Shown here in pieces: positions 1-64,000 of a DNA stretch of 64,000 bases (positions are counted from its first letter, which is position 1; each line of letters begins with the position of its first letter). Below the pieces are notes generated by a model that searched no databases, was not told the origin of the DNA, and saw only the letters and a list, made by a program, of their open reading frames with translations. The translations under genes and the position numbers were made by a program. The stretch spans positions 248,001 through 312,000 of the forward strand of contig JADGFI010000006.1 of the NCBI GenBank assembly GCA_016743945.1, given 5' to 3'. This DNA is from Desulfobacteraceae bacterium. GTDB taxonomy: Bacteria > Desulfobacterota > Desulfobacteria > Desulfobacterales > Desulfobacteraceae.

Positions 1-1823
1 CCAGCCAGATCTTTATCCTTTGAGATCATCGTCAATACAACTGTCTTTTTATCCGTGGCAGCGGTAAAACGGGTAATATTCGGAGGTTGATGGTCGAGAA
101 CCTGCAGATTAAGCGGATTTGAGGAGTTGGACTCATTGCCGGATTTATCCACCGCAGTGACTGAATAGATGACGCTTTTTGCAACGGGAGGATGGGCATC
201 CACAAAGGATGGCAGCCCAACAAGCTTGCTGGTAATTTTTTGCCGCTTACCCTCCACCGATCTATAAATATTATAACCGGCAAGGTCATATACATCCACA
301 GGGTTCCAGGTGAGAGCAACATTGCCCCCCCGCACCGAAGAACCGGTAAAACTCGGAGCACGGGGTGGCGTGACATCAGGAAGCTGCACCTTGACCGTCT
401 TGGAGGGGGCGGATTCATTATAATGGGTATCAACGGCGGAAATCCTATAATAATAGGGATAACGGGACAAATTTTTGGTCAAGACATCGTCGTACAATGG
501 ATCCGCAACCAGCTCATCGTTGATCAAGGCCCAGTCAATATTATCGGGCCGCGTGGTTCGGTAGATCCGATACCCCAGCAAATCCTTTGCTGTGACGCCT
601 TCCCACTGTAGTTTTATGGTGGCCTTTTTTGCCTCTCCCACAAGATTTTGCACCACCGGGGGCGGGGTGACATCCTTTGCAAGCCCCAGGGAATTCAGAG
701 AGGGTAAAGATTCATACCCTCCTTTGTTCACCGCCGTGACGGAATAAAAATAATTCAGATCAACCCGAACGCTGGTATCCCGGAAAAAAGTTCCTTGTAC
801 CAAATGTTCATTTAATTTGTTGTCAGCACCTTGGTATTTCTGGGATCGATAAATATTATAGCCCAGGATATCCTGATCAGAAGATGGCTGCCAATTGATA
901 TCAATAAAGGTCTCTTTGGCCTCAACCGTTGGTCGCAAAAGCACAGCAGGATGGGGGTCAACCTTAATCTTCCCCAGGACCGGCAGGGTGAGCGGGCCAT
1001 CATCGGCAAAAAAATCAACTCCCCTGACCTTATAAAAAACAGTTTGACCTTGTTTAAGGGTGGTATCTGAATAAAAATAGGGGGCAACATTCATTGTTCC
1101 ATTGGCGTTCCTGCTGCTCTGAACCTGTACAGGGGCACTATTTATTTTCTCAAATGTCCCCTCATAGGTATCTGACCGATATATATTAAACATGGTATAG
1201 GCTTCGTAACCCTCCCATTTCAGCCCAACCCCCCAATCAAAACGATGGGCCTGAACATCCCAGAGCATGGGCATTTCCGGCTGGTCAGTTAAATTAACAC
1301 CGCGCTCCTGGGTAAATACAACCTCCTTACCCCTGTATACCTCCAGGGTGTAGACCACAGTGTTCATATCACCAGGGGGCTTGTCCTCATAATATTGTCC
1401 AAGGGCCCTGGCAATCTCAGGTTTCATCACCGAGATATATGTTAGCATACTCAAACGATTATCATTCTGGGCAAGGGACTGGTTCAACTCATTCCTGTTG
1501 TTTGCTGTTTCAAAGGGAAACATCAACTTCAACCCAGCCTTATTGTCTTTAAGCACCATTTTAGCCTGCTCAAAATCAAGCCTCTGCAGCCGGGCAAGCT
1601 GCTTTTTTTGATCAAGATGCCCCCCGGGAGCCCGCCAAAGAACATAGGTATAATCAAAGGTTCTGTCCGTAACCATCCACCGCAGCTTCACACCCTGGGC
1701 TGTATTTTTAATTTCAAAAATAAGGGAGGGCTCTTCGGCGCCAAGGGCAACCCCGGAAAAACCCGTGAACAAAAGACATATAAGAAAGAATCCTAGTATC
1801 ATTTTCAGTAGTATCGTTTTCAT
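1..1823 (-). CDS. Exported fibronectin type III repeat protein, C-terminus beyond window
   Basis: The frame is open from an ATG at 1823 to the window edge (about 607 codons visible), so the C-terminus is missing. The protein starts with a signal peptide (MKTILLKM, a hydrophobic core, then VALGA before EEPS). At least four FN3-like modules follow, about 95 residues apart, recognisable by LKWEG/INWQP/LQWEG/LTWNP strands, the GYNIYR or GYRIYR motif, and YSVTAVD near the end of each. Its ATG lies 5 bases after the stop of the giant gene, with AAGGTG as ribosome binding site, so the two are probably translated together. I infer a surface or periplasmic scaffold or adhesion role; no catalytic motif is visible. 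Confidence 0.85.
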   Translation of the reverse strand, partial: MKTILLKMILGFFLICLLFTGFSGVALGAEEPSLIFEIKNTAQGVKLRWMVTDRTFDYTYVLWRAPGGHLDQKKQLARLQRLDFEQAKMVLKDNKAGLKLMFPFETANNRNELNQSLAQNDNRLSMLTYISVMKPEIARALGQYYEDKPPGDMNTVVYTLEVYRGKEVVFTQERGVNLTDQPEMPMLWDVQAHRFDWGVGLKWEGYEAYTMFNIYRSDTYEGTFEKINSAPVQVQSSRNANGTMNVAPYFYSDTTLKQGQTVFYKVRGVDFFADDGPLTLPVLGKIKVDPHPAVLLRPTVEAKETFIDINWQPSSDQDILGYNIYRSQKYQGADNKLNEHLVQGTFFRDTSVRVDLNYFYSVTAVNKGGYESLPSLNSLGLAKDVTPPPVVQNLVGEAKKATIKLQWEGVTAKDLLGYRIYRTTRPDNIDWALINDELVADPLYDDVLTKNLSRYPYYYRISAVDTHYNESAPSKTVKVQLPDVTPPRAPSFTGSSVRGGNVALTWNPVDVYDLAGYNIYRSVEGKRQKITSKLVGLPSFVDAHPPVAKSVIYSVTAVDKSGNESNSSNPLNLQVLDHQPPNITRFTAATDKKTVVLTMISKDKDLA

Positions 1824-1828
1824 AGTTA

Positions 1829-4800
1829 TCACCTTATCGGATTGCCATTGGCATCTTGTAATTCATCTGTACGATCACTGGATGCAGGGCGGGAAGTTCT
1901 TAGGGTTGTAATATGGCCGGTGTAATGCAGAGGCTCACCTCGTTCAAGTCCATATTCCTGACCCGCTCCCTCTTCAGAGGAAGTATTTTGCTCTAAACCA
2001 CGTTCATACATGCCAACCCTCCCAACATTAGTCAGTGGAATCCCCCTTGAGCGGTAAAACTCAATCAAACCCACAAAGGTATCGCCGTTAAACGATTCCC
2101 GATTCTTGGGGATCAACTCCAGTCGATGCTCAAGGGATCCAGCCTGGCTGCGTATAACATATTCATCCGGACCAAACACATGGGAAGCCAAGGCCGGTGC
2201 TGCAGCTAAAACAACGCCATTAGAACCACCGAGGGCAATCGCACCATTAAACTCAGGCTCAACCACAACCAAAAACTCAACCTCACTCCAATTCACAGGC
2301 GCTTGGGTAGTAAATCGAAATTCCAAGGATCTAAACTCTGCCACCGAATGGCGGATAAACGCCTCTTCTTTATAAACATTAAACGCCTCTTCTACCGCAG
2401 CAATTTCGGCCTGGGGCCCGGCACAGCCACGTAACGCCAAGTTGTAAATATACCATTGCGCTTCTTTGTAGGCACCCTTCACACTCTCCCAATCCGCAGG
2501 AAACAGATTGGCACTCTCACCGCCTTCAACACCCCAAAGGTCATGGGGAGAATCAAACTGGCCACAGACACTTCCCTCACGCCACTCAACATGGGTTCCT
2601 CCACCCTGTCCCCAGCTTCCAGGAGGGTCAACAACCGTAACAGGGTACCGCATCGGTTCCAGTGCCATATTGGCCCAGAAAATTTCACTAACAGCTGCCC
2701 ACACCCTTTCAATCCTGGCCGCACGAATATCAGCCTGATACGCGTCTTGGTCCACTGTGTAATTCACATAAAAATGCGGATCACTCACGGATTGGGAAAT
2801 CACCTCCGCCGTGGAATCATAGGGGACAGCCTCTTCACCTTCTGCAGGCGTCTCAGTGGTGAAGGCGGAAGTGTAAACTTTTTCCTGCTCAGCGCCATTT
2901 TTAACCACTTGAATGGTATGCTCCCCACTCCAATACCAATCATAGGGGACAGGATCTACAAAATCCGTAGAGACAAGAATGTCACCAGACACAGAACCTA
3001 TCTTCGCCTTGGATAAAGAATCCCCAGCAACGGGAAGCTTTGTACTGTCTCCCACAGCAACGGGAAGCTTTGTACTATCTCCCACAGCAACAGGAAGCTT
3101 TGTACTATCTCCCACAGCAACAGGAAGCTTTGTACGCTTTATACGCTTTGTACGCTTTATACGCTTTGTACGCTTTGTACTGCCTCCGGAACCAACCTTT
3201 TTCTGAACACCACCAGGCGAACCAGCTGTCTTTACCGCCGATAAAGGAGTCACGGTTGCCGATTGAGCCACAGGAGTTGCCACGGCAGCCACTGCCGACG
3301 CCTCTTCACCAGACCCCTCTTGGCCAGCCCCCTCTTCCCCGGGAGGTTCTACATAGGTAAAAGGATTCTGATAACTGCCATCATCAAGCACGACTGCTGG
3401 TAATTTTACCCCTGTAACCCCATTTTCAACCATTCGTATTGGTTTTAACGGCGCATCGGGAATAAAGCGATTCATATAACGCATGGATCCCTCCTGCTCA
3501 TCATAGGTCAACAGGGAGCCTTCCACATGGCCGGCAATTGCTTGATTTGCTGCATCAATCACCTGCAAATCAACATTTGCTTCCTGCATTAAAGAATTCC
3601 ACTTCTGACCATCACGAATCGCTTTTGAAACTAAATAAATATTGGTATCCGCGTAAACGGGCTTTGTAGAACGGGTTGGGTACACCTCAAATAATCCCTC
3701 CCGAAAAGAGACATCCTCACTAGTAGTTTTAAAATGAACAACAAGATCTTCATGTTTTATTTCTTCTTGAACCCTCGTCATATCAAAGTCTTGGGAAGAA
3801 GCCGAATAACCATCCCGGCCCTCCCATTTACACAGGGTCAGCCGGGCCTTATAGACAAAATCGCCACCAGCATATAAAATATTTTGTGGGGTATACTGCA
3901 ATTTAGTTGTCCCTATTTTTCCACCGGCAACGCTGTATTTCGCAGCATCAATCCCCCCCATATCCATATAGAATCTAAGAGAGTTATCCCAGGTATCCTG
4001 TCGATCTGTCAGGTCAACATAGGTTCTCGCCGCAATGCTGTTACTGCCCCCAACCCTTTCCACCATCAGAACATACCAGTTACCATCATCATATCTAAAC
4101 GGTTCCTGGATGGGAATGGTGGTATTGATGTTGATACTATCGACACGACTTACCCCTGTTGCCCCCTCTTCGGGCAAGGAATAGGCGATAAGCGGCATGG
4201 CTTCAATGCCCTGATCGGCAATGCCGGGTGGGGGGTTGTCAGGGTAAGTAAAGGTCATATCCCATGTGCCGGAAATCGTCCCCCACAAAAAAGAGTAACG
4301 CGCTTTGCCATGGAGACCAATATAAACGGGAGGTGCCTTAAATTGGCCACCCAGCTCGGCATAGGCACTGATGATTTCATAATCGTCACCAGCCACATGA
4401 ACACCGGCCTCCAGGCCAATCCAGATTTTACCTTTAGCATCGATGTAAAAAGGGTAGACACCAGCAGCAAGGTCAACTTCGGCCCCCCCATAGAGTCGTC
4501 CGTAGAAAATCCAGGCACTACCTTTTAGATCAAATTGCTTGCGCACACCCATGGCAAGACCACCCCGATCAATCTGCAAATATCCCTGGCCACCCAAATA
4601 CTTTAAGACCGTTGCACTTAATGGCGTCTTTTTAGAGCCAAAATAAATATGCCAATCATTCTGGGCAAAGAGAATGTCCACTTGACCCTTGGCTGCCACC
4701 ACTTCAATATCACTCACCTCTTTGCTGAAGTTTAAGCCGGCTTCAATATGAAATATGGCAGGACTGCCACCCAGTTCAATGGTCCCTTCGATATGGGGAG

Positions 4801-7800
4801 AAACCGCGGGATTACGTCCCTCCATAATCCATGATTTACCACCAAGTACAACCCTGGCGTTGGAATCAACAGACAAAGAAAATTGGCCATACCACGACTC
4901 AGCATTATCAGTGGAACCAATATCCACAAGAGCCGTTAAGGTTAACAGCGTTCCTTTATGGGCATCAAACACCACACTATTTTTACTCGGGGTCACTCGC
5001 ATGTGATAGGCAATACCGCCCCCCAGGGAATACACAGTTAAGGGAAGAGGGCTTAAAGGTAATCGAGACGGAACTTTGAGTTGTACCTGCCAATACACAA
5101 AAGAAGCGGCACCCTCACCCTCACTACCCACCTCAAAAAGTCCTTCCATGCCTTCAAAAAGACCTGCCACCTCCACCGCAAGCCCAGCCTTAAAACGGTC
5201 ATCTTCAAGGGCTAAGGTACCCCCCATATCAAAGGCAGGCTTATGGATATCAAGGGTCATCTCTTTGGTAAAGACAACCTTACTTTTATACACTTCAAAT
5301 CCTGTACCCATTTTTGCAAGGCTGGCAAGATTCAAATCCCCTGCCACCGCAAGAAACAACCCATCGCCATCCACATACCCAAAGCCAATCTCCTTAATCG
5401 TCAGGTCAACACCTGCAAGGCTCACGGTATAGTTCACCTCGGATGAAACGCCGGCACTGTCAATTTTTACGGTGGTGGCGTACACCTCGATTCCGGAAAG
5501 GGTCAGCTCAGCGGGCAGGGCCGACAAAACAGACTCTTTGTTCATGGTAACCTTGGTATCCATGGAAAAATAGAGACCTCCATCCGCCGACTCATAACCT
5601 GCCCCAAACTTGCTTACCTCCAGGTTTGCAAAACCGGCATTAGCGGTGAACTTCTGACCGGTTTCACCACCCAGCCCCCATTCATCAACGCCGTCATTAT
5701 CCAGGGTTAAATGGGCCGCAACCAAAAGTCCAAAGAATTTTTCCAGGGTGAGTTCCATGCCAAGGCTTCCGGCCGAGAGGGCAAAGCTATTATCAAACTC
5801 AAGGGAGGCCTCGGTGAGAAGCGCCCCAAAGCCAAGACTTGCACTCAAATCAACGGTTTTACCATCAGCAAGGGAAACTTCGCCTAGTATACCATCGGCA
5901 GAAAAGGTCAAATCATCCACATCAAAGACAATCTGTGTCTCTTCATAGGGAATGGCAATGAGGCCACCCACCGTCACGGAGCCCTGGGCGAAATTAAAGG
6001 AACCACTGACATTACGCAGATCAATACTTGTACCCGGCAGGGTGAGTTTTGATCCCTCACCTGCGGCAAAACCATAGGCACCGTCAAGAAAATCAATGGC
6101 TGGGGATATGCTGGTTTTATAGCCTTCCCCGAAGGCAAGACTGCCGTCAAGACCGCCGAGCACAAACATATCGGTAATTTCTTTTTGGGTGGAATCAAAG
6201 AGGATGGAAATGCTGGAGAGAACCGCATCAACGCCATAATTATCATCTTCAACCACATGGAGGGTTTTGGAGCCTGACCAATTCACCGTACCCTGCAAAC
6301 CGCCGCCTGTAAGCCCAAGATCGCTTATGGAAACCCCTTCCAGCGCGGGCAGTGCACCCACCGCATTGAAGCTGATGGTTCCGCCAAGCACACGACCATA
6401 GGGACTGCCACCTGCCATACCCACTTCAAACCCATCAACAGAAGCGTTAAAGAATTTGGTGTTGATAGGAATAGAGGAATCCGGGGCAAAAACAATGGCA
6501 CCACTGAGAAATTTCGGGTTGCTCAGATCCGAGAGATCAAATTGCACATCTTTTATGGTGACCGGTAACTCACCAAGGGCATTTTTATAGCCCTCCGAAG
6601 GGATGGCGTCCATAAGGGCACCAAGATGCAACCCGCCCTCCACCTCAAAACCTGCCTCGTTGGAAAAGGCAATGGAACTGCGCAGGGTGAAATCACCAAT
6701 GGCAACGGTGAGATTATCAGCACCAAAGGACACCAACTCAAAATGGGGTGAATTATGATAGAGCCTGGCTGTTGCTGTAACTTCCTGCCCGGCCATATTG
6801 ACACCACCGGAAAGAGCGATCCAGAAACGATTATCCTTTACCCCAAAACCATATTCGCTGAGCAACATGGCCATGGAGTCATTAATGGCAATGGTTGCTT
6901 TGGGAATCTTCTGCATGCCGAGTCCGGCATCGGCCAGGTCCAACGCATCCTTGTAAATCTTTAACCCGTCAAAATCAAAGGTTTGGGGCAGATCCCCAAT
7001 GGCCTCATTTTCCAGAGCCAGATTACCATCAAGATCGACAAAAAAGGGTTCACCACCAAAACCGCCGCCAATGGCAATGGCGTCCAGGGTCAGGGTGGCA
7101 AACCCACCAATGGTCAACGGCTTGTCAATCTCATCCGCCGTTACGCTAAGCTTGCTAATCCCCTTATTCCCCAAAGCAACACCGACGCCAATGGACAGAT
7201 TGTCAAACATGGCAAGTTTAATATCACCGGCAATGGAACCGGAAATGGCATTGGCCGCCACACCAAAGGAGAAAGAGGTGATGTCTGCACCAAAGCCTGC
7301 AATCTTAAAACCACTTGTCAGGCTGCCCAAATCAACATCAACCTCACCCGTGGTGGAAACACCGGAAGCCGACAGCACCAGGGCGTTTGCCTGGGTTAGA
7401 CCCACAGAACCACCGCCCAGATCAGATGGCAGCTGAATTTTACCCCAGACTTTCATCCGCTTGTCCTTGAGATAAAGACGGCCGTTAAGCTTGTCAACAC
7501 TGAAGGAGGTTCCAGGAATGGAAAAGGAAAGGCCAGATTGCAGACGCTCTGCCTCTTTTTGTGCCGCCTCACTTAAATCCCCAAGGGTAGCTACACCCCA
7601 GGTGATACCGTTATCGGCAAGCATCCTAAGCTGGGTGACAGGCTCAGCCATGTCATAACCAGGTCCAAGTTCAATGGCGCCATCAAGATCGGTCAGACGA
7701 ATTTTATCAAGAACATCTGTTGCCGTGGTATCAACGGCAACAGTTAACTCACTCAAGAAGAGATCAATACCATATTCTCCTGTGAGGACAGGGATCCTTA

Positions 7801-10800
7801 CAGGATCGGCAGTGGCATGGTAGGAGGCGGTACCCATAAACCCATCGGGCAAAAGTTCAATATCGGTAAAACTGATTCCTGTTGGTGGCGTGGGCAGATC
7901 AATATCCGCCAGCTTCTGGATGCTGAAATCACCATCAACCGAAGCACCATCAAAGCCAAAACTCACCGAGCGAATCATTGCCGAAAAAATGCCAAAATTT
8001 GGGGTGAGGGGTTTTTTGAAGGGCAGGGTCACTGTGCCCGAGGTAATAATTTTATTTTTGAGGTCAACACCAAGATTTGAAAATTCAACCTGTAATTCCC
8101 CGGTGAGAGGATCTTTGAGATCTTCAGGTAAATAGTCGGTCAGAAATCCGGCATTGATGGAACCTGCACCACTGATCTTACCGGCAATGGCCTCTGCACT
8201 GGTGCGCAGACTAAAATCGCCCAGGGCCAGGTACAAACCCTCAAAACCAAAATCCGAGATCTCGTAGGTGCCGTCCTGAAAGATTTTGGCGGTGAGGGAC
8301 ATTTCGTTATCAAGATAGGTGGCCTCCCCTTTGAGTCCAAACCACAAGGCGCCATGGTACACCCCGATACCGTACTCTTTCAGGCTTAACTTTGCCGCAT
8401 TTACAGTAAATGTCGCGTCCTGGGCCGTATGCCAGCCATCCAGATTGCCGGCAAATTCGATTCCTGATTTAAAGATACGTAACCCGGCAAAATCGATACT
8501 CTTCCCATAATCCTTGAACAGATCATGGGTGGGGGTGATATTACCATCAATCTCCACATAAAAATTTTCGTTATTTTTTTTGCCTGTTCTCACCCTGGAC
8601 AGACCAAGGGTGGCAAATCCTTTCAGATCAAAACTCTTGTCAATATTGCCTGAATCAATTGTAATTTCCTGGAGACCCTTCTTGTCGATGGCAGCTGTTA
8701 TTGCAATTTGCAACCCGCCAAACTGGCTGAAATTCAGATCCCCGGCCAGTGTTCCTGAAATATTCCCATGGCTCACATCAAGGCTCAATGCCGTGAGAGT
8801 GGTGTCAATACTTGCAAGGGGAAGGGCGGGAAGATCAGCTGGATCAAAAACCAATGGCCCACTGGTAGTCAAACCGTTTGCCGCAGATAATGTCAGCGGT
8901 TTATCTGCAGGAATAGTCAGGCTTGCCGACCCCATGGAGGGAGGCAGATAGAGGGTTCCGGCAATGGACAGAGATTTTTCTTCAAGATCCAGGAAGCCAC
9001 CAAGATCACCTAGGGAGAACTGGCCTCCGGGCAAGGTCAAACGGCCAAGGAAGCCCTGGGCAGCTGTGGCGGTATTCCTGCCCCAGGAGATGGCGTTACC
9101 CGCAAGCAGTTCAAGGTCGGGGATTTCAAGACTATTAAAACCTGTACCAAAGAGAAGACCACCTGAAAAAGTTTCCAGACTGACCATATTGGCCAGTGCT
9201 TTGCGGGTATCAACAGTGACTGACAATGCATTTAGATTCAGACCAAAACCATATTTACCTTCCAGAATGTTAATGGTACGGCTTCCGGCGTCACCAATGA
9301 GATCAATCTCTCCGGCAATACCGTCCGCCCCGAGGTAAAGATCTGTAAATGGCAGATCGCTAACAGGCAGTCCAAGACCTTCAAGACTGATGGACCCGTC
9401 AATGGAAGCTGAGGATGTGGTGAACCTAATACCGGCAAATCTCATGGTTACAGGCCCCAAGGTTACATCAAGGGGGGTGGCAGGCGTGTATCCCACAGAT
9501 CCCAGTGAAACCGAACGATTGGCCAGATCAACCTGAAAATTCTGCAGCTGTACAACCAACTCTTTCGCCTCATTCAATGCACCGGCAGGAAGTTTCTCAA
9601 TCAAGGTCTGGGGTAATCCACCAATATAACCCTGGGTGTTGTTGGCAATCCTCCCGCCCTCTGCAATGGCATCTTTTCCCACCTTAAGAAAAAAGTCACC
9701 CAGGGAAAAATAAATGTTGGTAAGATCAATTCCTTCAATGTCAGTGGACCCATCATGGAAAACTTTAGCCGTGGCACTGGCGGAGCTCCCCCCAAGGGAA
9801 GCCTGCCCCCTAAGACCCAGCCAAAAAAGATTATTGTCCACACCAAGACCATATTGGGTGAGTTGGACCATGGCCCCTTCAAAACCTGCGCTGGCGCCTG
9901 TAATATTGTGCCACCCTTCTAAATCAGAGGCGATGGCGATGGCATCTCGACCGATGGACAGACCGCTAAAGAGGAGCTGCTCACCAATCCCGTTTATGGA
10001 GGTCAAAAGATCATTGGTTGGGGTGATGGCACCATCCAGTTCAACTTCAAAACGGCTGTTTTCATAGGTGAGGACAGCCTTACTCAAACTAAGTGTTGCA
10101 AAACCGCCAACATCCATAGAACGACTTCCACCCTCCGGCATAGCTGCCATACGAAGGCTGGACAAACCGGATGCATCAATATCCGCTTGCATATCCAGAC
10201 CCACATCACCAAAATTGGTGAGGGTTACCTCTCCTGCCAAAGAACCCGACGGGATATTATTCCTCAAATCCAAGGCCAGAGCCGAAAGCGCGAGTGGGAA
10301 GCCTGAAAGATGAAGGGTTGGCAATGTACCAAGATCAAAGACAATTTCCCCGGCAGTGGAAATACCAGAGGGAGAAAGGGTCAAAGGTTTGTCCGCCGGC
10401 AGAAAAACCGAACCGCCGCCAAACTCAGCCGGAAAATCAAATGCCCCGGACATGGACACAGATTTATCCTGTAAATTGATGGTGCCACCCAGATTACTGA
10501 TACAAAAATCAGTATTGGGGATGGTTATTTTACCGGCCAGATCCTGACCGGCCCCGGCAACATCCGAACCTGCGGTTTGTGCTGCTGCGGCAGCATCCGC
10601 AATAGCCTTTGTCCCATAGGATATCTGGTTTTCAACAAGCTCTAAGTTTGGAATGGTGATGCCGCCATAACCGCTACCAAGAAGTATTTCCCCATCAAGA
10701 TTGGCAAGGCTTATGGGAATTTGGTTTGCAGTATTAATATTTACCGACAACTCACTCAATACCAGACTCACCCCATGGGTGCCTGAAATGATTTCAAAAT

Positions 10801-11692
10801 TCTGGACAGGATCACTAGCCGTTACCAGGGGTAAGGTATAATTAATCGCAGTGGGGGAGAAATTAAGATCGGTAAAGGGAATTTCAGGTGCAGAAGGGAT
10901 TACCAGGGTCGGCAGGGTCAACAAACCCGTTGCCGAGGCCCCATCCTTGGTAAACACAAGTTGGGTGAGGCTGAAACTTGCACCACCGTAGCTGAAACCA
11001 AAATCAGGCTCAAAAACCACGGAACCATTAATAATGGTGGTGCCGTCAATCTCAAGGTCAGAAACAGTCAAAAGCAGCTCATCGGTGCCAGGCTTTTTGA
11101 GAGTGTCCGGAACAAACTGAGCCAGCCAGCCAAGGGCCAGGGTGGCCTGGCCGTTAAGCCTATCTTCAACGGCGGCCACACCACAGTGGAGAACAAAGGC
11201 CCCCAGTTGATACGGAGTAAGACTATCAGCCGTTGAATAAGTACCCAGTGGCGAATCATCAAAAAATTCAATCCTATCATCACGCCGTACCACCCGAATG
11301 GACAAATCATAGTATCGTTCAATCTTTGGCGTAAAAACATAGGACCACCTATCTTCTCCCGAGGCATCCTGCCATGACTTGCCGCCGTTTAAGGATATCT
11401 GCACCGTTAAATCAGAGGGTTTGAGATCCTTTTGTTCACTTTCAAGAATACCGGTAATCTCAACCTTGCCATCCCGGTCCCGCAGATCTTCAGCGTAAAA
11501 AACAATTTCACGGGAATCAAGATCTTCATACAGGGTGCCGTTAACCATGACCATATCCAGATAACCCAACTCGTCCCCATCATACCAAGAAGCATGGGAG
11601 ATGGAAATTTTCAACAGTAACACCAGGCCCAGAAAAAGACAGGGAAAATATGAAGCAATGCGTACTTTAGACTCTTTTCTCAATATCATCAA
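1829..11692 (-). CDS. Giant (3287 aa) exported repetitive surface protein
   Basis: One uninterrupted frame with a signal peptide (MMILRKESKVR, hydrophobic stretch, SISHAS). From about residue 150 to 2000 the protein consists of diverged modules of roughly 450 residues. Each runs through recurring beta-rich signatures such as GGFATLSLS, ITPTNDLL, YGLGVDNNLFWLGLRG, PADKPLTLS and ATAKVFHDG. Residues about 2000-2400 are another beta-rich region (YSLGGGIAYHM, YGGAEVDLAAGVYPF), followed by an Ig-like segment and a low-complexity tract of KRT/KRI and LPVAVGDSTK repeats near residues 2850-2910. No enzyme motif is visible. It lies between an outer-membrane barrel gene and an FN3 gene on the same strand, which suggests a cell-surface assembly. 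AAGGA precedes the ATG by 8 bases. I do not recognise the family. Confidence 0.9.
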   Translation of the reverse strand: MMILRKESKVRIASYFPCLFLGLVLLLKISISHASWYDGDELGYLDMVMVNGTLYEDLDSREIVFYAEDLRDRDGKVEITGILESEQKDLKPSDLTVQISLNGGKSWQDASGEDRWSYVFTPKIERYYDLSIRVVRRDDRIEFFDDSPLGTYSTADSLTPYQLGAFVLHCGVAAVEDRLNGQATLALGWLAQFVPDTLKKPGTDELLLTVSDLEIDGTTIINGSVVFEPDFGFSYGGASFSLTQLVFTKDGASATGLLTLPTLVIPSAPEIPFTDLNFSPTAINYTLPLVTASDPVQNFEIISGTHGVSLVLSELSVNINTANQIPISLANLDGEILLGSGYGGITIPNLELVENQISYGTKAIADAAAAAQTAGSDVAGAGQDLAGKITIPNTDFCISNLGGTINLQDKSVSMSGAFDFPAEFGGGSVFLPADKPLTLSPSGISTAGEIVFDLGTLPTLHLSGFPLALSALALDLRNNIPSGSLAGEVTLTNFGDVGLDMQADIDASGLSSLRMAAMPEGGSRSMDVGGFATLSLSKAVLTYENSRFEVELDGAITPTNDLLTSINGIGEQLLFSGLSIGRDAIAIASDLEGWHNITGASAGFEGAMVQLTQYGLGVDNNLFWLGLRGQASLGGSSASATAKVFHDGSTDIEGIDLTNIYFSLGDFFLKVGKDAIAEGGRIANNTQGYIGGLPQTLIEKLPAGALNEAKELVVQLQNFQVDLANRSVSLGSVGYTPATPLDVTLGPVTMRFAGIRFTTSSASIDGSISLEGLGLPVSDLPFTDLYLGADGIAGEIDLIGDAGSRTINILEGKYGFGLNLNALSVTVDTRKALANMVSLETFSGGLLFGTGFNSLEIPDLELLAGNAISWGRNTATAAQGFLGRLTLPGGQFSLGDLGGFLDLEEKSLSIAGTLYLPPSMGSASLTIPADKPLTLSAANGLTTSGPLVFDPADLPALPLASIDTTLTALSLDVSHGNISGTLAGDLNFSQFGGLQIAITAAIDKKGLQEITIDSGNIDKSFDLKGFATLGLSRVRTGKKNNENFYVEIDGNITPTHDLFKDYGKSIDFAGLRIFKSGIEFAGNLDGWHTAQDATFTVNAAKLSLKEYGIGVYHGALWFGLKGEATYLDNEMSLTAKIFQDGTYEISDFGFEGLYLALGDFSLRTSAEAIAGKISGAGSINAGFLTDYLPEDLKDPLTGELQVEFSNLGVDLKNKIITSGTVTLPFKKPLTPNFGIFSAMIRSVSFGFDGASVDGDFSIQKLADIDLPTPPTGISFTDIELLPDGFMGTASYHATADPVRIPVLTGEYGIDLFLSELTVAVDTTATDVLDKIRLTDLDGAIELGPGYDMAEPVTQLRMLADNGITWGVATLGDLSEAAQKEAERLQSGLSFSIPGTSFSVDKLNGRLYLKDKRMKVWGKIQLPSDLGGGSVGLTQANALVLSASGVSTTGEVDVDLGSLTSGFKIAGFGADITSFSFGVAANAISGSIAGDIKLAMFDNLSIGVGVALGNKGISKLSVTADEIDKPLTIGGFATLTLDAIAIGGGFGGEPFFVDLDGNLALENEAIGDLPQTFDFDGLKIYKDALDLADAGLGMQKIPKATIAINDSMAMLLSEYGFGVKDNRFWIALSGGVNMAGQEVTATARLYHNSPHFELVSFGADNLTVAIGDFTLRSSIAFSNEAGFEVEGGLHLGALMDAIPSEGYKNALGELPVTIKDVQFDLSDLSNPKFLSGAIVFAPDSSIPINTKFFNASVDGFEVGMAGGSPYGRVLGGTISFNAVGALPALEGVSISDLGLTGGGLQGTVNWSGSKTLHVVEDDNYGVDAVLSSISILFDSTQKEITDMFVLGGLDGSLAFGEGYKTSISPAIDFLDGAYGFAAGEGSKLTLPGTSIDLRNVSGSFNFAQGSVTVGGLIAIPYEETQIVFDVDDLTFSADGILGEVSLADGKTVDLSASLGFGALLTEASLEFDNSFALSAGSLGMELTLEKFFGLLVAAHLTLDNDGVDEWGLGGETGQKFTANAGFANLEVSKFGAGYESADGGLYFSMDTKVTMNKESVLSALPAELTLSGIEVYATTVKIDSAGVSSEVNYTVSLAGVDLTIKEIGFGYVDGDGLFLAVAGDLNLASLAKMGTGFEVYKSKVVFTKEMTLDIHKPAFDMGGTLALEDDRFKAGLAVEVAGLFEGMEGLFEVGSEGEGAASFVYWQVQLKVPSRLPLSPLPLTVYSLGGGIAYHMRVTPSKNSVVFDAHKGTLLTLTALVDIGSTDNAESWYGQFSLSVDSNARVVLGGKSWIMEGRNPAVSPHIEGTIELGGSPAIFHIEAGLNFSKEVSDIEVVAAKGQVDILFAQNDWHIYFGSKKTPLSATVLKYLGGQGYLQIDRGGLAMGVRKQFDLKGSAWIFYGRLYGGAEVDLAAGVYPFYIDAKGKIWIGLEAGVHVAGDDYEIISAYAELGGQFKAPPVYIGLHGKARYSFLWGTISGTWDMTFTYPDNPPPGIADQGIEAMPLIAYSLPEEGATGVSRVDSININTTIPIQEPFRYDDGNWYVLMVERVGGSNSIAARTYVDLTDRQDTWDNSLRFYMDMGGIDAAKYSVAGGKIGTTKLQYTPQNILYAGGDFVYKARLTLCKWEGRDGYSASSQDFDMTRVQEEIKHEDLVVHFKTTSEDVSFREGLFEVYPTRSTKPVYADTNIYLVSKAIRDGQKWNSLMQEANVDLQVIDAANQAIAGHVEGSLLTYDEQEGSMRYMNRFIPDAPLKPIRMVENGVTGVKLPAVVLDDGSYQNPFTYVEPPGEEGAGQEGSGEEASAVAAVATPVAQSATVTPLSAVKTAGSPGGVQKKVGSGGSTKRTKRIKRTKRIKRTKLPVAVGDSTKLPVAVGDSTKLPVAVGDSTKLPVAGDSLSKAKIGSVSGDILVSTDFVDPVPYDWYWSGEHTIQVVKNGAEQEKVYTSAFTTETPAEGEEAVPYDSTAEVISQSVSDPHFYVNYTVDQDAYQADIRAARIERVWAAVSEIFWANMALEPMRYPVTVVDPPGSWGQGGGTHVEWREGSVCGQFDSPHDLWGVEGGESANLFPADWESVKGAYKEAQWYIYNLALRGCAGPQAEIAAVEEAFNVYKEEAFIRHSVAEFRSLEFRFTTQAPVNWSEVEFLVVVEPEFNGAIALGGSNGVVLAAAPALASHVFGPDEYVIRSQAGSLEHRLELIPKNRESFNGDTFVGLIEFYRSRGIPLTNVGRVGMYERGLEQNTSSEEGAGQEYGLERGEPLHYTGHITTLRTSRPASSDRTDELQDANGNPIR
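3031..3135. repeat. 30-bp tandem repeat (3.5 copies) inside the giant gene
   Basis: Units start at 3031, 3061, 3091 and 3121 (the last is a half copy) with one or two substitutions. In the coding strand they give LPVAVGDSTK repeats. The period is a multiple of three, so copy-number change would keep the frame. Confidence 0.95.
3133..3180. repeat. 9-bp tandem repeat encoding KRT/KRI units
   Basis: Five 9-bp units (tacgctttr) directly abut the 30-bp repeat array. They encode a strongly basic KRTKRIKRT tract in an otherwise acidic to neutral exported protein. Confidence 0.95.
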
Positions 11693-11760
11693 AAATTCCT
11701 TACGAAGGGGGAATCATTTTTCCCTGCTGCCGGGAAAAATGCAACTTAAATCAGGTGGCG

Positions 11761-13395
11761 TTAAAAGGAAAACAGATAGGACAATTCCATTAAATTTTCA
11801 CTATAGGTTTGATCCGTGGTCGTGGAATCAGACTTATAATTACGCTGTTCAGCAGTGAACCGTATGGATTTTGACATGTCCCCCCAGGGATGGTAACTCA
11901 CCCTGGCCTGGTAGGCATGATAATCTGTGTCATCTGCAAATTTTCGATTGCTGTTGGTTGTCTGGGCCAGCAAATCAAAGGCCCAGTTTTTACCGGCATC
12001 ATACCCAAGATCGATTTTTCCGCCCACCTTGGATTGGTCCCCACCAGTTTGATCTGTTAACCGATAGTCCAGATGAAGGGTGGAACGAAAAAGGTTGTCA
12101 TTGCTGAAACGCTTTTTCCAACCCACAGTTCCCCTCAGGGTGCTGATATCTATATCCACACCGCCAAGGGCATCATCATTAATATCTGTATAAATATAGG
12201 CTCCGCCCAATCGCCACCCGGTTTTGGGTCGTACATTGATATAGATTTCACCCTCATTCTGACCCAGGTCAGCCCCTCGCCCCTCCATACTTTTGGCCTG
12301 GAAACGCAGACCAACGTCACCCCTTTTCAGAAAATCAGGCCGAAAATCACAATAGAAGGTACCGTCATTAATATCCTGGGTGGCCCCAAGGCTGCCATTC
12401 AGATTGTCCCGGGAATGTTTGAGGGTAAGCCTGAATTTAAGCTGGCGGTCAAAATGATAGGAGGTATCATTTTCAAAGCGTTCCCGGTCGGCGGCACCTG
12501 AACCCACCAGGGGCGAAAAATCAGGGTCAACATATTCATAGGTAAAGTTGGAGCGAAGGGAACGGGGAAGCGGCTTGGTCAGGAGTCGAAGTTTAATAGC
12601 ATGACTTGTTTTAGAAGAATGATCCTCTTTCAGGTTATCAACCCCCTGCATCAATGCCAGGGTGGATTTAGCGGTAATATACCGGTTGAAACGCCAGTCC
12701 GCATCAATACCGCCATTGATGGCGCTGGCCCCATCGGGGTCCACGGTTTCATAGTCCCCGGATTCACGGCGATCCCGTACCATTGCCATGGTAACTGCCA
12801 CTTTTTGTCCGGCATCGGCCACATAGAGCACATTGGCACTGCCCAGCCAGCGATCCGGCTGCTCATTGTCAACCGTTGTGACCATTTCCTGCCAGCTGGC
12901 TTTTTGAATACCGCCGACAAAAGAAGTTTTAAATCCAGTTTTCTTGTCCTGCCCCAGGTCCAGCTTAAACCCTTTGAGGGAGGTGGAAAAGACGTAGGGG
13001 TTATAGGAGGCTGCAATATCCCCAAGTTCTGCCCGTCTTTCTTTTGTATAATGATACCCTCGGAAATAAAGAAGACGCATCTCCTTTGAATCCACCTGTT
13101 CATCATTGGTTGCCCGGCCCCGAAAATCAAATCCTACCCTGCCCTGGTTTTTCTTCTCCTTTGAAAGATAAAAAGACAACTCTTGACGATAGTATTCACC
13201 ATCATTCACAGTTGCGCCGGCGGCTTCACCCTGGGTTTTTTTCACATTAAAATAGGTGGCTGACTGGCCCCGAACCTTCCATTTTTCATCACTCTTTTTT
13301 TCCGGGGCTTCACCCCAGGCAATATTAGCAGAACACAGCATTCCAAAAACTATAAACACCCAGATTACCCGTTTCATATCAATTACCCGCTTCAT
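11761..13395 (-). CDS. Outer-membrane beta-barrel protein
   Basis: 544 residues with a signal peptide ending near SANIAWGEA. The sequence alternates short amphipathic strands rich in aromatic residues and Arg/Lys/Asp, and it ends in ELSYLFSF with a terminal Phe, the usual signal for outer-membrane barrel assembly. There are no cysteines of note or haem motifs. The start region contains an 18-bp tandem duplication giving MKRVIDMKRVIW, so ATG at 13395 (GGGGAG ribosome binding site) or 13377 could be used. The gene lies between the CARDB-domain gene and the giant exported protein in the same direction. I infer that it exports, anchors or exposes that protein, but a generic porin is also possible. 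Confidence 0.8.
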   Translation of the reverse strand: MKRVIDMKRVIWVFIVFGMLCSANIAWGEAPEKKSDEKWKVRGQSATYFNVKKTQGEAAGATVNDGEYYRQELSFYLSKEKKNQGRVGFDFRGRATNDEQVDSKEMRLLYFRGYHYTKERRAELGDIAASYNPYVFSTSLKGFKLDLGQDKKTGFKTSFVGGIQKASWQEMVTTVDNEQPDRWLGSANVLYVADAGQKVAVTMAMVRDRRESGDYETVDPDGASAINGGIDADWRFNRYITAKSTLALMQGVDNLKEDHSSKTSHAIKLRLLTKPLPRSLRSNFTYEYVDPDFSPLVGSGAADRERFENDTSYHFDRQLKFRLTLKHSRDNLNGSLGATQDINDGTFYCDFRPDFLKRGDVGLRFQAKSMEGRGADLGQNEGEIYINVRPKTGWRLGGAYIYTDINDDALGGVDIDISTLRGTVGWKKRFSNDNLFRSTLHLDYRLTDQTGGDQSKVGGKIDLGYDAGKNWAFDLLAQTTNSNRKFADDTDYHAYQARVSYHPWGDMSKSIRFTAEQRNYKSDSTTTDQTYSENLMELSYLFSF

Positions 13396-13541
13396 ACCAA
13401 CTCCCCGCTTTTAATACAGATTGAAGTCAACCATCAAGTCATCAGATACGCCTGTCACCCAGGCAGCAAAATCCCGCTTCGGCTCAAAAAAAAGAAACCC
13501 ACATTTCAAAATTTAATATTTATATTTATGTTTATGGGAGG

Positions 13542-14381
13542 TTAAAAATATGGCCCACCTGTGTTGTTTGTTTCATCGCTTTCAGGAACAATATTAGACG
13601 GGTCAATGTTGATAAGCGTTACTTGATACCCAAAATAGGGGGAAGAAAAAGTATAGGTATCACCGGAATCTATTGCAGGAATATTTTGCGTCACAGGACC
13701 ACTGCCTTTATAATGGGTAACTACAACGGTGGTAGGCAAACTTGTGGCCGAGCCTGCATTGGCAATGGTTACTGGAAACTGGCTAGTGGGAAATGATCCC
13801 ACGGACTGGATAAGAAGATCTGCCTGGGCAGTGGGAGCACTGCCGCCTCCTGAAGTGACCGGCGCTATTTCCTGGCCGGGAATAGAGGGTGTTTCCTCGG
13901 TCCACTCGGCAAGACTTGAGCCAAAAAGATCGTTACCAGCCAATTCGATAAGAAGATATTCGCCCTCTACCTCATCAAAGACAAAACGGGACACCCCTCT
14001 TTCGGTCAATTGTCTTGCATCATCAAGGGTTTCATACCGTTTTTCCCATCTGACATAAAGAAATTGTTTCACATTGTCGGCAACTACCCGGTTCACCCAA
14101 TAATCAACCCGATAAATTTCATAGGTACGAAAATCACTATACAAGGCATCCGTAAAGGTGAGGTAATCCTGACGAAACCGATCCTCGCTGACATAGTCAA
14201 GAAACTCACGGGCATCTTCATTTTCATAGGCCCTTAAAAGACTCCGCAAAACAGTCTCAACCTTGTCAGCCCTGCCCTGGTTTTTTATTACCAGTTCCCG
14301 ATCAAAACTTGAATCTCCATACACCTGTACGCTAAAACACAAAAAACAAAAAACCATTCCCCATAATACCCTGGATTTCAT
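13542..14381 (-). CDS. Exported protein with C-terminal CARDB-like domain
   Basis: 279 residues with a signal peptide (MKSRVLWGMVFCFLCFSVQVYG). Residues about 30-160 look like an NTF2/SnoaL-type alpha+beta fold (the VETVLRSLLRAYENED and WEKRYETLDD regions). A Gly/Ser-rich linker follows, and residues about 185-279 fit a CARDB-type beta-sandwich: ADLLIQSVG, VTIANAGSA, VVVTHYKG, IPAIDSGDTYTF and the closing DPSNIVPESDETNN. CARDB domains are extracellular binding or adhesion modules. It is first in the four-gene exported-protein run, so it probably belongs to the same surface system. The binding target cannot be told from sequence. Confidence 0.8.
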   Translation of the reverse strand: MKSRVLWGMVFCFLCFSVQVYGDSSFDRELVIKNQGRADKVETVLRSLLRAYENEDAREFLDYVSEDRFRQDYLTFTDALYSDFRTYEIYRVDYWVNRVVADNVKQFLYVRWEKRYETLDDARQLTERGVSRFVFDEVEGEYLLIELAGNDLFGSSLAEWTEETPSIPGQEIAPVTSGGGSAPTAQADLLIQSVGSFPTSQFPVTIANAGSATSLPTTVVVTHYKGSGPVTQNIPAIDSGDTYTFSSPYFGYQVTLINIDPSNIVPESDETNNTGGPYF

Positions 14382-14424
14382 TCATATCTCCTTTAAAACA
14401 AAATTTTATGTTTGATGAACATGC

Positions 14425-14480
14425 AAAAAGTCGAACCCATTTAAAGAATTGGCATCAAAGTTAAATAGGTTCGACTTTTT
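14425..14480 (-). terminator. Inverted repeat between phoR and the CARDB gene
   Basis: A perfect 13-bp inverted repeat (AAAAAGTCGAACC at 14425-14437 and its complement at 14468-14480) surrounds a 30-base loop and ends in T runs on both strands. It lies downstream of phoR and upstream of the CARDB gene, so it most likely ends the pho transcript. The long loop makes it atypical. Confidence 0.6.
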
Positions 14481-14681
14481 ATAATATCATCATTAATTAT
14501 CTGAATGTTCGATTTCTTACTACACAAACAACACAATTTCCACACATTTATTTCACAAATCGCACAAATCGCACATAGAAATTGTAAAAATTTCATTAAT
14601 TCTATGAATCCATTTTATTTATTGTATAATATTCGAGAAAAGGAGTAGGTTTTAATTTCGCGTCTATTTTTAATTTCGCGA
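14481..14681. other. AT-rich intergenic stretch with short direct repeats
   Basis: No gene is visible. It has short CACAAATCG repeats near 14553-14575 and a 13-base direct repeat TTTTAATTTCGCG at 14650-14662 and 14668-14680, next to the phoR stop codon. It may hold the promoter of the exported-protein operon, but no convincing -35/-10 pair was found. Confidence 0.5.
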
Positions 14682-16514
14682 CTAGGCTGGAATACTAATT
14701 TTAAAGGTTGTACCCTGGCCTCTGAGACTTTCCACCTCAATCTTGCCACTGTGATATTGGATAATATGCTTAACAATGGCAAGCCCCAAGCCTGTGCCGC
14801 CTTCATTCCGGCTGCGGCCCTTGTCCACCCGGTAAAACCGGTTAAATATTTTTGGCAGATGTTCCTTTTCCATACCAGTTCCAAAATCTTGAACCTTAAT
14901 CACCACCACCCCCTCTTGACAGATCACGCCAATGGCGATTCTTGTCTTTTCCGGGTTATATTTAATGGCATTGTCCAAAAGGTTGATAATGGCCTGTTCC
15001 ATGAGGATGGGATCTATCCTGACAATGATGGTTTCAGAGCAATCCATGGTAATCTGAATATTTTTGTCTTCTGCCCAGGGCTGACAGATATGGAGAACAC
15101 CTTCCAGAAGCATTGCCAGGGGATGGGATTCAAACTTAATATCGGTTCCCTCAAGCCGCTCCAGCCGTGACAGGGCCAAAAGGTCATTGATCAGCTCAAC
15201 CATCCGGTTGACATTCTTTTCAATGATCTTTAAAAAAGTTTCGCTGTTTTGGGTTTCCTTGTCTTCCAGCATCTGCTGGAGGGTTTCTATAAACCCTTTG
15301 ATGGTGGTTAACGGGGTTTTTAATTCATGGGAAACATTGGCGGCAAACGCCTTGTGCATCATTTCCAGACGCCGGATACGGGTAATATCATGAAATATAA
15401 TCAAGGTTCCCATTCTCTCTTTATGGGTATCGTAGAGAGCGGTTGAATGGATATTCAAAACAATGGGCTCTCCCCGTTCAATTAAAATATCATCCTCAAC
15501 CGGCTCATGGGTGGACAATGCTCGCTGGATAAAAGTCTGGAGTTCATAATTCCTGGCCACTTCCAGAATGTTTTTTTTCTTGAGTGTCGGGGCGGGAAAA
15601 TCAAATATTCTAGCCGCAGCCGTGTTGATGGTGATAATCTGCTCATTGTTGTCAATGGCAATCACTCCTTCTTGCATACTTGTGTGAACCGCCTCAAGCT
15701 CATGGCTCCGGTTCTTGAAATCCTGAATTTTTTCGGCTAATTTTGCAGCCATTTGATTCATTGCCCGGGCCAATTGGGACAACTCTTGGGTATCCGGGGC
15801 GGCTAATCTATTGTTCAGATTCCCCTTGGCAAACTCAATGGCCCCTTTTGTCATCTGCTCCAAAGGCTTTGTGATCCTTCTGGCCACATAAAAGCTGGCA
15901 ATGGCGGCGGAAATGAGGGTAAGAATGAGGGCCGCCAGGATATTATTACGTACATCTGTAATTTTTTTATCAATCTCAGATACGGACACCGCCGTCCTGA
16001 CCACGGCAATCACCTGGTTTGTTAGGACGGTTGATTCAGTTGATTCCTTTGGGGTCACAGATTTTCCCTGATTATCCCGGATCACGGGAAAAGCAATATA
16101 CATCATGTTCTGATCCAGAGTAGAGCTGTAGCGAATGGAAAGTCCCCTTCGGCCTTCCAGGGCCGCTTGTATTTCAGGACGGGCCAAATGATTTTCCATG
16201 GTCTCAACCCGTCCAAAGGAGTCCCCCACCACCACGCCGGAGGGCAGAACAATGGTGACCCTTGTCTGGATGATTTCTCCCACTTTTTTGCACTGGCTGT
16301 CAATTTGCAAGATCGCCTCTCTGTCCTCGATCAGGAGATGGGCAAACTTATTTTGCAGCAATTTTGCCTGGATGGTCAGTTCTTTTTCCGAATTCTCAAG
16401 AAAAAAATTCTTGAAATACCGGGTGGAATACCAGGTCACCACGCTAAGGGACAAAAGGATGATCACCAGAAAGGAGGGAAATATCTGCCAGATGAGTTTT
16501 TGCTTTTTATTCAT
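14682..16514 (-). CDS. phoR: PhoR-type sensor histidine kinase
   Basis: 610 residues: transmembrane helix at about 10-30, periplasmic sensor loop, second helix at about 190-210 (NILAALILTLISAAIASFY), HAMP (RRITKPLEQM), PAS (MQEGVIAIDNNEQIITIN), HisKA with VSHELKTPLTTIKGF, and an HATPase domain with NLLDNAIKYNP, DFGTGMEKEHL and GGTGLGLAIVKH. Every catalytic box is intact. It sits 17 bases after phoB and behind phoU, matching the Pho regulon order, so phosphate sensing is the likely role. No pst transporter genes are in the window. The periplasmic sensor domain suggests the PhoR subfamily with an extracytoplasmic region. Confidence 0.9.
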   Translation of the reverse strand: MNKKQKLIWQIFPSFLVIILLSLSVVTWYSTRYFKNFFLENSEKELTIQAKLLQNKFAHLLIEDREAILQIDSQCKKVGEIIQTRVTIVLPSGVVVGDSFGRVETMENHLARPEIQAALEGRRGLSIRYSSTLDQNMMYIAFPVIRDNQGKSVTPKESTESTVLTNQVIAVVRTAVSVSEIDKKITDVRNNILAALILTLISAAIASFYVARRITKPLEQMTKGAIEFAKGNLNNRLAAPDTQELSQLARAMNQMAAKLAEKIQDFKNRSHELEAVHTSMQEGVIAIDNNEQIITINTAAARIFDFPAPTLKKKNILEVARNYELQTFIQRALSTHEPVEDDILIERGEPIVLNIHSTALYDTHKERMGTLIIFHDITRIRRLEMMHKAFAANVSHELKTPLTTIKGFIETLQQMLEDKETQNSETFLKIIEKNVNRMVELINDLLALSRLERLEGTDIKFESHPLAMLLEGVLHICQPWAEDKNIQITMDCSETIIVRIDPILMEQAIINLLDNAIKYNPEKTRIAIGVICQEGVVVIKVQDFGTGMEKEHLPKIFNRFYRVDKGRSRNEGGTGLGLAIVKHIIQYHSGKIEVESLRGQGTTFKISIPA

Positions 16515-16531
16515 ATGCCTATACTTTGCAA

Positions 16532-17224
16532 TTAAGATTCCTTAAACCGATATCCAACCCCTCTGACAGTTTCAATGTGGGCGGCATATAGTTTTAATTT
16601 TTTGCGCAGCCCTACAATGATCACATCAACACTTCTTTCAGTGACGGCATAATTTTCACCATGGATGGCGTCCACAATCTGCCCCCGGGTGAAGACCCAC
16701 CCCTTTTTATCTGCCAAAAAAGAGAGCAAATCAAACTCAGACAGGGTCAGATCAATCATCTGGCCCTCTATGGTGACGATATGCTTGGCCCGGTCGATCA
16801 CCATATCCCCTTCCTGGTTGATCCGGGGAGGTTCCCCGGGAATTGTTTTTTGACGGCGCCTTAAAATGGCACGGATTCTTGCGGTAAGCTCCTTGGGACT
16901 GAAGGGTTTGGATATATAGTCATTGGCCCCAAGCTCCAGGCCTGCCACAATATCGGATTCTTCCCCCTTGGCCGTGACCATGACAATGGGAATATCCATA
17001 GTCGTATCTTCTTTTTTCAAATGCCGGGTCACTTCAAGCCCGTCAATACCGGGCAGCATGAGATCCAAAACCAGAAGATCCGGCCGAAAATTTTTGGCAA
17101 TCTTAATGGCCGCCTCGCCTGTCATGGCGGTGAGGATGGTATATCCTTCGCTTTTGAGATTATATTTAATCAGTTCAATGATATCTTCTTCATCATCTAC
17201 AATGAGTATGGTTTCCTTAGACAT
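16532..17224 (-). CDS. phoB: PhoB-type response regulator
   Basis: 230 residues with an N-terminal receiver (ILIVDDEEDII acidic pocket, phospho-acceptor in LLVLDLMLPGIDG, TAKGEESD, conserved Lys in YISKPFSPKEL) and a C-terminal OmpR/PhoB winged helix (LTLSEFDLLSFLADKKG, ERSVDVIIVGLRKKL, VRGVGYRF). The GVGYRF ending is typical of the family. It lies between phoU and phoR, the usual cognate pair, and is predicted to be phosphorylated by PhoR and to activate phosphate-starvation genes. Confidence 0.93.
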   Translation of the reverse strand: MSKETILIVDDEEDIIELIKYNLKSEGYTILTAMTGEAAIKIAKNFRPDLLVLDLMLPGIDGLEVTRHLKKEDTTMDIPIVMVTAKGEESDIVAGLELGANDYISKPFSPKELTARIRAILRRRQKTIPGEPPRINQEGDMVIDRAKHIVTIEGQMIDLTLSEFDLLSFLADKKGWVFTRGQIVDAIHGENYAVTERSVDVIIVGLRKKLKLYAAHIETVRGVGYRFKES

Positions 17225-17276
17225 TTTCTATCCTGTTGTATATGGTTTTAATCGGGTTTCATGGGAAACCAGGGTA

Positions 17277-17924
17277 TCAGGTATGACGGATAATTTCTCC
17301 CTCAATCAAATAAATCACCTCTTCGGCAATATTGGTAGTATGGTCTCCGACCCGTTCAATATGCCGTGAAATCAAATACATATTAATGATTTCCTCAACC
17401 ATTTGGGGGTGTTTTTGGATATCTTTTTTCATGATCCCATAGGCATCATTTCTCATAATATTGACCATTTTGTCCATTTCCCGGACCCGATAGGCCATGT
17501 CAACATCCATGGTGACCAGGGCATCCAGGCTCATCTTCAACATTTTTGCAGCCAGATCCCCCATGGCCGTATAATCATATTTAAACTTATTGGGATTCTT
17601 GGAAGAGATGATATACCGCCTGGCAACATTGACAGCATAATCGGCAATTCGTTCCAGGTCATTGTTGATCTTGATCACCGCCACAATCAGGCGCAAATCC
17701 GTTGCCACGGGCTGGTACAAAGCCAGCATTTTGAGACATTCCTCTTCGATTTCTATTTCCCGCTCATCCACTTTAAAATCCGTATCAATGATCGACTGAG
17801 CCTGTTCCAGGTCCTCGGTTTGAACTGCAGTCACCGATCGTTTGAACCGATCCTCCACCATGGCTCCCAAAGAGAGAATTTCTCGTTTGATCCGAAGCAT
17901 TGACCGATCAAGATGGGTTGTCAT
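17277..17924 (-). CDS. phoU: PhoU phosphate signalling protein
   Basis: 215 residues, the usual PhoU length, made of two repeats of a three-helix bundle with the metal-binding signatures (DFKVDEREIEIEEECL, DLRLIVAVIKINNDLERIADYAVN and RHIERVGDHTTNIAEEV). PhoU links the Pst transporter to PhoR and represses the response when phosphate is plentiful. It is the first gene of phoU-phoB-phoR, 52 bases ahead of phoB. No clear Pho box was recognised upstream of 17924. Confidence 0.95.
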   Translation of the reverse strand: MTTHLDRSMLRIKREILSLGAMVEDRFKRSVTAVQTEDLEQAQSIIDTDFKVDEREIEIEEECLKMLALYQPVATDLRLIVAVIKINNDLERIADYAVNVARRYIISSKNPNKFKYDYTAMGDLAAKMLKMSLDALVTMDVDMAYRVREMDKMVNIMRNDAYGIMKKDIQKHPQMVEEIINMYLISRHIERVGDHTTNIAEEVIYLIEGEIIRHT

Positions 17925-18054
17925 TCTTACCCCCGCAAATTGTGTCTTTTTTTATTACTGGGTTTATTTCACCAGGCCTTCTATTTTTAAAAGAGGTTTT
18001 ACCCTTTCTCGATTAGAATTATGTTAGAGTTGTATTAAAACAAGATTAATTTTA

Positions 18055-18495
18055 TCAAGAAATTTTCTTTTCCAGGTATAGATGATTACCCTTTTGATTG
18101 TAGGAATACCGGGTAAAATAGGTTTCCATAATGGGGAGACCCCTGCCATGGTCTTCATCTTCCGGCAATCGAGCAAGCTGCTGTTTTTTCCAATCAAACC
18201 CCTCTCCCTGATCTGCTATTTCAAGATAGATGGATTTTGTCTTGTCAATTTTCAGTTGAAATTCCACCAGCTTATCCGGATCATTTTTATTGCCATGGCG
18301 AACTGCGTTTGTCAACCCTTCTCTCAGGACCAGATGAATGGCAAACAAGTGGGGGACAAGCGCCTCCTGGTCTGGTTTCAAAAACTGGGTAACGGTCTTA
18401 CACACACGATCAATATATTCCAAAAAAGATGAAAACCGGATATGAAGATTATCCTTGGACGCGATCACCTCAAATATGTCGGTTTCTTTTTCCAT
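18055..18495 (-). CDS. RsbW-like anti-sigma ATPase / serine kinase
   Basis: 146 residues from the ATG at 18495, an HATPase_c domain of the RsbW/SpoIIAB type: HLVLREGLTNAVRHGNK (N box), YLEIADQGEGFDW (G1 box) and RGLPIMETYF (G2 region). I chose this start because it lies 4 bases after the stop of the upstream phosphatase gene and has GAGG upstream, while a longer frame would overlap that gene. With the REC-PP2C protein and Hpt next to it, it should take part in a partner-switching pathway. No anti-sigma antagonist (STAS) gene is beside it. Confidence 0.85.
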   Translation of the reverse strand: MEKETDIFEVIASKDNLHIRFSSFLEYIDRVCKTVTQFLKPDQEALVPHLFAIHLVLREGLTNAVRHGNKNDPDKLVEFQLKIDKTKSIYLEIADQGEGFDWKKQQLARLPEDEDHGRGLPIMETYFTRYSYNQKGNHLYLEKKIS

Positions 18496-18499
18496 GGTC

Positions 18500-19621
18500 C
18501 TATACCTCAATGCAAAGAAGGACGACATCATCCTCGGGGCAGGCATTATTGCCGAACAACTGGCTGATCATTTCCTCGGGTGCCCTGTCATAGGGGACAT
18601 CTCTCAGGGTTTTATAGACCGGCAAAAGGCTGTCGGCCCCGCTGGCCCAAGTAATTTTATCTTCTGCTGATTCCACAAGTCCGTCGGAATAAATGAAAAA
18701 CCGGTCTCCTTTGCTTACATGGAGGCTCTCCATACCAAAATGGGCATCTGAGAACATCCCACACACATCCCCATCGGATTTAATGAGAAAGGGTTCTCCT
18801 TTGACAGGCAGACATACCACGGGCGGATGACCGGCATTGACAATGGTCAATTTCATGGTGATCCGGTTGATGTGCATGTAACAGGCGGTCAGATATTTAC
18901 CCTGGGGCAGGATCTCCACCAGCACATCATTGATCATTTTCATGCTTTCGGTGGGCGAATACACAGGGGTGCAATTCTGTGCCAGCAAGGCCTTTACCGA
19001 TGCGGTCATATAGCTGGTTTCAATATCGTGCCCCGAAAAGTCCGCCACAAAATACCCCGTGATCTTGCCTGAAATATTTAAAATATCGTAATAATCGCCC
19101 CCGGCTTCCTGCAAGGCTTTGTAATAGACACCGAACTTGGCATGGGGATGCTCTTCTGGCAACGGCAACATGGCCGCCTGGGCTTTGGTCACCTGACGGA
19201 GTTTGGCTGCCTGGTCCTGGATCAAAGAATTGGTGGCGATGGAAAGTTTGAGATGAATCCTGACCCGGGCCAACACCTCCTGGGGGTGAAAAGGCTTTGT
19301 AATATAATCAACCGCCCCCAAATCAAACCCTTTTAATTTGGCATCCACCTCGCTGACACCGGTCAAAAAAAGAACCGGTATGGCATTGGTTGCAGCATCC
19401 TCCTTGAGTTTCTTGATCACGTCAAACCCGCTCTCCCCGGGCATTTCAATATCCAGTAATATCAGGTCTGGACGTTTCTCCAGGGCAATGGAACGGGCAT
19501 CGGATCCGTTGTCTGCAATAAATATCTGATACCCTTCCTTGGACAATGCTCGTTCAATGAGTTTTAAGTTCAGCAGGTTGTCATCCACGGCCAGGACTGT
19601 GTAGGGGTGTGTATTTCCCAT
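18500..19621 (-). CDS. Receiver-PP2C (RsbU/SpoIIE-type) serine phosphatase
   Basis: 373 residues: an N-terminal receiver (TVLAVDDNLLNLKLI, phospho-Asp in LILLDIEMPGESG, Lys in YITKPFHPQE) joined by a short linker to a SpoIIE-type phosphatase domain with metal-binding signatures AGGDYYDI, VADFSGHD, IVNAGHPP, FIYSDGLVE and PEDDVVLL. Phosphorylation of the receiver presumably controls dephosphorylation of an anti-anti-sigma factor. It is followed by the RsbW-like kinase and preceded by an Hpt gene, so phosphotransfer from a hybrid kinase through Hpt to this receiver is a reasonable inference. Confidence 0.9.
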   Translation of the reverse strand: MGNTHPYTVLAVDDNLLNLKLIERALSKEGYQIFIADNGSDARSIALEKRPDLILLDIEMPGESGFDVIKKLKEDAATNAIPVLFLTGVSEVDAKLKGFDLGAVDYITKPFHPQEVLARVRIHLKLSIATNSLIQDQAAKLRQVTKAQAAMLPLPEEHPHAKFGVYYKALQEAGGDYYDILNISGKITGYFVADFSGHDIETSYMTASVKALLAQNCTPVYSPTESMKMINDVLVEILPQGKYLTACYMHINRITMKLTIVNAGHPPVVCLPVKGEPFLIKSDGDVCGMFSDAHFGMESLHVSKGDRFFIYSDGLVESAEDKITWASGADSLLPVYKTLRDVPYDRAPEEMISQLFGNNACPEDDVVLLCIEV

Positions 19622-19649
19622 GGTAAATGCCTCGGATAAAATTTAAATA

Positions 19650-19958
19650 TCAGTTGATGGCAAGACCCTTGACCTGGGTTTCAAGATCAAGGACATAGGC
19701 ATCAAAATTTTCCAGGCTGCCTGCCTTTGCCTGGGATTCCATTTTTTTTGCCAGGGCAAACATGTCATCAAACCCCATGTTGCCGGCAGCACCTTTGATG
19801 GAGTGGGATGCTGCTGCCACATCTTCGGGATGATTCTCACCAACCCCTTTTTTTATTTTATCCAAATCTGACAAGGTGATGGTAATAAAAAGGTCAACCA
19901 GCTCCACAAATTCTTCTTCATCAAGGCCAATCTTGGATGCAAGGTGTTTAAAATCCAT
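19650..19958 (-). CDS. Histidine phosphotransfer (Hpt) protein
   Basis: 102 residues forming a stand-alone Hpt domain. The phosphorylatable His lies in AAASHSIKGAAGN, followed by the usual helical bundle sequence (FDDMFALAKKMESQAK). It is 28 bases upstream of the REC-PP2C gene in the same direction, which suggests that it feeds that receiver. Its kinase is not in the window by adjacency. Confidence 0.9.
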   Translation of the reverse strand: MDFKHLASKIGLDEEEFVELVDLFITITLSDLDKIKKGVGENHPEDVAAASHSIKGAAGNMGFDDMFALAKKMESQAKAGSLENFDAYVLDLETQVKGLAIN

Positions 19959-20046
19959 GGAAACTCCTGTTTGAGTAATGATTTTTAAAGAAATAATGTT
20001 GTCTCAAAAAGTATAAAGAATTAATATTCCCTTGTAAACCTTCAAT

Positions 20047-20184
20047 TTAACTTGCCCAGGGGATTTGCGACACCACGGTATTTTCAAGATTTTTCAGGGC
20101 CATTTGGACCCGGGCACCAGCATACACGCACTCCTGAAGTAGGGCCTTGTCTTTGTATTTGACAATTACTATTTTTTCATCTAT
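20047..20184 (-). pseudogene. Short open stretch without a start codon, possible gene remnant
   Basis: A 45-codon minus-strand stretch with protein-like composition (KDKALLQECVYAGARVQM then NLENTVVSQIPWAS) runs from a TGA to a TAA with no ATG, GTG or TTG at its beginning. It may be the tail of a lost gene upstream of hpt. I do not recognise it and the call is weak. Confidence 0.25.
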
Positions 20185-20199
20185 TCATAAAATAAGTAT

Positions 20200-20248
20200 T
20201 TAACTTAAGTTAAGGATATTTTCGAATGCATTATTTTTTCGAATGCAT
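20200..20248. promoter_or_regulatory. Palindrome and direct repeats upstream of the formate dehydrogenase operon
   Basis: A perfect 14-bp palindrome TTAACTTAAGTTAA occupies 20200-20213. It is followed by two copies of TTCGAATGCAT at 20221-20231 and 20238-20248 (17-bp period). The region lies about 215-260 bp upstream of the first fdh operon ATG in a 500-bp gap without other genes. These look like regulator binding sites, but the regulator is unknown. Confidence 0.45.
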
Positions 20249-20462
20249 CATCTTTTCAGCTTTACCTGAGTGTTACAAGGAGTTTACTCGGGGGTAAATG
20301 GACTCAAAGATAATGAATGCCTTTCTATTCATTCCGCTTTAATCGTTTGCAGCGAATTAACCTGCTACATCCCCCCCCCTGTACCGTTGAGGTAAACAAT
20401 TTCCTCTGCAAACCCAAAGGGGTTGGGAAACAAGACCTTACACAGACAAAAAGGAGACACAG

Positions 20463-22376
20463 ATGGGTCCAGGAATCAATACATGGAATGGGAAGGACGG
20501 TGACCTTGACCTTTCCGGCCTTAATATCGGCAAATGGTTTCCAAAGCAGTTGCCCCGGGCCATCATGGGCTGGAACGGCATCAAGTTCTGGGACGATACC
20601 GTGGATCCCGTGGACCTGCTGGCAGCCTATCTAAAAAAGGCGTCGGACGAGTCCTGCGGCCAGTGCACCCCCTGTCGCCTGGGCACGGCCCAGATGGACA
20701 CCCTTGCCCAGGGCCTGATCCAGGGCCGGGGAAAAAAAGAGGATCTTATACGAATCCGCACCCTGGCCGTCCAGATTAGCCGCACGGCCAGGTGTGATAT
20801 TGGAAAAACCCTGGCCAAGCCGGTTCTGGATCTTATGGACACATTTCATGATGCGTTCATCTCCGTGGTCCAGGGACACCACCAGGTGAAGCCGGGAACC
20901 TATGCCTCAACCGTAACCGCCCCCTGCATCAGCGCCTGCCCTTCCCATGTGGATATTCCGGCCTACCTGGAAAACGTACGCATGAACCGCTGGTCCCAGG
21001 CCATGGATGTGGTAAGAAATGACTGCGCCATGCCCGGCACCATCGGCCGGGTCTGCGTCAGGCCCTGCGAGACCCAGTGCCGGCGGGGTAATCTGGACGC
21101 CCCCCTGGCCGTACGGGCGGTAAAACGGTTCCTGGCAGACCGGGAAATGGAGGGGAGACTAAATCCCCTGGCCCCGGCCCAGCACCGGCATCCGGAAAAG
21201 GTAGCAATTGTGGGAGCGGGCCCTGCCGGACTTGCCTGTGGCTATTACCTTGGCAGACAGGGCTATGACGCCACCATCTTCGAGGCCCAGGAAGGCCCGG
21301 GCGGCATGGCAGCCTATGGGATTCCCGCCTACCGCCTGCCCCGGGACGTCATTGCCCACGAGGTTTCCATGGTCGAACAAATGGGGGCCACCATCCAGTA
21401 TAACACTCGCGTGGGAAAGGACATCACCCTCAAGAATATAGCAGATCAGGGATTTAAAGCCGTGTTCATAGGTGCAGGGGCTCCCGAAGCATCCAAGATG
21501 CGGTGCAAGGGTGAAGAGGAGGGCTATGAAAATTTCATGCCCGGAGTGAACTTTCTGGCCCGGGCGGCCCGGGGGGAACACCCCTTGACAGGGACCAGGA
21601 TAGCGGTCATCGGCGGCGGCAACGTGGCCATGGACTGCGTGCGAACGGCCCGGCGCCTGGGCTTTACCGATGTGAACCTCATCTACCGGCGAACCGAGGC
21701 CGAGATGCCGGCAGATCCCCTTGAAATCAAAGAGGCCAAGGAAGAAGGCGTCAAGTTTCACCTGCTCATGGCCCCGACCGAGGTCGTGGCAGACCATCGA
21801 GACCGGGTCACAGGCCTTGCCTGCCTGCGAATGGAACTGGGAGAACCGGACAAAAGCGGTCGGCGTCGGCCTGTGCCTATTGAGGGATCTCAATTTATTA
21901 TGGACTGCGACGCCGTCATCCCGGCCATCGGTCAGACCTGTACCGTGGACATGTTCCTTGAAAACCAGGAGATCCTAAGCCAGTGGAATACCCTGGTGGT
22001 GGACCAGACAACCTGCCAGACAAAACTTTCCCACCTGTTCGGCGGCGGGGACTGCGCCACAGGGCCGGATATCCTCATCGCGGCCCTGGCAGCCGGCAAA
22101 TATGGCGCCCGGTTCATCGCCCGGTACCTTGAAACCGGAAACTGCAAGCCAGGGCAAGATGAGATGGTTCAGGCCATGGCAGATACTGACACCCTGTTTG
22201 ATTCTGCACCCTTTGGATATCCGGGTGGCTCCAAACGGCTGGACACACAGGTATTGGATCCAGATACCCGGGTTCACAGCTTTGACGAGGTTGAGGCGGG
22301 GTTTGCCCCCCACCAGGCCCGACAAGAAGCTGGCCGGTGCCTTCGTTGCTACCGCATGCTCATGGCCGTCCTCTAA
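20463..22376 (+). CDS. FAD/Fe-S oxidoreductase, NuoF-like Fe-S domain fused to GltD-type domain (formate dehydrogenase partner)
   Basis: 637 residues. Residues 60-115 carry the NuoF C-terminal 4Fe-4S signature (C65, C68, C71 in ESCGQCTPCRLG, and C111), but the FMN/NADH domain of NuoF is absent. Residues 150-210 form the Cys-rich N-terminal domain of GltD-type proteins (PCISACPSHVDIPAY, VCVRPCETQC). The rest is a two-dinucleotide-fold oxidoreductase with VAIVGAGPAGLACGY (FAD), IAVIGGGNVAMDC (NAD(P)H) and FGGGDCATGPD near the C-terminus. It precedes fdhA by 48 bases with AAGGAG upstream of its own ATG. I infer that it passes electrons between FdhA and NAD(P)H or ferredoxin. Confidence 0.85.
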   Translation: MGPGINTWNGKDGDLDLSGLNIGKWFPKQLPRAIMGWNGIKFWDDTVDPVDLLAAYLKKASDESCGQCTPCRLGTAQMDTLAQGLIQGRGKKEDLIRIRTLAVQISRTARCDIGKTLAKPVLDLMDTFHDAFISVVQGHHQVKPGTYASTVTAPCISACPSHVDIPAYLENVRMNRWSQAMDVVRNDCAMPGTIGRVCVRPCETQCRRGNLDAPLAVRAVKRFLADREMEGRLNPLAPAQHRHPEKVAIVGAGPAGLACGYYLGRQGYDATIFEAQEGPGGMAAYGIPAYRLPRDVIAHEVSMVEQMGATIQYNTRVGKDITLKNIADQGFKAVFIGAGAPEASKMRCKGEEEGYENFMPGVNFLARAARGEHPLTGTRIAVIGGGNVAMDCVRTARRLGFTDVNLIYRRTEAEMPADPLEIKEAKEEGVKFHLLMAPTEVVADHRDRVTGLACLRMELGEPDKSGRRRPVPIEGSQFIMDCDAVIPAIGQTCTVDMFLENQEILSQWNTLVVDQTTCQTKLSHLFGGGDCATGPDILIAALAAGKYGARFIARYLETGNCKPGQDEMVQAMADTDTLFDSAPFGYPGGSKRLDTQVLDPDTRVHSFDEVEAGFAPHQARQEAGRCLRCYRMLMAVL

Positions 22377-22424
22377 AGGGCCAGTAACAATAACCTTCCA
22401 CTTTATCATAAAAAGGAAGTCAAA

Positions 22425-25199
22425 ATGACGATCCTCAGCATAAATAACAACCATGTCTCCTTTCAGGAGGGCCAGACCATCTTGGAAGTGGCCCGGGAAA
22501 ATCAAATTGAAATCCCGACCCTCTGTCATCTATCAGGCTGTACCCCCACGGGCCAGTGCCGTATCTGCGTGGTGGAGGTGGAAGGGGTCAGCGAACTGTT
22601 ACCGGCCTGCGAAACTTTGGCCGGGGAAAACATGAAAATCATGACCCACAGCCCCATGGTCATGGAGGCCAGAAAGACGATTCTGGAAATGCTCATCACC
22701 TCGGGCGCCCATAACTGCCTGGTCATGGATTCCCCCACCTTTTCCTGGAGTTCCAACCAGATGGGCATCATGTCCAAGCCATGGCATGATGCCCTGTGCC
22801 CGTCTTACGGCGACTGCCGTCTCCAGGATCTGGCAATCGAATACGGCATCACGGTCCGGGAGGAGGACCTGGCCTGGGAGGACCATCCCCTGGATGATGC
22901 CACTCCCATTATTGTCCGGGACTTTTCACGGTGCATCGGCTGCGGCCGCTGTGTCCAGGCCTGCAACGATGTCCAGGTCAACCTGGCCATCACCCCACCC
23001 TGGGGCCGCCGGGCCGACCATCCCGATGGCTGGTATCCTATTGCCGATTACGAGGCCTGCACCCATTGCGGGGAGTGCATCCAGGCCTGCCCGGTGGGGG
23101 CTTTGTTTGATAAAAAATCCTTTGGCAAGGCCCCGGCCAACGAGGCGGACCTCATCCGGACCACCTGCCCTTACTGCGGGGTAGGCTGCCAGCAGCTTCT
23201 CCACGTAATTGACGAAAAAATCGTCAAGGTCACAGGGGTGGGAGACGGGGCTCCCAACATGGGCAGACTCTGCGTCAAGGGACGGTTCGGCTACGACTTT
23301 ATCTACTCGGACCAGCGGATCAAAATGCCCCTGATCCGGAAGAACGGCCAGTTAAAGGAGGTCTCCTGGGACCAAGCGCTGGATTATGCGGTGGACCGCC
23401 TCAAGACCATCATTGCCGAGTCCGGGCCCGATGCTGTGGCCGGCGTGAGCTGCGCCCGGAGCATTAACGAAGATTCCTATCAGATGCAAAAACTTTTCCG
23501 GGCGGTGTTCAAGACCAACAACATCGATCATTGTGCCCGCACCTGACATGCGCCGACCGTCGCAGGTCTTGCGGCATCATTTGGTTCAGGCGCCATGACA
23601 AACTCCTTTGGAGAATTTTCAAAGGCAAAGATGTTTTTTGTAATCGGGTCCAACATGACCGAAGCCCATCCCGTGGCGGCAACCTTCCTGAAAAATGCGG
23701 TCCAGAACGGGGCCTCCCTGATCGTGGCAGACCCCAGAAAGCATAAACTAGCAGAATTTGCCGATGTTCACCTGGGACTTAGGGTGGGATCGGACATTGC
23801 CCTGCTCAACGGGCTCATGCACGTTCTGATCCGGGAAAATCTCTACGATAAGGAGTTTGTAGATAACCACACCCTGGACTTTGACAAACTCAAATCCGTT
23901 GTGGCACAATATCCGCCACAACGGGCCGCCGAACTCACCGGCCTTGCGGCCGAAACCATCGAGGATGCAGCCCGCCGCCTGGCAGCAGTCAAGCCGGTCA
24001 TGCTCTGCTATACCCTGGGCATCACCGAGCATACCTGCGGCCGGAACAACGTGGTTTCGACGGCCAACCTCCAGATGCTTCTGGGCAACATGGGAATGGA
24101 GTGCGGGGGCGTGAACCCCCTGCGGGGCCAGAACAACGTCCAGGGAGCCTGTGATATGGGGGCGTTGCCCAACGTTTTTCCCGGATACCAGGCTGTCATT
24201 GATCCCAAATCCAGAAAAAAGTTTGAAGAATTTTGGCAGGTAGACCCTTTGCCGGACAAAGACGGGCTCATGATCCCCCAGATGATGGAAGGCCTTGAAA
24301 CCGGCAAGGTCAGGGCTTTTTATATCTTCGGAGAGAACCTGGCCAACACCGAACCGGACATTACCAAGGTGGAAAAGGAACTGGCCAGCGCCGAATTTCT
24401 CATCTGCCAGGACATCTTCCTCAACGAGACCACCGAATTCGCCCACGTGGTCTTTCCGGCTGCGGCCTGGAGTGAAAACGACGGCACCTTCACCAACTCC
24501 GAACGGCGGGTAAGCCGGGTGAGAACCGCAAGTCCCCCGCCGGGGGAGGCCAGGCCCAATTGGTGGATCTTCCGGGAAATTGCCAAGCGATTCGGGCAGG
24601 AATGGAGGTCAGACAGCGCACAAAAGATCTGGGACAACGAACTCGCCCATCTCGCCCCGGCATTTGGCGGCATCAAGTACCACCGTATTGAGCAGGACGG
24701 CCTCCAGTGGCCTTGCCCCACAGAATCCCATCCCGGCACAGGCGTCCTCCATAAAAAGGGGGCCTTTACCCGGGGCCAGGGCCTCTTCCTGCCGGTGGAG
24801 TGGACCCCTGCCGCCGAAGTGGCAGATGCAGACTATCCCTTTGTCCTGAGCACCGGCCGAAGGCTTTACCACTACCATACCCGAACCCAGACCGGCCGGT
24901 GCCAAGGGCTCAACGATCTGCTCGGCGAAGAAACCGCAGATATTTCCCCCCTGGATGCCCAGGCCCTGGACATCGAACACGGAGAGTATATCCGGGTCGC
25001 TTCCCGGCGAGGCCAGGTGCGGGTGAAAGCAAATATCACAAACACCGTGCCCAGGGGCATGGTGTGGATGGCCTTCCACTTCAGGGAAAACAACGCCAAC
25101 TGGCTGACCAACCCGGCATTTGATCCCATCACCCTAACGGCCGAGTACAAGGCCTGTGCCGTGACCATCGAAAAAATCGAATCCCAACCGAATATTTAA
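22425..25199 (+). CDS. fdhA: Selenocysteine-containing formate dehydrogenase, catalytic subunit
   Basis: 924 residues if the in-frame TGA at 23544-23546 is read as selenocysteine 374. Before it are an N-terminal 2Fe-2S domain (LCHLSGCTPTGQCRICVV), two 4Fe-4S motifs (CIGCGRCVQAC, CTHCGECIQACPVG) and the CPYCGVGC cluster of the molybdopterin domain. The Sec sits in DHCARTU followed by HAPTVAGLA, the usual position of the metal ligand in formate dehydrogenases. After it come the rest of the molybdopterin domain and the dinucleotide-binding domain (GRRLYHYHTRTQTGR). A SECIS hairpin follows the TGA directly. It oxidises formate or reduces CO2. The tungstate importer downstream suggests a tungsten cofactor. 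Standard gene callers would split it in two. Confidence 0.95.
23559..23575 (+). promoter_or_regulatory. SECIS element of fdhA
   Basis: A 5-bp stem (GTCGC/GCGGC, one G-U pair) with loop AGGTCTT begins 12 bases after the TGA codon at 23544-23546. The AGGUCU loop and distance match the bacterial SelB-binding hairpin of E. coli fdhF. Confidence 0.85.
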
Positions 25200-25217
25200 T
25201 CACCCTTTACAAAAAAA

Positions 25218-25242
25218 GGCCGGGTTTCCAGGAAACCCGGCC
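25218..25242. terminator. GC-rich hairpin after fdhA
   Basis: GGCCGGGTTT and its complement flank a 5-base loop, 18 bases after the fdhA stop. The run of seven A precedes it on the plus strand, so the T tract belongs to the minus strand. It may still pause or partly end plus-strand transcription before the small genes. Confidence 0.55.
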
Positions 25243-25365
25243 CAGGGGATCAAACCCACGTATCCGTGTTTCTTTTCGCCCGGATGAATCGGTTTCCCCC
25301 ATTCAAATTGACATATAAAAAAAAAGTCCAATATTTATTCTTTGGATAAACGCAAAGGAGATGAC

Positions 25366-25539
25366 ATGGGCTATTGTAAGAAACATCCGACACGGCAAAC
25401 TTCCCATCGATGTGCAAAATATGACATTTATCAATGTAAGGAATGCTTGCGGTGCAAGGACCCCAAACTTTATTGCAAGCACAGACCCGCCTGCACCATC
25501 CATTTTATCACGGTAAAAGGAATGGACCCTGATTTTTAA
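25366..25539 (+). CDS. Small cysteine-rich protein, possible zinc binding
   Basis: 57 residues from the ATG at 25366, chosen because AAAGGAG lies 5 bases upstream, while a longer frame would begin at a TTG without such a site. Seven cysteines (4, 16, 24, 27, 30, 37, 43) and several histidines form closely spaced pairs such as QCKECLRCKD, like a zinc ribbon or B-box. It lies between fdhA and tupABC on the same strand. I do not recognise the family. A metal-binding role linked to the formate dehydrogenase is only a guess. Confidence 0.7.
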   Translation: MGYCKKHPTRQTSHRCAKYDIYQCKECLRCKDPKLYCKHRPACTIHFITVKGMDPDF

Positions 25540-25609
25540 AAATAAGAGATAAGACCCTATAATTTTACATCACAACCAATAAATAATTTAGGCAACAAGG
25601 ACAGGGGAT

Positions 25610-25858
25610 ATGAAAAAAGACACGCATAATTTCATCCATGGATATAAGGGACTGGGTGCATTTGGCATGGACCGGAAAACCGATGAAGAGACGGTCATGT
25701 TTTATTTGCAAAAATTTTCAGAAGACGAATTTATGAAAACATTTCTTCCCAGACTTACCGATGAGGAATTGGAGGAGATCTATTTGTTTGTAAATAAGCA
25801 CTTGAAAAAACACATATCAGAAGATGAGTACCATGGACTGTTCCTAAAAGACAGATAG
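25610..25858 (+). CDS. Small acidic protein of unknown function
   Basis: 82 residues beginning MKKDTHNFIHGYKG, mostly helical and charged, with no cysteines, signal or membrane segment. GGGAT shortly before the ATG is a weak ribosome binding site. It follows the Cys-rich small gene by 70 bases and precedes tupA in the same direction. No family is recognised. Its regular helical pattern (DEETVMFYLQKF, TDEELEEIYLFVNKHL) suggests a real folded cytoplasmic protein. Confidence 0.65.
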   Translation: MKKDTHNFIHGYKGLGAFGMDRKTDEETVMFYLQKFSEDEFMKTFLPRLTDEELEEIYLFVNKHLKKHISEDEYHGLFLKDR

Positions 25859-25927
25859 GATTATCGGTTAGTAATGGTTCGTATGGGTTGATACAATCAG
25901 GTTTCAATGGAACGCACACAGTTTTTC

Positions 25928-25956
25928 TTGACAGCCTCCCCATATTCCCATATTTC
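25928..25956 (+). promoter_or_regulatory. Possible promoter upstream of tupA
   Basis: TTGACA at 25928 is followed after 17 bases by TATTTC, a poor -10 hexamer, 43 bases ahead of the tupA ATG. Confidence 0.35.
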
Positions 25957-25998
25957 CAGAATATTCATAGACCAATTCATAAATTAAGGAGATCAAAA

Positions 25999-26829
25999 AT
26001 GTACAAGAAAAAATTAGTTTCAAGTCTTTTGGCAACGGCTGTTCTGCTGGTGTTGGCAACCTATAGCCTGGCAAGTGACAAAAGTTTGATGATGGCCACC
26101 ACCACCAGCACCGACAATACCGGTCTTTTGGAATATCTGATCCCCCATTTTGAACAAGAAACCGGGATTGCCCTCAAATGGACAGCCACGGGAACTGGTA
26201 AAGCCTTGAAACTTGGCCAGAACTGTGACGTGGATGTGCTGCTGGTCCATGCCCCCCCTGCTGAAAAAACCTATATCGAAAAAGGGTATGGCAAAGACCG
26301 AAGAGAAGTCATGTACAATGATTTTGTAATTGTAGGCCCCCAATCAGATCCAGCCGGGATTACAGGGAAAAGCATTTCCGATGCCCTTGCTGCTGTTAAA
26401 AGCCACACCGCCTTTTTCATGAGCCGGGGAGATGACTCTGGTACCAATAAAAAAGAAAAACTGCTCTGGAAGGCCGCGGGACTCCCCTTACCGGACAAGG
26501 AAGCCTGGTATGTCCAGACCGGCCAGGGAATGCTTGCCACCATCAATGTGGCCCAGGAGAAAAAAGGGTATACCATGACAGACCGGGGGACCTATATCAA
26601 ATACCAGGACAGCCAAGGCGGAAATGCCCCCTTGAAAGTTTTGGTGGAAGGGGATAAGATTCTTTTGAATCAGTATAGTGTGTTGACCCTTGATCCCGCC
26701 AACTGCCCCAAGGCCAAATACGACCTTGCTCTCAAATTTTCCGACTGGATGGCGTCACCGTCTGCCCAGAAACGCATTGGCGATTTCAGACTTATGGGTC
26801 AAGAATTGTTTATCCCCAACGCAAAATAG
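25999..26829 (+). CDS. tupA: Tungstate ABC transporter, substrate-binding protein
   Basis: 276 residues from the ATG at 25999 (AAGGAG 7 bases upstream); an upstream in-frame ATG would add 37 residues ahead of the signal peptide and is rejected. The signal peptide is MYKKKLVSSLLATAVLLVLATYSLAS. The mature part begins with MATTTSTDNTGLLEYL, the TupA oxyanion-binding signature, and contains SRGDDSGTNKKE, the second conserved loop of the TupA group. It captures tungstate in the periplasm. Its permease and ATPase genes follow, and it shares the strand with the formate dehydrogenase genes, suggesting supply of tungsten to that enzyme. Confidence 0.92.
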   Translation: MYKKKLVSSLLATAVLLVLATYSLASDKSLMMATTTSTDNTGLLEYLIPHFEQETGIALKWTATGTGKALKLGQNCDVDVLLVHAPPAEKTYIEKGYGKDRREVMYNDFVIVGPQSDPAGITGKSISDALAAVKSHTAFFMSRGDDSGTNKKEKLLWKAAGLPLPDKEAWYVQTGQGMLATINVAQEKKGYTMTDRGTYIKYQDSQGGNAPLKVLVEGDKILLNQYSVLTLDPANCPKAKYDLALKFSDWMASPSAQKRIGDFRLMGQELFIPNAK

Positions 26830-26841
26830 GTTTAAGGGTTT

Positions 26842-27528
26842 ATGGATTTTATTGTTGCAGGTTTTATCAGGGCCATTGAGCTGTTGATAAATTTTGACCA
26901 TTCCACCTATACGGCGGTTTCTGCGACACTGCAGGCATCCACCTGCTCCATGCTTATCAGCCTTGGAGCAGGTCTGCCCTGCGGATTCCTTCTTGGATAT
27001 TTTAATTTCAAAGGCAAAAGAGCCCTTAGAACAATTTTAGACACGCTCCTGGCGCTTCCCACGGTCTCGGTGGGTCTTCTGGTCTATGCCTTTATCTCCA
27101 GCCAGGGCCCCCTGGGCCAATTTGGGCTCTTGTTCTCTCTCACCGGGATTGCCATTGGTCAGACCATCCTTGCTTTTCCCATTGTAACGGCCATCACCGC
27201 CTCCATTGTGGAAAATATTGATCCGGAGCTCAAGCTGACCCTGGTCTCCCTGGGGGCCGGCAAAAAAAATATTATTATGACCTGTTTGTGGGAAGTCCGC
27301 TACGGCCTGCTTGCAGCGGCGGTGACTGCCTACGGCCGTGTGTTGACGGAAGTGGGGATCTCCATGATGGTGGGGGGTAATATTAAATACCACACCAGAA
27401 CCATTACCACGGCCATTGCCCTTGAAACCAACAAGGGACAATTTGCCGACGGAATTGCCCTGGGCATAGTCCTCATCGGCATCGCCTTTGCCGTCAACCT
27501 TTCCCTATCCTTCTTACGAAAGCAATGA
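26842..27528 (+). CDS. tupB: Tungstate ABC transporter, permease
   Basis: 228 residues with about five transmembrane segments and the inner-membrane permease signature around VSLGAGKKNIIMTCLWEVRYG (EAA-type loop that contacts the ATPase). GLPCGFLLGYFNFKGKR and LPTVSVGLLVYAF are typical of TupB. It follows tupA by 12 bases and its last codons overlap the tupC start, so the three genes form one translational unit. Confidence 0.92.
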   Translation: MDFIVAGFIRAIELLINFDHSTYTAVSATLQASTCSMLISLGAGLPCGFLLGYFNFKGKRALRTILDTLLALPTVSVGLLVYAFISSQGPLGQFGLLFSLTGIAIGQTILAFPIVTAITASIVENIDPELKLTLVSLGAGKKNIIMTCLWEVRYGLLAAAVTAYGRVLTEVGISMMVGGNIKYHTRTITTAIALETNKGQFADGIALGIVLIGIAFAVNLSLSFLRKQ

Positions 27529-28559
27529 AAATGACACAGGTTTCCTATAAACTAAACCAGGTCCAGCACTATTACGGGGATAAAAAAGTATTGGATATCG
27601 ATAGGTTGCAAATCCAGAAAGGCTCCATTACCGGCCTGACCGGCCCCAATGGCAGTGGTAAAAGTACTTTGCTCAAAATCATGGCCTTTGCCCAAAAGCC
27701 CAGCGCAGGCGAGGTGTGGTTCAACGGACGCCTGGAAGTCCCCCTCTCCCCCCGGGTCCGCTCCAGGGTCACCCTGCTCACCCAGAAACCCTATCTTCTA
27801 AAACGGTCGGTTTTTGACAATATTGCCTATGGGCTAAAAATCCGACGAGACAGGGATAACCTTGAAAACAGAATCAAGGCCGCCCTTGAAAATGTAGGAC
27901 TTAACTATGACGGGTTTGCTCACCGCCAATGGCACGAACTTTCCGGCGGGGAGGCCCAGCGGGTGGCCATGGCCGCCCGCCTTATCCTGAAACCCGAGGT
28001 GTTGCTCCTGGACGAACCCGTCGCCAGTGTGGATACCAAAAGTGCCGGACAGATCAGGCGAGCCTCCCTGGCTGCCCGGCGAGACTGGGGATGCACGCTT
28101 ATGATTGCCAGCCATGATCTGCCCTGGCTATATGAATGCAGCGACACACAGATCTCCATTGCAAATGGCCGACTCTTTTCAACGGGCAGGGAAAATATCA
28201 TTCCCCCACCCTATGACCTGTCACAAAAGAATGGCCCTGTAAAATGGCTTGGAACCGAGGGAAAAGCCGAACATATCGAGTTGCCCCTAAAGAAAAAAAC
28301 CGATGGATTCGCCGTGATACAAAAAGAAAAAATTCGCATCTGCCTTGAAAAAGAAAAGGGGAACTGGGATAACCAGATCACATGCGAAATTACCGCCATG
28401 CTCATTGAAAAAAATTCCGGCCACATCATGGTCACCGTCCATGCCAGGGACTTTTCCCTGAATATAAGCTTTTCCCCGGGTCAGGCAGCAGGGCTTAAAC
28501 TTTTGCCCGGCAAACGACTCATCCTCATGTTCCATACCCAAGATATTGAATGGCGATAG
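27525..28559 (+). CDS. tupC: Tungstate ABC transporter, ATP-binding protein with C-terminal accessory domain
   Basis: 344 residues: Walker A GPNGSGKST, signature LSGGEAQRVAMAAR, Walker B VLLLDEPVASVD and switch His in IASHDLPW, followed by about 110 residues with TOBE-like sequence (ITCEITAMLIEKNSG, VTVHARDFSLNISF). The C-terminal domain may bind oxyanion and regulate uptake, as in related molybdate importers. ATG at 27525 overlaps the tupB stop by 4 bases; ATG at 27531 is an alternative start. Confidence 0.92.
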   Translation: MKMTQVSYKLNQVQHYYGDKKVLDIDRLQIQKGSITGLTGPNGSGKSTLLKIMAFAQKPSAGEVWFNGRLEVPLSPRVRSRVTLLTQKPYLLKRSVFDNIAYGLKIRRDRDNLENRIKAALENVGLNYDGFAHRQWHELSGGEAQRVAMAARLILKPEVLLLDEPVASVDTKSAGQIRRASLAARRDWGCTLMIASHDLPWLYECSDTQISIANGRLFSTGRENIIPPPYDLSQKNGPVKWLGTEGKAEHIELPLKKKTDGFAVIQKEKIRICLEKEKGNWDNQITCEITAMLIEKNSGHIMVTVHARDFSLNISFSPGQAAGLKLLPGKRLILMFHTQDIEWR

Positions 28560-28609
28560 CGAAAAGGGAACCGAAAAATGCAATCCTTAACGTTTAATAA
28601 GCGTCCTTT

Positions 28610-30202
28610 CTAAGCCGCATCCTCTTTGACGGGTATTTTTGACATGATATGTTCTGACAATGCCGTAATGGTCAAGCTTGGATTTACCCCAAGGTTGGCA
28701 GATACCACTGACCCGTCTGCAACATAAAGACCCGGATAGTTAAACAATTCGCCCTTGTCTGAAACCACCCCCCTTCGGGCAGAATCTCCCATGCAGCATC
28801 CGCCTAGAATATGGGCGGTTGTGGAGCTGTTCAAAAGGACTTCGGGAAAGGAACTCAAAGGAATTCCCGTCATCTTTTTGGCCAGGCGTTTGGCTGTTTC
28901 ATTGGCAACGGGGATATAGCTGGGGGATCTTTCAAACCCCTTTGGAATTTCAGAATTAATGGATTTACCGCCCAGACGCCACCATCTTTTTTTATACCCC
29001 AGTTTGAGATGATTTTTGTCGGTCTGCATTACCAAAAGCACAGAAATGGAGGCGGCTTTTCCCAGGGGCCATAAAAGTTTAAGGGCTTGCAATGGATGTC
29101 TTGCAACATTGCCCAAATACCGAATCACCCGGGGAATACGCCCCCCCCCACCGGCCATGACGGTTAACAGGTTCAAAAGAACATCGGACCCTTTATTGTA
29201 ACGGACAATCTCAATGTGGGTGGTCTTGTCCGGATAAATGCCTGAAGTAATCGCAATCTGATCGTTCCAGTCACAGGTTTTATCAAAGGATTTGACACCA
29301 ATGAGGGCTTCGGAATTGGTTCGGACAAAATTACCCAGTTCATCGGAGATATGGGGAAGCAAGCCCTTGTCTTTACACTGACTCAATAATTTAACCGTTC
29401 CCAGGACGCCGCCGGAAAAGATAACACCTTTGACCCGATAGATCTTTTCCTTTTTAAAGATCCCGCAAATTTTTGTGGTGATCACCTCATATCCGCCTGT
29501 TACCTTTCTAACACCTGTCACCAGTGTTTCGGGAAAAACTTTCGCCCCACGACCCCTGGCAAGAAAAAGATAATTTTTATCCAGGGTATTTTTAGCCCCC
29601 ACAGGACAGCCGATCATACAGGCACCGCAAAAAGTGCACCCGGTCCGATCCGGTCCTTTGCCGTCAAAATAGGGGTCTGGAACAGTTTTTTCCGATGTGC
29701 CGAAAAAAATACCCACATCATTTTTATGAAAGGTGTCCTGGCCGGTCATCTCCATACCAACCTCTTTTAACAATAGATCTGCTTTGCCCACCTGGGGACT
29801 GACATTTGCCCCCAGCATTTTTTTGGCGGTTTCATAGTGAGGTGCAAGGGTTTTTTTGGGATTTTGGATGCACCATTCCTTACTTTGAAACACCTCGTCC
29901 GGCGGAACCAAAAGCTGGTTTGCATAGACCAAACTGCCGCCGCCCACGCCACTGCCATGGACAATCATCACATGCTTAAAAAGGGTGAGCATTTGATATC
30001 CATAACAGCCAATCTGGGGAATCCATAGATATTTTTTAATATTCCAGTTTGTCTTGGGAAAATCTTTTGTCGTCCATTCTTTGCCCTTTTCAATCACGGC
30101 GACCCGATATCCTTTTTCTGCGAGCCTTAGAGCAGATACACTGCCGCCAAAACCAGAACCGATCACAATATAATCAAAATCATGGGGTTGAGTTGAATTC
30201 AT
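28610..30202 (-). CDS. GMC-family FAD oxidoreductase with cysteine cluster
   Basis: 530 residues. The FAD-binding fold starts at DYIVIGSGFGGSVSALRLA and MIVHGSGVGGGSLVYANQ follows. The C-terminus has the GMC signature (LYVADGSVVSANLGVNP then SLTITALSEHI). Around residue 190 there is CTFCGACMIGCPVGAKN, a CxxCxxxxxCP arrangement. The overall pattern resembles cholesterol-oxidase-like GMC enzymes of anaerobes, whose substrates are usually unknown alcohols or sterols. It has no operon partners: a divergent EAL gene lies upstream and tupC converges from the other side. Whether the cysteines bind an Fe-S cluster cannot be told. Confidence 0.85.
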   Translation of the reverse strand: MNSTQPHDFDYIVIGSGFGGSVSALRLAEKGYRVAVIEKGKEWTTKDFPKTNWNIKKYLWIPQIGCYGYQMLTLFKHVMIVHGSGVGGGSLVYANQLLVPPDEVFQSKEWCIQNPKKTLAPHYETAKKMLGANVSPQVGKADLLLKEVGMEMTGQDTFHKNDVGIFFGTSEKTVPDPYFDGKGPDRTGCTFCGACMIGCPVGAKNTLDKNYLFLARGRGAKVFPETLVTGVRKVTGGYEVITTKICGIFKKEKIYRVKGVIFSGGVLGTVKLLSQCKDKGLLPHISDELGNFVRTNSEALIGVKSFDKTCDWNDQIAITSGIYPDKTTHIEIVRYNKGSDVLLNLLTVMAGGGGRIPRVIRYLGNVARHPLQALKLLWPLGKAASISVLLVMQTDKNHLKLGYKKRWWRLGGKSINSEIPKGFERSPSYIPVANETAKRLAKKMTGIPLSSFPEVLLNSSTTAHILGGCCMGDSARRGVVSDKGELFNYPGLYVADGSVVSANLGVNPSLTITALSEHIMSKIPVKEDAA

Positions 30203-30621
30203 CTGTCATCCTTATTAATGGGCCATTATAGCCGTGTTAAGTTATTGGTACAGATAATTTAAAATCAGGCCCTTCACGTCTTAAGACAATTGACGTATCA
30301 GCAGCCCTCAAAACCTTGGTCAGCAAAGAATTTTTCCTCCTATTCTTTAATCTCGTATCTGACTGATGTCAACCCAATTTTTACACGGGTTTCTTCGGGT
30401 TCACCCCCCTTCTCTGGAATGGATACTTCTGGGCATGGAACCGATATTCTTTCCAACAAAGATTTTGCCCCACCCATATTTTTTGAGGTAATATGCCCAC
30501 CATCCCGAGGGAATCGCTGCCTGTTCTCTAATCTCACCATAACTCAATTCTAACAATTCTTTTGTATCTTCGCATAACGCCTGGTTTTTTCCAGGAACAA
30601 TTTTTACGAATAGGATACACG
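30203..30621. other. Divergent intergenic region between the GMC and EAL-GGDEF genes
   Basis: 419 bases without a convincing gene. Both strands hold short open frames at 30290-30553 (plus, 87 codons) and 30340-30540 (minus, 66 codons) that overlap each other and have no good ribosome binding site or recognisable sequence. Promoters for both flanking genes should lie here. Confidence 0.5.
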
Positions 30622-32541
30622 ATGAGTGAACTTATGGACGGAAACTGGATTAAACGACTTGCCAGGGTAGATCATGCATTCCAGCCCATTGTCAACATCC
30701 ACACCGGCAACACTTTTGGATTTGAAGCATTGCTCCGGTGCCACTCAGAAGCAGGTTTTTCATCCATTGACCACCTCTTTGACACAGCCTATGAACAGGG
30801 ACTGCTGCACCAGGTGGACCTTTTTTTAAGGGAAAAAGCCCTGGAAAAATTTGCGGCGTTCAAAGCAAAAACCCATACAAAATTATTTTATAATCTGGAC
30901 AACCGGCTCTTTGACTCCATGGACTATGCCCCGGGAAACACCATGACCATCCTTGATACCCACGGGTATTCCCAGGATGATATCTGCTTTGAGATTTCTG
31001 AAAAGCATAAATTCCAAGACAACCAGGATGCATCTAAAATTCTGGCGGCCTACCGCTTCCAGGGATTTAAAATAGCAGTGGATGATTGCGGAACTGGCTT
31101 TTCAGGTCTCCAGCTCATCTATTATACCGAGCCCGACTATATTAAAATCGATCGGTTTTTTGTTCAAAACATGGAAAATGATCCCAAAAAAAGGCTGGTG
31201 ATCTCAACCCTTGTCAATTTTGCCCATTTAATGGGAAGCCTGGTGCTGGCGGAGGGGGTGGAAACCCTGGAGGAGTATGCCCAGTGCAAGGAAATCGGCT
31301 GTGACATGATCCAGGGGTATTTTGTCCAGCGTCCCACAAGAAAAATGGCCCAGTTGAAATCCAGATATGAGATAATTGCAGAAATCTCCCGGACGGAACG
31401 CCGGAACGGATCATTTAAGGACCGGTCACTTATTACCGGTGAAATCAAGTATATCAAACCAATTTTTGCCAACTGCGATATCCTCACGGTCATTGACCGG
31501 TTCAAAAAAGAAGAGCACACCTCTTTTTTTCCGGTTATCAACCAGCATGAAGAACCGGTGGGGTTAATTCAGGACACGGCCTTCAAGGAATATATATATT
31601 CCAAATTTGGACGACAGCTCCTGGAAAATCCATCCTTTGGAAAGGAAATTTCCAGGTTTATTACCAAGATTCCCATTGCTGATATCCATTCTTCGGTTGA
31701 AAAGCTAATTGAAACCTATACACAGTTCAATAACAATGAAGGGCTTATCATGGTGGATGATATGAAATATGTGGGAGTTTTGAGTACCAAGGCCATGCTC
31801 AAGCTCATCAATGAAAAAAACCTCACCCTTGCCCGGAACCAAAACCCTTTGACCCGGCTACCGGGCAATACCATGATCCATGAATATTTTTCCGAGAGCC
31901 TGGCGGATGTGAGTACGGTCTTTCATTTTATCTATTTTGATTTTGATAATTTCAAACCCTATAATGATTTATACGGCTTTAGAAACGGGGATCGCCAGAT
32001 TTTGATGTTTGCCGACCTGTTAAAAAAAGCCGGCATGTCTGAAAACCGGTTCATCGGCCATGTGGGGGGGGATGATTTTTTTATGGGTATCAAGGGTGCC
32101 GCCACAAGCGTTGTAAAATCGGAGATGGGCAAACTCGCCCGTACCTTTAAGAAAAATGCTGAAAGTTTTTATGACAAAAAATCCATGGAGAGCGGGTTTA
32201 TCCTGGCAAAGGACCGGGATGGGCAAATGCGGCAAATCCCCTTGATGACGGTGAGTGTCGCCATCCTTGAATTGCCTGAGAACGTTGCGCGGGACTGCTC
32301 CATTGAAGAGGCCGGAAATATTATTGCACAATTAAAAAAAAAGGCCAAACAGTCTGAGTCCGGAATTTCCCATGCCTGCATCATGGAATTTTTATGCGTA
32401 AAAATGACGGCAACATTTCCTTGTGCAACCCAATTTTCCTTTGAACTCACCCCCGACCCGGGTCGGGATATGGCACTTGTGGAAAACCTTGTTGACGGGT
32501 CTGCTCCAGGATCAAAAAATGACAATACTTATTTTTTATGA
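30622..32541 (+). CDS. EAL-CBS-GGDEF signalling protein (cyclic di-GMP)
   Basis: 639 residues from the ATG at 30622 (AGGA 7 bases upstream). EAL domain, residues about 15-260: FGFEALLR, DDCGTGFSGL, YIKIDR and LAEGVETLEEYAQ, with catalytic residues present. A CBS pair spans about 275-400. GGDEF domain, about 415-590: FIYFDFDNFKPYND and HVGGDDFFMGI, where the signature is GGDDF. No signal peptide or membrane segment is seen. The order EAL-CBS-GGDEF is a known arrangement in which EAL degrades c-di-GMP and the degenerate-to-active GGDEF part may regulate or synthesise it. It lies 15 bases before an MCP-like gene. Confidence 0.9.
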   Translation: MSELMDGNWIKRLARVDHAFQPIVNIHTGNTFGFEALLRCHSEAGFSSIDHLFDTAYEQGLLHQVDLFLREKALEKFAAFKAKTHTKLFYNLDNRLFDSMDYAPGNTMTILDTHGYSQDDICFEISEKHKFQDNQDASKILAAYRFQGFKIAVDDCGTGFSGLQLIYYTEPDYIKIDRFFVQNMENDPKKRLVISTLVNFAHLMGSLVLAEGVETLEEYAQCKEIGCDMIQGYFVQRPTRKMAQLKSRYEIIAEISRTERRNGSFKDRSLITGEIKYIKPIFANCDILTVIDRFKKEEHTSFFPVINQHEEPVGLIQDTAFKEYIYSKFGRQLLENPSFGKEISRFITKIPIADIHSSVEKLIETYTQFNNNEGLIMVDDMKYVGVLSTKAMLKLINEKNLTLARNQNPLTRLPGNTMIHEYFSESLADVSTVFHFIYFDFDNFKPYNDLYGFRNGDRQILMFADLLKKAGMSENRFIGHVGGDDFFMGIKGAATSVVKSEMGKLARTFKKNAESFYDKKSMESGFILAKDRDGQMRQIPLMTVSVAILELPENVARDCSIEEAGNIIAQLKKKAKQSESGISHACIMEFLCVKMTATFPCATQFSFELTPDPGRDMALVENLVDGSAPGSKNDNTYFL

Positions 32542-32556
32542 AAGGTAATAAAAAAC

Positions 32557-34416
32557 ATGATAACCGCTATTAAATCGTATAGAACCAAATCAAAACCTGG
32601 GTGGCTGTCGGTCGGGCTCAAAATAATGATCGGTGTGGGACTGATTTCCAATCTTTGTATTGGTGTACTGATGTATGTAAATGTTACCGCCTTTTCCCAG
32701 ATTGCAGCAAGAGCCAATCGATTGCTGGAGGTGAATGCATCCATGAATGAACACCTAAGATCCAGTATTTTTAATCTCCAGGATAAATATTTGAAAATTC
32801 CCAGCCTTTTGGCATCGGATGCAAAAGAACAGATTTCTGACTGGATAAGGGCAAGCTTCCCCCTTACAAAAGAAGCAACCATTAAGGGAGCGGATCACTA
32901 TAGAGTTTTTTTTAACCGCTCCCAGCGAAGGGATATTTCAAAGGGGTATTTTATCCTTCAGCAGGAAAAGGGACAGGTGATTGTATCAAAAGCACTACGG
33001 GCTGCAGACGGGACCATTTCCGAGAATATTTCCCGTATCCAGCTCAAAAGTGACACGCCTGAACAAGACATTGAAAAAATTAATGCTTATATTGATGTGG
33101 CCACAAAAGCCTCTAACAATTATGGGGCTTTACAGCAGCGAGTTATGGCGCTCAAAAGTCTGCTGGCCGATGAAGCCCTTGGGGCTGAAATATCCAGAAA
33201 CGAAATTTCATATAAAGTTGAAGATATTCAAAAACAAAAAATGGCCCTGGTCCAATACCGGCAGAAAAAGGCAAACACCATCGGCATCATTGCCGTCCTG
33301 GCCATATTGATCAACATTGTCATGATTTACGTAATGGTGTTTCTTGTCGTTGAACAGCCATTAAAACGCCTGACCCAGTCCCTGGAAAAAATCAACCAGG
33401 GGGAGACCCTGCTCATCCCTTTCCAGAAACGCAAGGACAGGATCGGAATTCTGGCCGGGGCGATCAAGGACTTCCAAGGTGCCCTCATAACGCTTCAACG
33501 AGAAGATCATCGAAAAAAAATGGAACGAACCATCATCCAGGATCTTGTCTGTAAAATGTCCGACTTGATCGACGGTCTTCAGAAAAAAGCCTTTGCAATG
33601 AAGGATACTGCCAATGAACTTAATTTTCTGGCAGGGGATATGGAAGACCAGACCCTTGGGGCAACACAATCCGCCTCGAAAACAGTGGCTCAGACCGACA
33701 GGGTCTCAGACTCAACCCAGCAGCTTGAGTCTGCTGTGGCAGATATCAGTACCCAGGTATCCAGGCAAAATGAACTGATCGGGGATATCAATGCGGTTAC
33801 CCAGACTTCCAAACAAGATATCCATGAATTGACGAAAGCATCGGAACAAATCGATGAAATCGTTCAAATTGTGAAAAAAATTGCAGGGGATACCAAGCTG
33901 TTGTCACTGAATGCAAGGATTGAGGCTGCCAGGTCCGGTGCTGCCGGAAAAGGGTTTACCGTAGTAGCCGGGGAAGTCAGGACGCTTTCCCTTCAGACCG
34001 AGGCGGGCAACCAAGAAATTGCAGAAAAAATCGCGTCTATTCAAAGAATCAGCCACACGATTATCAAAAACACAGGAAAAATAGAAACCCGCATTGAAAA
34101 CCTCATGGGCGCAAGCCACCAGATTTCTGGTGCGGTTGAAGAACAAACCAGTGTAACCGCCGGGATTACAAAAAATGCCCGGGCAACAGCCCATGAAATA
34201 AAACAGGTTTCCCAACGGATCTCAAGGGTAAAACAAGCGGCCCAAACCACCCGTCAGTTTGCCCAAACAGTACAATCTAACTCTGAAGAAATCGCAAAAG
34301 AGCTGTCAGCTCTTTTGACCGAGACCAGGGAAAAGCTTTCAACAATCGGTCTATCAGAAGTCTTGGAAGAGAAGGCAAAATCGCAAAGCCAACTCCCTTT
34401 GGCATCAGGGTTTTAA
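32557..34416 (+). CDS. Methyl-accepting chemotaxis-type transducer
   Basis: 619 residues with two transmembrane helices (about 22-45 and 245-268), a periplasmic helical sensor region, HAMP (VVEQPLKRLTQSLEKI) and an MCP signalling domain. The hairpin tip reads LLSLNARIEAARSGAAGKGFTVVAGEVRTL, close to the canonical tip but with SLQTEAGNQE where receptors usually have the NLA-RSA segment. The methylation bundles are short. Directly after the EAL-GGDEF gene, it may control that protein or a c-di-GMP pathway rather than flagella. Its 3' end overlaps the convergent mltA by 12 bases. Confidence 0.85.
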   Translation: MITAIKSYRTKSKPGWLSVGLKIMIGVGLISNLCIGVLMYVNVTAFSQIAARANRLLEVNASMNEHLRSSIFNLQDKYLKIPSLLASDAKEQISDWIRASFPLTKEATIKGADHYRVFFNRSQRRDISKGYFILQQEKGQVIVSKALRAADGTISENISRIQLKSDTPEQDIEKINAYIDVATKASNNYGALQQRVMALKSLLADEALGAEISRNEISYKVEDIQKQKMALVQYRQKKANTIGIIAVLAILINIVMIYVMVFLVVEQPLKRLTQSLEKINQGETLLIPFQKRKDRIGILAGAIKDFQGALITLQREDHRKKMERTIIQDLVCKMSDLIDGLQKKAFAMKDTANELNFLAGDMEDQTLGATQSASKTVAQTDRVSDSTQQLESAVADISTQVSRQNELIGDINAVTQTSKQDIHELTKASEQIDEIVQIVKKIAGDTKLLSLNARIEAARSGAAGKGFTVVAGEVRTLSLQTEAGNQEIAEKIASIQRISHTIIKNTGKIETRIENLMGASHQISGAVEEQTSVTAGITKNARATAHEIKQVSQRISRVKQAAQTTRQFAQTVQSNSEEIAKELSALLTETREKLSTIGLSEVLEEKAKSQSQLPLASGF

Positions 34417-35637
34417 CACCAGAAGATACAATTGCCCCCGGGTATTCATATGGCCTGCCGTGAACTCGGCATAGGGTCCATTTCCACAAAAAAGGTCTGC
34501 CCGGCCCGGGCCTTTGATGGCCCCGCCGGTATCCTGGTTCAAGACAAAAAGCGAGGTCTTTGCCCATTGTTCAAGGGGTTCAAGGCGTTCAGGGTCGGGA
34601 AGAGCCGCCTGGGCAAAACACAGGGCGCCATTGGGAAATAGCCGCTGGTCCGTGGCAATGGACCGCAAGGGCGTTATTTCCACATTGATACTGCCAAAGG
34701 GCCCTCCTACTTCGGTTTTAAAGAAGACAAAGCTTTCATTGTGATGGAGCACCTCATCCATGCGATGGGGGTTATTTTCCAGCCATTCCCGGATGGCCTG
34801 CATGGACATATCTTCCCTGGCAATTTCATTTTTTTCAATGAGGTACCGCCCCACGGACCGATAGGCATTGCCGTTACTGCCGGCATAATGGATCCGAAGC
34901 TGCCCCCCCTGTGCAAGGTTCACCCTGCCCGATCCCTGGATTTCAAGAAAGAATCGGTCCACCCGGCTCTCCAGCCAGACCACCGGATCTGCCCGGTCCA
35001 CAAAATCAGGAAGATTGTTGATCTGTGCCCGGGAATAATAGGGGACCACCCGGCGGTTGTCGGAATTAACCCGGGCCGTAAGGCGCTTATGACCCTTGTA
35101 TTGATCGGAAAAAAGGGAAAGATCAATCTGCACAAGATCCATTGGGGTTGAATAGACAGGGAAAACATAGGGGCTGTTCTGTTCGAGGCTGCCCTTGTAG
35201 GTGGGTTCATAATAACCGGTGAACAACACCTCTCCTGTGTCAGCGCCCACGCTTTTATACACCAGAAATTCCTTTTTTATACGAGCATTCACTTCGCCGG
35301 AAGAAGGATTCTCTGCCAAAAGAGACTGGAAGGTTTCCAGGGTGCGGATCATATGGCCGGCATCAAATATATCTTGTCCATAGGTATATTTGCGGGACAA
35401 GGGCACCCGCTTAAAATAGATCAGGCTCTGGTCAATGGAACGGGCAAGGCCCTCAAAACTGAGGCTGTCAAAAAATTGGGGGTAATTTCGGGGCGATAGT
35501 TTTATCACCGGATTTTTTTGTGGGGGCTCTGCCCCTTTGAAAAACCCGCATCCGGCGAGGAAGACTGAAAACCCAATGACGATAGAACACAAAAAAACAA
35601 ACCCATCCCCGAACAGGAGTTTAAACCGCATCATCAT
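34405..35637 (-). CDS. mltA: Membrane-bound lytic murein transglycosylase A
   Basis: 410 residues. The N-terminus has a lipobox (SVFLAGCGFF), so the protein is a lipoprotein. GYYEPTYKGS and FFLEIQGSGRVNLAQGGQLR are MltA landmarks, with the catalytic Asp region in DTGGAIKGPGRADLFCGNG (3D-type domain). It cleaves peptidoglycan to anhydromuropeptides. Three in-frame ATGs at the beginning make the exact start uncertain. Its start overlaps rmuC by 17 bases. Confidence 0.93.
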   Translation of the reverse strand: MMMRFKLLFGDGFVFLCSIVIGFSVFLAGCGFFKGAEPPQKNPVIKLSPRNYPQFFDSLSFEGLARSIDQSLIYFKRVPLSRKYTYGQDIFDAGHMIRTLETFQSLLAENPSSGEVNARIKKEFLVYKSVGADTGEVLFTGYYEPTYKGSLEQNSPYVFPVYSTPMDLVQIDLSLFSDQYKGHKRLTARVNSDNRRVVPYYSRAQINNLPDFVDRADPVVWLESRVDRFFLEIQGSGRVNLAQGGQLRIHYAGSNGNAYRSVGRYLIEKNEIAREDMSMQAIREWLENNPHRMDEVLHHNESFVFFKTEVGGPFGSINVEITPLRSIATDQRLFPNGALCFAQAALPDPERLEPLEQWAKTSLFVLNQDTGGAIKGPGRADLFCGNGPYAEFTAGHMNTRGQLYLLVLKP

Positions 35638-36829
35638 GCCTCACATTAAAATGTCGGGTGGTACCGCACCCCGGGTCAATGAACTCAAGATCTGCCATTT
35701 TCCGGGAGGGAACCGAAAGGATTTCTAAGCGTTTAGCCGAAGTCATCACCCGCTTTTCCATGGCCCCAACGGTTCTGTTAAAAGTGACAGCCGTTCGTTC
35801 AATGTCATGGCCCAGACGGTTCATATTGTCGGTCATGGAACAAAGCCTCGCATATAATTCTCCCCCAAGCGCTCTGATCTGTTCCGCATTTTCATAGCCT
35901 TTTTGCTGTTGCCATGCATAGGAGACCGTCTTTAAAAGTGCGATCAGGGTGGTGGGAGTTGCAAGGATCACCCCCCTTTGTACCCCTTTTTCAATGAGGT
36001 CTGGCTTACTTTCAAGGGCTGCGGAAAAAAAACTTTCTCCGGGAATAAAAAGGACCACAAACTCGGGACTAGGGGAAAAGTGGGCCGTGTATTCCTTGGA
36101 TGCCAAATTGGCGATGTGGGCGAGCACCTGGCGGGCATGGTCCTTCATTCGAACCTTTCTTTCCGTGTCATCCTTTGCTTCCAAGGCATCCAGATAGGCA
36201 ATCAAGGGAACCTTTGCATCCACAATAATCTTCCGGTTCCCGGGCAGGGTGACCACCATATCCGGCCGCAGGCTTCCTTTGCCAGCACCCTTTGTCATCT
36301 GTTCTTCAAAATCGCAATGGTCCACCATGCCGGCAAGTTCAGCCACTTTTTTCAGGGTAATTTCCCCCCAACGGCCCCTCACATGGGGCTGCCTGAGCGC
36401 TTTCACCAGATTTCCGGTCTCCTGGTGCAGGTGGGCCTGGGTTTGGGCCATTTCTCTAAGTCTTTCCGTTATGGTTCCAAAGGCGGTCGCCCGGTCTCGT
36501 TCCATGAGCCCCAGGTGGACTTCATATTTGTCTAAAATTTGACGAACCGGATCAACCGTCCTTAAAATCTCGTCCCCTTTGATATCAAAATCTTTTCTGG
36601 CCTCCCTGACATATCCGCTGAAATAGGACTGGGCAAGTTCCATAAATTTACTGGAATTCTCATTTAACGCCTGATGGGACAGGTCCTTGAGCCTTGCTGA
36701 AAAAAACAGGGTAGAGGAGCGGGCCAAAAAAACGCTCACCACAACGCCTAGAAAGAATCCTGCACCAAGGCCGATCCCAAGCAGAGAAAGTGTTTCCAGG
36801 GAAACCAAATTATTGTGAAAAAATTGCAT
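35621..36829 (-). CDS. rmuC: RmuC family protein
   Basis: 402 residues: an N-terminal transmembrane helix (LGIGLGAGFFLGVVVSVFL), a coiled-coil stretch and the RmuC nuclease-like domain with VRGRWGEITLKKVAELAGMVDHCDF, VVTLPGNRKIIVDAKVPLIAY and VVLFIPGESFFSAAL. RmuC limits inversions and is thought to be a nuclease. It overlaps moaC by 20 bases upstream and mltA downstream, so the three genes are cotranscribed. Confidence 0.92.
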   Translation of the reverse strand: MQFFHNNLVSLETLSLLGIGLGAGFFLGVVVSVFLARSSTLFFSARLKDLSHQALNENSSKFMELAQSYFSGYVREARKDFDIKGDEILRTVDPVRQILDKYEVHLGLMERDRATAFGTITERLREMAQTQAHLHQETGNLVKALRQPHVRGRWGEITLKKVAELAGMVDHCDFEEQMTKGAGKGSLRPDMVVTLPGNRKIIVDAKVPLIAYLDALEAKDDTERKVRMKDHARQVLAHIANLASKEYTAHFSPSPEFVVLFIPGESFFSAALESKPDLIEKGVQRGVILATPTTLIALLKTVSYAWQQQKGYENAEQIRALGGELYARLCSMTDNMNRLGHDIERTAVTFNRTVGAMEKRVMTSAKRLEILSVPSRKMADLEFIDPGCGTTRHFNVRHDDAV

Positions 36830-37307
36830 CTGCGTCTGCCGTATAGGTACCGCTTTTGCCGCCTGACTTTGATTTCAGGTAAATCCCGGAGATGCGCATT
36901 CCCCTGTCATAGGATTTACACATGTCATAGATGGTCAAGGCTGCCACAGACACAGCTGTCATGGCTTCCATTTCCACACCGGTCCGGCCGGTCAAGGAGA
37001 CCTCTGCCTCAATATTTATCTTTAATTTGTCCCTGTCGGGAAAAAAATCAACCCGGGCATAGGTAATATTTAAGGGATGACACATGGGAATCAGGTCTGC
37101 GGTTTTTTTGGCGGCCATGACCCCGGCAATGCGGGCGGCCTCCAGGACATTCCCCTTTTTAACCCGTTCATCCAAAATCAGGTCAAGGGTCGCAGCCTCC
37201 ATGGAAATGGATCCCATGACCACGGCCACCCGTTTACTCTCTTTTTTCTCTCCCACATCCACCATCCGGACCCGGCCTTGCGCATCAAGGTGTGTAAAAT
37301 CTGTCAT
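36810..37307 (-). CDS. moaC: Cyclic pyranopterin monophosphate synthase
   Basis: 165 residues, full length. Canonical motifs KTADLIPMCHPL and GVEMEAMTAVSVAALTIYDMCK are present. MoaC makes cyclic pyranopterin monophosphate in the first stage of molybdenum/tungsten cofactor synthesis. Other cofactor genes lie upstream (MoaE-like, mobA) and divergently (moaB). The partner radical-SAM gene moaA is not in the window. Confidence 0.95.
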   Translation of the reverse strand: MTDFTHLDAQGRVRMVDVGEKKESKRVAVVMGSISMEAATLDLILDERVKKGNVLEAARIAGVMAAKKTADLIPMCHPLNITYARVDFFPDRDKLKINIEAEVSLTGRTGVEMEAMTAVSVAALTIYDMCKSYDRGMRISGIYLKSKSGGKSGTYTADADAIFSQ

Positions 37308-37406
37308 ATTCTCTTTCCTTTTATATGAAACTCCAGTCTATTGCCATTCTAAGAGGTTCATTTTTCGTTGTGGCCAAAAGCAAATACCATGCTCCGGCCA
37401 TGCCGG

Positions 37407-37769
37407 TTATTCAGCAAAAATTTGTGTTTTTTTAGTAACTTCAGACTTGATCTGGTTCAGGGTATCGGTCAGGGTTTTGATCACTGTCTCGCGGATATCC
37501 CCCGCCACCACTAAAAACATCACATCATCCCCCACGGCCAGATATTTTTTCTCCTCTATGTGAACCAGGATCTCCACGATGCCGGGAGTTGCTCGTTGTT
37601 GTTCAAGGATCTGGGCCAGACGTTGGTGGTCCACTGTGAGGGAAAGGCCTGTGACAGCTTCTCCTTCCCTGGAGGTGGCCCGGACAACGCCGTTATGGCA
37701 TAAAATCATACCGGCCTTTGAATAATCAGGGTGTTTTTTTATTTGGTCGAGCAGTGACACGATATTCAT
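37407..37769 (-). CDS. MoaE-like protein (molybdopterin synthase large-subunit family)
   Basis: 120 residues with weak MoaE resemblance: GMILCHNGVVRATSREGEAV, IVEILVHIEEKKYLAVGDDV, then a helix ETVIKTLTDTLNQIKSEV. The usual catalytic ending of MoaE with IWKKE is not present; the C-terminus reads VTKKTQIFAE. It sits between mobA and moaC on the same strand, which supports a role in molybdopterin synthesis, but it may be regulatory or a divergent subfamily. No MoaD gene is adjacent. Confidence 0.6.
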   Translation of the reverse strand: MNIVSLLDQIKKHPDYSKAGMILCHNGVVRATSREGEAVTGLSLTVDHQRLAQILEQQRATPGIVEILVHIEEKKYLAVGDDVMFLVVAGDIRETVIKTLTDTLNQIKSEVTKKTQIFAE

Positions 37770-37842
37770 GGGGTGCTCCTGTTTTATTTTAAGCCCATTT
37801 TTATGAACTTTTTATTGGATTATTATGGGCAGCCCCGCCCAT

Positions 37843-38448
37843 TTATTTTGTTTCTTCTGCCATTGATCTGGCGGCTTTAAGATCCTCTGGTGTATTGACA
37901 TTAAACATGAACCGCATGGAAGGGTCCAGCTTTTTCAAATCAGCCACAGGAATTTCCTTGATCTTCTTCTTCCTGAAAAATTTTTTAATCATCAATATTT
38001 TTTTTTCAAGGTTGGTTTCAATCAAGGGAATACATTGCCGGGAATAGAGGGCTGCCAGGGGTTCCAGACCATCATCGGTGCGGGGGACGATCACCTCAAC
38101 CCCCTGTTCGCGCTGGTCGATCAAATATTGGATCACCTGTTCATTTGCAAAGGGAACATCACAGGCGGTGACATAGGCCCAGGGGTTGGATGCATAGAAC
38201 AAGCCTGCATGGAGTCCTGCAAGGGCACATCGAGAAGGGTGGATATCTGTCACCACCATCATGTCCCATCCAATAAAATCCCTTGGGTCGTTGACCACAA
38301 CGATGACTTCTTTGAACAATTTTGAAAATAGACCATGGATCCTTGTCAGCATCATATCGGCCCCCACCCTGCGAAAGGTTTTTTTTTCCCCGGGAAGACG
38401 GCTGTTTTTCCCGCCAGCCAGGATCACCCCTGTACAATCATATTTCAT
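37843..38448 (-). CDS. mobA: Molybdenum cofactor guanylyltransferase
   Basis: 201 residues with the nucleotidyltransferase start VILAGGKNSRLPGEKK, the metal-site Asp in YVTACDVPFA, and the middle GLEPLAALYSR. It attaches GMP to the molybdopterin cofactor, giving the bis-MGD form used by formate dehydrogenase in this window. It precedes the MoaE-like gene by 73 bases in the minus direction. Confidence 0.9.
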   Translation of the reverse strand: MKYDCTGVILAGGKNSRLPGEKKTFRRVGADMMLTRIHGLFSKLFKEVIVVVNDPRDFIGWDMMVVTDIHPSRCALAGLHAGLFYASNPWAYVTACDVPFANEQVIQYLIDQREQGVEVIVPRTDDGLEPLAALYSRQCIPLIETNLEKKILMIKKFFRKKKIKEIPVADLKKLDPSMRFMFNVNTPEDLKAARSMAEETK

Positions 38449-38616
38449 TCACACCCCATCCTGTCAAAAAGTTAAGAACCCTGTCCCGTAATTATAAGAA
38501 CTTGAACTTAAAATCAAGGTGTTGCCCCCCGGAAAAAAAAATGATACAGATTCTGGGTCAGAAAATTTCGGTTTATACGACACGGATCTTTTACCCCAGT
38601 ACGGGAGAGGCAGTCT

Positions 38617-39156
38617 ATGAAAAAGAAAAAAACGATTCTCAATGATCAGGATTTTAAACGAATCATTACAAGAATTGCCTATGAAATAATTGAAACCCAC
38701 AAGGGGGTTCAAAACCTGGGGTTGGTCGGAATTCAAACCCGGGGAGATTCCCTTGCCAAACGATTGGCTGATCAAATCAGGGACATAGAGGATATCATTG
38801 TCCCCGTGGGCAGCATGGACATTAATATGTACAGGGACGACTGGACCAAAATCAGTCATCAGCCAACGGTAAGACCCTCCAACATTCCCTTTAGTGTGGA
38901 TGATAAAAAAATTATCCTGGTGGATGATGTGTTGTATACAGGCCGTACCATCCGATCGGCCATGGATGCACTCATGGATTTTGGCCGGCCCTCCCGCATC
39001 GAACTTGCCATCCTCGTTGACAGGGGACACAGGGAACTGCCCATCCAGGCAGACTACAGAGGAATTTTTATAGACACAGAACCCGATGATATGATCCATG
39101 TCCATGTCCTGGAACATGACGATGAAGACCTGGTTTACAAGGAAATTGAACGATGA
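38617..39156 (+). CDS. pyrR: PyrR bifunctional regulator / uracil phosphoribosyltransferase
   Basis: 179 residues with the PRPP-binding loop ILVDDVLYTGRTIRSAMDAL, GLVGIQTRGDSLAKRLA and VDRGHRELPIQADYRG. PyrR regulates pyrimidine genes by attenuation and can act as uracil phosphoribosyltransferase. No pyr genes are beside it; the next gene is moaB (4-base overlap). GAGAGG precedes the ATG. Confidence 0.93.
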   Translation: MKKKKTILNDQDFKRIITRIAYEIIETHKGVQNLGLVGIQTRGDSLAKRLADQIRDIEDIIVPVGSMDINMYRDDWTKISHQPTVRPSNIPFSVDDKKIILVDDVLYTGRTIRSAMDALMDFGRPSRIELAILVDRGHRELPIQADYRGIFIDTEPDDMIHVHVLEHDDEDLVYKEIER

Positions 39157-39656
39157 GTACTCTATTGCATAAACAAGATACCCCGGGCAACATTAAAGTT
39201 GCCGTCATCTCTGTCTCCACCACCCGGAAACTTTCCGAAGACAAAAGCGGGGCATGGATAAAGAAACAGACCAAACGAGAGGGACACGAAGTCGTTGTCC
39301 ACCAGGTGGTGACCGACGAAGTTTTGGCCATCCAGGAGCTTGTCCTTCATGTAACCGGTAAAATCAACCCGGATGTCATCATCATGACAGGCGGTACCGG
39401 AATCAGCCCCAAGGATGTCACCATTGAAGCGGTTAAACCTTTATTTGAAAAAGAATTAACGGCCTTTGGCCCCTTATTTGCCAATTTAAGTTTTGAAGAG
39501 ATAGACTCTGCCGCCATTTTATCCAGGGCCACGGCCGGTATTATAAAAGAGACCATCGTCTTTTGCATGCCCGGCAGTATCAAGGCCTGTAAACTGGCCT
39601 GCAATAATCTGATTTTTCCTGAACTTGGACACCTGCTAAAACACATAAAGGAATAG
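39153..39656 (+). CDS. moaB: MoaB/MogA-type molybdopterin adenylyltransferase
   Basis: 167 residues of the MoaB/MogA fold: VAVISVSTTRKLSEDKSG, IIMTGGTGISPKDVTIEA (the GGTG substrate loop) and FCMPGSIKACKLA. It activates molybdopterin for metal insertion. It overlaps pyrR by 4 bases and is followed directly by a small unknown gene. Its presence near moaC and mobA makes most late cofactor steps local to this window. Confidence 0.92.
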   Translation: MSTLLHKQDTPGNIKVAVISVSTTRKLSEDKSGAWIKKQTKREGHEVVVHQVVTDEVLAIQELVLHVTGKINPDVIIMTGGTGISPKDVTIEAVKPLFEKELTAFGPLFANLSFEEIDSAAILSRATAGIIKETIVFCMPGSIKACKLACNNLIFPELGHLLKHIKE

Positions 39657-39658
39657 GT

Positions 39659-40054
39659 ATGAAAAAATTTATCGATGACTGGAAAGAAAATGATACCCGA
39701 ACCAAACAAGCATTTACAGAGCTGCTGGACCATTTAAACAGCCTGGAGGATATTACCCTTGATTTTAACGCCCGACCAGGGGTCACCTATTCGCTTCGCC
39801 CCCGGCACGCAAACCAGACACAGCGGTCTTTGTTTGCCATGGTGGATGTAATTGATGACGACCCAAAAGAAAGATGGCTTTCCGTCTGTTTTTACAGTGA
39901 AATGATCACCGACCCCGATGAAACCGGTGACCAGGTCCCCGACGGCCTTATGGGGGAGGATGCATGTTGTTTTGATCTCTATGAATATGACCCGGGCGAG
40001 ATGACCTATTTGAAAGAACGGTTGACCCAGGCCCATAAAAACGCAGCAAAATAA
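39659..40054 (+). CDS. Hypothetical protein, 131 residues
   Basis: Begins 2 bases after moaB. The middle is compact (VTYSLRPRHANQTQRSLF, then DDDPKERWLSVCFY) and the rest is acidic (MITDPDETGDQVPDG). No membrane segment or signal. I do not recognise the family; position suggests cotranscription with pyrR-moaB, and a strong terminator follows. Most likely a cytoplasmic protein with a beta-sheet core. Confidence 0.7.
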   Translation: MKKFIDDWKENDTRTKQAFTELLDHLNSLEDITLDFNARPGVTYSLRPRHANQTQRSLFAMVDVIDDDPKERWLSVCFYSEMITDPDETGDQVPDGLMGEDACCFDLYEYDPGEMTYLKERLTQAHKNAAK

Positions 40055-40061
40055 CATTTTC

Positions 40062-40117
40062 AGATGGGGGTCTCAGAGTCTCATTGACACGAAGGCCCCC
40101 ATCTTGTTCTTTTTTAA
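40062..40117 (+). terminator. Rho-independent terminator after pyrR-moaB-orf
   Basis: AGATGGGGG (40062-40070) pairs with CCCCCATCT (40096-40104), followed by TTGTTCTTTTTT. It lies 8 bases after the stop of the preceding gene. Confidence 0.85.
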
Positions 40118-40158
40118 AAACATAGCGGTCAAATCCATCTATTCTTCAGGTACCGCCT

Positions 40159-41229
40159 TTATACGGAAAATCGAATATTTAAGATATCTGCGTCCTTAAC
40201 AATATATTCCTTGCCTTCCACGTAGAACTTACCATTCTTCTTTAGTTCCGCCTCGGAACCAAGAGCGAGAAGTTCATCATATTTAAAGACCTCTGCCCGG
40301 ATAAATCCGCGTTGAAGATCCGAATGGATGACCCCTGCTGCCACAGGGGCCTTGGAATTTTCCCTGACCAGCCACTGGCGGACCTCATCGGTCCCCACGG
40401 TAAAAAAAGAAATCAGGCTCAAAGATTTCAAACAAAGCCGTGTCAGGGTTTCAAGGGTGGTGGTGGTAATCCCCAGGTCCTCTAAAAACTCAGCTTTTTC
40501 AGCTTCTGAATCCAGCAGGGCAATCTCGGCTTCTACCTTGGCAGAAACCAGCATCACCTCTATTGTCAAGCGATCACAGCTCTCCTTGAAACCTGCCAGC
40601 AGAGCCTCATCACCCAGATCATCTTCAGACACATTCACGGCAACCACCAGTTTTTTCAAGGTGATAAAAGGGTAGGAACGAATCAGTCGCTCCTCATCCT
40701 CGCTCAATTCCAAAAGCCGAAGAGGCAATTCGAGTTCCAGATGTTCCTTGAGCCGGATCATCAGCGTCAATTCCTTTTGCTGATCCTCATCCTTGATTTT
40801 TTTCACCATGGCCTCAAGGCGTTCAATCCTTTTTTCCACAAAGATCTGGTCATGCATGACCAGCTCGGAGTTGACCATTTGAAAATCCCGTAAGGCATCC
40901 ACGGAACCGTCTTCATGGTAAATGGCATCATCTTCAAAGGCGCGAACCACATGGCAGATAGCATCCATATCGACAATATCCCGGAAGATATCCCCTCTTG
41001 CAATGGTTTCTGCCTCCATTTTCGGCAGAAGCACCAGGTCAATCCTGGCACGTACATCTTTTTTGGGCCCATACATATCCCTTAGGATGTTGAATCTTGA
41101 ATCCAGGATATCCGCCGTACCCGGAACAGGTTTTAATGCTTTACCAGGCTCTGTAATTTCCTTACCTGTTAAAATCTGAAACAAGGTTTTTTTACCTGTC
41201 TGGGGCAGGCCAATGATTCCAACCTTCAT
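40159..41229 (-). CDS. YchF/OLA1-like P-loop ATPase with altered Walker A
   Basis: 356 residues. Domain order matches YchF: P-loop GLPQTGKKTLFQILTG, an NxxE-type base-recognition motif in VAVNVSEDD, a long coiled coil (about residues 130-180), and a C-terminal TGS-like domain (LISFFTVGTDEVRQWLV, RGFIRAEVFKYDEL, FYVEGKEYIVKDADILNIRF). The Walker A Ser/Thr after GK is a Lys (GKKT instead of GKST), so nucleotide binding may be changed. I infer a divergent paralogue of the ribosome-associated ATPase YchF, not the housekeeping copy. It is alone, facing the YheT-type hydrolase. Confidence 0.75.
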   Translation of the reverse strand: MKVGIIGLPQTGKKTLFQILTGKEITEPGKALKPVPGTADILDSRFNILRDMYGPKKDVRARIDLVLLPKMEAETIARGDIFRDIVDMDAICHVVRAFEDDAIYHEDGSVDALRDFQMVNSELVMHDQIFVEKRIERLEAMVKKIKDEDQQKELTLMIRLKEHLELELPLRLLELSEDEERLIRSYPFITLKKLVVAVNVSEDDLGDEALLAGFKESCDRLTIEVMLVSAKVEAEIALLDSEAEKAEFLEDLGITTTTLETLTRLCLKSLSLISFFTVGTDEVRQWLVRENSKAPVAAGVIHSDLQRGFIRAEVFKYDELLALGSEAELKKNGKFYVEGKEYIVKDADILNIRFSV

Positions 41230-41355
41230 ATGCGTTTACCTATCCTTTTTTACCTATTCTTATGTGTAATTTAAATTTACTTCCTAGGCCAAATAATATA
41301 TCAAATTTATGGACAATTAAACAATAGAAATAAAGATAGCAAAAGGAGCACCCTG

Positions 41356-42309
41356 GTGAAGAATTCTCAATATTACCCCCCGTTTTTATTTGGCAACGGC
41401 CATATCCAGACCATTTACCCGGGGTTATTTCGAAAAATACCCTCCCCCGTTTATACCCGGGAACGCATTGCCACCCCGGACAATGACTTTTTGGATCTGG
41501 ACTGGTCCACGGATGGAAACCGAAAGCTTACCATCCTCTCCCACGGTTTGGAAGGAAACACCAGCCGGACCTATGTAAAGGCCATGGTCCAGGCAGTCAA
41601 TGATGGGGGGTGGGACGCCCTGGCCTGGAATTACAGGTCCTGCAGCGGTGAACCCAATAGGCAATTGCGTTCCTACCACAACGGGGCCACCGATGACCTG
41701 GCCTGGGTGATCGACCATGCCAAAAAAAAAGGAAAATATAAGGAGATTGCCCTGGTGGGATTCAGCCTGGGAGGCAACTTGACCCTGGTTCACCTGGGAC
41801 GGGACCGGGTGGATCCCCTGGTCAAAAAAGCCGTTGTCTTTTCCGTTCCCTGCGACCTTGCAGCCAGTGCCAAGGTACTGACAAAACCTTCCAACAAACT
41901 TTATATGAAACGTTTTCTAATGCTGCTCCACCAAAAAATTAAGGAAAAAATGGCGATTATGCCCCATGCCCTCAATGATGTTGGCTATGAAAAAATCAAA
42001 ACCTTCAAGGACTTTGACGACCGCTACACAGCCCCCATCCACGGATTTAAGGATGCCCGTGACTATTGGGAAAAATGCTCCAGCCGCCAGTTCATCCCCA
42101 CCATAAAAATTCCCTGCCTGATCATCAATGCCCTGGATGACCCTTTTTTACCCCGCCAGTGTTTCCCCCTGGCAGAAACGGATACCAACCCCAAAATTAA
42201 TTTAAAAATGCCGGAATCCGGCGGGCATGTAGGTTTTATCTCTTTTAATAAAAAAAATCTTTATTGGTCAGAGCAGCAGGCCGTCTCTTTTTTAAACCGC
42301 CATATATAA
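41356..42309 (+). CDS. YheT-family alpha/beta hydrolase
   Basis: 317 residues with a GTG start (AAGGAG 7 bases upstream). The alpha/beta hydrolase signatures are LSHGLEGNTSRTYVK, the nucleophile elbow VGFSLGGNL, and a C-terminal catalytic Asp/His (NALDDPFLPRQ, ESGGHVGF). Members of the YheT/EMB8 group are esterases of unknown physiological substrate. No membrane segment is clear. It diverges from the YchF-like gene. Confidence 0.88.
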   Translation: MKNSQYYPPFLFGNGHIQTIYPGLFRKIPSPVYTRERIATPDNDFLDLDWSTDGNRKLTILSHGLEGNTSRTYVKAMVQAVNDGGWDALAWNYRSCSGEPNRQLRSYHNGATDDLAWVIDHAKKKGKYKEIALVGFSLGGNLTLVHLGRDRVDPLVKKAVVFSVPCDLAASAKVLTKPSNKLYMKRFLMLLHQKIKEKMAIMPHALNDVGYEKIKTFKDFDDRYTAPIHGFKDARDYWEKCSSRQFIPTIKIPCLIINALDDPFLPRQCFPLAETDTNPKINLKMPESGGHVGFISFNKKNLYWSEQQAVSFLNRHI

Positions 42310-42332
42310 ACGCTAGGATAAAAAACCGGGTA

Positions 42333-42638
42333 TCAGGGCAGTTTTATTTTCTGTTTTCCAGGGTCTGGATGCTGACGAAACAAAATAACCACATGTCCAA
42401 CCATCCCGGCCACATGACTCTGTGTAATTGAGGCAATTTCTTCAACCAAAGCAGTTTTCACCTCTTTTTCCTTGTGATCACTAAATTTAATTTTTATCAA
42501 TTCCGCGGCATCAAGGGCCATATTTATTTCATCGGTCAAAGAAGAGGTAATCCCCTTCTGCCCCACAAATGCTGCCGGGTTCAGTTTATGGGCAAGCCCC
42601 CTTAAATACTTTCTTTGTGATCCTTTTAGTGGTGTCAA
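42333..42638 (-). CDS. yhbY: YhbY-like RNA-binding protein
   Basis: 101 residues of the CRS1-YhbY domain: LKGSQRKYLRGLAHKLNPAAFVGQKG, IKIKFSDHKEKE, and GHVVILFRQHPD. It has a TTG start with AAAGGA about 9 bases upstream. YhbY acts in 50S ribosomal subunit assembly. It converges on the hydrolase gene. Confidence 0.88.
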   Translation of the reverse strand: MTPLKGSQRKYLRGLAHKLNPAAFVGQKGITSSLTDEINMALDAAELIKIKFSDHKEKEVKTALVEEIASITQSHVAGMVGHVVILFRQHPDPGKQKIKLP

Positions 42639-43040
42639 AATCTATTCCTTTGGTTATCAATTTAAATCTCGCATTTTATCACAGGTTGGCAAAGGTGAAC
42701 AGCTAAAAGGTCTGATTTCCAACAAAGCGCCTATGCCGAAGCGCTATCACCCGGAACTCAACGAATGGGTACGCAGCCGATCCGGCATTGGGCTGACAGC
42801 AAGATCAGGTGACACCTGTTTACATGCGTAGTAGCGATGGCTCACCTACGCCGGATTGATGAGGATGGGGTCTTACAGGTCATGGAGTGACAAAACCCCG
42901 CCAATCAAGGAGATGAGTGCCACATGCCTTCTTCTCCACGAAACTCCTGTTTATGCAAAAACTATTTATAGATTGCATTATTTAGGTGATATTAAAATGC
43001 GGCTGGAAAAGTGGATAAAAGAGCTGGAGACAAAAGAAAT
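42639..43040. other. Stretch without an intact gene
   Basis: About 400 bases with no convincing gene. A plus-strand frame at 42670-42830 reads protein-like (NKAPMPKRYHPELNEWVR) but ends after about 50 codons, and another short frame is open at 42856-43044. There is no start site or recognisable family. It adjoins a run of decayed genes, so it is probably remnant DNA. Confidence 0.5.
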
Positions 43041-43357
43041 TTAATTGTTCAGCTCTTCACGTATCTTTTGGGAAAGACCCTGCATCACGATGGGCTTCAT
43101 TAAAAACCTTTAATGCCCTGTAATTGCGTCCCAAGAATCCCCATGCCTTTAAAGCTGAGAGTATAACACAGATGCAGACCGCCAATAAATAAATAGGCGA
43201 TCCCAAGACATATAAGCGCATCATTTTCAATGATTTCTCTTGTGTTCCAGACAATGATAAAAAGACTCCAGCCAATAAAGCCCTCCTTCATGGATTGGAC
43301 AAAATTTTTATGATCAATTTCATACTTTTTTCCATCGATTAATTTTTTCAAAGGCAT
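43041..43357 (-). pseudogene. Remnant of a MASE3-type sensor hybrid kinase (middle lost)
   Basis: The N-terminal part matches MASE3 membrane sensors: WSLFIIVWNTREIIEND, LGIAYLFIGGLHLCYTLSFKGMGI. It then joins the last part of a receiver domain, GIKGF then LMKPIVMQGLSQKIREELNN. One T would have to be added in the T run after GGTTTT to keep the frame, so a one-base deletion shifts it; as it stands the frame ends at 43100. All PAS/HisKA/HATPase parts are gone. It lies at the distal end of the chemotaxis operon. Confidence 0.75.
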
Positions 43358-43479
43358 CTTCTGCCGTCTTCACCACTTTGTGCAGACCTTACGCCAAACC
43401 CTGCCCGCGAAAAAGCCTGCTCCATCAAACTGACGATGGCTTTTTCATCATCCACAATTAAAATTTTATTCTGACCCAT
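43348..43479 (-). pseudogene. Truncated response-regulator receiver
   Basis: 43 codons from an ATG with AAGGAAG ribosome binding site: ILIVDDEKAIVSLMEQ and GFGVRSAQSGEDG then a stop. This is the first third of a receiver domain (the acidic pocket is kept, the phospho-acceptor Asp is lost). The stop overlaps the MASE3 remnant by 10 bases, so the deletion joined the two. Confidence 0.8.
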
Positions 43480-43545
43480 TTTTCTTCCTTTCCGTGGTTT
43501 CATGATTTATGCTGTCTTTCGGCGATACTTCATCAGTAACCTCAT

Positions 43546-43828
43546 TTATCGGCATGGATACCAGTCAATATCTCGCAGGCTGTCCACTTTTAAAACAGCC
43601 ACTTCATTGGTGCTGGTATTGAACACCACCTTCCTTCCTTTTTCTCCGCTGACATCCTCGGATATAATAATCCATTCCACCGATCCGTTTTTTTCTGTTA
43701 TAAATACAGACGGAAACACCAGATCCAAGGACCGTGGATATGCTGATATTTTGGTCCGGCACAAAAATATATCCGGGCTGCAAACAATACTGACTTGATG
43801 TTAACGCTTCAAAATAGTCCGTATTCAT
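43546..43828 (-). pseudogene. cheD remnant, internally deleted and frameshifted
   Basis: From the ATG at 43828 the sequence reads as the CheD N-terminus: LQPGYIFVPDQNISIS, TVLGSGVSVCIYNRKKRIGGMDYY. It joins, in a different frame, the CheD C-terminus IIISEDVSGEKGRKVVFNTSTNEVAVLKV. About 90 residues between are absent, including the catalytic Cys/His. An intact cheD lies at 46781-47260, so this was a second copy. Confidence 0.85.
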
Positions 43829-43880
43829 AGAGGCCCTTTTAATCTATTCATTAAACAAACAATCCATATCAGCCAGCGGT

Positions 43881-44666
43881 TCATTTTTTTTTATATCCGC
43901 TCGGTAAAACAGTCGTCAGATTATGCTCAAGCCCGGTAAGGCTTTCAGACATTCCAACAAAAAAATATCCCCCTGGATTAAGGGCCCGGCATAAAGTGTT
44001 GACAACTTTTTGCCTTGTCGGCGTATCAAAATAAATCATTACATTCCTGCAAAAAATAATATCAAAAGTATCAAAAGGCGTGCTGGACAGCAGGTTGAAT
44101 TTTTCAAACTTAACATGCTGTTGAACTTCCGGCTTTATCCGTACATGACCTTTCCATTTGCCTTTTCCCCTTTGAAAATAGGTATGCAACATGGAAGGGG
44201 GTACCGCCCTTATTTTCTCTTTTGGATAAATAGCCCGCTGTCCCAATGCCAGCATTGAATCAGAGACATCTGATGCATAGATATTAAATAAAAATGAATT
44301 GGCCAGCAATTGAACCGCCAGGGAAAAAGCTTCTTCCCCGCTGGATGATGCAGCACTCCAGATTTTTAAGGGTTTTTTATTATCCAGTGTCTTGATGATA
44401 TATTCACAATGTTTATTTTCCCTGAAAAAAAAAGTATGATTGGTTGTGGTGGCATCGATAAATTCAATGAATTCATCCGGATTACTTGATATCTCTTGAA
44501 TATAATCAGATACAGAAGATATCTTTGTCAGCCGCATTCTTTTGGATAGCCTTGCAACCAGAAGATTATATTTTTGCTCGTTGAGAACAATGCCGGATTC
44601 TTTATAAACAATGCGGGAAAGTTTTTTAAACTGTTCCAGACTAATTTTAGTTTCAGATACCATCAA
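43881..44666 (-). CDS. cheR: Chemotaxis protein methyltransferase CheR
   Basis: 261 residues. N-terminal helical domain SLEQFKKLSRIVYKESGIVL and the SAM-binding Rossmann domain with WSAASSSGEEAFSLA, IYASDVSDSML and DIIFCRNVMIYFD, ending GGYFFVGMSESL. It methylates glutamates of chemoreceptors. It appears intact although its partner cheB in this cluster is broken, so receptor demethylation would depend on another CheB. Confidence 0.93.
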   Translation of the reverse strand: MMVSETKISLEQFKKLSRIVYKESGIVLNEQKYNLLVARLSKRMRLTKISSVSDYIQEISSNPDEFIEFIDATTTNHTFFFRENKHCEYIIKTLDNKKPLKIWSAASSSGEEAFSLAVQLLANSFLFNIYASDVSDSMLALGQRAIYPKEKIRAVPPSMLHTYFQRGKGKWKGHVRIKPEVQQHVKFEKFNLLSSTPFDTFDIIFCRNVMIYFDTPTRQKVVNTLCRALNPGGYFFVGMSESLTGLEHNLTTVLPSGYKKK

Positions 44667-44690
44667 TCATTTCCATTTGCTGATAAAAAA

Positions 44691-45040
44691 TCACATGTTA
44701 CTCAAAAGAAAAATGGCTTTATGGGCGATGCTGTGGATATCTTGAACATAATCAACTTCCCCCATCTTTATTGCCTCCTTGGGCATTCAAAACACCACAC
44801 AGGATCATTCATCCTGGGCAAAAGTAACGGCCCCGGCTTTTTTCATCTCCAGATCACATCCGGTTTGAATTTAACAATTTTGTCCTGGGCAACGTAAGGG
44901 TCCGGTGCTGTCCCCACCACCACAATGCCTTTCTGCTTAGACAATTGTTCGGTAAACACCTTTCTTGCAACGGCTGAATCATCAACAACGACAAAAACTT
45001 TGATATCTGCTTTTACACCCGCTTTTACATCAGGGGCCAT
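44691..45040 (-). pseudogene. cheB remnant, internally deleted with in-frame stops
   Basis: The N-terminus is the CheB receiver: FVVVDDSAVARKVFTEQLSK, VVGTAPDPYVAQDKIVKF, PDVI. It is joined, after a frame change, to the methylesterase end MKKAGAVTFAQDE, SCVVF, MPKEAIKMGEVDYVQDI. Two TGA codons break that end. The linker and most of the esterase domain, including its catalytic triad, are missing. Confidence 0.88.
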
Positions 45041-45063
45041 AGGAAACTCTCCTGGTCTTTTAA

Positions 45064-45513
45064 TCAGGCCATGTTGATATTAATTGCCATCATAGATTGT
45101 GGGGTTTCAATAATGGTAAACATTTGGATTTTTGAGATGCCGGGTTCATCAATCACCTTGGGGATATCCAACCCAAAAGGCTTTTTTGACTTTATTTGGC
45201 TCAATGCATTGCCGCAGATCATGTTCAGGGTTTCTGTTAAGGTGCCTGCGAGATGCTCATCCCCAAGATTTTCTTTGGATTCACCCATAAAGTTTTCGGT
45301 CATCTCAACGAGCAGCTCGTTTGGAATCAAAAGGGTGAAACACCCTGAAAAATCACCGGTAAATTCCAGTTGGCATCCCATGGGCTTAAGGTTATCCATT
45401 CCGCTTTGAATCAATGTTGCCGGTGTTTCCCCAAATTCAACCGGTAAATAGAACATGGTTTCCATGACTTCAAAAATCGAAGTCATCATCGCTGTCGTCA
45501 GGGTCTTCATCAT
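45064..45513 (-). CDS. cheX: CheX-like chemotaxis phosphatase
   Basis: 149 residues from the ATG at 45513, with GGAG 9 bases upstream; the next ATG (45510) is equally possible. A longer frame would start at a TTG. Conserved CheX/CheC features are GDFSGCFTLLIPNELLVEMTEN and the active-site helix ETLNMICGNALSQIKS. It probably dephosphorylates the CheY-like receiver encoded just upstream, whose 3' end it overlaps by 44 bases. Confidence 0.8.
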   Translation of the reverse strand: MMKTLTTAMMTSIFEVMETMFYLPVEFGETPATLIQSGMDNLKPMGCQLEFTGDFSGCFTLLIPNELLVEMTENFMGESKENLGDEHLAGTLTETLNMICGNALSQIKSKKPFGLDIPKVIDEPGISKIQMFTIIETPQSMMAININMA

Positions 45514-45895
45514 AGCTTGTTTCTCCAAGGAATTTAATTATTAAATCCCTGATGGTTTCAGGGGTAAAGGGTTTGGTGATATATCCGGCCGCCCCGGAGT
45601 CCATGAACTCTTTTATTTTGGCGGCATTGCCTTCTGTGGAGATGACAACCACCGGAATATCCTTTAAAATCTCTTCCTTTTTAATGGCCAAAATCAGTTC
45701 TAAGCCATTCATGACCGGCATATTGTAATCTGTCATCACCATATCAATCCACCTGTTTTTCAGAAGGTCAAGGGCCTCTTTGCCGTTGGCAGCATCATGA
45801 AACTTAGAACCTGCATACCCTGCAGTTTTAAGGGTCCTTTTTATCACAGACCGCATGGGCAGGGAATCATCTACTATCAGTATTGAATATGACAT
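45470..45895 (-). CDS. cheY: CheY-like response regulator with acidic tail
   Basis: 141 residues: a single receiver (LIVDDSLPMRSVIKR, phospho-Asp in MVMTDYNMPVMNG, Thr in STEGNAAK, Lys in YITKPFTPETI) followed by an acidic tail DEDPDDSDDDFDF. It is presumably phosphorylated by the CheA in this operon. The tail is unusual for CheY and resembles the C-terminus of the MCP of this operon. Confidence 0.88.
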   Translation of the reverse strand: MSYSILIVDDSLPMRSVIKRTLKTAGYAGSKFHDAANGKEALDLLKNRWIDMVMTDYNMPVMNGLELILAIKKEEILKDIPVVVISTEGNAAKIKEFMDSGAAGYITKPFTPETIRDLIIKFLGETSYDEDPDDSDDDFDF

Positions 45896-45935
45896 TATTT
45901 TCTTCCTGTTTTTTTAGGTTTCAACAGTTTAAGTG

Positions 45936-46784
45936 TTAAACGATGTGTAGCAATTCTTCAACTGCCTGCATGTTCATGCCAAACTCTGCAATAATCAGGG
46001 TAACATCATCTGCGGACAAACCCAGCTCCTTTATGACCTGGGGTTTAAACCAGTATGAAAGACCATCCGACCCCACACCGGCTCCCATCATCATGCAGAT
46101 GCAGTCGCTAAGATAAACCGCAGCAATTTCTTTATCCTTGATCATGGTTTCATCCGGCAAATGATGATGACGGATGATTTTAATCATTTTCGGACTGAAC
46201 TTCCACATCTTTGCAATCATGGCACCCAGCTCTGCATGATCAATTCCGATTATTTTCTTTTCAGCCTCTCTGAAACTAAAATTTTTCCTTTCAACCAGAT
46301 CTTTAATTTTTTGAAAAGAATCATATACATGGGGTTCCAAAATAATTTTACCGATATCTTTTATCAGGGCAGAGGTAAATATCGTATTTTTATTTTTCAG
46401 AGATAATTTAACCGCCACCTGCTTTGCAATCATGGCTGAGGATACGGAATACCGCCACATATCTCCTCTTTCCATCCCATACCCTTTCTGGCTGCCAGCA
46501 AGGGCTTTGGCCCCGGATTTAAGTAAAACAAGTTCAATTACCTGGTCTGTGCCCAGCATATTGACGGCATCCTTGATGGATTCCGCCGGATGTTTCAGCC
46601 CGAAAAAAGCGGAATTACAGGTTTTCAAAACACTGGCTGTGATAGCTGGGTCATATTGGATCACATTGGAAATGTCTTCCATGGAGCTGTCGGGATGATC
46701 CACCACCGTCAACAGTTGATTGACAACAGCAGGAATGGGTTTTAAATTTTTAATTTCTTTCATCAATTCTTGAAGTGTTATCAT
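45936..46784 (-). CDS. HDOD-domain signalling protein
   Basis: 282 residues covering one HDOD domain (LKPIPAVVNQLLTVVDHPDSS, AITASVLKTCNSAFFG, DIGKIILEPHVYD, GIDHAELGAMIAKMW, IKIIRHHH). It lies in the chemotaxis operon with a 4-base overlap with cheD. HDOD proteins often adjoin signalling genes; their biochemical activity is uncertain and the metal-binding HD residues are only partly kept. Confidence 0.88.
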   Translation of the reverse strand: MITLQELMKEIKNLKPIPAVVNQLLTVVDHPDSSMEDISNVIQYDPAITASVLKTCNSAFFGLKHPAESIKDAVNMLGTDQVIELVLLKSGAKALAGSQKGYGMERGDMWRYSVSSAMIAKQVAVKLSLKNKNTIFTSALIKDIGKIILEPHVYDSFQKIKDLVERKNFSFREAEKKIIGIDHAELGAMIAKMWKFSPKMIKIIRHHHLPDETMIKDKEIAAVYLSDCICMMMGAGVGSDGLSYWFKPQVIKELGLSADDVTLIIAEFGMNMQAVEELLHIV

Positions 46785-47260
46785 ATTTTCACCTCCCTTG
46801 ACCCGGAAGTTTTAACGTATATGTCCCCTGTTGCGATTTCAATCCTAACAGTTCGATTTACATTCCCGCCAACATCCTGCCGGTTGATCATCACATTATT
46901 TTTGAAAAATATTTTTTTTAAAGCCATGTAATTGCGTTTGCCGATATTGAAGAATCCTTTCTGATCAAGAATCTCTGCTCCGCCTGCGGCATATATTTTC
47001 ATCCGCCGCTTTACAGCACCTAATTGATACGCTGTTTTAAACAGCCTGGGAATTCCGGAATCTGCAAACATATAAGGTCTGGCAGCAGCCTTGTCTTGAT
47101 CAATGGAAGATTCCGGCAGCATATAGTGCAGTAATCCTCCGACTTTAACAACAGGATCATAGATAACAACCCCGATACAGGAACCAAGTGAATAGGTGAT
47201 GATGGATTCTGCCGGGTTATTGCTCACTTTCATGTCTGCGACGCCCACAATCTGTTTCAC
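46781..47260 (-). CDS. cheD: CheD chemoreceptor glutamine deamidase
   Basis: 159 residues with the CheD hallmarks SIITYSLGSCIGVVIYD (catalytic Cys), GGLLHYMLPES (catalytic His), YAAGGAEILDQKGFFNIG and the closing TVRIEIATGDIYV. It deamidates receptor glutamines. The second copy in the cluster (43546-43828) is a pseudogene. Followed by the HDOD gene with 4-base overlap. Confidence 0.93.
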   Translation of the reverse strand: MKQIVGVADMKVSNNPAESIITYSLGSCIGVVIYDPVVKVGGLLHYMLPESSIDQDKAAARPYMFADSGIPRLFKTAYQLGAVKRRMKIYAAGGAEILDQKGFFNIGKRNYMALKKIFFKNNVMINRQDVGGNVNRTVRIEIATGDIYVKTSGSREVKI

Positions 47261-47297
47261 ACAGGGCTCCTTTCTTTTTGTTTTAATCTATGTTCCA

Positions 47298-49823
47298 TTA
47301 TTGTTGTGACACAAGGCCGAAAATCCCATGGATGTCGAGAATAAGTCCCACCCGCCCGTCAGCAAGGATAGCACCCCCTGCCAGGCCTTGTACATCTTCA
47401 AGATTGCTGCCCAGACTTTTGATGACATATTCGTCTTTGCCCAGAAGTTCATCAATGAGCAGGGCTCTTTTTTCATCCTTTGACTCAACCACAACAACCA
47501 GGCTGTCCCAAATTGCTTTTTTTTGGGGCCGGCTGCCATAAATTTCATCCAGCCGGATGACAGAAATCAAGCTGCCCCTGTCCTTGACCATCTCACCTTT
47601 CCCCCCAACGATAAAACACTCTTTTTTATCCGGTTTAAACGCCTTTTGGATGGCCATGGTGGGAATGACATATTTTTCATCATCAACTCCCACCAGCATG
47701 CCGTCAATAATGGCCAGCGTCAACGGAAGGCTGATGGTAAATTGGGTCCCCACACCCTTTGATGATTTAATGTTCAATTGTCCTCTGAATTTTGCTATCC
47801 CATCCTTGACCACATCCATGCCAACCCCTCTGCCTGACACATCAGTGATTTCTTTGGCCGTGGAAAACCCGGGCTGGAGAACCAGATCATAAATTTGTGC
47901 ATCCGTCATCTGTTCATCTCCGGCAATAAGGCCGGTGCATTTTGCTTTTTCAAGGATGACGTCCTTATCAAGCCCTATGCCGTCGTCTTCAATTTCTATG
48001 ATGATATGCCCGCCTTTATGATAGGCACGAAGGTAAATATTGCCCTGGGAAGGCTTGCCCTGACCAAGGCGGCCAGATTTTTCTTCAATACCATGATCGC
48101 AGGAGTTCCGGATCATATGGACCATGGGTTCATAAAGCGCCTCAACCACGTTTCTATCGATCTCAGTGTCTTCCCCCACCATATTTAAAGCAATCTCTTT
48201 CCCTGATTTTTTGGACAGATCTCTGACAATCCGTATCATTTTCATAAAAGTGGTTTTTATGGGGATCATCCGCATGGACATGGCAATGTTCTGCATATTG
48301 GTCACAATCTGGCCCAGTTGCGAAACGCTCTGGGTTAGCAGGGGATCATTGGAAGTTCTCTGCCTGAGCATGGACTGGGCAATGACAAGTTCCCCTGCAT
48401 AATCAACCAGATCATCCAGTTTATCGGTACTGACCTTTACCTGGGCTGCCACCTGTTTTTTTGAAACAGTCTGATCCATAAGCGCTGCGGCCACTTGTTT
48501 GGGTGCGGCGTTCTTTTGTTCAACCAGGATTTCACCAATTTTTTTGTCCGGGCGGTTCTTTTGGAATTCAAGAGCCCGGTCAAGGTTTTCCTGACTGACA
48601 GCCCCTTTTTTAACCAGTATTTCTCCCAGGGGTTCTTTTCCGCCTTTTGCCAGAGAAACCTGTAGTTTTTGCAGTTTATCCCTTAAGGAAGCCACATCAA
48701 TATCATCATCCGGCTGCACAAATCCTGCAACCGTCCCCTGGCGCACCCTGGCAAGAAGATTTTTCAGGGCGTCCACCGATTCAAGGATGGCATCTGTTGC
48801 AATACCGTTGATTAAAAAATCTCCGCTGCGCGCACTGTCTAAAAGGTTTTCCGTGGTATGGGCAAGGGTATTTATTTTTGTCAGGGCTAAAAATCCGGAA
48901 ACCCCTTTAATGGTATGGAACGGACGAAAAATATCATTGATAATATCCCTGTTGGACGGGTCCTGCTCCAGATCAATCAGGTTTACTTCAATGGTGTCAA
49001 GGTTTTCTTCGGCTTCCGATACAAAATCAATCAGGATTTCCATGTCATCATCTGATATCCTCTCGGGTGATATTTGTCCTGGTTCTTTTTGAGATTCTAT
49101 TTTCCTTTCTTTTTCTATTAATTCAATCTTTTTGGGTTTTTTGTGTTCTTCAAGCTTGTAATTCAATAGGTCCAGAACATCAGAGTAATCAAAGGCAAAG
49201 GCTTCTCCCCTTTTTAAATGATTCAGGATTGATTTCAGCAGCACTGACCCTTCTTCAATGGGTTTTGTATTTTCGATATTTTCCAGTGTCATGCCTTCCA
49301 CATATTCTTTGCAGGCAATACTGACCTTGTGAAATGTGATAAACGCTTCTTGTTTTGACGCATCAATAAGCTTGTCTAAAATATTAAAAATTGTACCAAA
49401 ACCCGGGATATCTCCAGGACAAAATTCTGCAATCAACTTGGAAAAGGCATTCAGGTTTTCTTCAATCGGGTCAAAATCAGGGGCATCCGGTAGAGGATCT
49501 ATGGGCTGGGGCTCCTCGTGTGCCTGATGCTGATCAGATTCTTTTAATCCGCAGATGCCCGACAATAGTTCAGATATCAACTCGCCCAGGGCTGCCATTT
49601 CTTTGTCAACATCCTGGGATCTGTTTTTTAACATCACCTCTATGATCTTTCTTGCCTTTAAAACATCCTTTGCCTGGTCATTAAATGACAATTCCATGCA
49701 TTTTCCATGAATTAATTTCAGCAGCGGCAGCAAACCGGATAAACTTTCCGGCTCTTCAGGTTCTGCCAGAATATAATCGCAGGAAAGTTTTTCAACTAAG
49801 GTTTCAATGATATCATACGTCAT
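47298..49823 (-). CDS. cheA: Chemotaxis kinase CheA with long N-terminal extension and MshEN-like insert
   Basis: 841 residues. Residues 1-255 are a helical extension of unknown type. Hpt domain at about 258-365 with the phospho-His H303 (PFHTIKGVSG). Residues 395-450 hold two units of LGEILVKKGAVSQENLDRAL type (second: IGEILVEQ), resembling the N-terminal domain of type II secretion/MshE ATPases that binds c-di-GMP in some members. Then come the dimerisation and ATPase domains (MIRNSCDHGIEE, IEDDGIGLD, GRGVGMDVVKDG) and a CheW-like C-terminus. It is the central kinase of this operon and should feed CheY, CheX and the receptor. Confidence 0.95.
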   Translation of the reverse strand: MTYDIIETLVEKLSCDYILAEPEEPESLSGLLPLLKLIHGKCMELSFNDQAKDVLKARKIIEVMLKNRSQDVDKEMAALGELISELLSGICGLKESDQHQAHEEPQPIDPLPDAPDFDPIEENLNAFSKLIAEFCPGDIPGFGTIFNILDKLIDASKQEAFITFHKVSIACKEYVEGMTLENIENTKPIEEGSVLLKSILNHLKRGEAFAFDYSDVLDLLNYKLEEHKKPKKIELIEKERKIESQKEPGQISPERISDDDMEILIDFVSEAEENLDTIEVNLIDLEQDPSNRDIINDIFRPFHTIKGVSGFLALTKINTLAHTTENLLDSARSGDFLINGIATDAILESVDALKNLLARVRQGTVAGFVQPDDDIDVASLRDKLQKLQVSLAKGGKEPLGEILVKKGAVSQENLDRALEFQKNRPDKKIGEILVEQKNAAPKQVAAALMDQTVSKKQVAAQVKVSTDKLDDLVDYAGELVIAQSMLRQRTSNDPLLTQSVSQLGQIVTNMQNIAMSMRMIPIKTTFMKMIRIVRDLSKKSGKEIALNMVGEDTEIDRNVVEALYEPMVHMIRNSCDHGIEEKSGRLGQGKPSQGNIYLRAYHKGGHIIIEIEDDGIGLDKDVILEKAKCTGLIAGDEQMTDAQIYDLVLQPGFSTAKEITDVSGRGVGMDVVKDGIAKFRGQLNIKSSKGVGTQFTISLPLTLAIIDGMLVGVDDEKYVIPTMAIQKAFKPDKKECFIVGGKGEMVKDRGSLISVIRLDEIYGSRPQKKAIWDSLVVVVESKDEKRALLIDELLGKDEYVIKSLGSNLEDVQGLAGGAILADGRVGLILDIHGIFGLVSQQ

Positions 49824-49934
49824 AGTCCTGTCCTTGCTTGTGGGGTTTAAACGTATTCGATAAAAACTGTTATGAAATACTGTTTATCGGCACAGGATAT
49901 GGTTATAAACTACCCTGTGCCGGTTCATCAACGG

Positions 49935-52286
49935 TTAAAAATTTTCAAAATCTTCATCATCATCAAATGGAATGACCTGGTCCGGCCGTACCTCTTTTGT
50001 CGTATGGGACAGCATTTTTTTCTTTCCCGGACTAGACGAGTTTAAGTGGTGAGAAACCGGTTTAATCGTCCGATTCTTGCCTTTACTGATATTTTGATCC
50101 TTTTTACCGGTGACCATCATCAGCAGCTCACCCACATAATCCCTGAGTTGTTCTGCCTGGGCATTCATCTCTTCAGAGGCAGAGGCAGACTCTTCGGCAT
50201 TGGCAGCGTTCTGCTGAACCACTTTATCCATCTCGGTAATGGCAAGATTTACCTGCTCGATCCCCTCGGATTGCTCCTTGGAGGCCTCTGAAATTTCTGC
50301 CACCAGTTCTCCAACCTTACCTGAGGTTTCAGCTACCTTGCTGAATGCATCATTTGTCGTTGTAACCAGCGCAGAACCATCATTGACTTTTTTCACTGTT
50401 CCTTCAATCAATTCAGCCGTATTTTTAGCAGCCTGGGCAGCTCTCATGGCAAGGTTCCTGACTTCATCGGCCACAACGGCAAAACCGGCTCCTGCCTCTC
50501 CTGCCCGCGCCGCCTCAACAGCAGCGTTTAATGCCAGAAGGTTTGTCTGAAATGCTATCTCATCAATTGTTTTGATTATCTTTGAGGTTTCTTCACTGGC
50601 CGTTGAAATTTCTTTCATGGAAATAATGAGCTGATCCATTGATTCATCGGCGAGTTTAACCACTTGATTGGATTCTTTCATGAGATTGTCGGCATGAGAT
50701 GCATTCTCAGCGTTTTTCTTGGTCATGGAGGACATCTCTTCCATGGAGGATGAGGTTTCTTCAATGGAGGCTGCCTGCTCAGACGCGCCTTCCGCCATGG
50801 ACTGGCTGGAAGATGATACCTGACTTGAGGCGGATGCCACCTGGTCAGCCCCCTCACCCATTCCCAGGGTGATTCTTTTCAGCACCGAGACAATTCCCCT
50901 GGCAATAACGAAGGCCAGAAATATTCCGGCAAGGATGGCGATGGAAGCCACAATGGCCACATTTCTCTTGGTACTCCGGGCGGCTGCGAGCATGGCTTTA
51001 TCCGTCAGGATATTCTTTTTGGCCTCTTTTCTTAATTCTCCTAAAAATTTTTGCGTCTTTACAAGATTTGGAGCGGTTTGGTTGGTATAAACATTAGCGG
51101 CTTTTATCTGTCCCTGGATAAGTTTATTTGACCTATCCCTTAATTTTCCAAGCAGTTTCCGGGTGTTGTGCATTTCAGGGCTGCTCGTATCCTCAAAAAT
51201 GGATATGGCCTTGTTCCTGCCGTCCATCAGGGTGTTTTCATATTTAATTGCCCGACCAAATATAGTGGCCACTTCTTGAAGGTGTTTTTGAGTTTTATTT
51301 TTAAATATGGTTTCCGCCAACTCTTTATTGCCGGTGTTCAGCGCATTATTTATCATAACAGCACTTGCATGGAGGGCATCATGGGGTTCTTTTACAGATT
51401 GAAAAATTTTATTCAAAACCGAATCCTTGTCCATGAGATTTAATACATGGCCCGACCCGAGCCATTTGCCAAATTCGCATTTTCCAGGATCGGTCTGGAC
51501 GCTTATCTGTGATCCCTCTATCAAGGACTGTGCTACCGTTGCCGCCCATATTCTGTGGTCATCAAGTCTGAGTCTCAGCGTATCAAGAAGACCGGGGTGA
51601 ACCTGTCTGTAGGCTGAAATAATATGTTTTGCCGAGTCATGCAGTTTTTTATGGGGCTCCTTGATTTCCGCAAGCAGCCTAGCTAAAACAACATCCAATT
51701 GAGCTGTTTTGGCTGCTTCTTCACCATAAAGCCATTTGCCGAATTTGCACAGGGTATGATCCGTCTGGACCGCCACATTTTCTTCATTGTTGAGCATGGC
51801 ACCCTCTATGGCGGCAGCCCATAAAAGATGGGCAACTTCCATCTGCGCTAAAAAACCGGGCAGGGATTGATCCGCTTGCTTGTAAACGCCTGCAATGGAG
51901 ATGGCAGATTCATGGAGCAGCCTGTGGGGCTCTTCGATGTCTTTGAATAGAGAAATAAGGGACGGAACCAATGTTTCTGCATTTTTTCGGCCTTCGCCAT
52001 AGAGCCATTTACCAAAGCCACATTGGGTATGATCGGTCTCAACGTGAAGGGCATGGACCGTATCATCGGAAAGCAGTTTGTTGACTTCCATTATCCAGTT
52101 AAGATGATCCACTTCTTTCTGGGCAAGTTCACCATCAAGGGAGGTGCCATCAATGACTTCTGATGCATTTTTTACGATGCCGCCCACACCCGTGAAACTG
52201 ATGGCTCCCAGGACGATTAAAAACAAAATAATCACTCCAAATCCTGTACCGATTTTTTTGCCTATTGTCATATTCTTCCAGTTCAT
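49935..52286 (-). CDS. Chemoreceptor with three tandem extracytoplasmic CZB domains
   Basis: 783 residues. TM1 at about 13-33 and TM2 at about 442-466 bracket three consecutive zinc-binding CZB modules: H61/W64-C89-H121/H125, H153/W156-C180-H212/H216 and H244/W247-C270-H302/H306, each with the CxFGKWL core. CZB domains are usually cytoplasmic, whereas these lie between the two membrane helices. The cytoplasmic part is a standard signalling hairpin ([20 protein letters not shown]). The C-terminus ends in DDDEDFENF, whose last residues fit the aromatic-xx-aromatic tether for CheR. It is followed by cheA and preceded by cheW, so it is the dedicated receptor of this system. Confidence 0.93.
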
Positions 52287-52312
52287 CGTTCCTCCTTAAG
52301 CTTTATAGTATA

Positions 52313-52825
52313 TTATTGTATAGTTTTTTCGATACCGGTAAGTTCTTCAGTACTCAAGACCTTGTCAATGTTCAGTAAAATTTTTACTCTGCCCCCTGTT
52401 TTGGCCATCCCAAGGATGTAATCCGTGTTCAGTTTGGTGCCGAATGCAGGGGTTTTTTCAATTTCCTCTTCCTGGATATTTAGTACTTCCGAGACAGCGT
52501 CCACAACAATCCCAATGAGAACCGTCCCTTCTTCAGAGTCGATTTCCACAACAATGATGCAGGTACGGTCGGTATAGGATATCGCCTCCATATCAAATTT
52601 TACCCGAAGGTCCATAACCGGGATAACCTTGCCGCGCAGGTTAATGACACCTTTTACAAAAGCGGGAGTGCGGGGAACAGAGGTGATGGGCATCATTCCA
52701 ATAATTTCCTTAACCTTTAAGATCCCGATTCCGTATTCTTCTTCATCAAGGGTAAAGGTCAGATATTTTCCGGTTTTGATCGTCGTTGCCTTTATCGCCT
52801 GGTTCATTGTTTCAGCCTGTGCCAT
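52313..52825 (-). CDS. cheW: CheW coupling protein
   Basis: 170 residues with CheW landmarks: YLTFTLDEEEYGIGILKVKEI, PAFVKGVINLRGKVIPVMDLR and a C-terminal LNIDKVLS. It couples the receptor to CheA. Located 26 bases upstream of the receptor gene. Confidence 0.95.
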   Translation of the reverse strand: MAQAETMNQAIKATTIKTGKYLTFTLDEEEYGIGILKVKEIIGMMPITSVPRTPAFVKGVINLRGKVIPVMDLRVKFDMEAISYTDRTCIIVVEIDSEEGTVLIGIVVDAVSEVLNIQEEEIEKTPAFGTKLNTDYILGMAKTGGRVKILLNIDKVLSTEELTGIEKTIQ

Positions 52826-52839
52826 GGTAAATCCCCTCC

Positions 52840-53238
52840 TTATATTGGTTTAACTTCCTTGTTCTCTTGATTGATCATCTTGTTTAATACATCACACAAG
52901 TCACTATAGGTTTCGCTGACAGAGGTAAAAAATCTTGGGAAAAATTGAGGGGCCATGGAAAGGGTGGCTTTTGATTCGTCGGGAAGGATTAAGATAACGC
53001 ATTTATCCTCGAGTAAGTCTACCAGTGAAATTAATTCGGTTAACCTGCTCCCGGAGTCGGCAAACAATATAAATATGTCTTTTTCAATAAAACCGGGACT
53101 TTTTTTTAATCTTGCTTTCAACGCATTATACGTCTGGATTGTCTGACGTTTGATTTCGTAAAAAGTTCGATCAATTACGATTTTAAGGGTATCTCCTTTT
53201 TTAGAGGCATCTTGATGGATAAAGAGTATAAAGCTCAT
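52840..53238 (-). CDS. Hypothetical protein at the head of the chemotaxis operon
   Basis: 132 residues beginning MSFILFIHQDASKKGDTL. The N-terminus reads like a beta-alpha-beta start; KDIFILFADSGSRLTELIS and DKCVILILPDES resemble the strands of a receiver-like fold but without the acidic pocket or phospho-Asp. It is the first gene after the sigma-54-type promoter and 14 bases ahead of cheW, so it is cotranscribed with the chemotaxis genes. I do not recognise the family. Confidence 0.7.
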   Translation of the reverse strand: MSFILFIHQDASKKGDTLKIVIDRTFYEIKRQTIQTYNALKARLKKSPGFIEKDIFILFADSGSRLTELISLVDLLEDKCVILILPDESKATLSMAPQFFPRFFTSVSETYSDLCDVLNKMINQENKEVKPI

Positions 53239-53293
53239 TATTTTCCCCTACATAATTTAAAAAATATTTTTTAAATGTTGCAGTTTTAAATAT

Positions 53294-53309
53294 TACAATT
53301 TGCGTGCCA
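53294..53309 (-). promoter_or_regulatory. Sigma-54 type promoter of the chemotaxis operon
   Basis: Minus-strand TGGCAC-N5-TTGTA, differing from the sigma-54 consensus TGGCAC-N5-TTGCW at one position. It lies about 55 bases before the first ATG (53238), and the adjacent gene encodes a sigma-54 activator. Confidence 0.8.
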
Positions 53310-53371
53310 AGGTCGGTAGGAATTAAATGCTTTATATTTCAGTGAGTTATGAATTTTACTATTGTTATATT

Positions 53372-53499
53372 TTGTCGGAAAAACATGACAATCCATGCTC
53401 ACAAATCAGTTTGTCGTATTTATTTGTAATATATTTCCTTATAAATAAGGATATTAGAATGATTTGTCATAAAAATATGACAGTCATAAAAATACGACA
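53372..53499. promoter_or_regulatory. TGTC-N10-GACA dyads, likely activator sites
   Basis: Two perfect TGTC-N10-GACA sites with AT-rich cores (53373-53390 and 53465-53482) and a third with one mismatch (53482-53499), plus a half-site at 53412. They sit 65-190 bases upstream of the sigma-54 promoter, the usual place for enhancer-binding activator sites. Confidence 0.6.
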
Positions 53500-53502
53500 C
53501 GC

Positions 53503-54897
53503 TTATGAGTTGGTGATATTGTATTTCTTTAAAAGAGAGTAAAGATGTCCTCTTGAAAGACCGGATAAACGGCAGGCAGTTTTGATCTCACCGTGGGTAA
53601 AGGCCATCAGATCTGTCACATAGGTATGCTTCATTTTTTCAATATACGCTTTAAGACTGAGGCTTTCAACAGGCACCGTTTTTTCCGGGGCGAGATGCTC
53701 TACAACCCCATTGTGTTTTTTAATTCTGTTCTGGATATTAAACACACGGATATGATCCGGAAGGTGCTTGGAAAACAGCATTGATTCCTGAAAAGCGTCA
53801 CTGCAAGCATAATCTATTGTGTTGAACAATTCTCTTACATTACCAGGCCAGTCATATCCGAAAAGATCATCTATAAACGCTTGAGACAGTTCATGGGGGA
53901 ATTCATTGAAAAGTTCTTTTTTTCGATTCATGTGGTGGATCACCAATAACGGTATATCTGATTTGCGATTTTTTAACGGCGGAATTTCAATGGTTAAAGA
54001 AGCAATTCTAAAATAAAAATCTTCCCTGAATAGTCCCTTTTTCACCATTTTTGACACATCCCGATGGGTGGCAGCCACCAGCCTGAAATTACTTGAAATT
54101 TCAGTTTTACTTCCCACAGGCCGGAACTTTTTTTCCTGGAGTGCCCTTAAAAATTTCTTCTGAATAACCCGGGGAAGTTCTCCCACCTCATCAAGAAAAA
54201 GGGTGCCCCCATCTGCCAGTTTTATCAATCCTGTTTTCTCTGAATCAGCGCTGGTAAACGCCCCTTTTGAATGACCAAAAAGGACACTTTCAACCAAATG
54301 CTCAGGCAGGGCTGCACAATCCACAACAATAAAATTATTTTGATGGCGCAAACTGTTTTCATGAATGGCTTTGGCAAAAAGCTCTTTACCGGTTCCTGTC
54401 CCACCGGTGATCAATATAGGGACATCATTGTTGGAGGCTTTTGAAACATTCTCAAGGCAACGTTTGATCTGTCGGCTTTTTCCGATAATAAAATCTCTTT
54501 TAATCTGTTTTTCCCGGGTATTGGATTGTTTTTGCTGCCGATATTCCAATGCCCGGATCAGAGAAAATTTAAATTCTTTATGGGACCCGCTTTTCTGCAT
54601 ATAATCCCATGCCCTTGATTTCATGGCAAGTTCGGCCCCTTCAGGATCACTGTCACCGGTCATGATAATTATTTCCGGGGGAAAAGGATGTTCACGAATA
54701 ACGTCAATAGCCTCCAGTCCGTTTCCGTCCGGAAGGTTTACATCCAAAAATACAATATCCGGGTTACCTGAAAATAATTTATCAAGACCTTGACTCAAGG
54801 TGAGGGCATAGTTTACCCCATGGTCCATTCTTTTAAATATTTCCACAAGCGTTTTACAGATGTGAGGGTCATCGTCAATGATCAGAATTTTAGACAT
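53503..54897 (-). CDS. NtrC-type sigma-54 response regulator
   Basis: 464 residues from the ATG at 54897. Receiver (LIIDDDPHICKTL, phospho-Asp in IVFLDVNLPDGNG), AAA+ domain with Walker A GGTGTGKELFAKAIH, GAFTSAD sigma-54 loop (Ser where GAFTGA is usual), Walker B GGTLFLDEVGELP, and a Fis-type HTH at the C-terminus (IKTACRLSGLSRGHLYSLLKK). I took the second of three possible ATGs because the first two overlap or abut the upstream stop with poor ribosome binding site spacing. It lies directly upstream of the dyads and sigma-54 promoter of the chemotaxis operon, and is paired with the hybrid kinase before it. Confidence 0.9.
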   Translation of the reverse strand: MSKILIIDDDPHICKTLVEIFKRMDHGVNYALTLSQGLDKLFSGNPDIVFLDVNLPDGNGLEAIDVIREHPFPPEIIIMTGDSDPEGAELAMKSRAWDYMQKSGSHKEFKFSLIRALEYRQQKQSNTREKQIKRDFIIGKSRQIKRCLENVSKASNNDVPILITGGTGTGKELFAKAIHENSLRHQNNFIVVDCAALPEHLVESVLFGHSKGAFTSADSEKTGLIKLADGGTLFLDEVGELPRVIQKKFLRALQEKKFRPVGSKTEISSNFRLVAATHRDVSKMVKKGLFREDFYFRIASLTIEIPPLKNRKSDIPLLVIHHMNRKKELFNEFPHELSQAFIDDLFGYDWPGNVRELFNTIDYACSDAFQESMLFSKHLPDHIRVFNIQNRIKKHNGVVEHLAPEKTVPVESLSLKAYIEKMKHTYVTDLMAFTHGEIKTACRLSGLSRGHLYSLLKKYNITNS

Positions 54898-54907
54898 TTT
54901 TATCATT

Positions 54908-56854
54908 TCACCTTGTATCGGTTGCCTTGGCCTCATCCAGCACTTTTCTGACGGTTATCGCCATTTTTGCCTTGATGATGGGTTTCATCAGCAAGGCTTT
55001 TACCCCGATTGATCTTAGGTTTTCCAATGATATTCTTTCACTGAATCCGGTACAGATAATAATGGGCAGTATTGGTTTGATCTCCATAATTTTCTGGGCG
55101 AGTTGATCGCCGGTCATGTCCGGCATGGTCATGTCTGAGATGACCAGGTCAAAGGCATCTGGATTGGTTTTAATCGCTTCCAGCGCCTCACTGCTGCTGT
55201 CGTTACATTCAACCGTGTATCCCAGCCTCTCCAGGATCATCTGTTCCACAATCAACACCTGTTTTTCATCATCAACCAGTAGAATCCGTTCATTTCCCGT
55301 TGGTGTCTGTTTTATATCATGATGCTGTACAGATTTCATATCGGTTTTAATGGCAGGAAGATATACGTCAAATTTTGTTCCATGCTCCGGAGAACTGGTA
55401 ACCTTTATTTTCCCTCCATAACCTGTGACGATACCGTGTACGACGGACAGGCCGAGTCCTGTGCCTTTCCCTTTTGGCTTGGTTGTAAAGTATGGATCAA
55501 ATATTCTCTCCAGGGTAATTTTATCAATCCCGGTTCCTGTATCTTCGATTGAAAGTAACACATGGGGTCCACTGCCAAGGGGTAAATCAGATGCAAGGAG
55601 ATCATTGTCTTCAATGTTTTGAAGCCGAATCGTAAGAACCCCGCCCGGCTCCGACATAGCCTGGTAGGCATTGGTGATAAGGTTCATGGCCACCTGATGT
55701 ATCTGTGTGGGATCCGCGAGGATTGGCAGGGTTTTGGCATCTATAAACTTTTTGATCTCAATGGATGAAGGGATGGTGGATCGTATGAGTTTGGAAACCT
55801 CCTTTATGATCAGATGCGACTTTAAAGGTTTGATATCCAGTTCCGCCTGCCGGCTGAAGGTTAAAATCTGTTTTACAAGCTCTTTTGCCCGGACAGCGCC
55901 TGCCAATATCTCGTCAACATTTTTATGAAACTCACTGTTTTCAGGAAGGTCTTCCTTCAGCATTTCTGCAAATCCAACCACTGGAAATAAAATGTTATTA
56001 AAATCATGAGCAATGCCCCCTGCCAGAACCCCGACGGCTTCAATCTTTTGTGCGTGTAAGAGTTGGGATTCTATTTTTTTAAAATTCGTCGTATCTCTGT
56101 AAACCGTCATTTTTGAAATGGATCCGTCATCGTGAACAATAGGAGATTGGGAAACGTTAAAAGACCGGCCATCCATGGGGCTCACAATATCTTGATCGAA
56201 AGAATTCCCTTGCTGGATTATATCGTGTGTACACCAGGGGCATTTTCCCCCCAAACCGTGTAAGGCTTTAAAACACTTCTCTCCTATGACATCGCGGCCT
56301 ACTCTTTTGGTCATGGCTGGATTTGCATATTCCACCTGAAAATCCGGTGAACAAATATAGGCCGGATCTTTCATCGATTCCATCATGGAGCGATATTTTT
56401 CCTCGCTCTCCCGTAGCGCAACATCGGCTCTTTTCCGTTGGGTGATGTCCTGAAATATGCAATGCGTTTGCTGAAAATTTCCGTTTTCATCTTTTCCTAT
56501 CTTCCCGTGAAATGAAACAAGTATCAAAGAGCCATCTTTTTTAACCATTTCAAATTCAACACCTAAAATTTCACCAATCGCTTTAAAACGGGGAAATTTT
56601 TCTTTAAAATGATCTTTCCAATCAGGGTGTAGAAAATTGCCAAATGACTTCCCGATAACCTCTTCTCGCGAATATCCAAGAGCATCACACCATGATGGAT
56701 TTATCTCAATAAAATTTCCATTTTCATCTAAAGACTGGTATGCAAGAGGTGCTCTTTCGTAAAGCAAATTGAATCTATTCAGATCTCTCTTATGATCAGA
56801 TTCCAATTTTTGAATTTTTTTCTCTAATGCTTTATAGCTAGGTTTTTCAGTCAT
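54908..56854 (-). CDS. PAS-PAS hybrid histidine kinase
   Basis: 648 residues: PAS at about 25-145 (RAPLAYQSLDENGNFIEINP), a second PAS at about 160-265 with a Cys/His pair motif (GEKCFKALHGLGGKCPWCTHD), HisKA (GIAHDFNNILFPVVGF), HATPase (NLITNAYQAM, IEDTGTGIDK, GTGLGLSVVHGI) and a C-terminal receiver (ILLVDDEKQVLIVEQ, LVISDMTMPDMTG, LLMKPIIKAKM). No membrane segment. The cysteines in the second PAS suggest redox or metal sensing. The following gene, 10 bases away, is the sigma-54 response regulator, its likely partner through phosphorelay. Confidence 0.9.
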   Translation of the reverse strand: MTEKPSYKALEKKIQKLESDHKRDLNRFNLLYERAPLAYQSLDENGNFIEINPSWCDALGYSREEVIGKSFGNFLHPDWKDHFKEKFPRFKAIGEILGVEFEMVKKDGSLILVSFHGKIGKDENGNFQQTHCIFQDITQRKRADVALRESEEKYRSMMESMKDPAYICSPDFQVEYANPAMTKRVGRDVIGEKCFKALHGLGGKCPWCTHDIIQQGNSFDQDIVSPMDGRSFNVSQSPIVHDDGSISKMTVYRDTTNFKKIESQLLHAQKIEAVGVLAGGIAHDFNNILFPVVGFAEMLKEDLPENSEFHKNVDEILAGAVRAKELVKQILTFSRQAELDIKPLKSHLIIKEVSKLIRSTIPSSIEIKKFIDAKTLPILADPTQIHQVAMNLITNAYQAMSEPGGVLTIRLQNIEDNDLLASDLPLGSGPHVLLSIEDTGTGIDKITLERIFDPYFTTKPKGKGTGLGLSVVHGIVTGYGGKIKVTSSPEHGTKFDVYLPAIKTDMKSVQHHDIKQTPTGNERILLVDDEKQVLIVEQMILERLGYTVECNDSSSEALEAIKTNPDAFDLVISDMTMPDMTGDQLAQKIMEIKPILPIIICTGFSERISLENLRSIGVKALLMKPIIKAKMAITVRKVLDEAKATDTR

Positions 56855-57393
56855 GAAAAATCTCTTTTATCATGAAAAATAACTGATTAATGGAAAGTGC
56901 TACTTGCCAAAAAATACAGTATTCCAATCCTCATTGGTTAAATTTGTACAATGCTTATAATCTCCCGCACTTTAAAGATTTGCAGTCACCTTGTCAATGT
57001 AAAACAGCCATAAAAAAAGCATATCAAAGCGAGGAGGGATAGGCTTGTTTTGATAAAAATTGACCTATCTTTTGGACAGGAGCCGTTCCAAAAAAGTGGC
57101 GTTTCTTTCCCGTGTATATGATCATTCAACCCACAAATATCTAAAGGGGTTAAGGTTGTTTACTCTTGGCTGGTCTGATGAAAACAGTTTTTTCGGAATT
57201 AATTTTACCTTGTTGTCATCAGCAAAAAAAAAAGCATAGGTACAATGAAATCAATCCTGATATTGATAAAAAAGCATGCGGTTATCAACACCACAAAGAG
57301 GCGGTAACAAAATCCACGATGCACCTGGAACAAACGGCCAAAAGGGCTATTGAGGTTGGTATCCGGCTGCCCTGGGATAAGAAACCTTCGGCC
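56855..57393. other. Intergenic region between hybrid kinase and HD-GYP gene
   Basis: About 540 bases. No well-supported gene. A plus-strand frame at 57178-57426 (MKTVFSELILP...) is open but lacks a clear ribosome binding site, and its end overlaps the HD-GYP gene in the opposite direction. It should contain the promoter of the kinase operon; I did not find a clean one. Confidence 0.5.
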
Positions 57394-58710
57394 CTACAAA
57401 AGTCCGGACAAATCAAAGTTCTCTGATCTATTGATGGTCAGAATAAACCGTTTGAGAAGCTTTGTATCAAAACAATGGGCCATGCCTTGGTCACGGAGCT
57501 TGGTCCGGGCCTCCACCCGCTTTTTGGCCTCTTCCTCCAATATCTCCCGTTCCCGAAGGCGGCGCAGCTTGGCCTCATAATCATCCCTTACAATGGCGGT
57601 TAAAGGAATTTTTGGATTTTCTCTGACCTCGATCTCAAATTGTCTAAGGGTTTCCAGAAAAGGATTCTCACCGGTCATGATCTGTAATGCTTCGAAAGGC
57701 GTCCGGGGATCTTTATAAGGCCGCTTTGAGGTCAGGGCATCAAACACATCCGCAATATGGCATATTTTTGCCATCAAAGGAATTTGATCCCCACAAAGAC
57801 CGCAGGGGTAACCGCTGCCATCTTCATTTTCATGGTGGTATAAAATCGTCTGCATGGAGGCACGGGGCAACTTACTTTCAAAGAGCAGACTTATGGAATA
57901 GGCGGTATGGGACTGCATGAGCACGTATTCAAGATTGTTGAGCTTCCCTTTTTTATTAATCACACCCTTGGGAATTTTTATTTTACCAATGTCATGGAGG
58001 AAACCCGCCGCTGCCGCCTGAATCATCAGATCCCTTAATTGGGCATCTGTTTTTGCCTCAAACAAATCCGGGTTGGCATTGATAAATGTGGCTGTCAGCC
58101 AACCCACCTTGATGGAATGGGTATGGGTTTGATAATCATGGCCGATGAGATTGGCAATACCCGTTAATGATTCAATATCGGATATAAAATCCATGGCCTG
58201 GGCTATCAATTTTTCGATATTTTCAATTATCCGGTTGACGTCCTGCCGGGAAGCAAAATTAGCGGCAAAGGATTCCTGGACCACTTCTGTGGCTAAATCT
58301 ATAAGGGTCCCTGTTTTATTTTTGACATCAATCCCTTCATGTTTCAGGATAAAATCAAGATTATTTTTCAGATACTTACGATAATTGGCGTTTTGTTTCT
58401 TGTGGATATAAACAAGATCCCAGGAATTCAGCATCTCCATGAGCCGTGCCTTGGGAATGGAATTTGAATCCACCAGAAGGCACCGAAATCGATATTTTCC
58501 ATTTTTCAGGGGATGACACTCAAACAGGGAAAAGTCCGTTAGGGATTCGGGATTTATTGAGAGGGGTTCAATTGCACGAAATGAACTTCCATCATCAAAA
58601 TATTCTGCCGCCAATCCCACTATATCGCCCCCTTTTCCCCCAAGGAATCTGCATTTTTTTCCCCCAAGGAATCTGCATTTTTTTTGTTCAATATCAAGCC
58701 AGTATGGCAT
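57394..58710 (-). CDS. HD-GYP phosphodiesterase (cyclic di-GMP)
   Basis: 438 residues. The N-terminal 130 residues resemble a PilZ-free regulatory domain with LLVDSNSIPKARLMEMLNS. The HD-GYP domain has HTHSIKVGWL, AGFLHDIGKIKIPKGV, HHENEDGSGYPCGL and ICHIADVFDALTSKRPYK, with the GYP signature complete. It probably cleaves c-di-GMP. The N-terminus carries a duplicated KKCRFLGG unit caused by a 24-bp tandem repeat. It stands alone between the kinase pair and the arsR operon. Confidence 0.88.
   Translation of the reverse strand: MPYWLDIEQKKCRFLGGKKCRFLGGKGGDIVGLAAEYFDDGSSFRAIEPLSINPESLTDFSLFECHPLKNGKYRFRCLLVDSNSIPKARLMEMLNSWDLVYIHKKQNANYRKYLKNNLDFILKHEGIDVKNKTGTLIDLATEVVQESFAANFASRQDVNRIIENIEKLIAQAMDFISDIESLTGIANLIGHDYQTHTHSIKVGWLTATFINANPDLFEAKTDAQLRDLMIQAAAAGFLHDIGKIKIPKGVINKKGKLNNLEYVLMQSHTAYSISLLFESKLPRASMQTILYHHENEDGSGYPCGLCGDQIPLMAKICHIADVFDALTSKRPYKDPRTPFEALQIMTGENPFLETLRQFEIEVRENPKIPLTAIVRDDYEAKLRRLREREILEEEAKKRVEARTKLRDQGMAHCFDTKLLKRFILTINRSENFDLSGLL
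58637..58684. repeat. 24-bp tandem duplication in the HD-GYP gene start
   Basis: Two exact copies of a 24-base unit (58637-58660, 58661-58684) encode KKCRFLGG twice, a few codons after the ATG. A perfect copy implies a recent duplication. Confidence 0.95.
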
Positions 58711-58818
58711 AGATCCGGTCTATTTACCAGAATATTGCCGACCTGTAAAGGGAGGAACAGAGCATTGGAATGCTGTAAAAAAATCCAAAAAATTTCACAA
58801 AAATTCGAAAATCAGACA

Positions 58819-58847
58819 TTGACAAGGGAATCTTCTTATATTATCGT
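58819..58847 (+). promoter_or_regulatory. Promoter of arsR-hgcAB
   Basis: TTGACA at 58819-58824 with 17 bases to TATCGT (58842-58847, four of six matches to the -10 consensus). The -10 region falls inside the large inverted repeat, so repressor binding would block it. Confidence 0.55.
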
Positions 58848-58879
58848 TAATAGTCGATAAGCGATAATATAAGAAGATT
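58829..58879. promoter_or_regulatory. 18-bp inverted repeat, likely ArsR operator
   Basis: Arms of 18 bp are perfectly complementary (58829-58846 and 58862-58879) around a 15-base spacer. It lies 50 bases before the arsR ATG and overlaps the promoter. ArsR proteins bind such AT-rich palindromes. Confidence 0.75.
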
Positions 58880-58927
58880 TTTCCATGGAAGACAAACACA
58901 ACCGACAAATGGCAGGGCAATAAACCA

Positions 58928-59197
58928 ATGGACACAGAAAAACTGGCTAAAATATTCAAGGCACTGGGACATCCCACCCGGATAAAAATTGTGGAGCACC
59001 TGATGGAGATGGACACCTGTGTGTGCGGGCAAATTGTCAATATTTTCCCCTATTCCCAGTCCACCATCAGCCAGCACCTGAAACTGCTCAAGGAATCCGG
59101 GATTGTCTGCGGTGAAGTGGAAGGGCCCAAAACCAGATTTTGCGTTGACAAACACGCCCTGAACCAGGTCAAAACCTATATGGAAAATCTAAAATGA
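58928..59197 (+). CDS. arsR: ArsR-family metal/metalloid-responsive repressor
   Basis: 89 residues, a typical ArsR length. Winged helix with ALGHPTRIKIVEHLMEMD and recognition helix QSTISQHLKLLKESG. Cysteines C31 and C33 in DTCVCGQ match the arsenite-sensing CxC motif of ArsR, with more cysteines at C61 and C72. It precedes hgcA by 13 bases and sits behind a palindrome, so it likely autoregulates and controls hgcAB. Arsenic control of hgcAB by a linked ArsR-type protein has been described in Pseudodesulfovibrio; here the inducer is inferred. Confidence 0.9.
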   Translation: MDTEKLAKIFKALGHPTRIKIVEHLMEMDTCVCGQIVNIFPYSQSTISQHLKLLKESGIVCGEVEGPKTRFCVDKHALNQVKTYMENLK

Positions 59198-59210
59198 GGC
59201 AAAAATATTT

Positions 59211-60386
59211 ATGAACACCAATAAAAATTCTCCCATGGAGAGAACGCAGCTATCCACTTCCGGCGTAACACTCATGCCCTCCATGGATAAAATTAAGGAT
59301 AAGATCAAAAACAATTACGGTGACCCTGTATCCGTCTATGAAAAACCCGGCTACAGTCTGTGCCTCTATGTGGATGGGTTTATCACCACGGATACAGGCC
59401 CTGTGCCAAGGATACGAACAACTCTTTCCATACAGGATCGAATATCCACCTTCATTGTCCGGTGCGGAATCAACCGCTATCAATACAGGGTAGCCCCGGG
59501 GCTGTATGGAGTGGGTCAGCCTGACAAAACATCAGAGGTGCTTGTCACTGCAAACTTCAAGCTGACCTTTGATCATCTGCGAAAAGAACTTGCCCCCCTT
59601 AACGCATGGATACTGGTCCTGGATACCCGGGGGATTAATGTCTGGTGTGCGGCCGGGAAAGGAACCTTTGCCACCCGGGAACTTGTAAACCAAATTAAAC
59701 AGGCGGGCCTTAATAAAATAGTCGATCACAAACGGGTCATTGTGCCCCAGTTAGGTGCCACCGGGGTCTGTGCAATGGCAGTGAAAAAAGACTCCGGTTT
59801 CCGGGTGATTTATGGTCCGGTGCGGGCCAATGATATCCCGCAATTTCTGGGAAAAAACCGAAAGGCCACACCCTCCATGCGGGCCGTTACCTTTACCTTT
59901 ATGGAAAGGATCGTCCTGACCCCGGTGGAACTGCAAATTGTGCTCAAACCCGCATTGATAACTGCCCTGATTCTCTTTGTCCTTTCAGGCCTGGGACCGG
60001 GATTTTTTTCTTTTACAGAGGCCTGGTCCCGGGGAGTTACTGCCATTATTTTTCTTGTAACCGGCATGGTGTCAGGGGCGGTGATCACCCCGGCTCTCCT
60101 GCCCCATATCCCCGGCAGAGAATTTGCCCTCAAAGGCATCATTATCGGCAGCCTGGCGGGTCTTGCCATGCTGGCGATGACTTCATCGGCAATACCCTCT
60201 TTTTGCGCCGGACTTGCCCTATTCCTCTTCTGCCTGACCATCAGTTCATTTTTGGCCATGAACTTTACCGGCACCACCCCCTTCACCTCCCCTTCAGGGG
60301 TTGAAAAGGAAATGAAACGGCATATCCCCATCCAGTTAATCACCCTGGTTCTGACTGCCGGGCTCTGGCTTTACTCAGCGTTTTAA
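59211..60386 (+). CDS. hgcA: Mercury methyltransferase corrinoid protein HgcA
   Basis: 391 residues. The N-terminal cobalamin-binding domain holds the diagnostic cap motif GINVWCAAGKGTF, with C146 as the lower-axial cobalt ligand. Residues about 245-391 form five transmembrane helices (for example ITALILFVLSGLG, LITLVLTAGLWLYSAF). Length and architecture are normal for HgcA. It transfers a methyl group from a corrinoid to Hg(II) together with HgcB. ArsR is upstream, hgcB 18 bases downstream. Confidence 0.97.
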   Translation: MNTNKNSPMERTQLSTSGVTLMPSMDKIKDKIKNNYGDPVSVYEKPGYSLCLYVDGFITTDTGPVPRIRTTLSIQDRISTFIVRCGINRYQYRVAPGLYGVGQPDKTSEVLVTANFKLTFDHLRKELAPLNAWILVLDTRGINVWCAAGKGTFATRELVNQIKQAGLNKIVDHKRVIVPQLGATGVCAMAVKKDSGFRVIYGPVRANDIPQFLGKNRKATPSMRAVTFTFMERIVLTPVELQIVLKPALITALILFVLSGLGPGFFSFTEAWSRGVTAIIFLVTGMVSGAVITPALLPHIPGREFALKGIIIGSLAGLAMLAMTSSAIPSFCAGLALFLFCLTISSFLAMNFTGTTPFTSPSGVEKEMKRHIPIQLITLVLTAGLWLYSAF

Positions 60387-60404
60387 GCAAAAGGAATATA
60401 AAAC

Positions 60405-60695
60405 ATGAAAAAATTTAGACATTTAGAAGCGGTATCCACCCTGGTGCTGGATGACGACAAGTGTATCGGCTGCAGCCTGTGCACCGAGGTCTGCCCCCAC
60501 CATGTGCTGGAAATGCACCAAGGCAAAGCCAGAATTGTTGACTTTGATGCCTGCATGGAATGCGGGGCCTGTGTCAACAACTGCCCCTCTGAAGCTCTTA
60601 GGGTTACCCCCGGGGTTGGCTGAGCCAGCTACATTATCCAGGTCTGGATAAAGGGCAAAGAAAATGCATCCTGCGGAGACGGCGGGTGCTGCTAA
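60405..60695 (+). CDS. hgcB: HgcB ferredoxin with predicted selenocysteine at residue 73
   Basis: 96 residues if TGA 60621-60623 is read as selenocysteine. The first part has two 4Fe-4S motifs (C20, C23, C26, C30 and C50, C53, C56, C60; the second reads CMECGACVNNCP). The frame after the TGA continues ASYIIQVWIKGKENASCGDGG and then the vicinal C95-C96, the usual HgcB tail. The TGA follows PGVG, exactly where other HgcB proteins have a conserved cysteine (Cys73 of Desulfovibrio ND132 by my recollection). A SECIS-like hairpin with AGGUCU loop lies 10 bases after the TGA. Without readthrough the protein would lose U73 and the C-terminal cysteine pair. HgcB reduces HgcA and may deliver mercury through its thiols. 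Confidence 0.88.
60634..60651 (+). promoter_or_regulatory. Predicted SECIS element of hgcB
   Basis: TTATCC-AGGTCT-GGATAA: six perfect base pairs around the hexaloop AGGUCU. The loop begins 17 bases after the TGA (18 in fdhA of this window), as in the known bacterial elements. Confidence 0.85.
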
Positions 60696-60710
60696 TAATA
60701 AGGAGCCGAC

Positions 60711-61277
60711 ATGTACAATAAAAAATTTAAGGGAGATGTCTGCAGCCACAGCCATTCATTTTTTCTGGATAATTTTGTCCGCAGGATCCTCCAGAACCCA
60801 AAGCGGATTATAGGAGAATATATCCGGGAAGGCGACACCAGCATAGACCTTGGGTGCGGCCCGGGTTATTTTTCCATTGACATGGCACAGCTTGCCGGCA
60901 AGACAGGAAAAATGATCGCAGTTGATCTGCAAGAAGAGATGCTGACCAAGGTGGGAAAAAAAGCCGCTGCCAAAAACATGTCCGAAAGGATACATCTCCA
61001 TCAATGTGATCAAAACCGTATTGGCCTGCCCCCCGAAACAAAGGCAGATTTTATTCTTGCCTTTTATATGGTCCACGAAACCCCGGACAAAGGAGCATTT
61101 CTGGAACAGGTCAAAGAACTTTTACGGCCCGGCGGCAAGTTTCTCCTGGTGGAACCCATATTCCACGTATCAAAGATCCAATTTGAAAAGATTTTGGCGG
61201 TTGCCGGAAAAATCGGATTTAAACAGGTTGACAGGCCCAAACGAAAGGGCGGCAGAAGTGTGCTGCTCTCAATTTAA
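60711..61277 (+). CDS. Class I SAM-dependent methyltransferase next to hgcB
   Basis: 188 residues. SAM-binding motif SIDLGCGPGYFSIDMAQ, acidic motif MIAVDLQEEML, and a later YMVHETPDKGAFLEQVKELL then RPGGKFLLVEP. The start follows the hgcB stop by 15 bases with AAGGAG, so the gene is cotranscribed with hgcAB. Substrate unknown; a link to mercury, arsenic or thiol methylation is inference from location only. The first residues CSHSHSFFLDNF are rich in His and Cys. Confidence 0.85.
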   Translation: MYNKKFKGDVCSHSHSFFLDNFVRRILQNPKRIIGEYIREGDTSIDLGCGPGYFSIDMAQLAGKTGKMIAVDLQEEMLTKVGKKAAAKNMSERIHLHQCDQNRIGLPPETKADFILAFYMVHETPDKGAFLEQVKELLRPGGKFLLVEPIFHVSKIQFEKILAVAGKIGFKQVDRPKRKGGRSVLLSI

Positions 61278-61292
61278 TGCTTTGCGGGGCTC

Positions 61293-63113
61293 TTAATACA
61301 TGGCTTCAATTATATCCTTGAACCGCTCATTCACCACTTTTCGTTTGATCTTCATGGTGGGCGTCACCTCTCCGTCTTCCTCGTAGAGTCTTTTGGGCAA
61401 AAGGGTGAATTTGCGGATGGTTTCCACCCGGGCCAGGGTTGCATTGACCTGTTTGACTTCCTTGTCAATCAACTCGATGATCTCCCCGCTCTGGGTAAGA
61501 TCCTTATAGGTGGAGAACTGGACCTTGTTGTCCTGGGCATATTTCACCACATTGTCCTCGTCAATCATGACCAGGCAGGAAATAAATTTTCTTTTGTCTC
61601 CAATGACCACGGCATCATTGATATAGATACTGGCCTTGAGTTTGTTCTCAATATACTGGGGGGTAATGTTCTTGCCCCCGGCCGTGACAATGATATCTTT
61701 TTTCCGGTCCGTGATCATCAAAAATCCGTCCTGGTCTAGTTTCCCCACATCCCCGGTGCAAAGCCACCCGTCGATGATGGTATTGGCGGTTGACCGATCA
61801 TTTTTATAATATCCCTTAAAGACCCCGGGGGATCTCACCAGAATCTCCCCGTCTTCGGCAATTTTGATGTCTGTCCCGTCAATGGCCTGTCCCACACAAC
61901 CAAATTTGACCCGGCCTTCCGGGGAAAGGGTGGTGACACCGGTGCCCTCTGTCTGGCCGTATCCTTCAATGAGATTCATGCCGATGGACTGGAAAAACCG
62001 CAGCACCTCCTGGGAAATGGGGGCTGCCCCGGAATAGGCCACCCGGATTCTTTCAAACCCCAGCCGTTCTTTGAGTTTGCTAAAAACCGCAACCCTGGCC
62101 AGAAAAAAAAGAGCAGTTTGAACCGGGGAGACCGGCTTAAAATTCATGACCAGATCGGCCTGTTTTTCCCCGATTTTCAGGGATAGTCCAAAGACCAACC
62201 GCTTAAACCAGGTGGCGTCGGCCATCTTGATCATGACATTGGAATAATATTTTTCCCAGATCCTTGGCACGGCATACCCCACCGTGGGAGACACCTCCAT
62301 CATATTCTGCATGATTGTATCGGGCTTTTCCACAAAATTAACGGTATAGGCGTAGCTGATATGGATAAACACGGTAAAAAGCCGCTCAAATATGTGGCAC
62401 AAAGGCAAAAAGGAAAGCACCTGGTCCGTGTCAAAAACAGGATTGGTCCGGGCAACGGCCCGGGCTGTCCAGGTCACGTTCCCATGGGTGAGCACCGCCC
62501 CTTTGGGCGGGCCGGTTGTGCCCGAGGTATAGATCAGCACCGCCGTGTCGGCCGGCGTAACCCCGGCCTGGTGATCAAAAAACAGACTAGGGTTTTCCCT
62601 GTGGATATCGGCCCCTATTTCCAGGAGTTCCTCAAAGGTCATGACCATTGGATCCAAAAACCGTTTAAGCCCCCTTGTATCCCAGACAATCACCTTTTTT
62701 AAAAGCGGGGTCTTTTTCCTGAACATGAGCCACTTGTCCAGCTGCTCTTCATTCTCCACAAATAAAAAAAGGGCATCCGAGTGGGTCACCACATATTCTA
62801 CCTGGCTCCAGGCATTGGTTGAATAAACACCGACACTGATTCCCCCCACACATTGGATGCCCATGTCCGCCACCACCCATTCCACGGCATTGTCCCCAAT
62901 GATGCAGGCGGCATCCCCTTTTTTAAATCCCATGGACACAAGGGCTGATCCCAGCCAACAGACTCGTTCATGATATTCCCCCCAGGTGATGTTTTGCCAA
63001 AGCCCCAAATCCTTGGTCCGCAATGCAATGCGATCTTTGTTCCGGGTGACGGTTTCATTAAAAATCTGGGGAACAGTTTGCGCCGGTTCTGCTTGAGCCC
63101 TGTCTTTTTTCAT
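61293..63113 (-). CDS. Long-chain acyl-CoA synthetase (AMP-forming)
   Basis: 606 residues from the ATG at 63113, which overlaps the livF stop by four bases (ATGA); AAGG lies 8 bases upstream. AMP-binding motif LIYTSGTTGPPKGAVLTHGN, the LEGYGQTEGTGV region and the adenylation hinge WLCTGDVGKLDQDGFLMITDR are present, and the C-terminus carries the acylation Lys (TPTMKIKRK). It activates long-chain fatty acids, or other carboxylates, with CoA. It stands behind livF/livG, so the liv transporter may import its substrate. Confidence 0.9.
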   Translation of the reverse strand: MKKDRAQAEPAQTVPQIFNETVTRNKDRIALRTKDLGLWQNITWGEYHERVCWLGSALVSMGFKKGDAACIIGDNAVEWVVADMGIQCVGGISVGVYSTNAWSQVEYVVTHSDALFLFVENEEQLDKWLMFRKKTPLLKKVIVWDTRGLKRFLDPMVMTFEELLEIGADIHRENPSLFFDHQAGVTPADTAVLIYTSGTTGPPKGAVLTHGNVTWTARAVARTNPVFDTDQVLSFLPLCHIFERLFTVFIHISYAYTVNFVEKPDTIMQNMMEVSPTVGYAVPRIWEKYYSNVMIKMADATWFKRLVFGLSLKIGEKQADLVMNFKPVSPVQTALFFLARVAVFSKLKERLGFERIRVAYSGAAPISQEVLRFFQSIGMNLIEGYGQTEGTGVTTLSPEGRVKFGCVGQAIDGTDIKIAEDGEILVRSPGVFKGYYKNDRSTANTIIDGWLCTGDVGKLDQDGFLMITDRKKDIIVTAGGKNITPQYIENKLKASIYINDAVVIGDKRKFISCLVMIDEDNVVKYAQDNKVQFSTYKDLTQSGEIIELIDKEVKQVNATLARVETIRKFTLLPKRLYEEDGEVTPTMKIKRKVVNERFKDIIEAMY

Positions 63114-63886
63114 CGCCATGCCTTTTTCCGCTTCCATCGTTGAAACCCCTTGGCTGAAGTTTCGGATTTAACCCCTAGGTAGAACTCCTTGACATCCTTA
63201 TCTTCCAACAGGTCCCTGGAAGCACCTTTCATCACAAACCGGCCGTTCTCAAGGATCAGGCCGGCAGACGAGATGGAAAGGGCCATCCTGGCATTTTGTT
63301 CGACCAGAAGAATGGTCACTCCCTTTTGATTAATCTCGCTGATAATGGAGAAGATCTCCTTGACCAAAATGGGGGAAAGCCCCAGGGAGGGCTCATCCAA
63401 GATAAGCAGCCTGGGCCTTAGCATCAGCGCCCTGCCAATGGCAAGCATCTGCTGTTCACCGCCGGAAAGGGTGCCGGCCCACTGGTGGGTCCGCTCCCTT
63501 AAAACGGGAAAATATTGAAACACCTGTTCAATATCTTTGTTTATGGCGGCCTTGTCATTTCGGGTATATGCCCCCAGCAACAGGTGATCATGAACCGAAA
63601 GTTCCTCAAACACCTCCCGCCCTTCCGGGACATAGGCAATGCCCATGCGCACGATTTCCTCTGTATCCTTATGCTGGATGGGTTTGCCGTCAAAGGCAAT
63701 GGTTCCCTTGTCCGGCTGGTCGTCTATGAGCCCCATAACACTTTTTAAAATACTTGATTTTCCGGCCCCGTTATTGCCCAGGATGGCGGTGATACTGCCC
63801 TGTTTTACGGTAAAGGAGACTCCCCTTATGGCATACACCAGATCATAATAGGTCTCAATATTTTTAACCTCAAGAAGATCTGTCAT
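63110..63886 (-). CDS. livF: Branched-chain amino-acid-type ABC transporter ATPase LivF
   Basis: 258 residues from the ATG at 63886 (GGAGG 6 bases upstream; ATG at 63892 abuts the site directly). Walker A ILGNNGAGKSSIL, signature LSGGEQQMLAIGRALM, Walker B LLILDEPSLGLSP, H-loop around LLVEQNARMAL. Typical LivF beginning (YDLVYAIRGVSF). Followed by the acyl-CoA synthetase with a 4-base overlap, preceded by livG. Substrate could be amino acids, amides or aromatic acids. Confidence 0.93.
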   Translation of the reverse strand: MTDLLEVKNIETYYDLVYAIRGVSFTVKQGSITAILGNNGAGKSSILKSVMGLIDDQPDKGTIAFDGKPIQHKDTEEIVRMGIAYVPEGREVFEELSVHDHLLLGAYTRNDKAAINKDIEQVFQYFPVLRERTHQWAGTLSGGEQQMLAIGRALMLRPRLLILDEPSLGLSPILVKEIFSIISEINQKGVTILLVEQNARMALSISSAGLILENGRFVMKGASRDLLEDKDVKEFYLGVKSETSAKGFQRWKRKKAWR

Positions 63887-64000
63887 CCGCATCCTCCTCG
63901 CCGATATAGGCTTTGAGCACCTCAGGGTTCTGCTGCACTTCTTCAGGGGTTCCCATGGTAACAGGTTTGCCGAAATTTATGGCCATCACCCTGTCGGAAA
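63870..64000 (-). CDS. livG: LivG-type ABC ATPase, C-terminus only
   Basis: The frame enters from the right edge and reads SDRVMAINFGKPVTMGTP, EEVQQNPEVLKAYIGEED, ending at the TGA 63870-63872. This is the conserved tail of LivG. Its end overlaps livF by 17 bases. The N-terminal bulk lies outside the window. Confidence 0.85.
   Translation of the reverse strand, partial: SDRVMAINFGKPVTMGTPEEVQQNPEVLKAYIGEEDADDRSS

What the first reader, a model, noticed from the sequence alone, without database searches (positions are those of the whole stretch)
60405..60695. HgcB encoded as a selenoprotein (Sec at the conserved Cys73 position)
Seen: hgcB reads open to TGA 60621-60623, then for 23 more sense codons in the same frame with an HgcB-like tail ending Cys-Cys. 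The TGA codes residue 73, right after PGVG, where HgcB has a conserved cysteine needed for mercury methylation. A perfect hairpin with AGGUCU loop follows at SECIS distance. Known: selenocysteine is used in this genome (fdhA in this window). Inference: Sec replaces the functional thiol, perhaps speeding transfer of Hg(II), which binds selenolate very strongly, or making HgcB harder to poison or oxidise. I am not aware of a described Sec-HgcB.
Basis: partly seen in the sequence, partly recalled or inferred. Interest (0 to 1): 0.97.

Follow-up and report, generated by a model that had tools for sequence, protein, structure and literature searches.

The report
Selenocysteine form of mercury-methylation protein HgcB
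This gene for HgcB, one of two proteins that bacteria use to make methylmercury, has a UGA codon where other HgcBs have an essential cysteine, and the cell likely inserts selenocysteine there; selenocysteine HgcB was already predicted in print, and here every HgcB found in this bacterium's family has the UGA.

Summary
hgcB (60405-60695) is open for 72 codons, has TGA at codon 73, then 23 codons that match the HgcB tail and end Cys-Cys. Residue 73 is Cys in 118 of the 120 listed database hits. The genome encodes tRNA-Sec, SelB and SelA. The UGA is followed by a 7-bp hairpin with the AGGUCU hexamer also seen behind the Sec codons of this window's fdhA and E. coli fdhF. Relatives decide it: all 55 family genomes with an HgcB match (of 86 searched) have TGA at codon 73, and 54 of 57 distinct Sec genes keep the 7-bp stem against 2 of 40 Cys genes.

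The novelty claim is wrong: a 2026 review lists HgcB (NF040864, motif GVGU) as a selenoprotein, citing Haft & Gwadz 2023, and a 2024 PNAS paper mentions it. So this is a new member of a known kind. Added here: the form is fixed in the family, sporadic elsewhere (one Bacillota locus with a different hairpin), and its recoding signal freezes the codons of residues 77-82. Why selenium sits at this thiol is untested.

The parts
58928..59197 (+). ArsR/SmtB-family regulator gene upstream of hgcA
   Evidence: NF033788 71.1 bits, cut-off 55; a homologue lies in 29 of 60 Sec-hgcB loci
59211..60386 (+). hgcA, corrinoid protein, cap helix NVWCAAGK with the Cys kept as Cys
   Evidence: NF040863 437.2 bits, cut-off 275; translation
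60405..60695 (+). hgcB, 96 residues with Sec predicted at 73 and Cys-Cys at the end
60621..60623 (+). TGA codon 73, predicted Sec codon, at the conserved Cys73 position
   Evidence: TGA at this codon in all 55 HgcB-bearing family genomes
60634..60651 (+). SECIS-like hairpin, 7 bp with GGUC apical loop (6 bp with AGGUCU)
   Evidence: kept in 54 of 57 distinct Sec genes
22377..25196 (+). fdhA, a second predicted selenoprotein gene in the window (TGA 23544-23546), used as internal comparison; the stretch given runs from stop to stop

Best explanation
The gene at 60405-60695 is likely a selenoprotein form of HgcB: the UGA at codon 73, in the place of HgcB's conserved Cys73, is predicted to be read as selenocysteine by the cell's SelB/tRNA-Sec machinery under direction of the hairpin just downstream. 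Shown by sequence: the TGA at codon 73, the conserved tail after it, the hairpin and its conservation in relatives, genes for tRNA-Sec, SelA and SelB, and hgcA next door. Inferred: that Sec is actually inserted. Inferred further: HgcB, a dicluster ferredoxin, reduces the HgcA corrinoid, its C-terminal Cys pair delivers Hg(II), and residue 73 is the relay ligand that takes up the methylmercury product (model in PMC7305189); a selenolate there would be ionised at cell pH and bind Hg species more tightly than a thiolate, favouring capture and hand-over of mercury. That benefit is untested.
For: Full-length HgcB score 123.2 against 99.2 bits without the tail. Residue 73 is Cys in 118, Leu in 1 and cut off in 1 of the 120 listed hits (918 hits in all). 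tRNA-Sec 73.2 bits, cut-off 47; SelB 342.3 bits, cut-off 242.25; SelA 611.4 bits, cut-off 267.9. Family search: 55 of 86 genomes have an HgcB match at E <= 1e-25, one each, all with TGA inside; reading all 55 puts it at codon 73. Order search: 9 more loci in 8 genomes of 6 other families have TGA at codon 73. Pattern scan of genome contigs: 60 of 62 stretches are HgcB with TGA at 73; 2 are chance. Hairpin: 7-bp stem in 54 of 57 Sec genes, 2 of 40 Cys genes; synonymous recoding P < 0.05 in 27 of 57 against 1 of 40; AGGTNT hexamer in 51 of 57. Codons 77-79 and 82 are ATT 98%, ATC 96%, CAG 96%, ATA 54 of 54 in Sec genes, while neighbours such as codon 88 (Ala in 54 of 57, four codons, commonest 35%) vary. 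44 of 66 distinct Sec genes use TGA again as their terminator, so the decoding is local.
Against: No protein data. The window's own hairpin is only modestly better than chance. The Sec genes are mostly one clade, so the hairpin shows invariance, not compensatory change. Three of 57 Sec genes (L062, L074, L114) lack the standard hairpin. Genomes G375 and G685 (holding L074) show no tRNA-Sec above cut-off, perhaps because they are incomplete. P0002, 77% identical, has Leu at 73.
Confidence: 0.93

Rival explanations
1. The TGA is a true stop and a 72-residue HgcB with both clusters is the product.
For: The 72-residue piece alone just passes the NF040864 cut-off (99.2 of 99 bits); a 72-residue database entry P0038, 89% identical, ends at the same point.
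Against: The tail after the TGA keeps its amino acids while synonymous sites outside the hairpin vary; 60 of 66 distinct Sec genes end Cys-Cys; losing residue 73 and the Cys pair would remove residues whose mutation abolishes or cuts methylation by 95% in ND132 (PMC7305189 passages).
Confidence: 0.03
2. A sequencing error or a recent nonsense mutation: the gene is broken.
For: The genome is a draft of 341 contigs.
Against: TGA at the same codon in 55 of 55 HgcB-bearing genomes of the family, including single-contig assemblies G257 and G353, and in 60 GTDB loci.
Confidence: 0.01
3. UGA is read as another amino acid (Trp, Cys) by suppression.
For: Not tested directly; no proteomics.
Against: Full Sec machinery is present, a SECIS-like hairpin follows, and the same genes use UGA as terminator in 44 of 66 cases.
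Confidence: 0.02
4. Role of selenium: Sec73 serves redox repair or protection (an easily re-reduced ligand in cells that meet oxygen or oxidants) rather than tighter mercury binding.
For: General selenoprotein chemistry (recalled). Nothing measured here.
Against: Nothing measured here; the family is of sulfate reducers, and Cys forms live in other families of the same order.
Confidence: 0.25

Closest known systems
Sec-HgcB of Haft & Gwadz 2023 (10.1128/jb.00259-22; not held, not read), listed in PMC13188914 as NF040864, motif GVGU, WP_250697400.1
   Same: Same protein family, same motif GVG-Sec at the Cys73 position.
   Different: No difference found. I could not see their taxonomic range or hairpin analysis.
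Cys-type HgcB (Pseudodesulfovibrio/Desulfovibrio ND132 and others, NF040864)
   Same: Two 4Fe-4S motifs, residue 73 position, Cys-Cys tail, next to hgcA.
   Different: TGA instead of a Cys codon at 73; frozen codons and hairpin behind it.
Formate dehydrogenase selenoproteins (E. coli fdhF; fdhA in this window)
   Same: Same AGGTCT hexamer behind the Sec TGA, starting at nt 18 (fdhF, fdhA) or 17 (hgcB).
   Different: Unrelated protein; different lower stem.

Membership tests
HgcB (NF040864) | Score above the curated cut-off | tested here: met
   123.2 bits, cut-off 99
HgcB (NF040864) | Two CxxCxxCxxxCP cluster motifs | tested here: met
   Cysteines 20/23/26/30 and 50/53/56/60
HgcB (NF040864) | Conserved Cys at 73 | tested here: not met
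   Codon is TGA; predicted Sec, the selenium analogue. The published Sec subform has exactly this.
HgcB (NF040864) | C-terminal Cys pair and adjacent hgcA | tested here: met
   Cys95-Cys96; hgcA 437.2 bits, 18 nt upstream
Bacterial selenoprotein | In-frame UGA at a position that is Cys in homologues, with a conserved frame after it | tested here: met
Bacterial selenoprotein | SECIS hairpin shortly after the UGA | tested here: met
   In silico only:
Bacterial selenoprotein | tRNA-Sec, SelA, SelB in the genome | tested here: met
Bacterial selenoprotein | SelD in the genome | not tested
   No search made
Bacterial selenoprotein | Selenium present at residue 73 | not testable with these tools
   Needs mass spectrometry
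Sec-HgcB of Haft & Gwadz | Motif GVGU | tested here: met
   PGVG-TGA against the review's table

The most novel reading that the evidence does not exclude
In this family of sulfate reducers mercury methylation is obligately selenium-dependent: HgcB exists only as a selenoprotein, so methylmercury formation by Desulfobacula, Desulfotignum, Desulfobacter-like and related bacteria would rise and fall with selenium supply, and Sec has been recruited to this one thiol more than once (a Desulfobacterales clade and Bacillota with a different hairpin), marking residue 73 as the chemically decisive mercury ligand.
Probability: 0.5. Interest if true: 0.7.

Novelty: new member of a known kind. Interest (0 to 1): 0.42.

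Why it matters
If Sec is inserted, HgcB in this whole family is cut to 72 residues in ordinary annotation (P0038 is one such entry), so surveys that rely on full-length hgcB would misread it. It also makes a concrete prediction, that methylmercury formation by these sulfate reducers needs selenium, and points to residue 73 as the ligand where binding chemistry matters. A Baltic Desulfobacula MAG expresses hgc genes at or above gyrB (passages of PMC9494745), so the group is environmentally active; I did not check that MAG's hgcB.

Tried and rejected
Premature stop, sequencing error and non-Sec suppression were considered and rejected on the family-wide conservation. Sec in HgcA: looked for, because the review lists a Sec-HgcA; the window's HgcA and the cap-helix motifs read (106 of 120 loci gave a motif) all have Cys in that motif; six further HgcAs read also have Cys. 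Val80 as a mark of the SECIS: 52 of 57 Sec genes but 0 of 40 Cys genes have Val80; it is not exclusive, because 52 of the 118 Cys database hits, picked for similarity to the window, have Val80 (P0001 taken out), as do Cys genes L128, L241, L242. Independent origins: on the HgcA tree (124 rows, quick method) 62 of 65 Sec rows form one all-Sec group (support 100); L062, L074 and L115 stand apart, 4 changes, 2 forced by starred branches. On a 41-row subset (15 of the 62, 24 Cys, L115, L074) joining L115 or L074 to the main group is not rejected (p 0.19 and 0.204), so more than one origin is shown at best for L062. A full-set test did not finish. Rows dropped: L078 and L083 (chance matches) before all counts; duplicates by 48-nt stretch, by hgcB stretch or by HgcA piece; L114 (fragment) from the tree; ten loci that my first expression missed were read later and are all Cys73. 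Pattern limits: the scan needs Pro69 and an exact motif, so Sec forms with AGVG would be missed; class-level searches of Bacillota could not be run. The order search listed only part of its matches, so Sec outside the family is a lower bound.

Full report
Observation. The window carries an ArsR-family gene (58928-59197), hgcA (59211-60386) and hgcB (60405-60695) on the + strand. hgcB has TGA at codon 73, after PGVG, and then 23 codons ending Cys-Cys. Read through, it scores 123.2 bits to the HgcB model; cut at the TGA it scores 99.2. The cluster cysteines carry the same numbers as in ND132 HgcB (passages of PMC7305189), so the TGA is exactly at Cys73. In ND132, Cys73 to Ala abolishes methylation and loss of both C-terminal Cys cuts it by 95% (same passages).

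Machinery. The genome has tRNA-Sec (73.2 bits), SelB (342.3 bits) and SelA (611.4 bits), all above their curated cut-offs. The tRNA-Sec model matches weakly in all 14 control genomes but passes its cut-off in 5; SelB passes in 2 of 14 and SelA in 1 of 14 controls. SelD was not searched. The window also holds a formate dehydrogenase gene with a TGA inside.

Hairpin. Behind the UGA stands UUAUCCA-GGUC-UGGAUAA. The hexamer AGGTCT also follows the Sec TGA of this window's fdhA and of E. coli K-12 fdhF, fetched as a control. Alone the window's hairpin is only modestly better than shuffles (16 of 200 as good).

Relatives. In the window's family 55 of 86 genomes have an HgcB match at E <= 1e-25, one each, and each contains a TGA. 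I read all 55: TGA at codon 73 in every one. The other 31 genomes have no match at that threshold. In the order search (389 genomes, 164 with a match above the cut-off, match list cut) 9 loci in 8 genomes of 6 other families also have it; several of these are MAGs with 5-8% contamination, but G016 and G051 are at 95% completeness and 1% contamination. In an even sample of the phylum 84 of 297 genomes have HgcB and only the window's own has TGA at 73; five others with a TGA are Cys73 genes with the TGA further on. The GTDB pattern scan gave 62 stretches, 60 of them HgcB with TGA at 73: mostly Desulfobacula, Desulfotignum, Desulfamplus and other Desulfobacterales, among them the isolates Desulfospira joergensenii DSM 10085, Desulfocicer vacuolatum DSM 3385 and Desulfamplus magnetovallimortis; one is labelled Desulfobulbaceae (L074), one Defluviitaleaceae (L062), and one is a fragment in a Syntrophomonadaceae MAG (L114).

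Selection for the signal. Among distinct stretches, 57 Sec and 40 Cys, the 7-bp stem is present in 54 and 2. Folding energy averages -10.1 against -6.9 kcal/mol. Against synonymous recoding, 27 of 57 Sec stretches and 1 of 40 Cys stretches pass P < 0.05; the medians are 0.053 and 0.37. Codons 77-79 and 82 are almost frozen in Sec genes and free in Cys genes, while codons on either side vary in Sec genes too. Thus the RNA signal is written over the helix that follows residue 73, and it favours Val at 80 (52 of 57, against 0 of 40 Cys genes), though Cys genes with Val80 exist. 44 of 66 distinct Sec genes stop at a second UGA about 20-25 codons later, which fits local, hairpin-dependent decoding.

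History. On an HgcA tree of 124 rows, 62 of 65 Sec rows form one group with no Cys row inside; L062, L074 and L115 stand apart. Joining L074 or L115 to the main group is not rejected. L062 and the fragment L114 share a different, later hairpin (seen by eye in the folds), so a second origin in Bacillota is likely but rests on two loci. tRNA-Sec is above cut-off in 12 of 14 genomes tested, missing in G375 and in G685 that holds L074; SelA is present in 9 of 9.

Literature. The review PMC13188914 (passages) lists mercury methylation ferredoxin HgcB, NF040864, motif GVGU, and a Sec-HgcA, citing Haft & Gwadz 2023. [quoted passage not shown] Haft & Gwadz is not held, so I cannot say what range or hairpin they describe. 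Searches for hgcB with selenocysteine, with selenoprotein, and with Desulfobacteraceae and UGA gave 1, 3 and 0 papers, none describing family-wide fixation as far as the listings and passages show.

Mechanism. Shown: codon, tail, hairpin, machinery genes, conservation. Inferred: Sec insertion. Inferred further: residue 73 relays methylmercury in the model of PMC7305189, and a selenolate would bind it more tightly. Verdict: a sound new member of a published kind; the open part is why selenium is used and whether methylation in this family depends on it.

Noticed in passing
60711-61277 +: SAM-dependent methyltransferase gene right after hgcB, nearest NCBIfam names ArsM-type and corrinoid-associated CpaM, all below cut-off; homologues in only 5 of 60 Sec-hgcB loci.
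   Followed up: partly
P0002 (database protein): Close relative (77%) with Leu at 73 and the Sec-type tail: a possible Sec-to-Leu change or an error.
   Followed up: no
L115 (Desulfobacterales MAG SI037S2_bin45), TGA near 6174 of the reverse strand: HgcB whose first 72 codons are nearest Cys genes (70% to L142) but whose tail is nearest Sec genes (89% to L073), with HgcA among Cys rows: recombination or convergence.
   Followed up: partly
L081 / L125 (Desulfobacteraceae Glo_11): A second in-frame TGA in the tail right after Cys90; a second Sec or an assembly error.
   Followed up: no
L243 (G654:C363): Cys73 HgcB with a TGA further along in the tail before a Cys-rich end; might be a Sec at another place.
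   Followed up: no
L114 (Syntrophomonadaceae MAG), about 600-720: hgcB fragment without its first cluster motif and with GVG-TGA: a remnant.
   Followed up: partly
L085 and L087 (one MAG, Meg22_24_Bin_127): Two different Sec-hgcB loci in one MAG; two copies or contamination.
   Followed up: no
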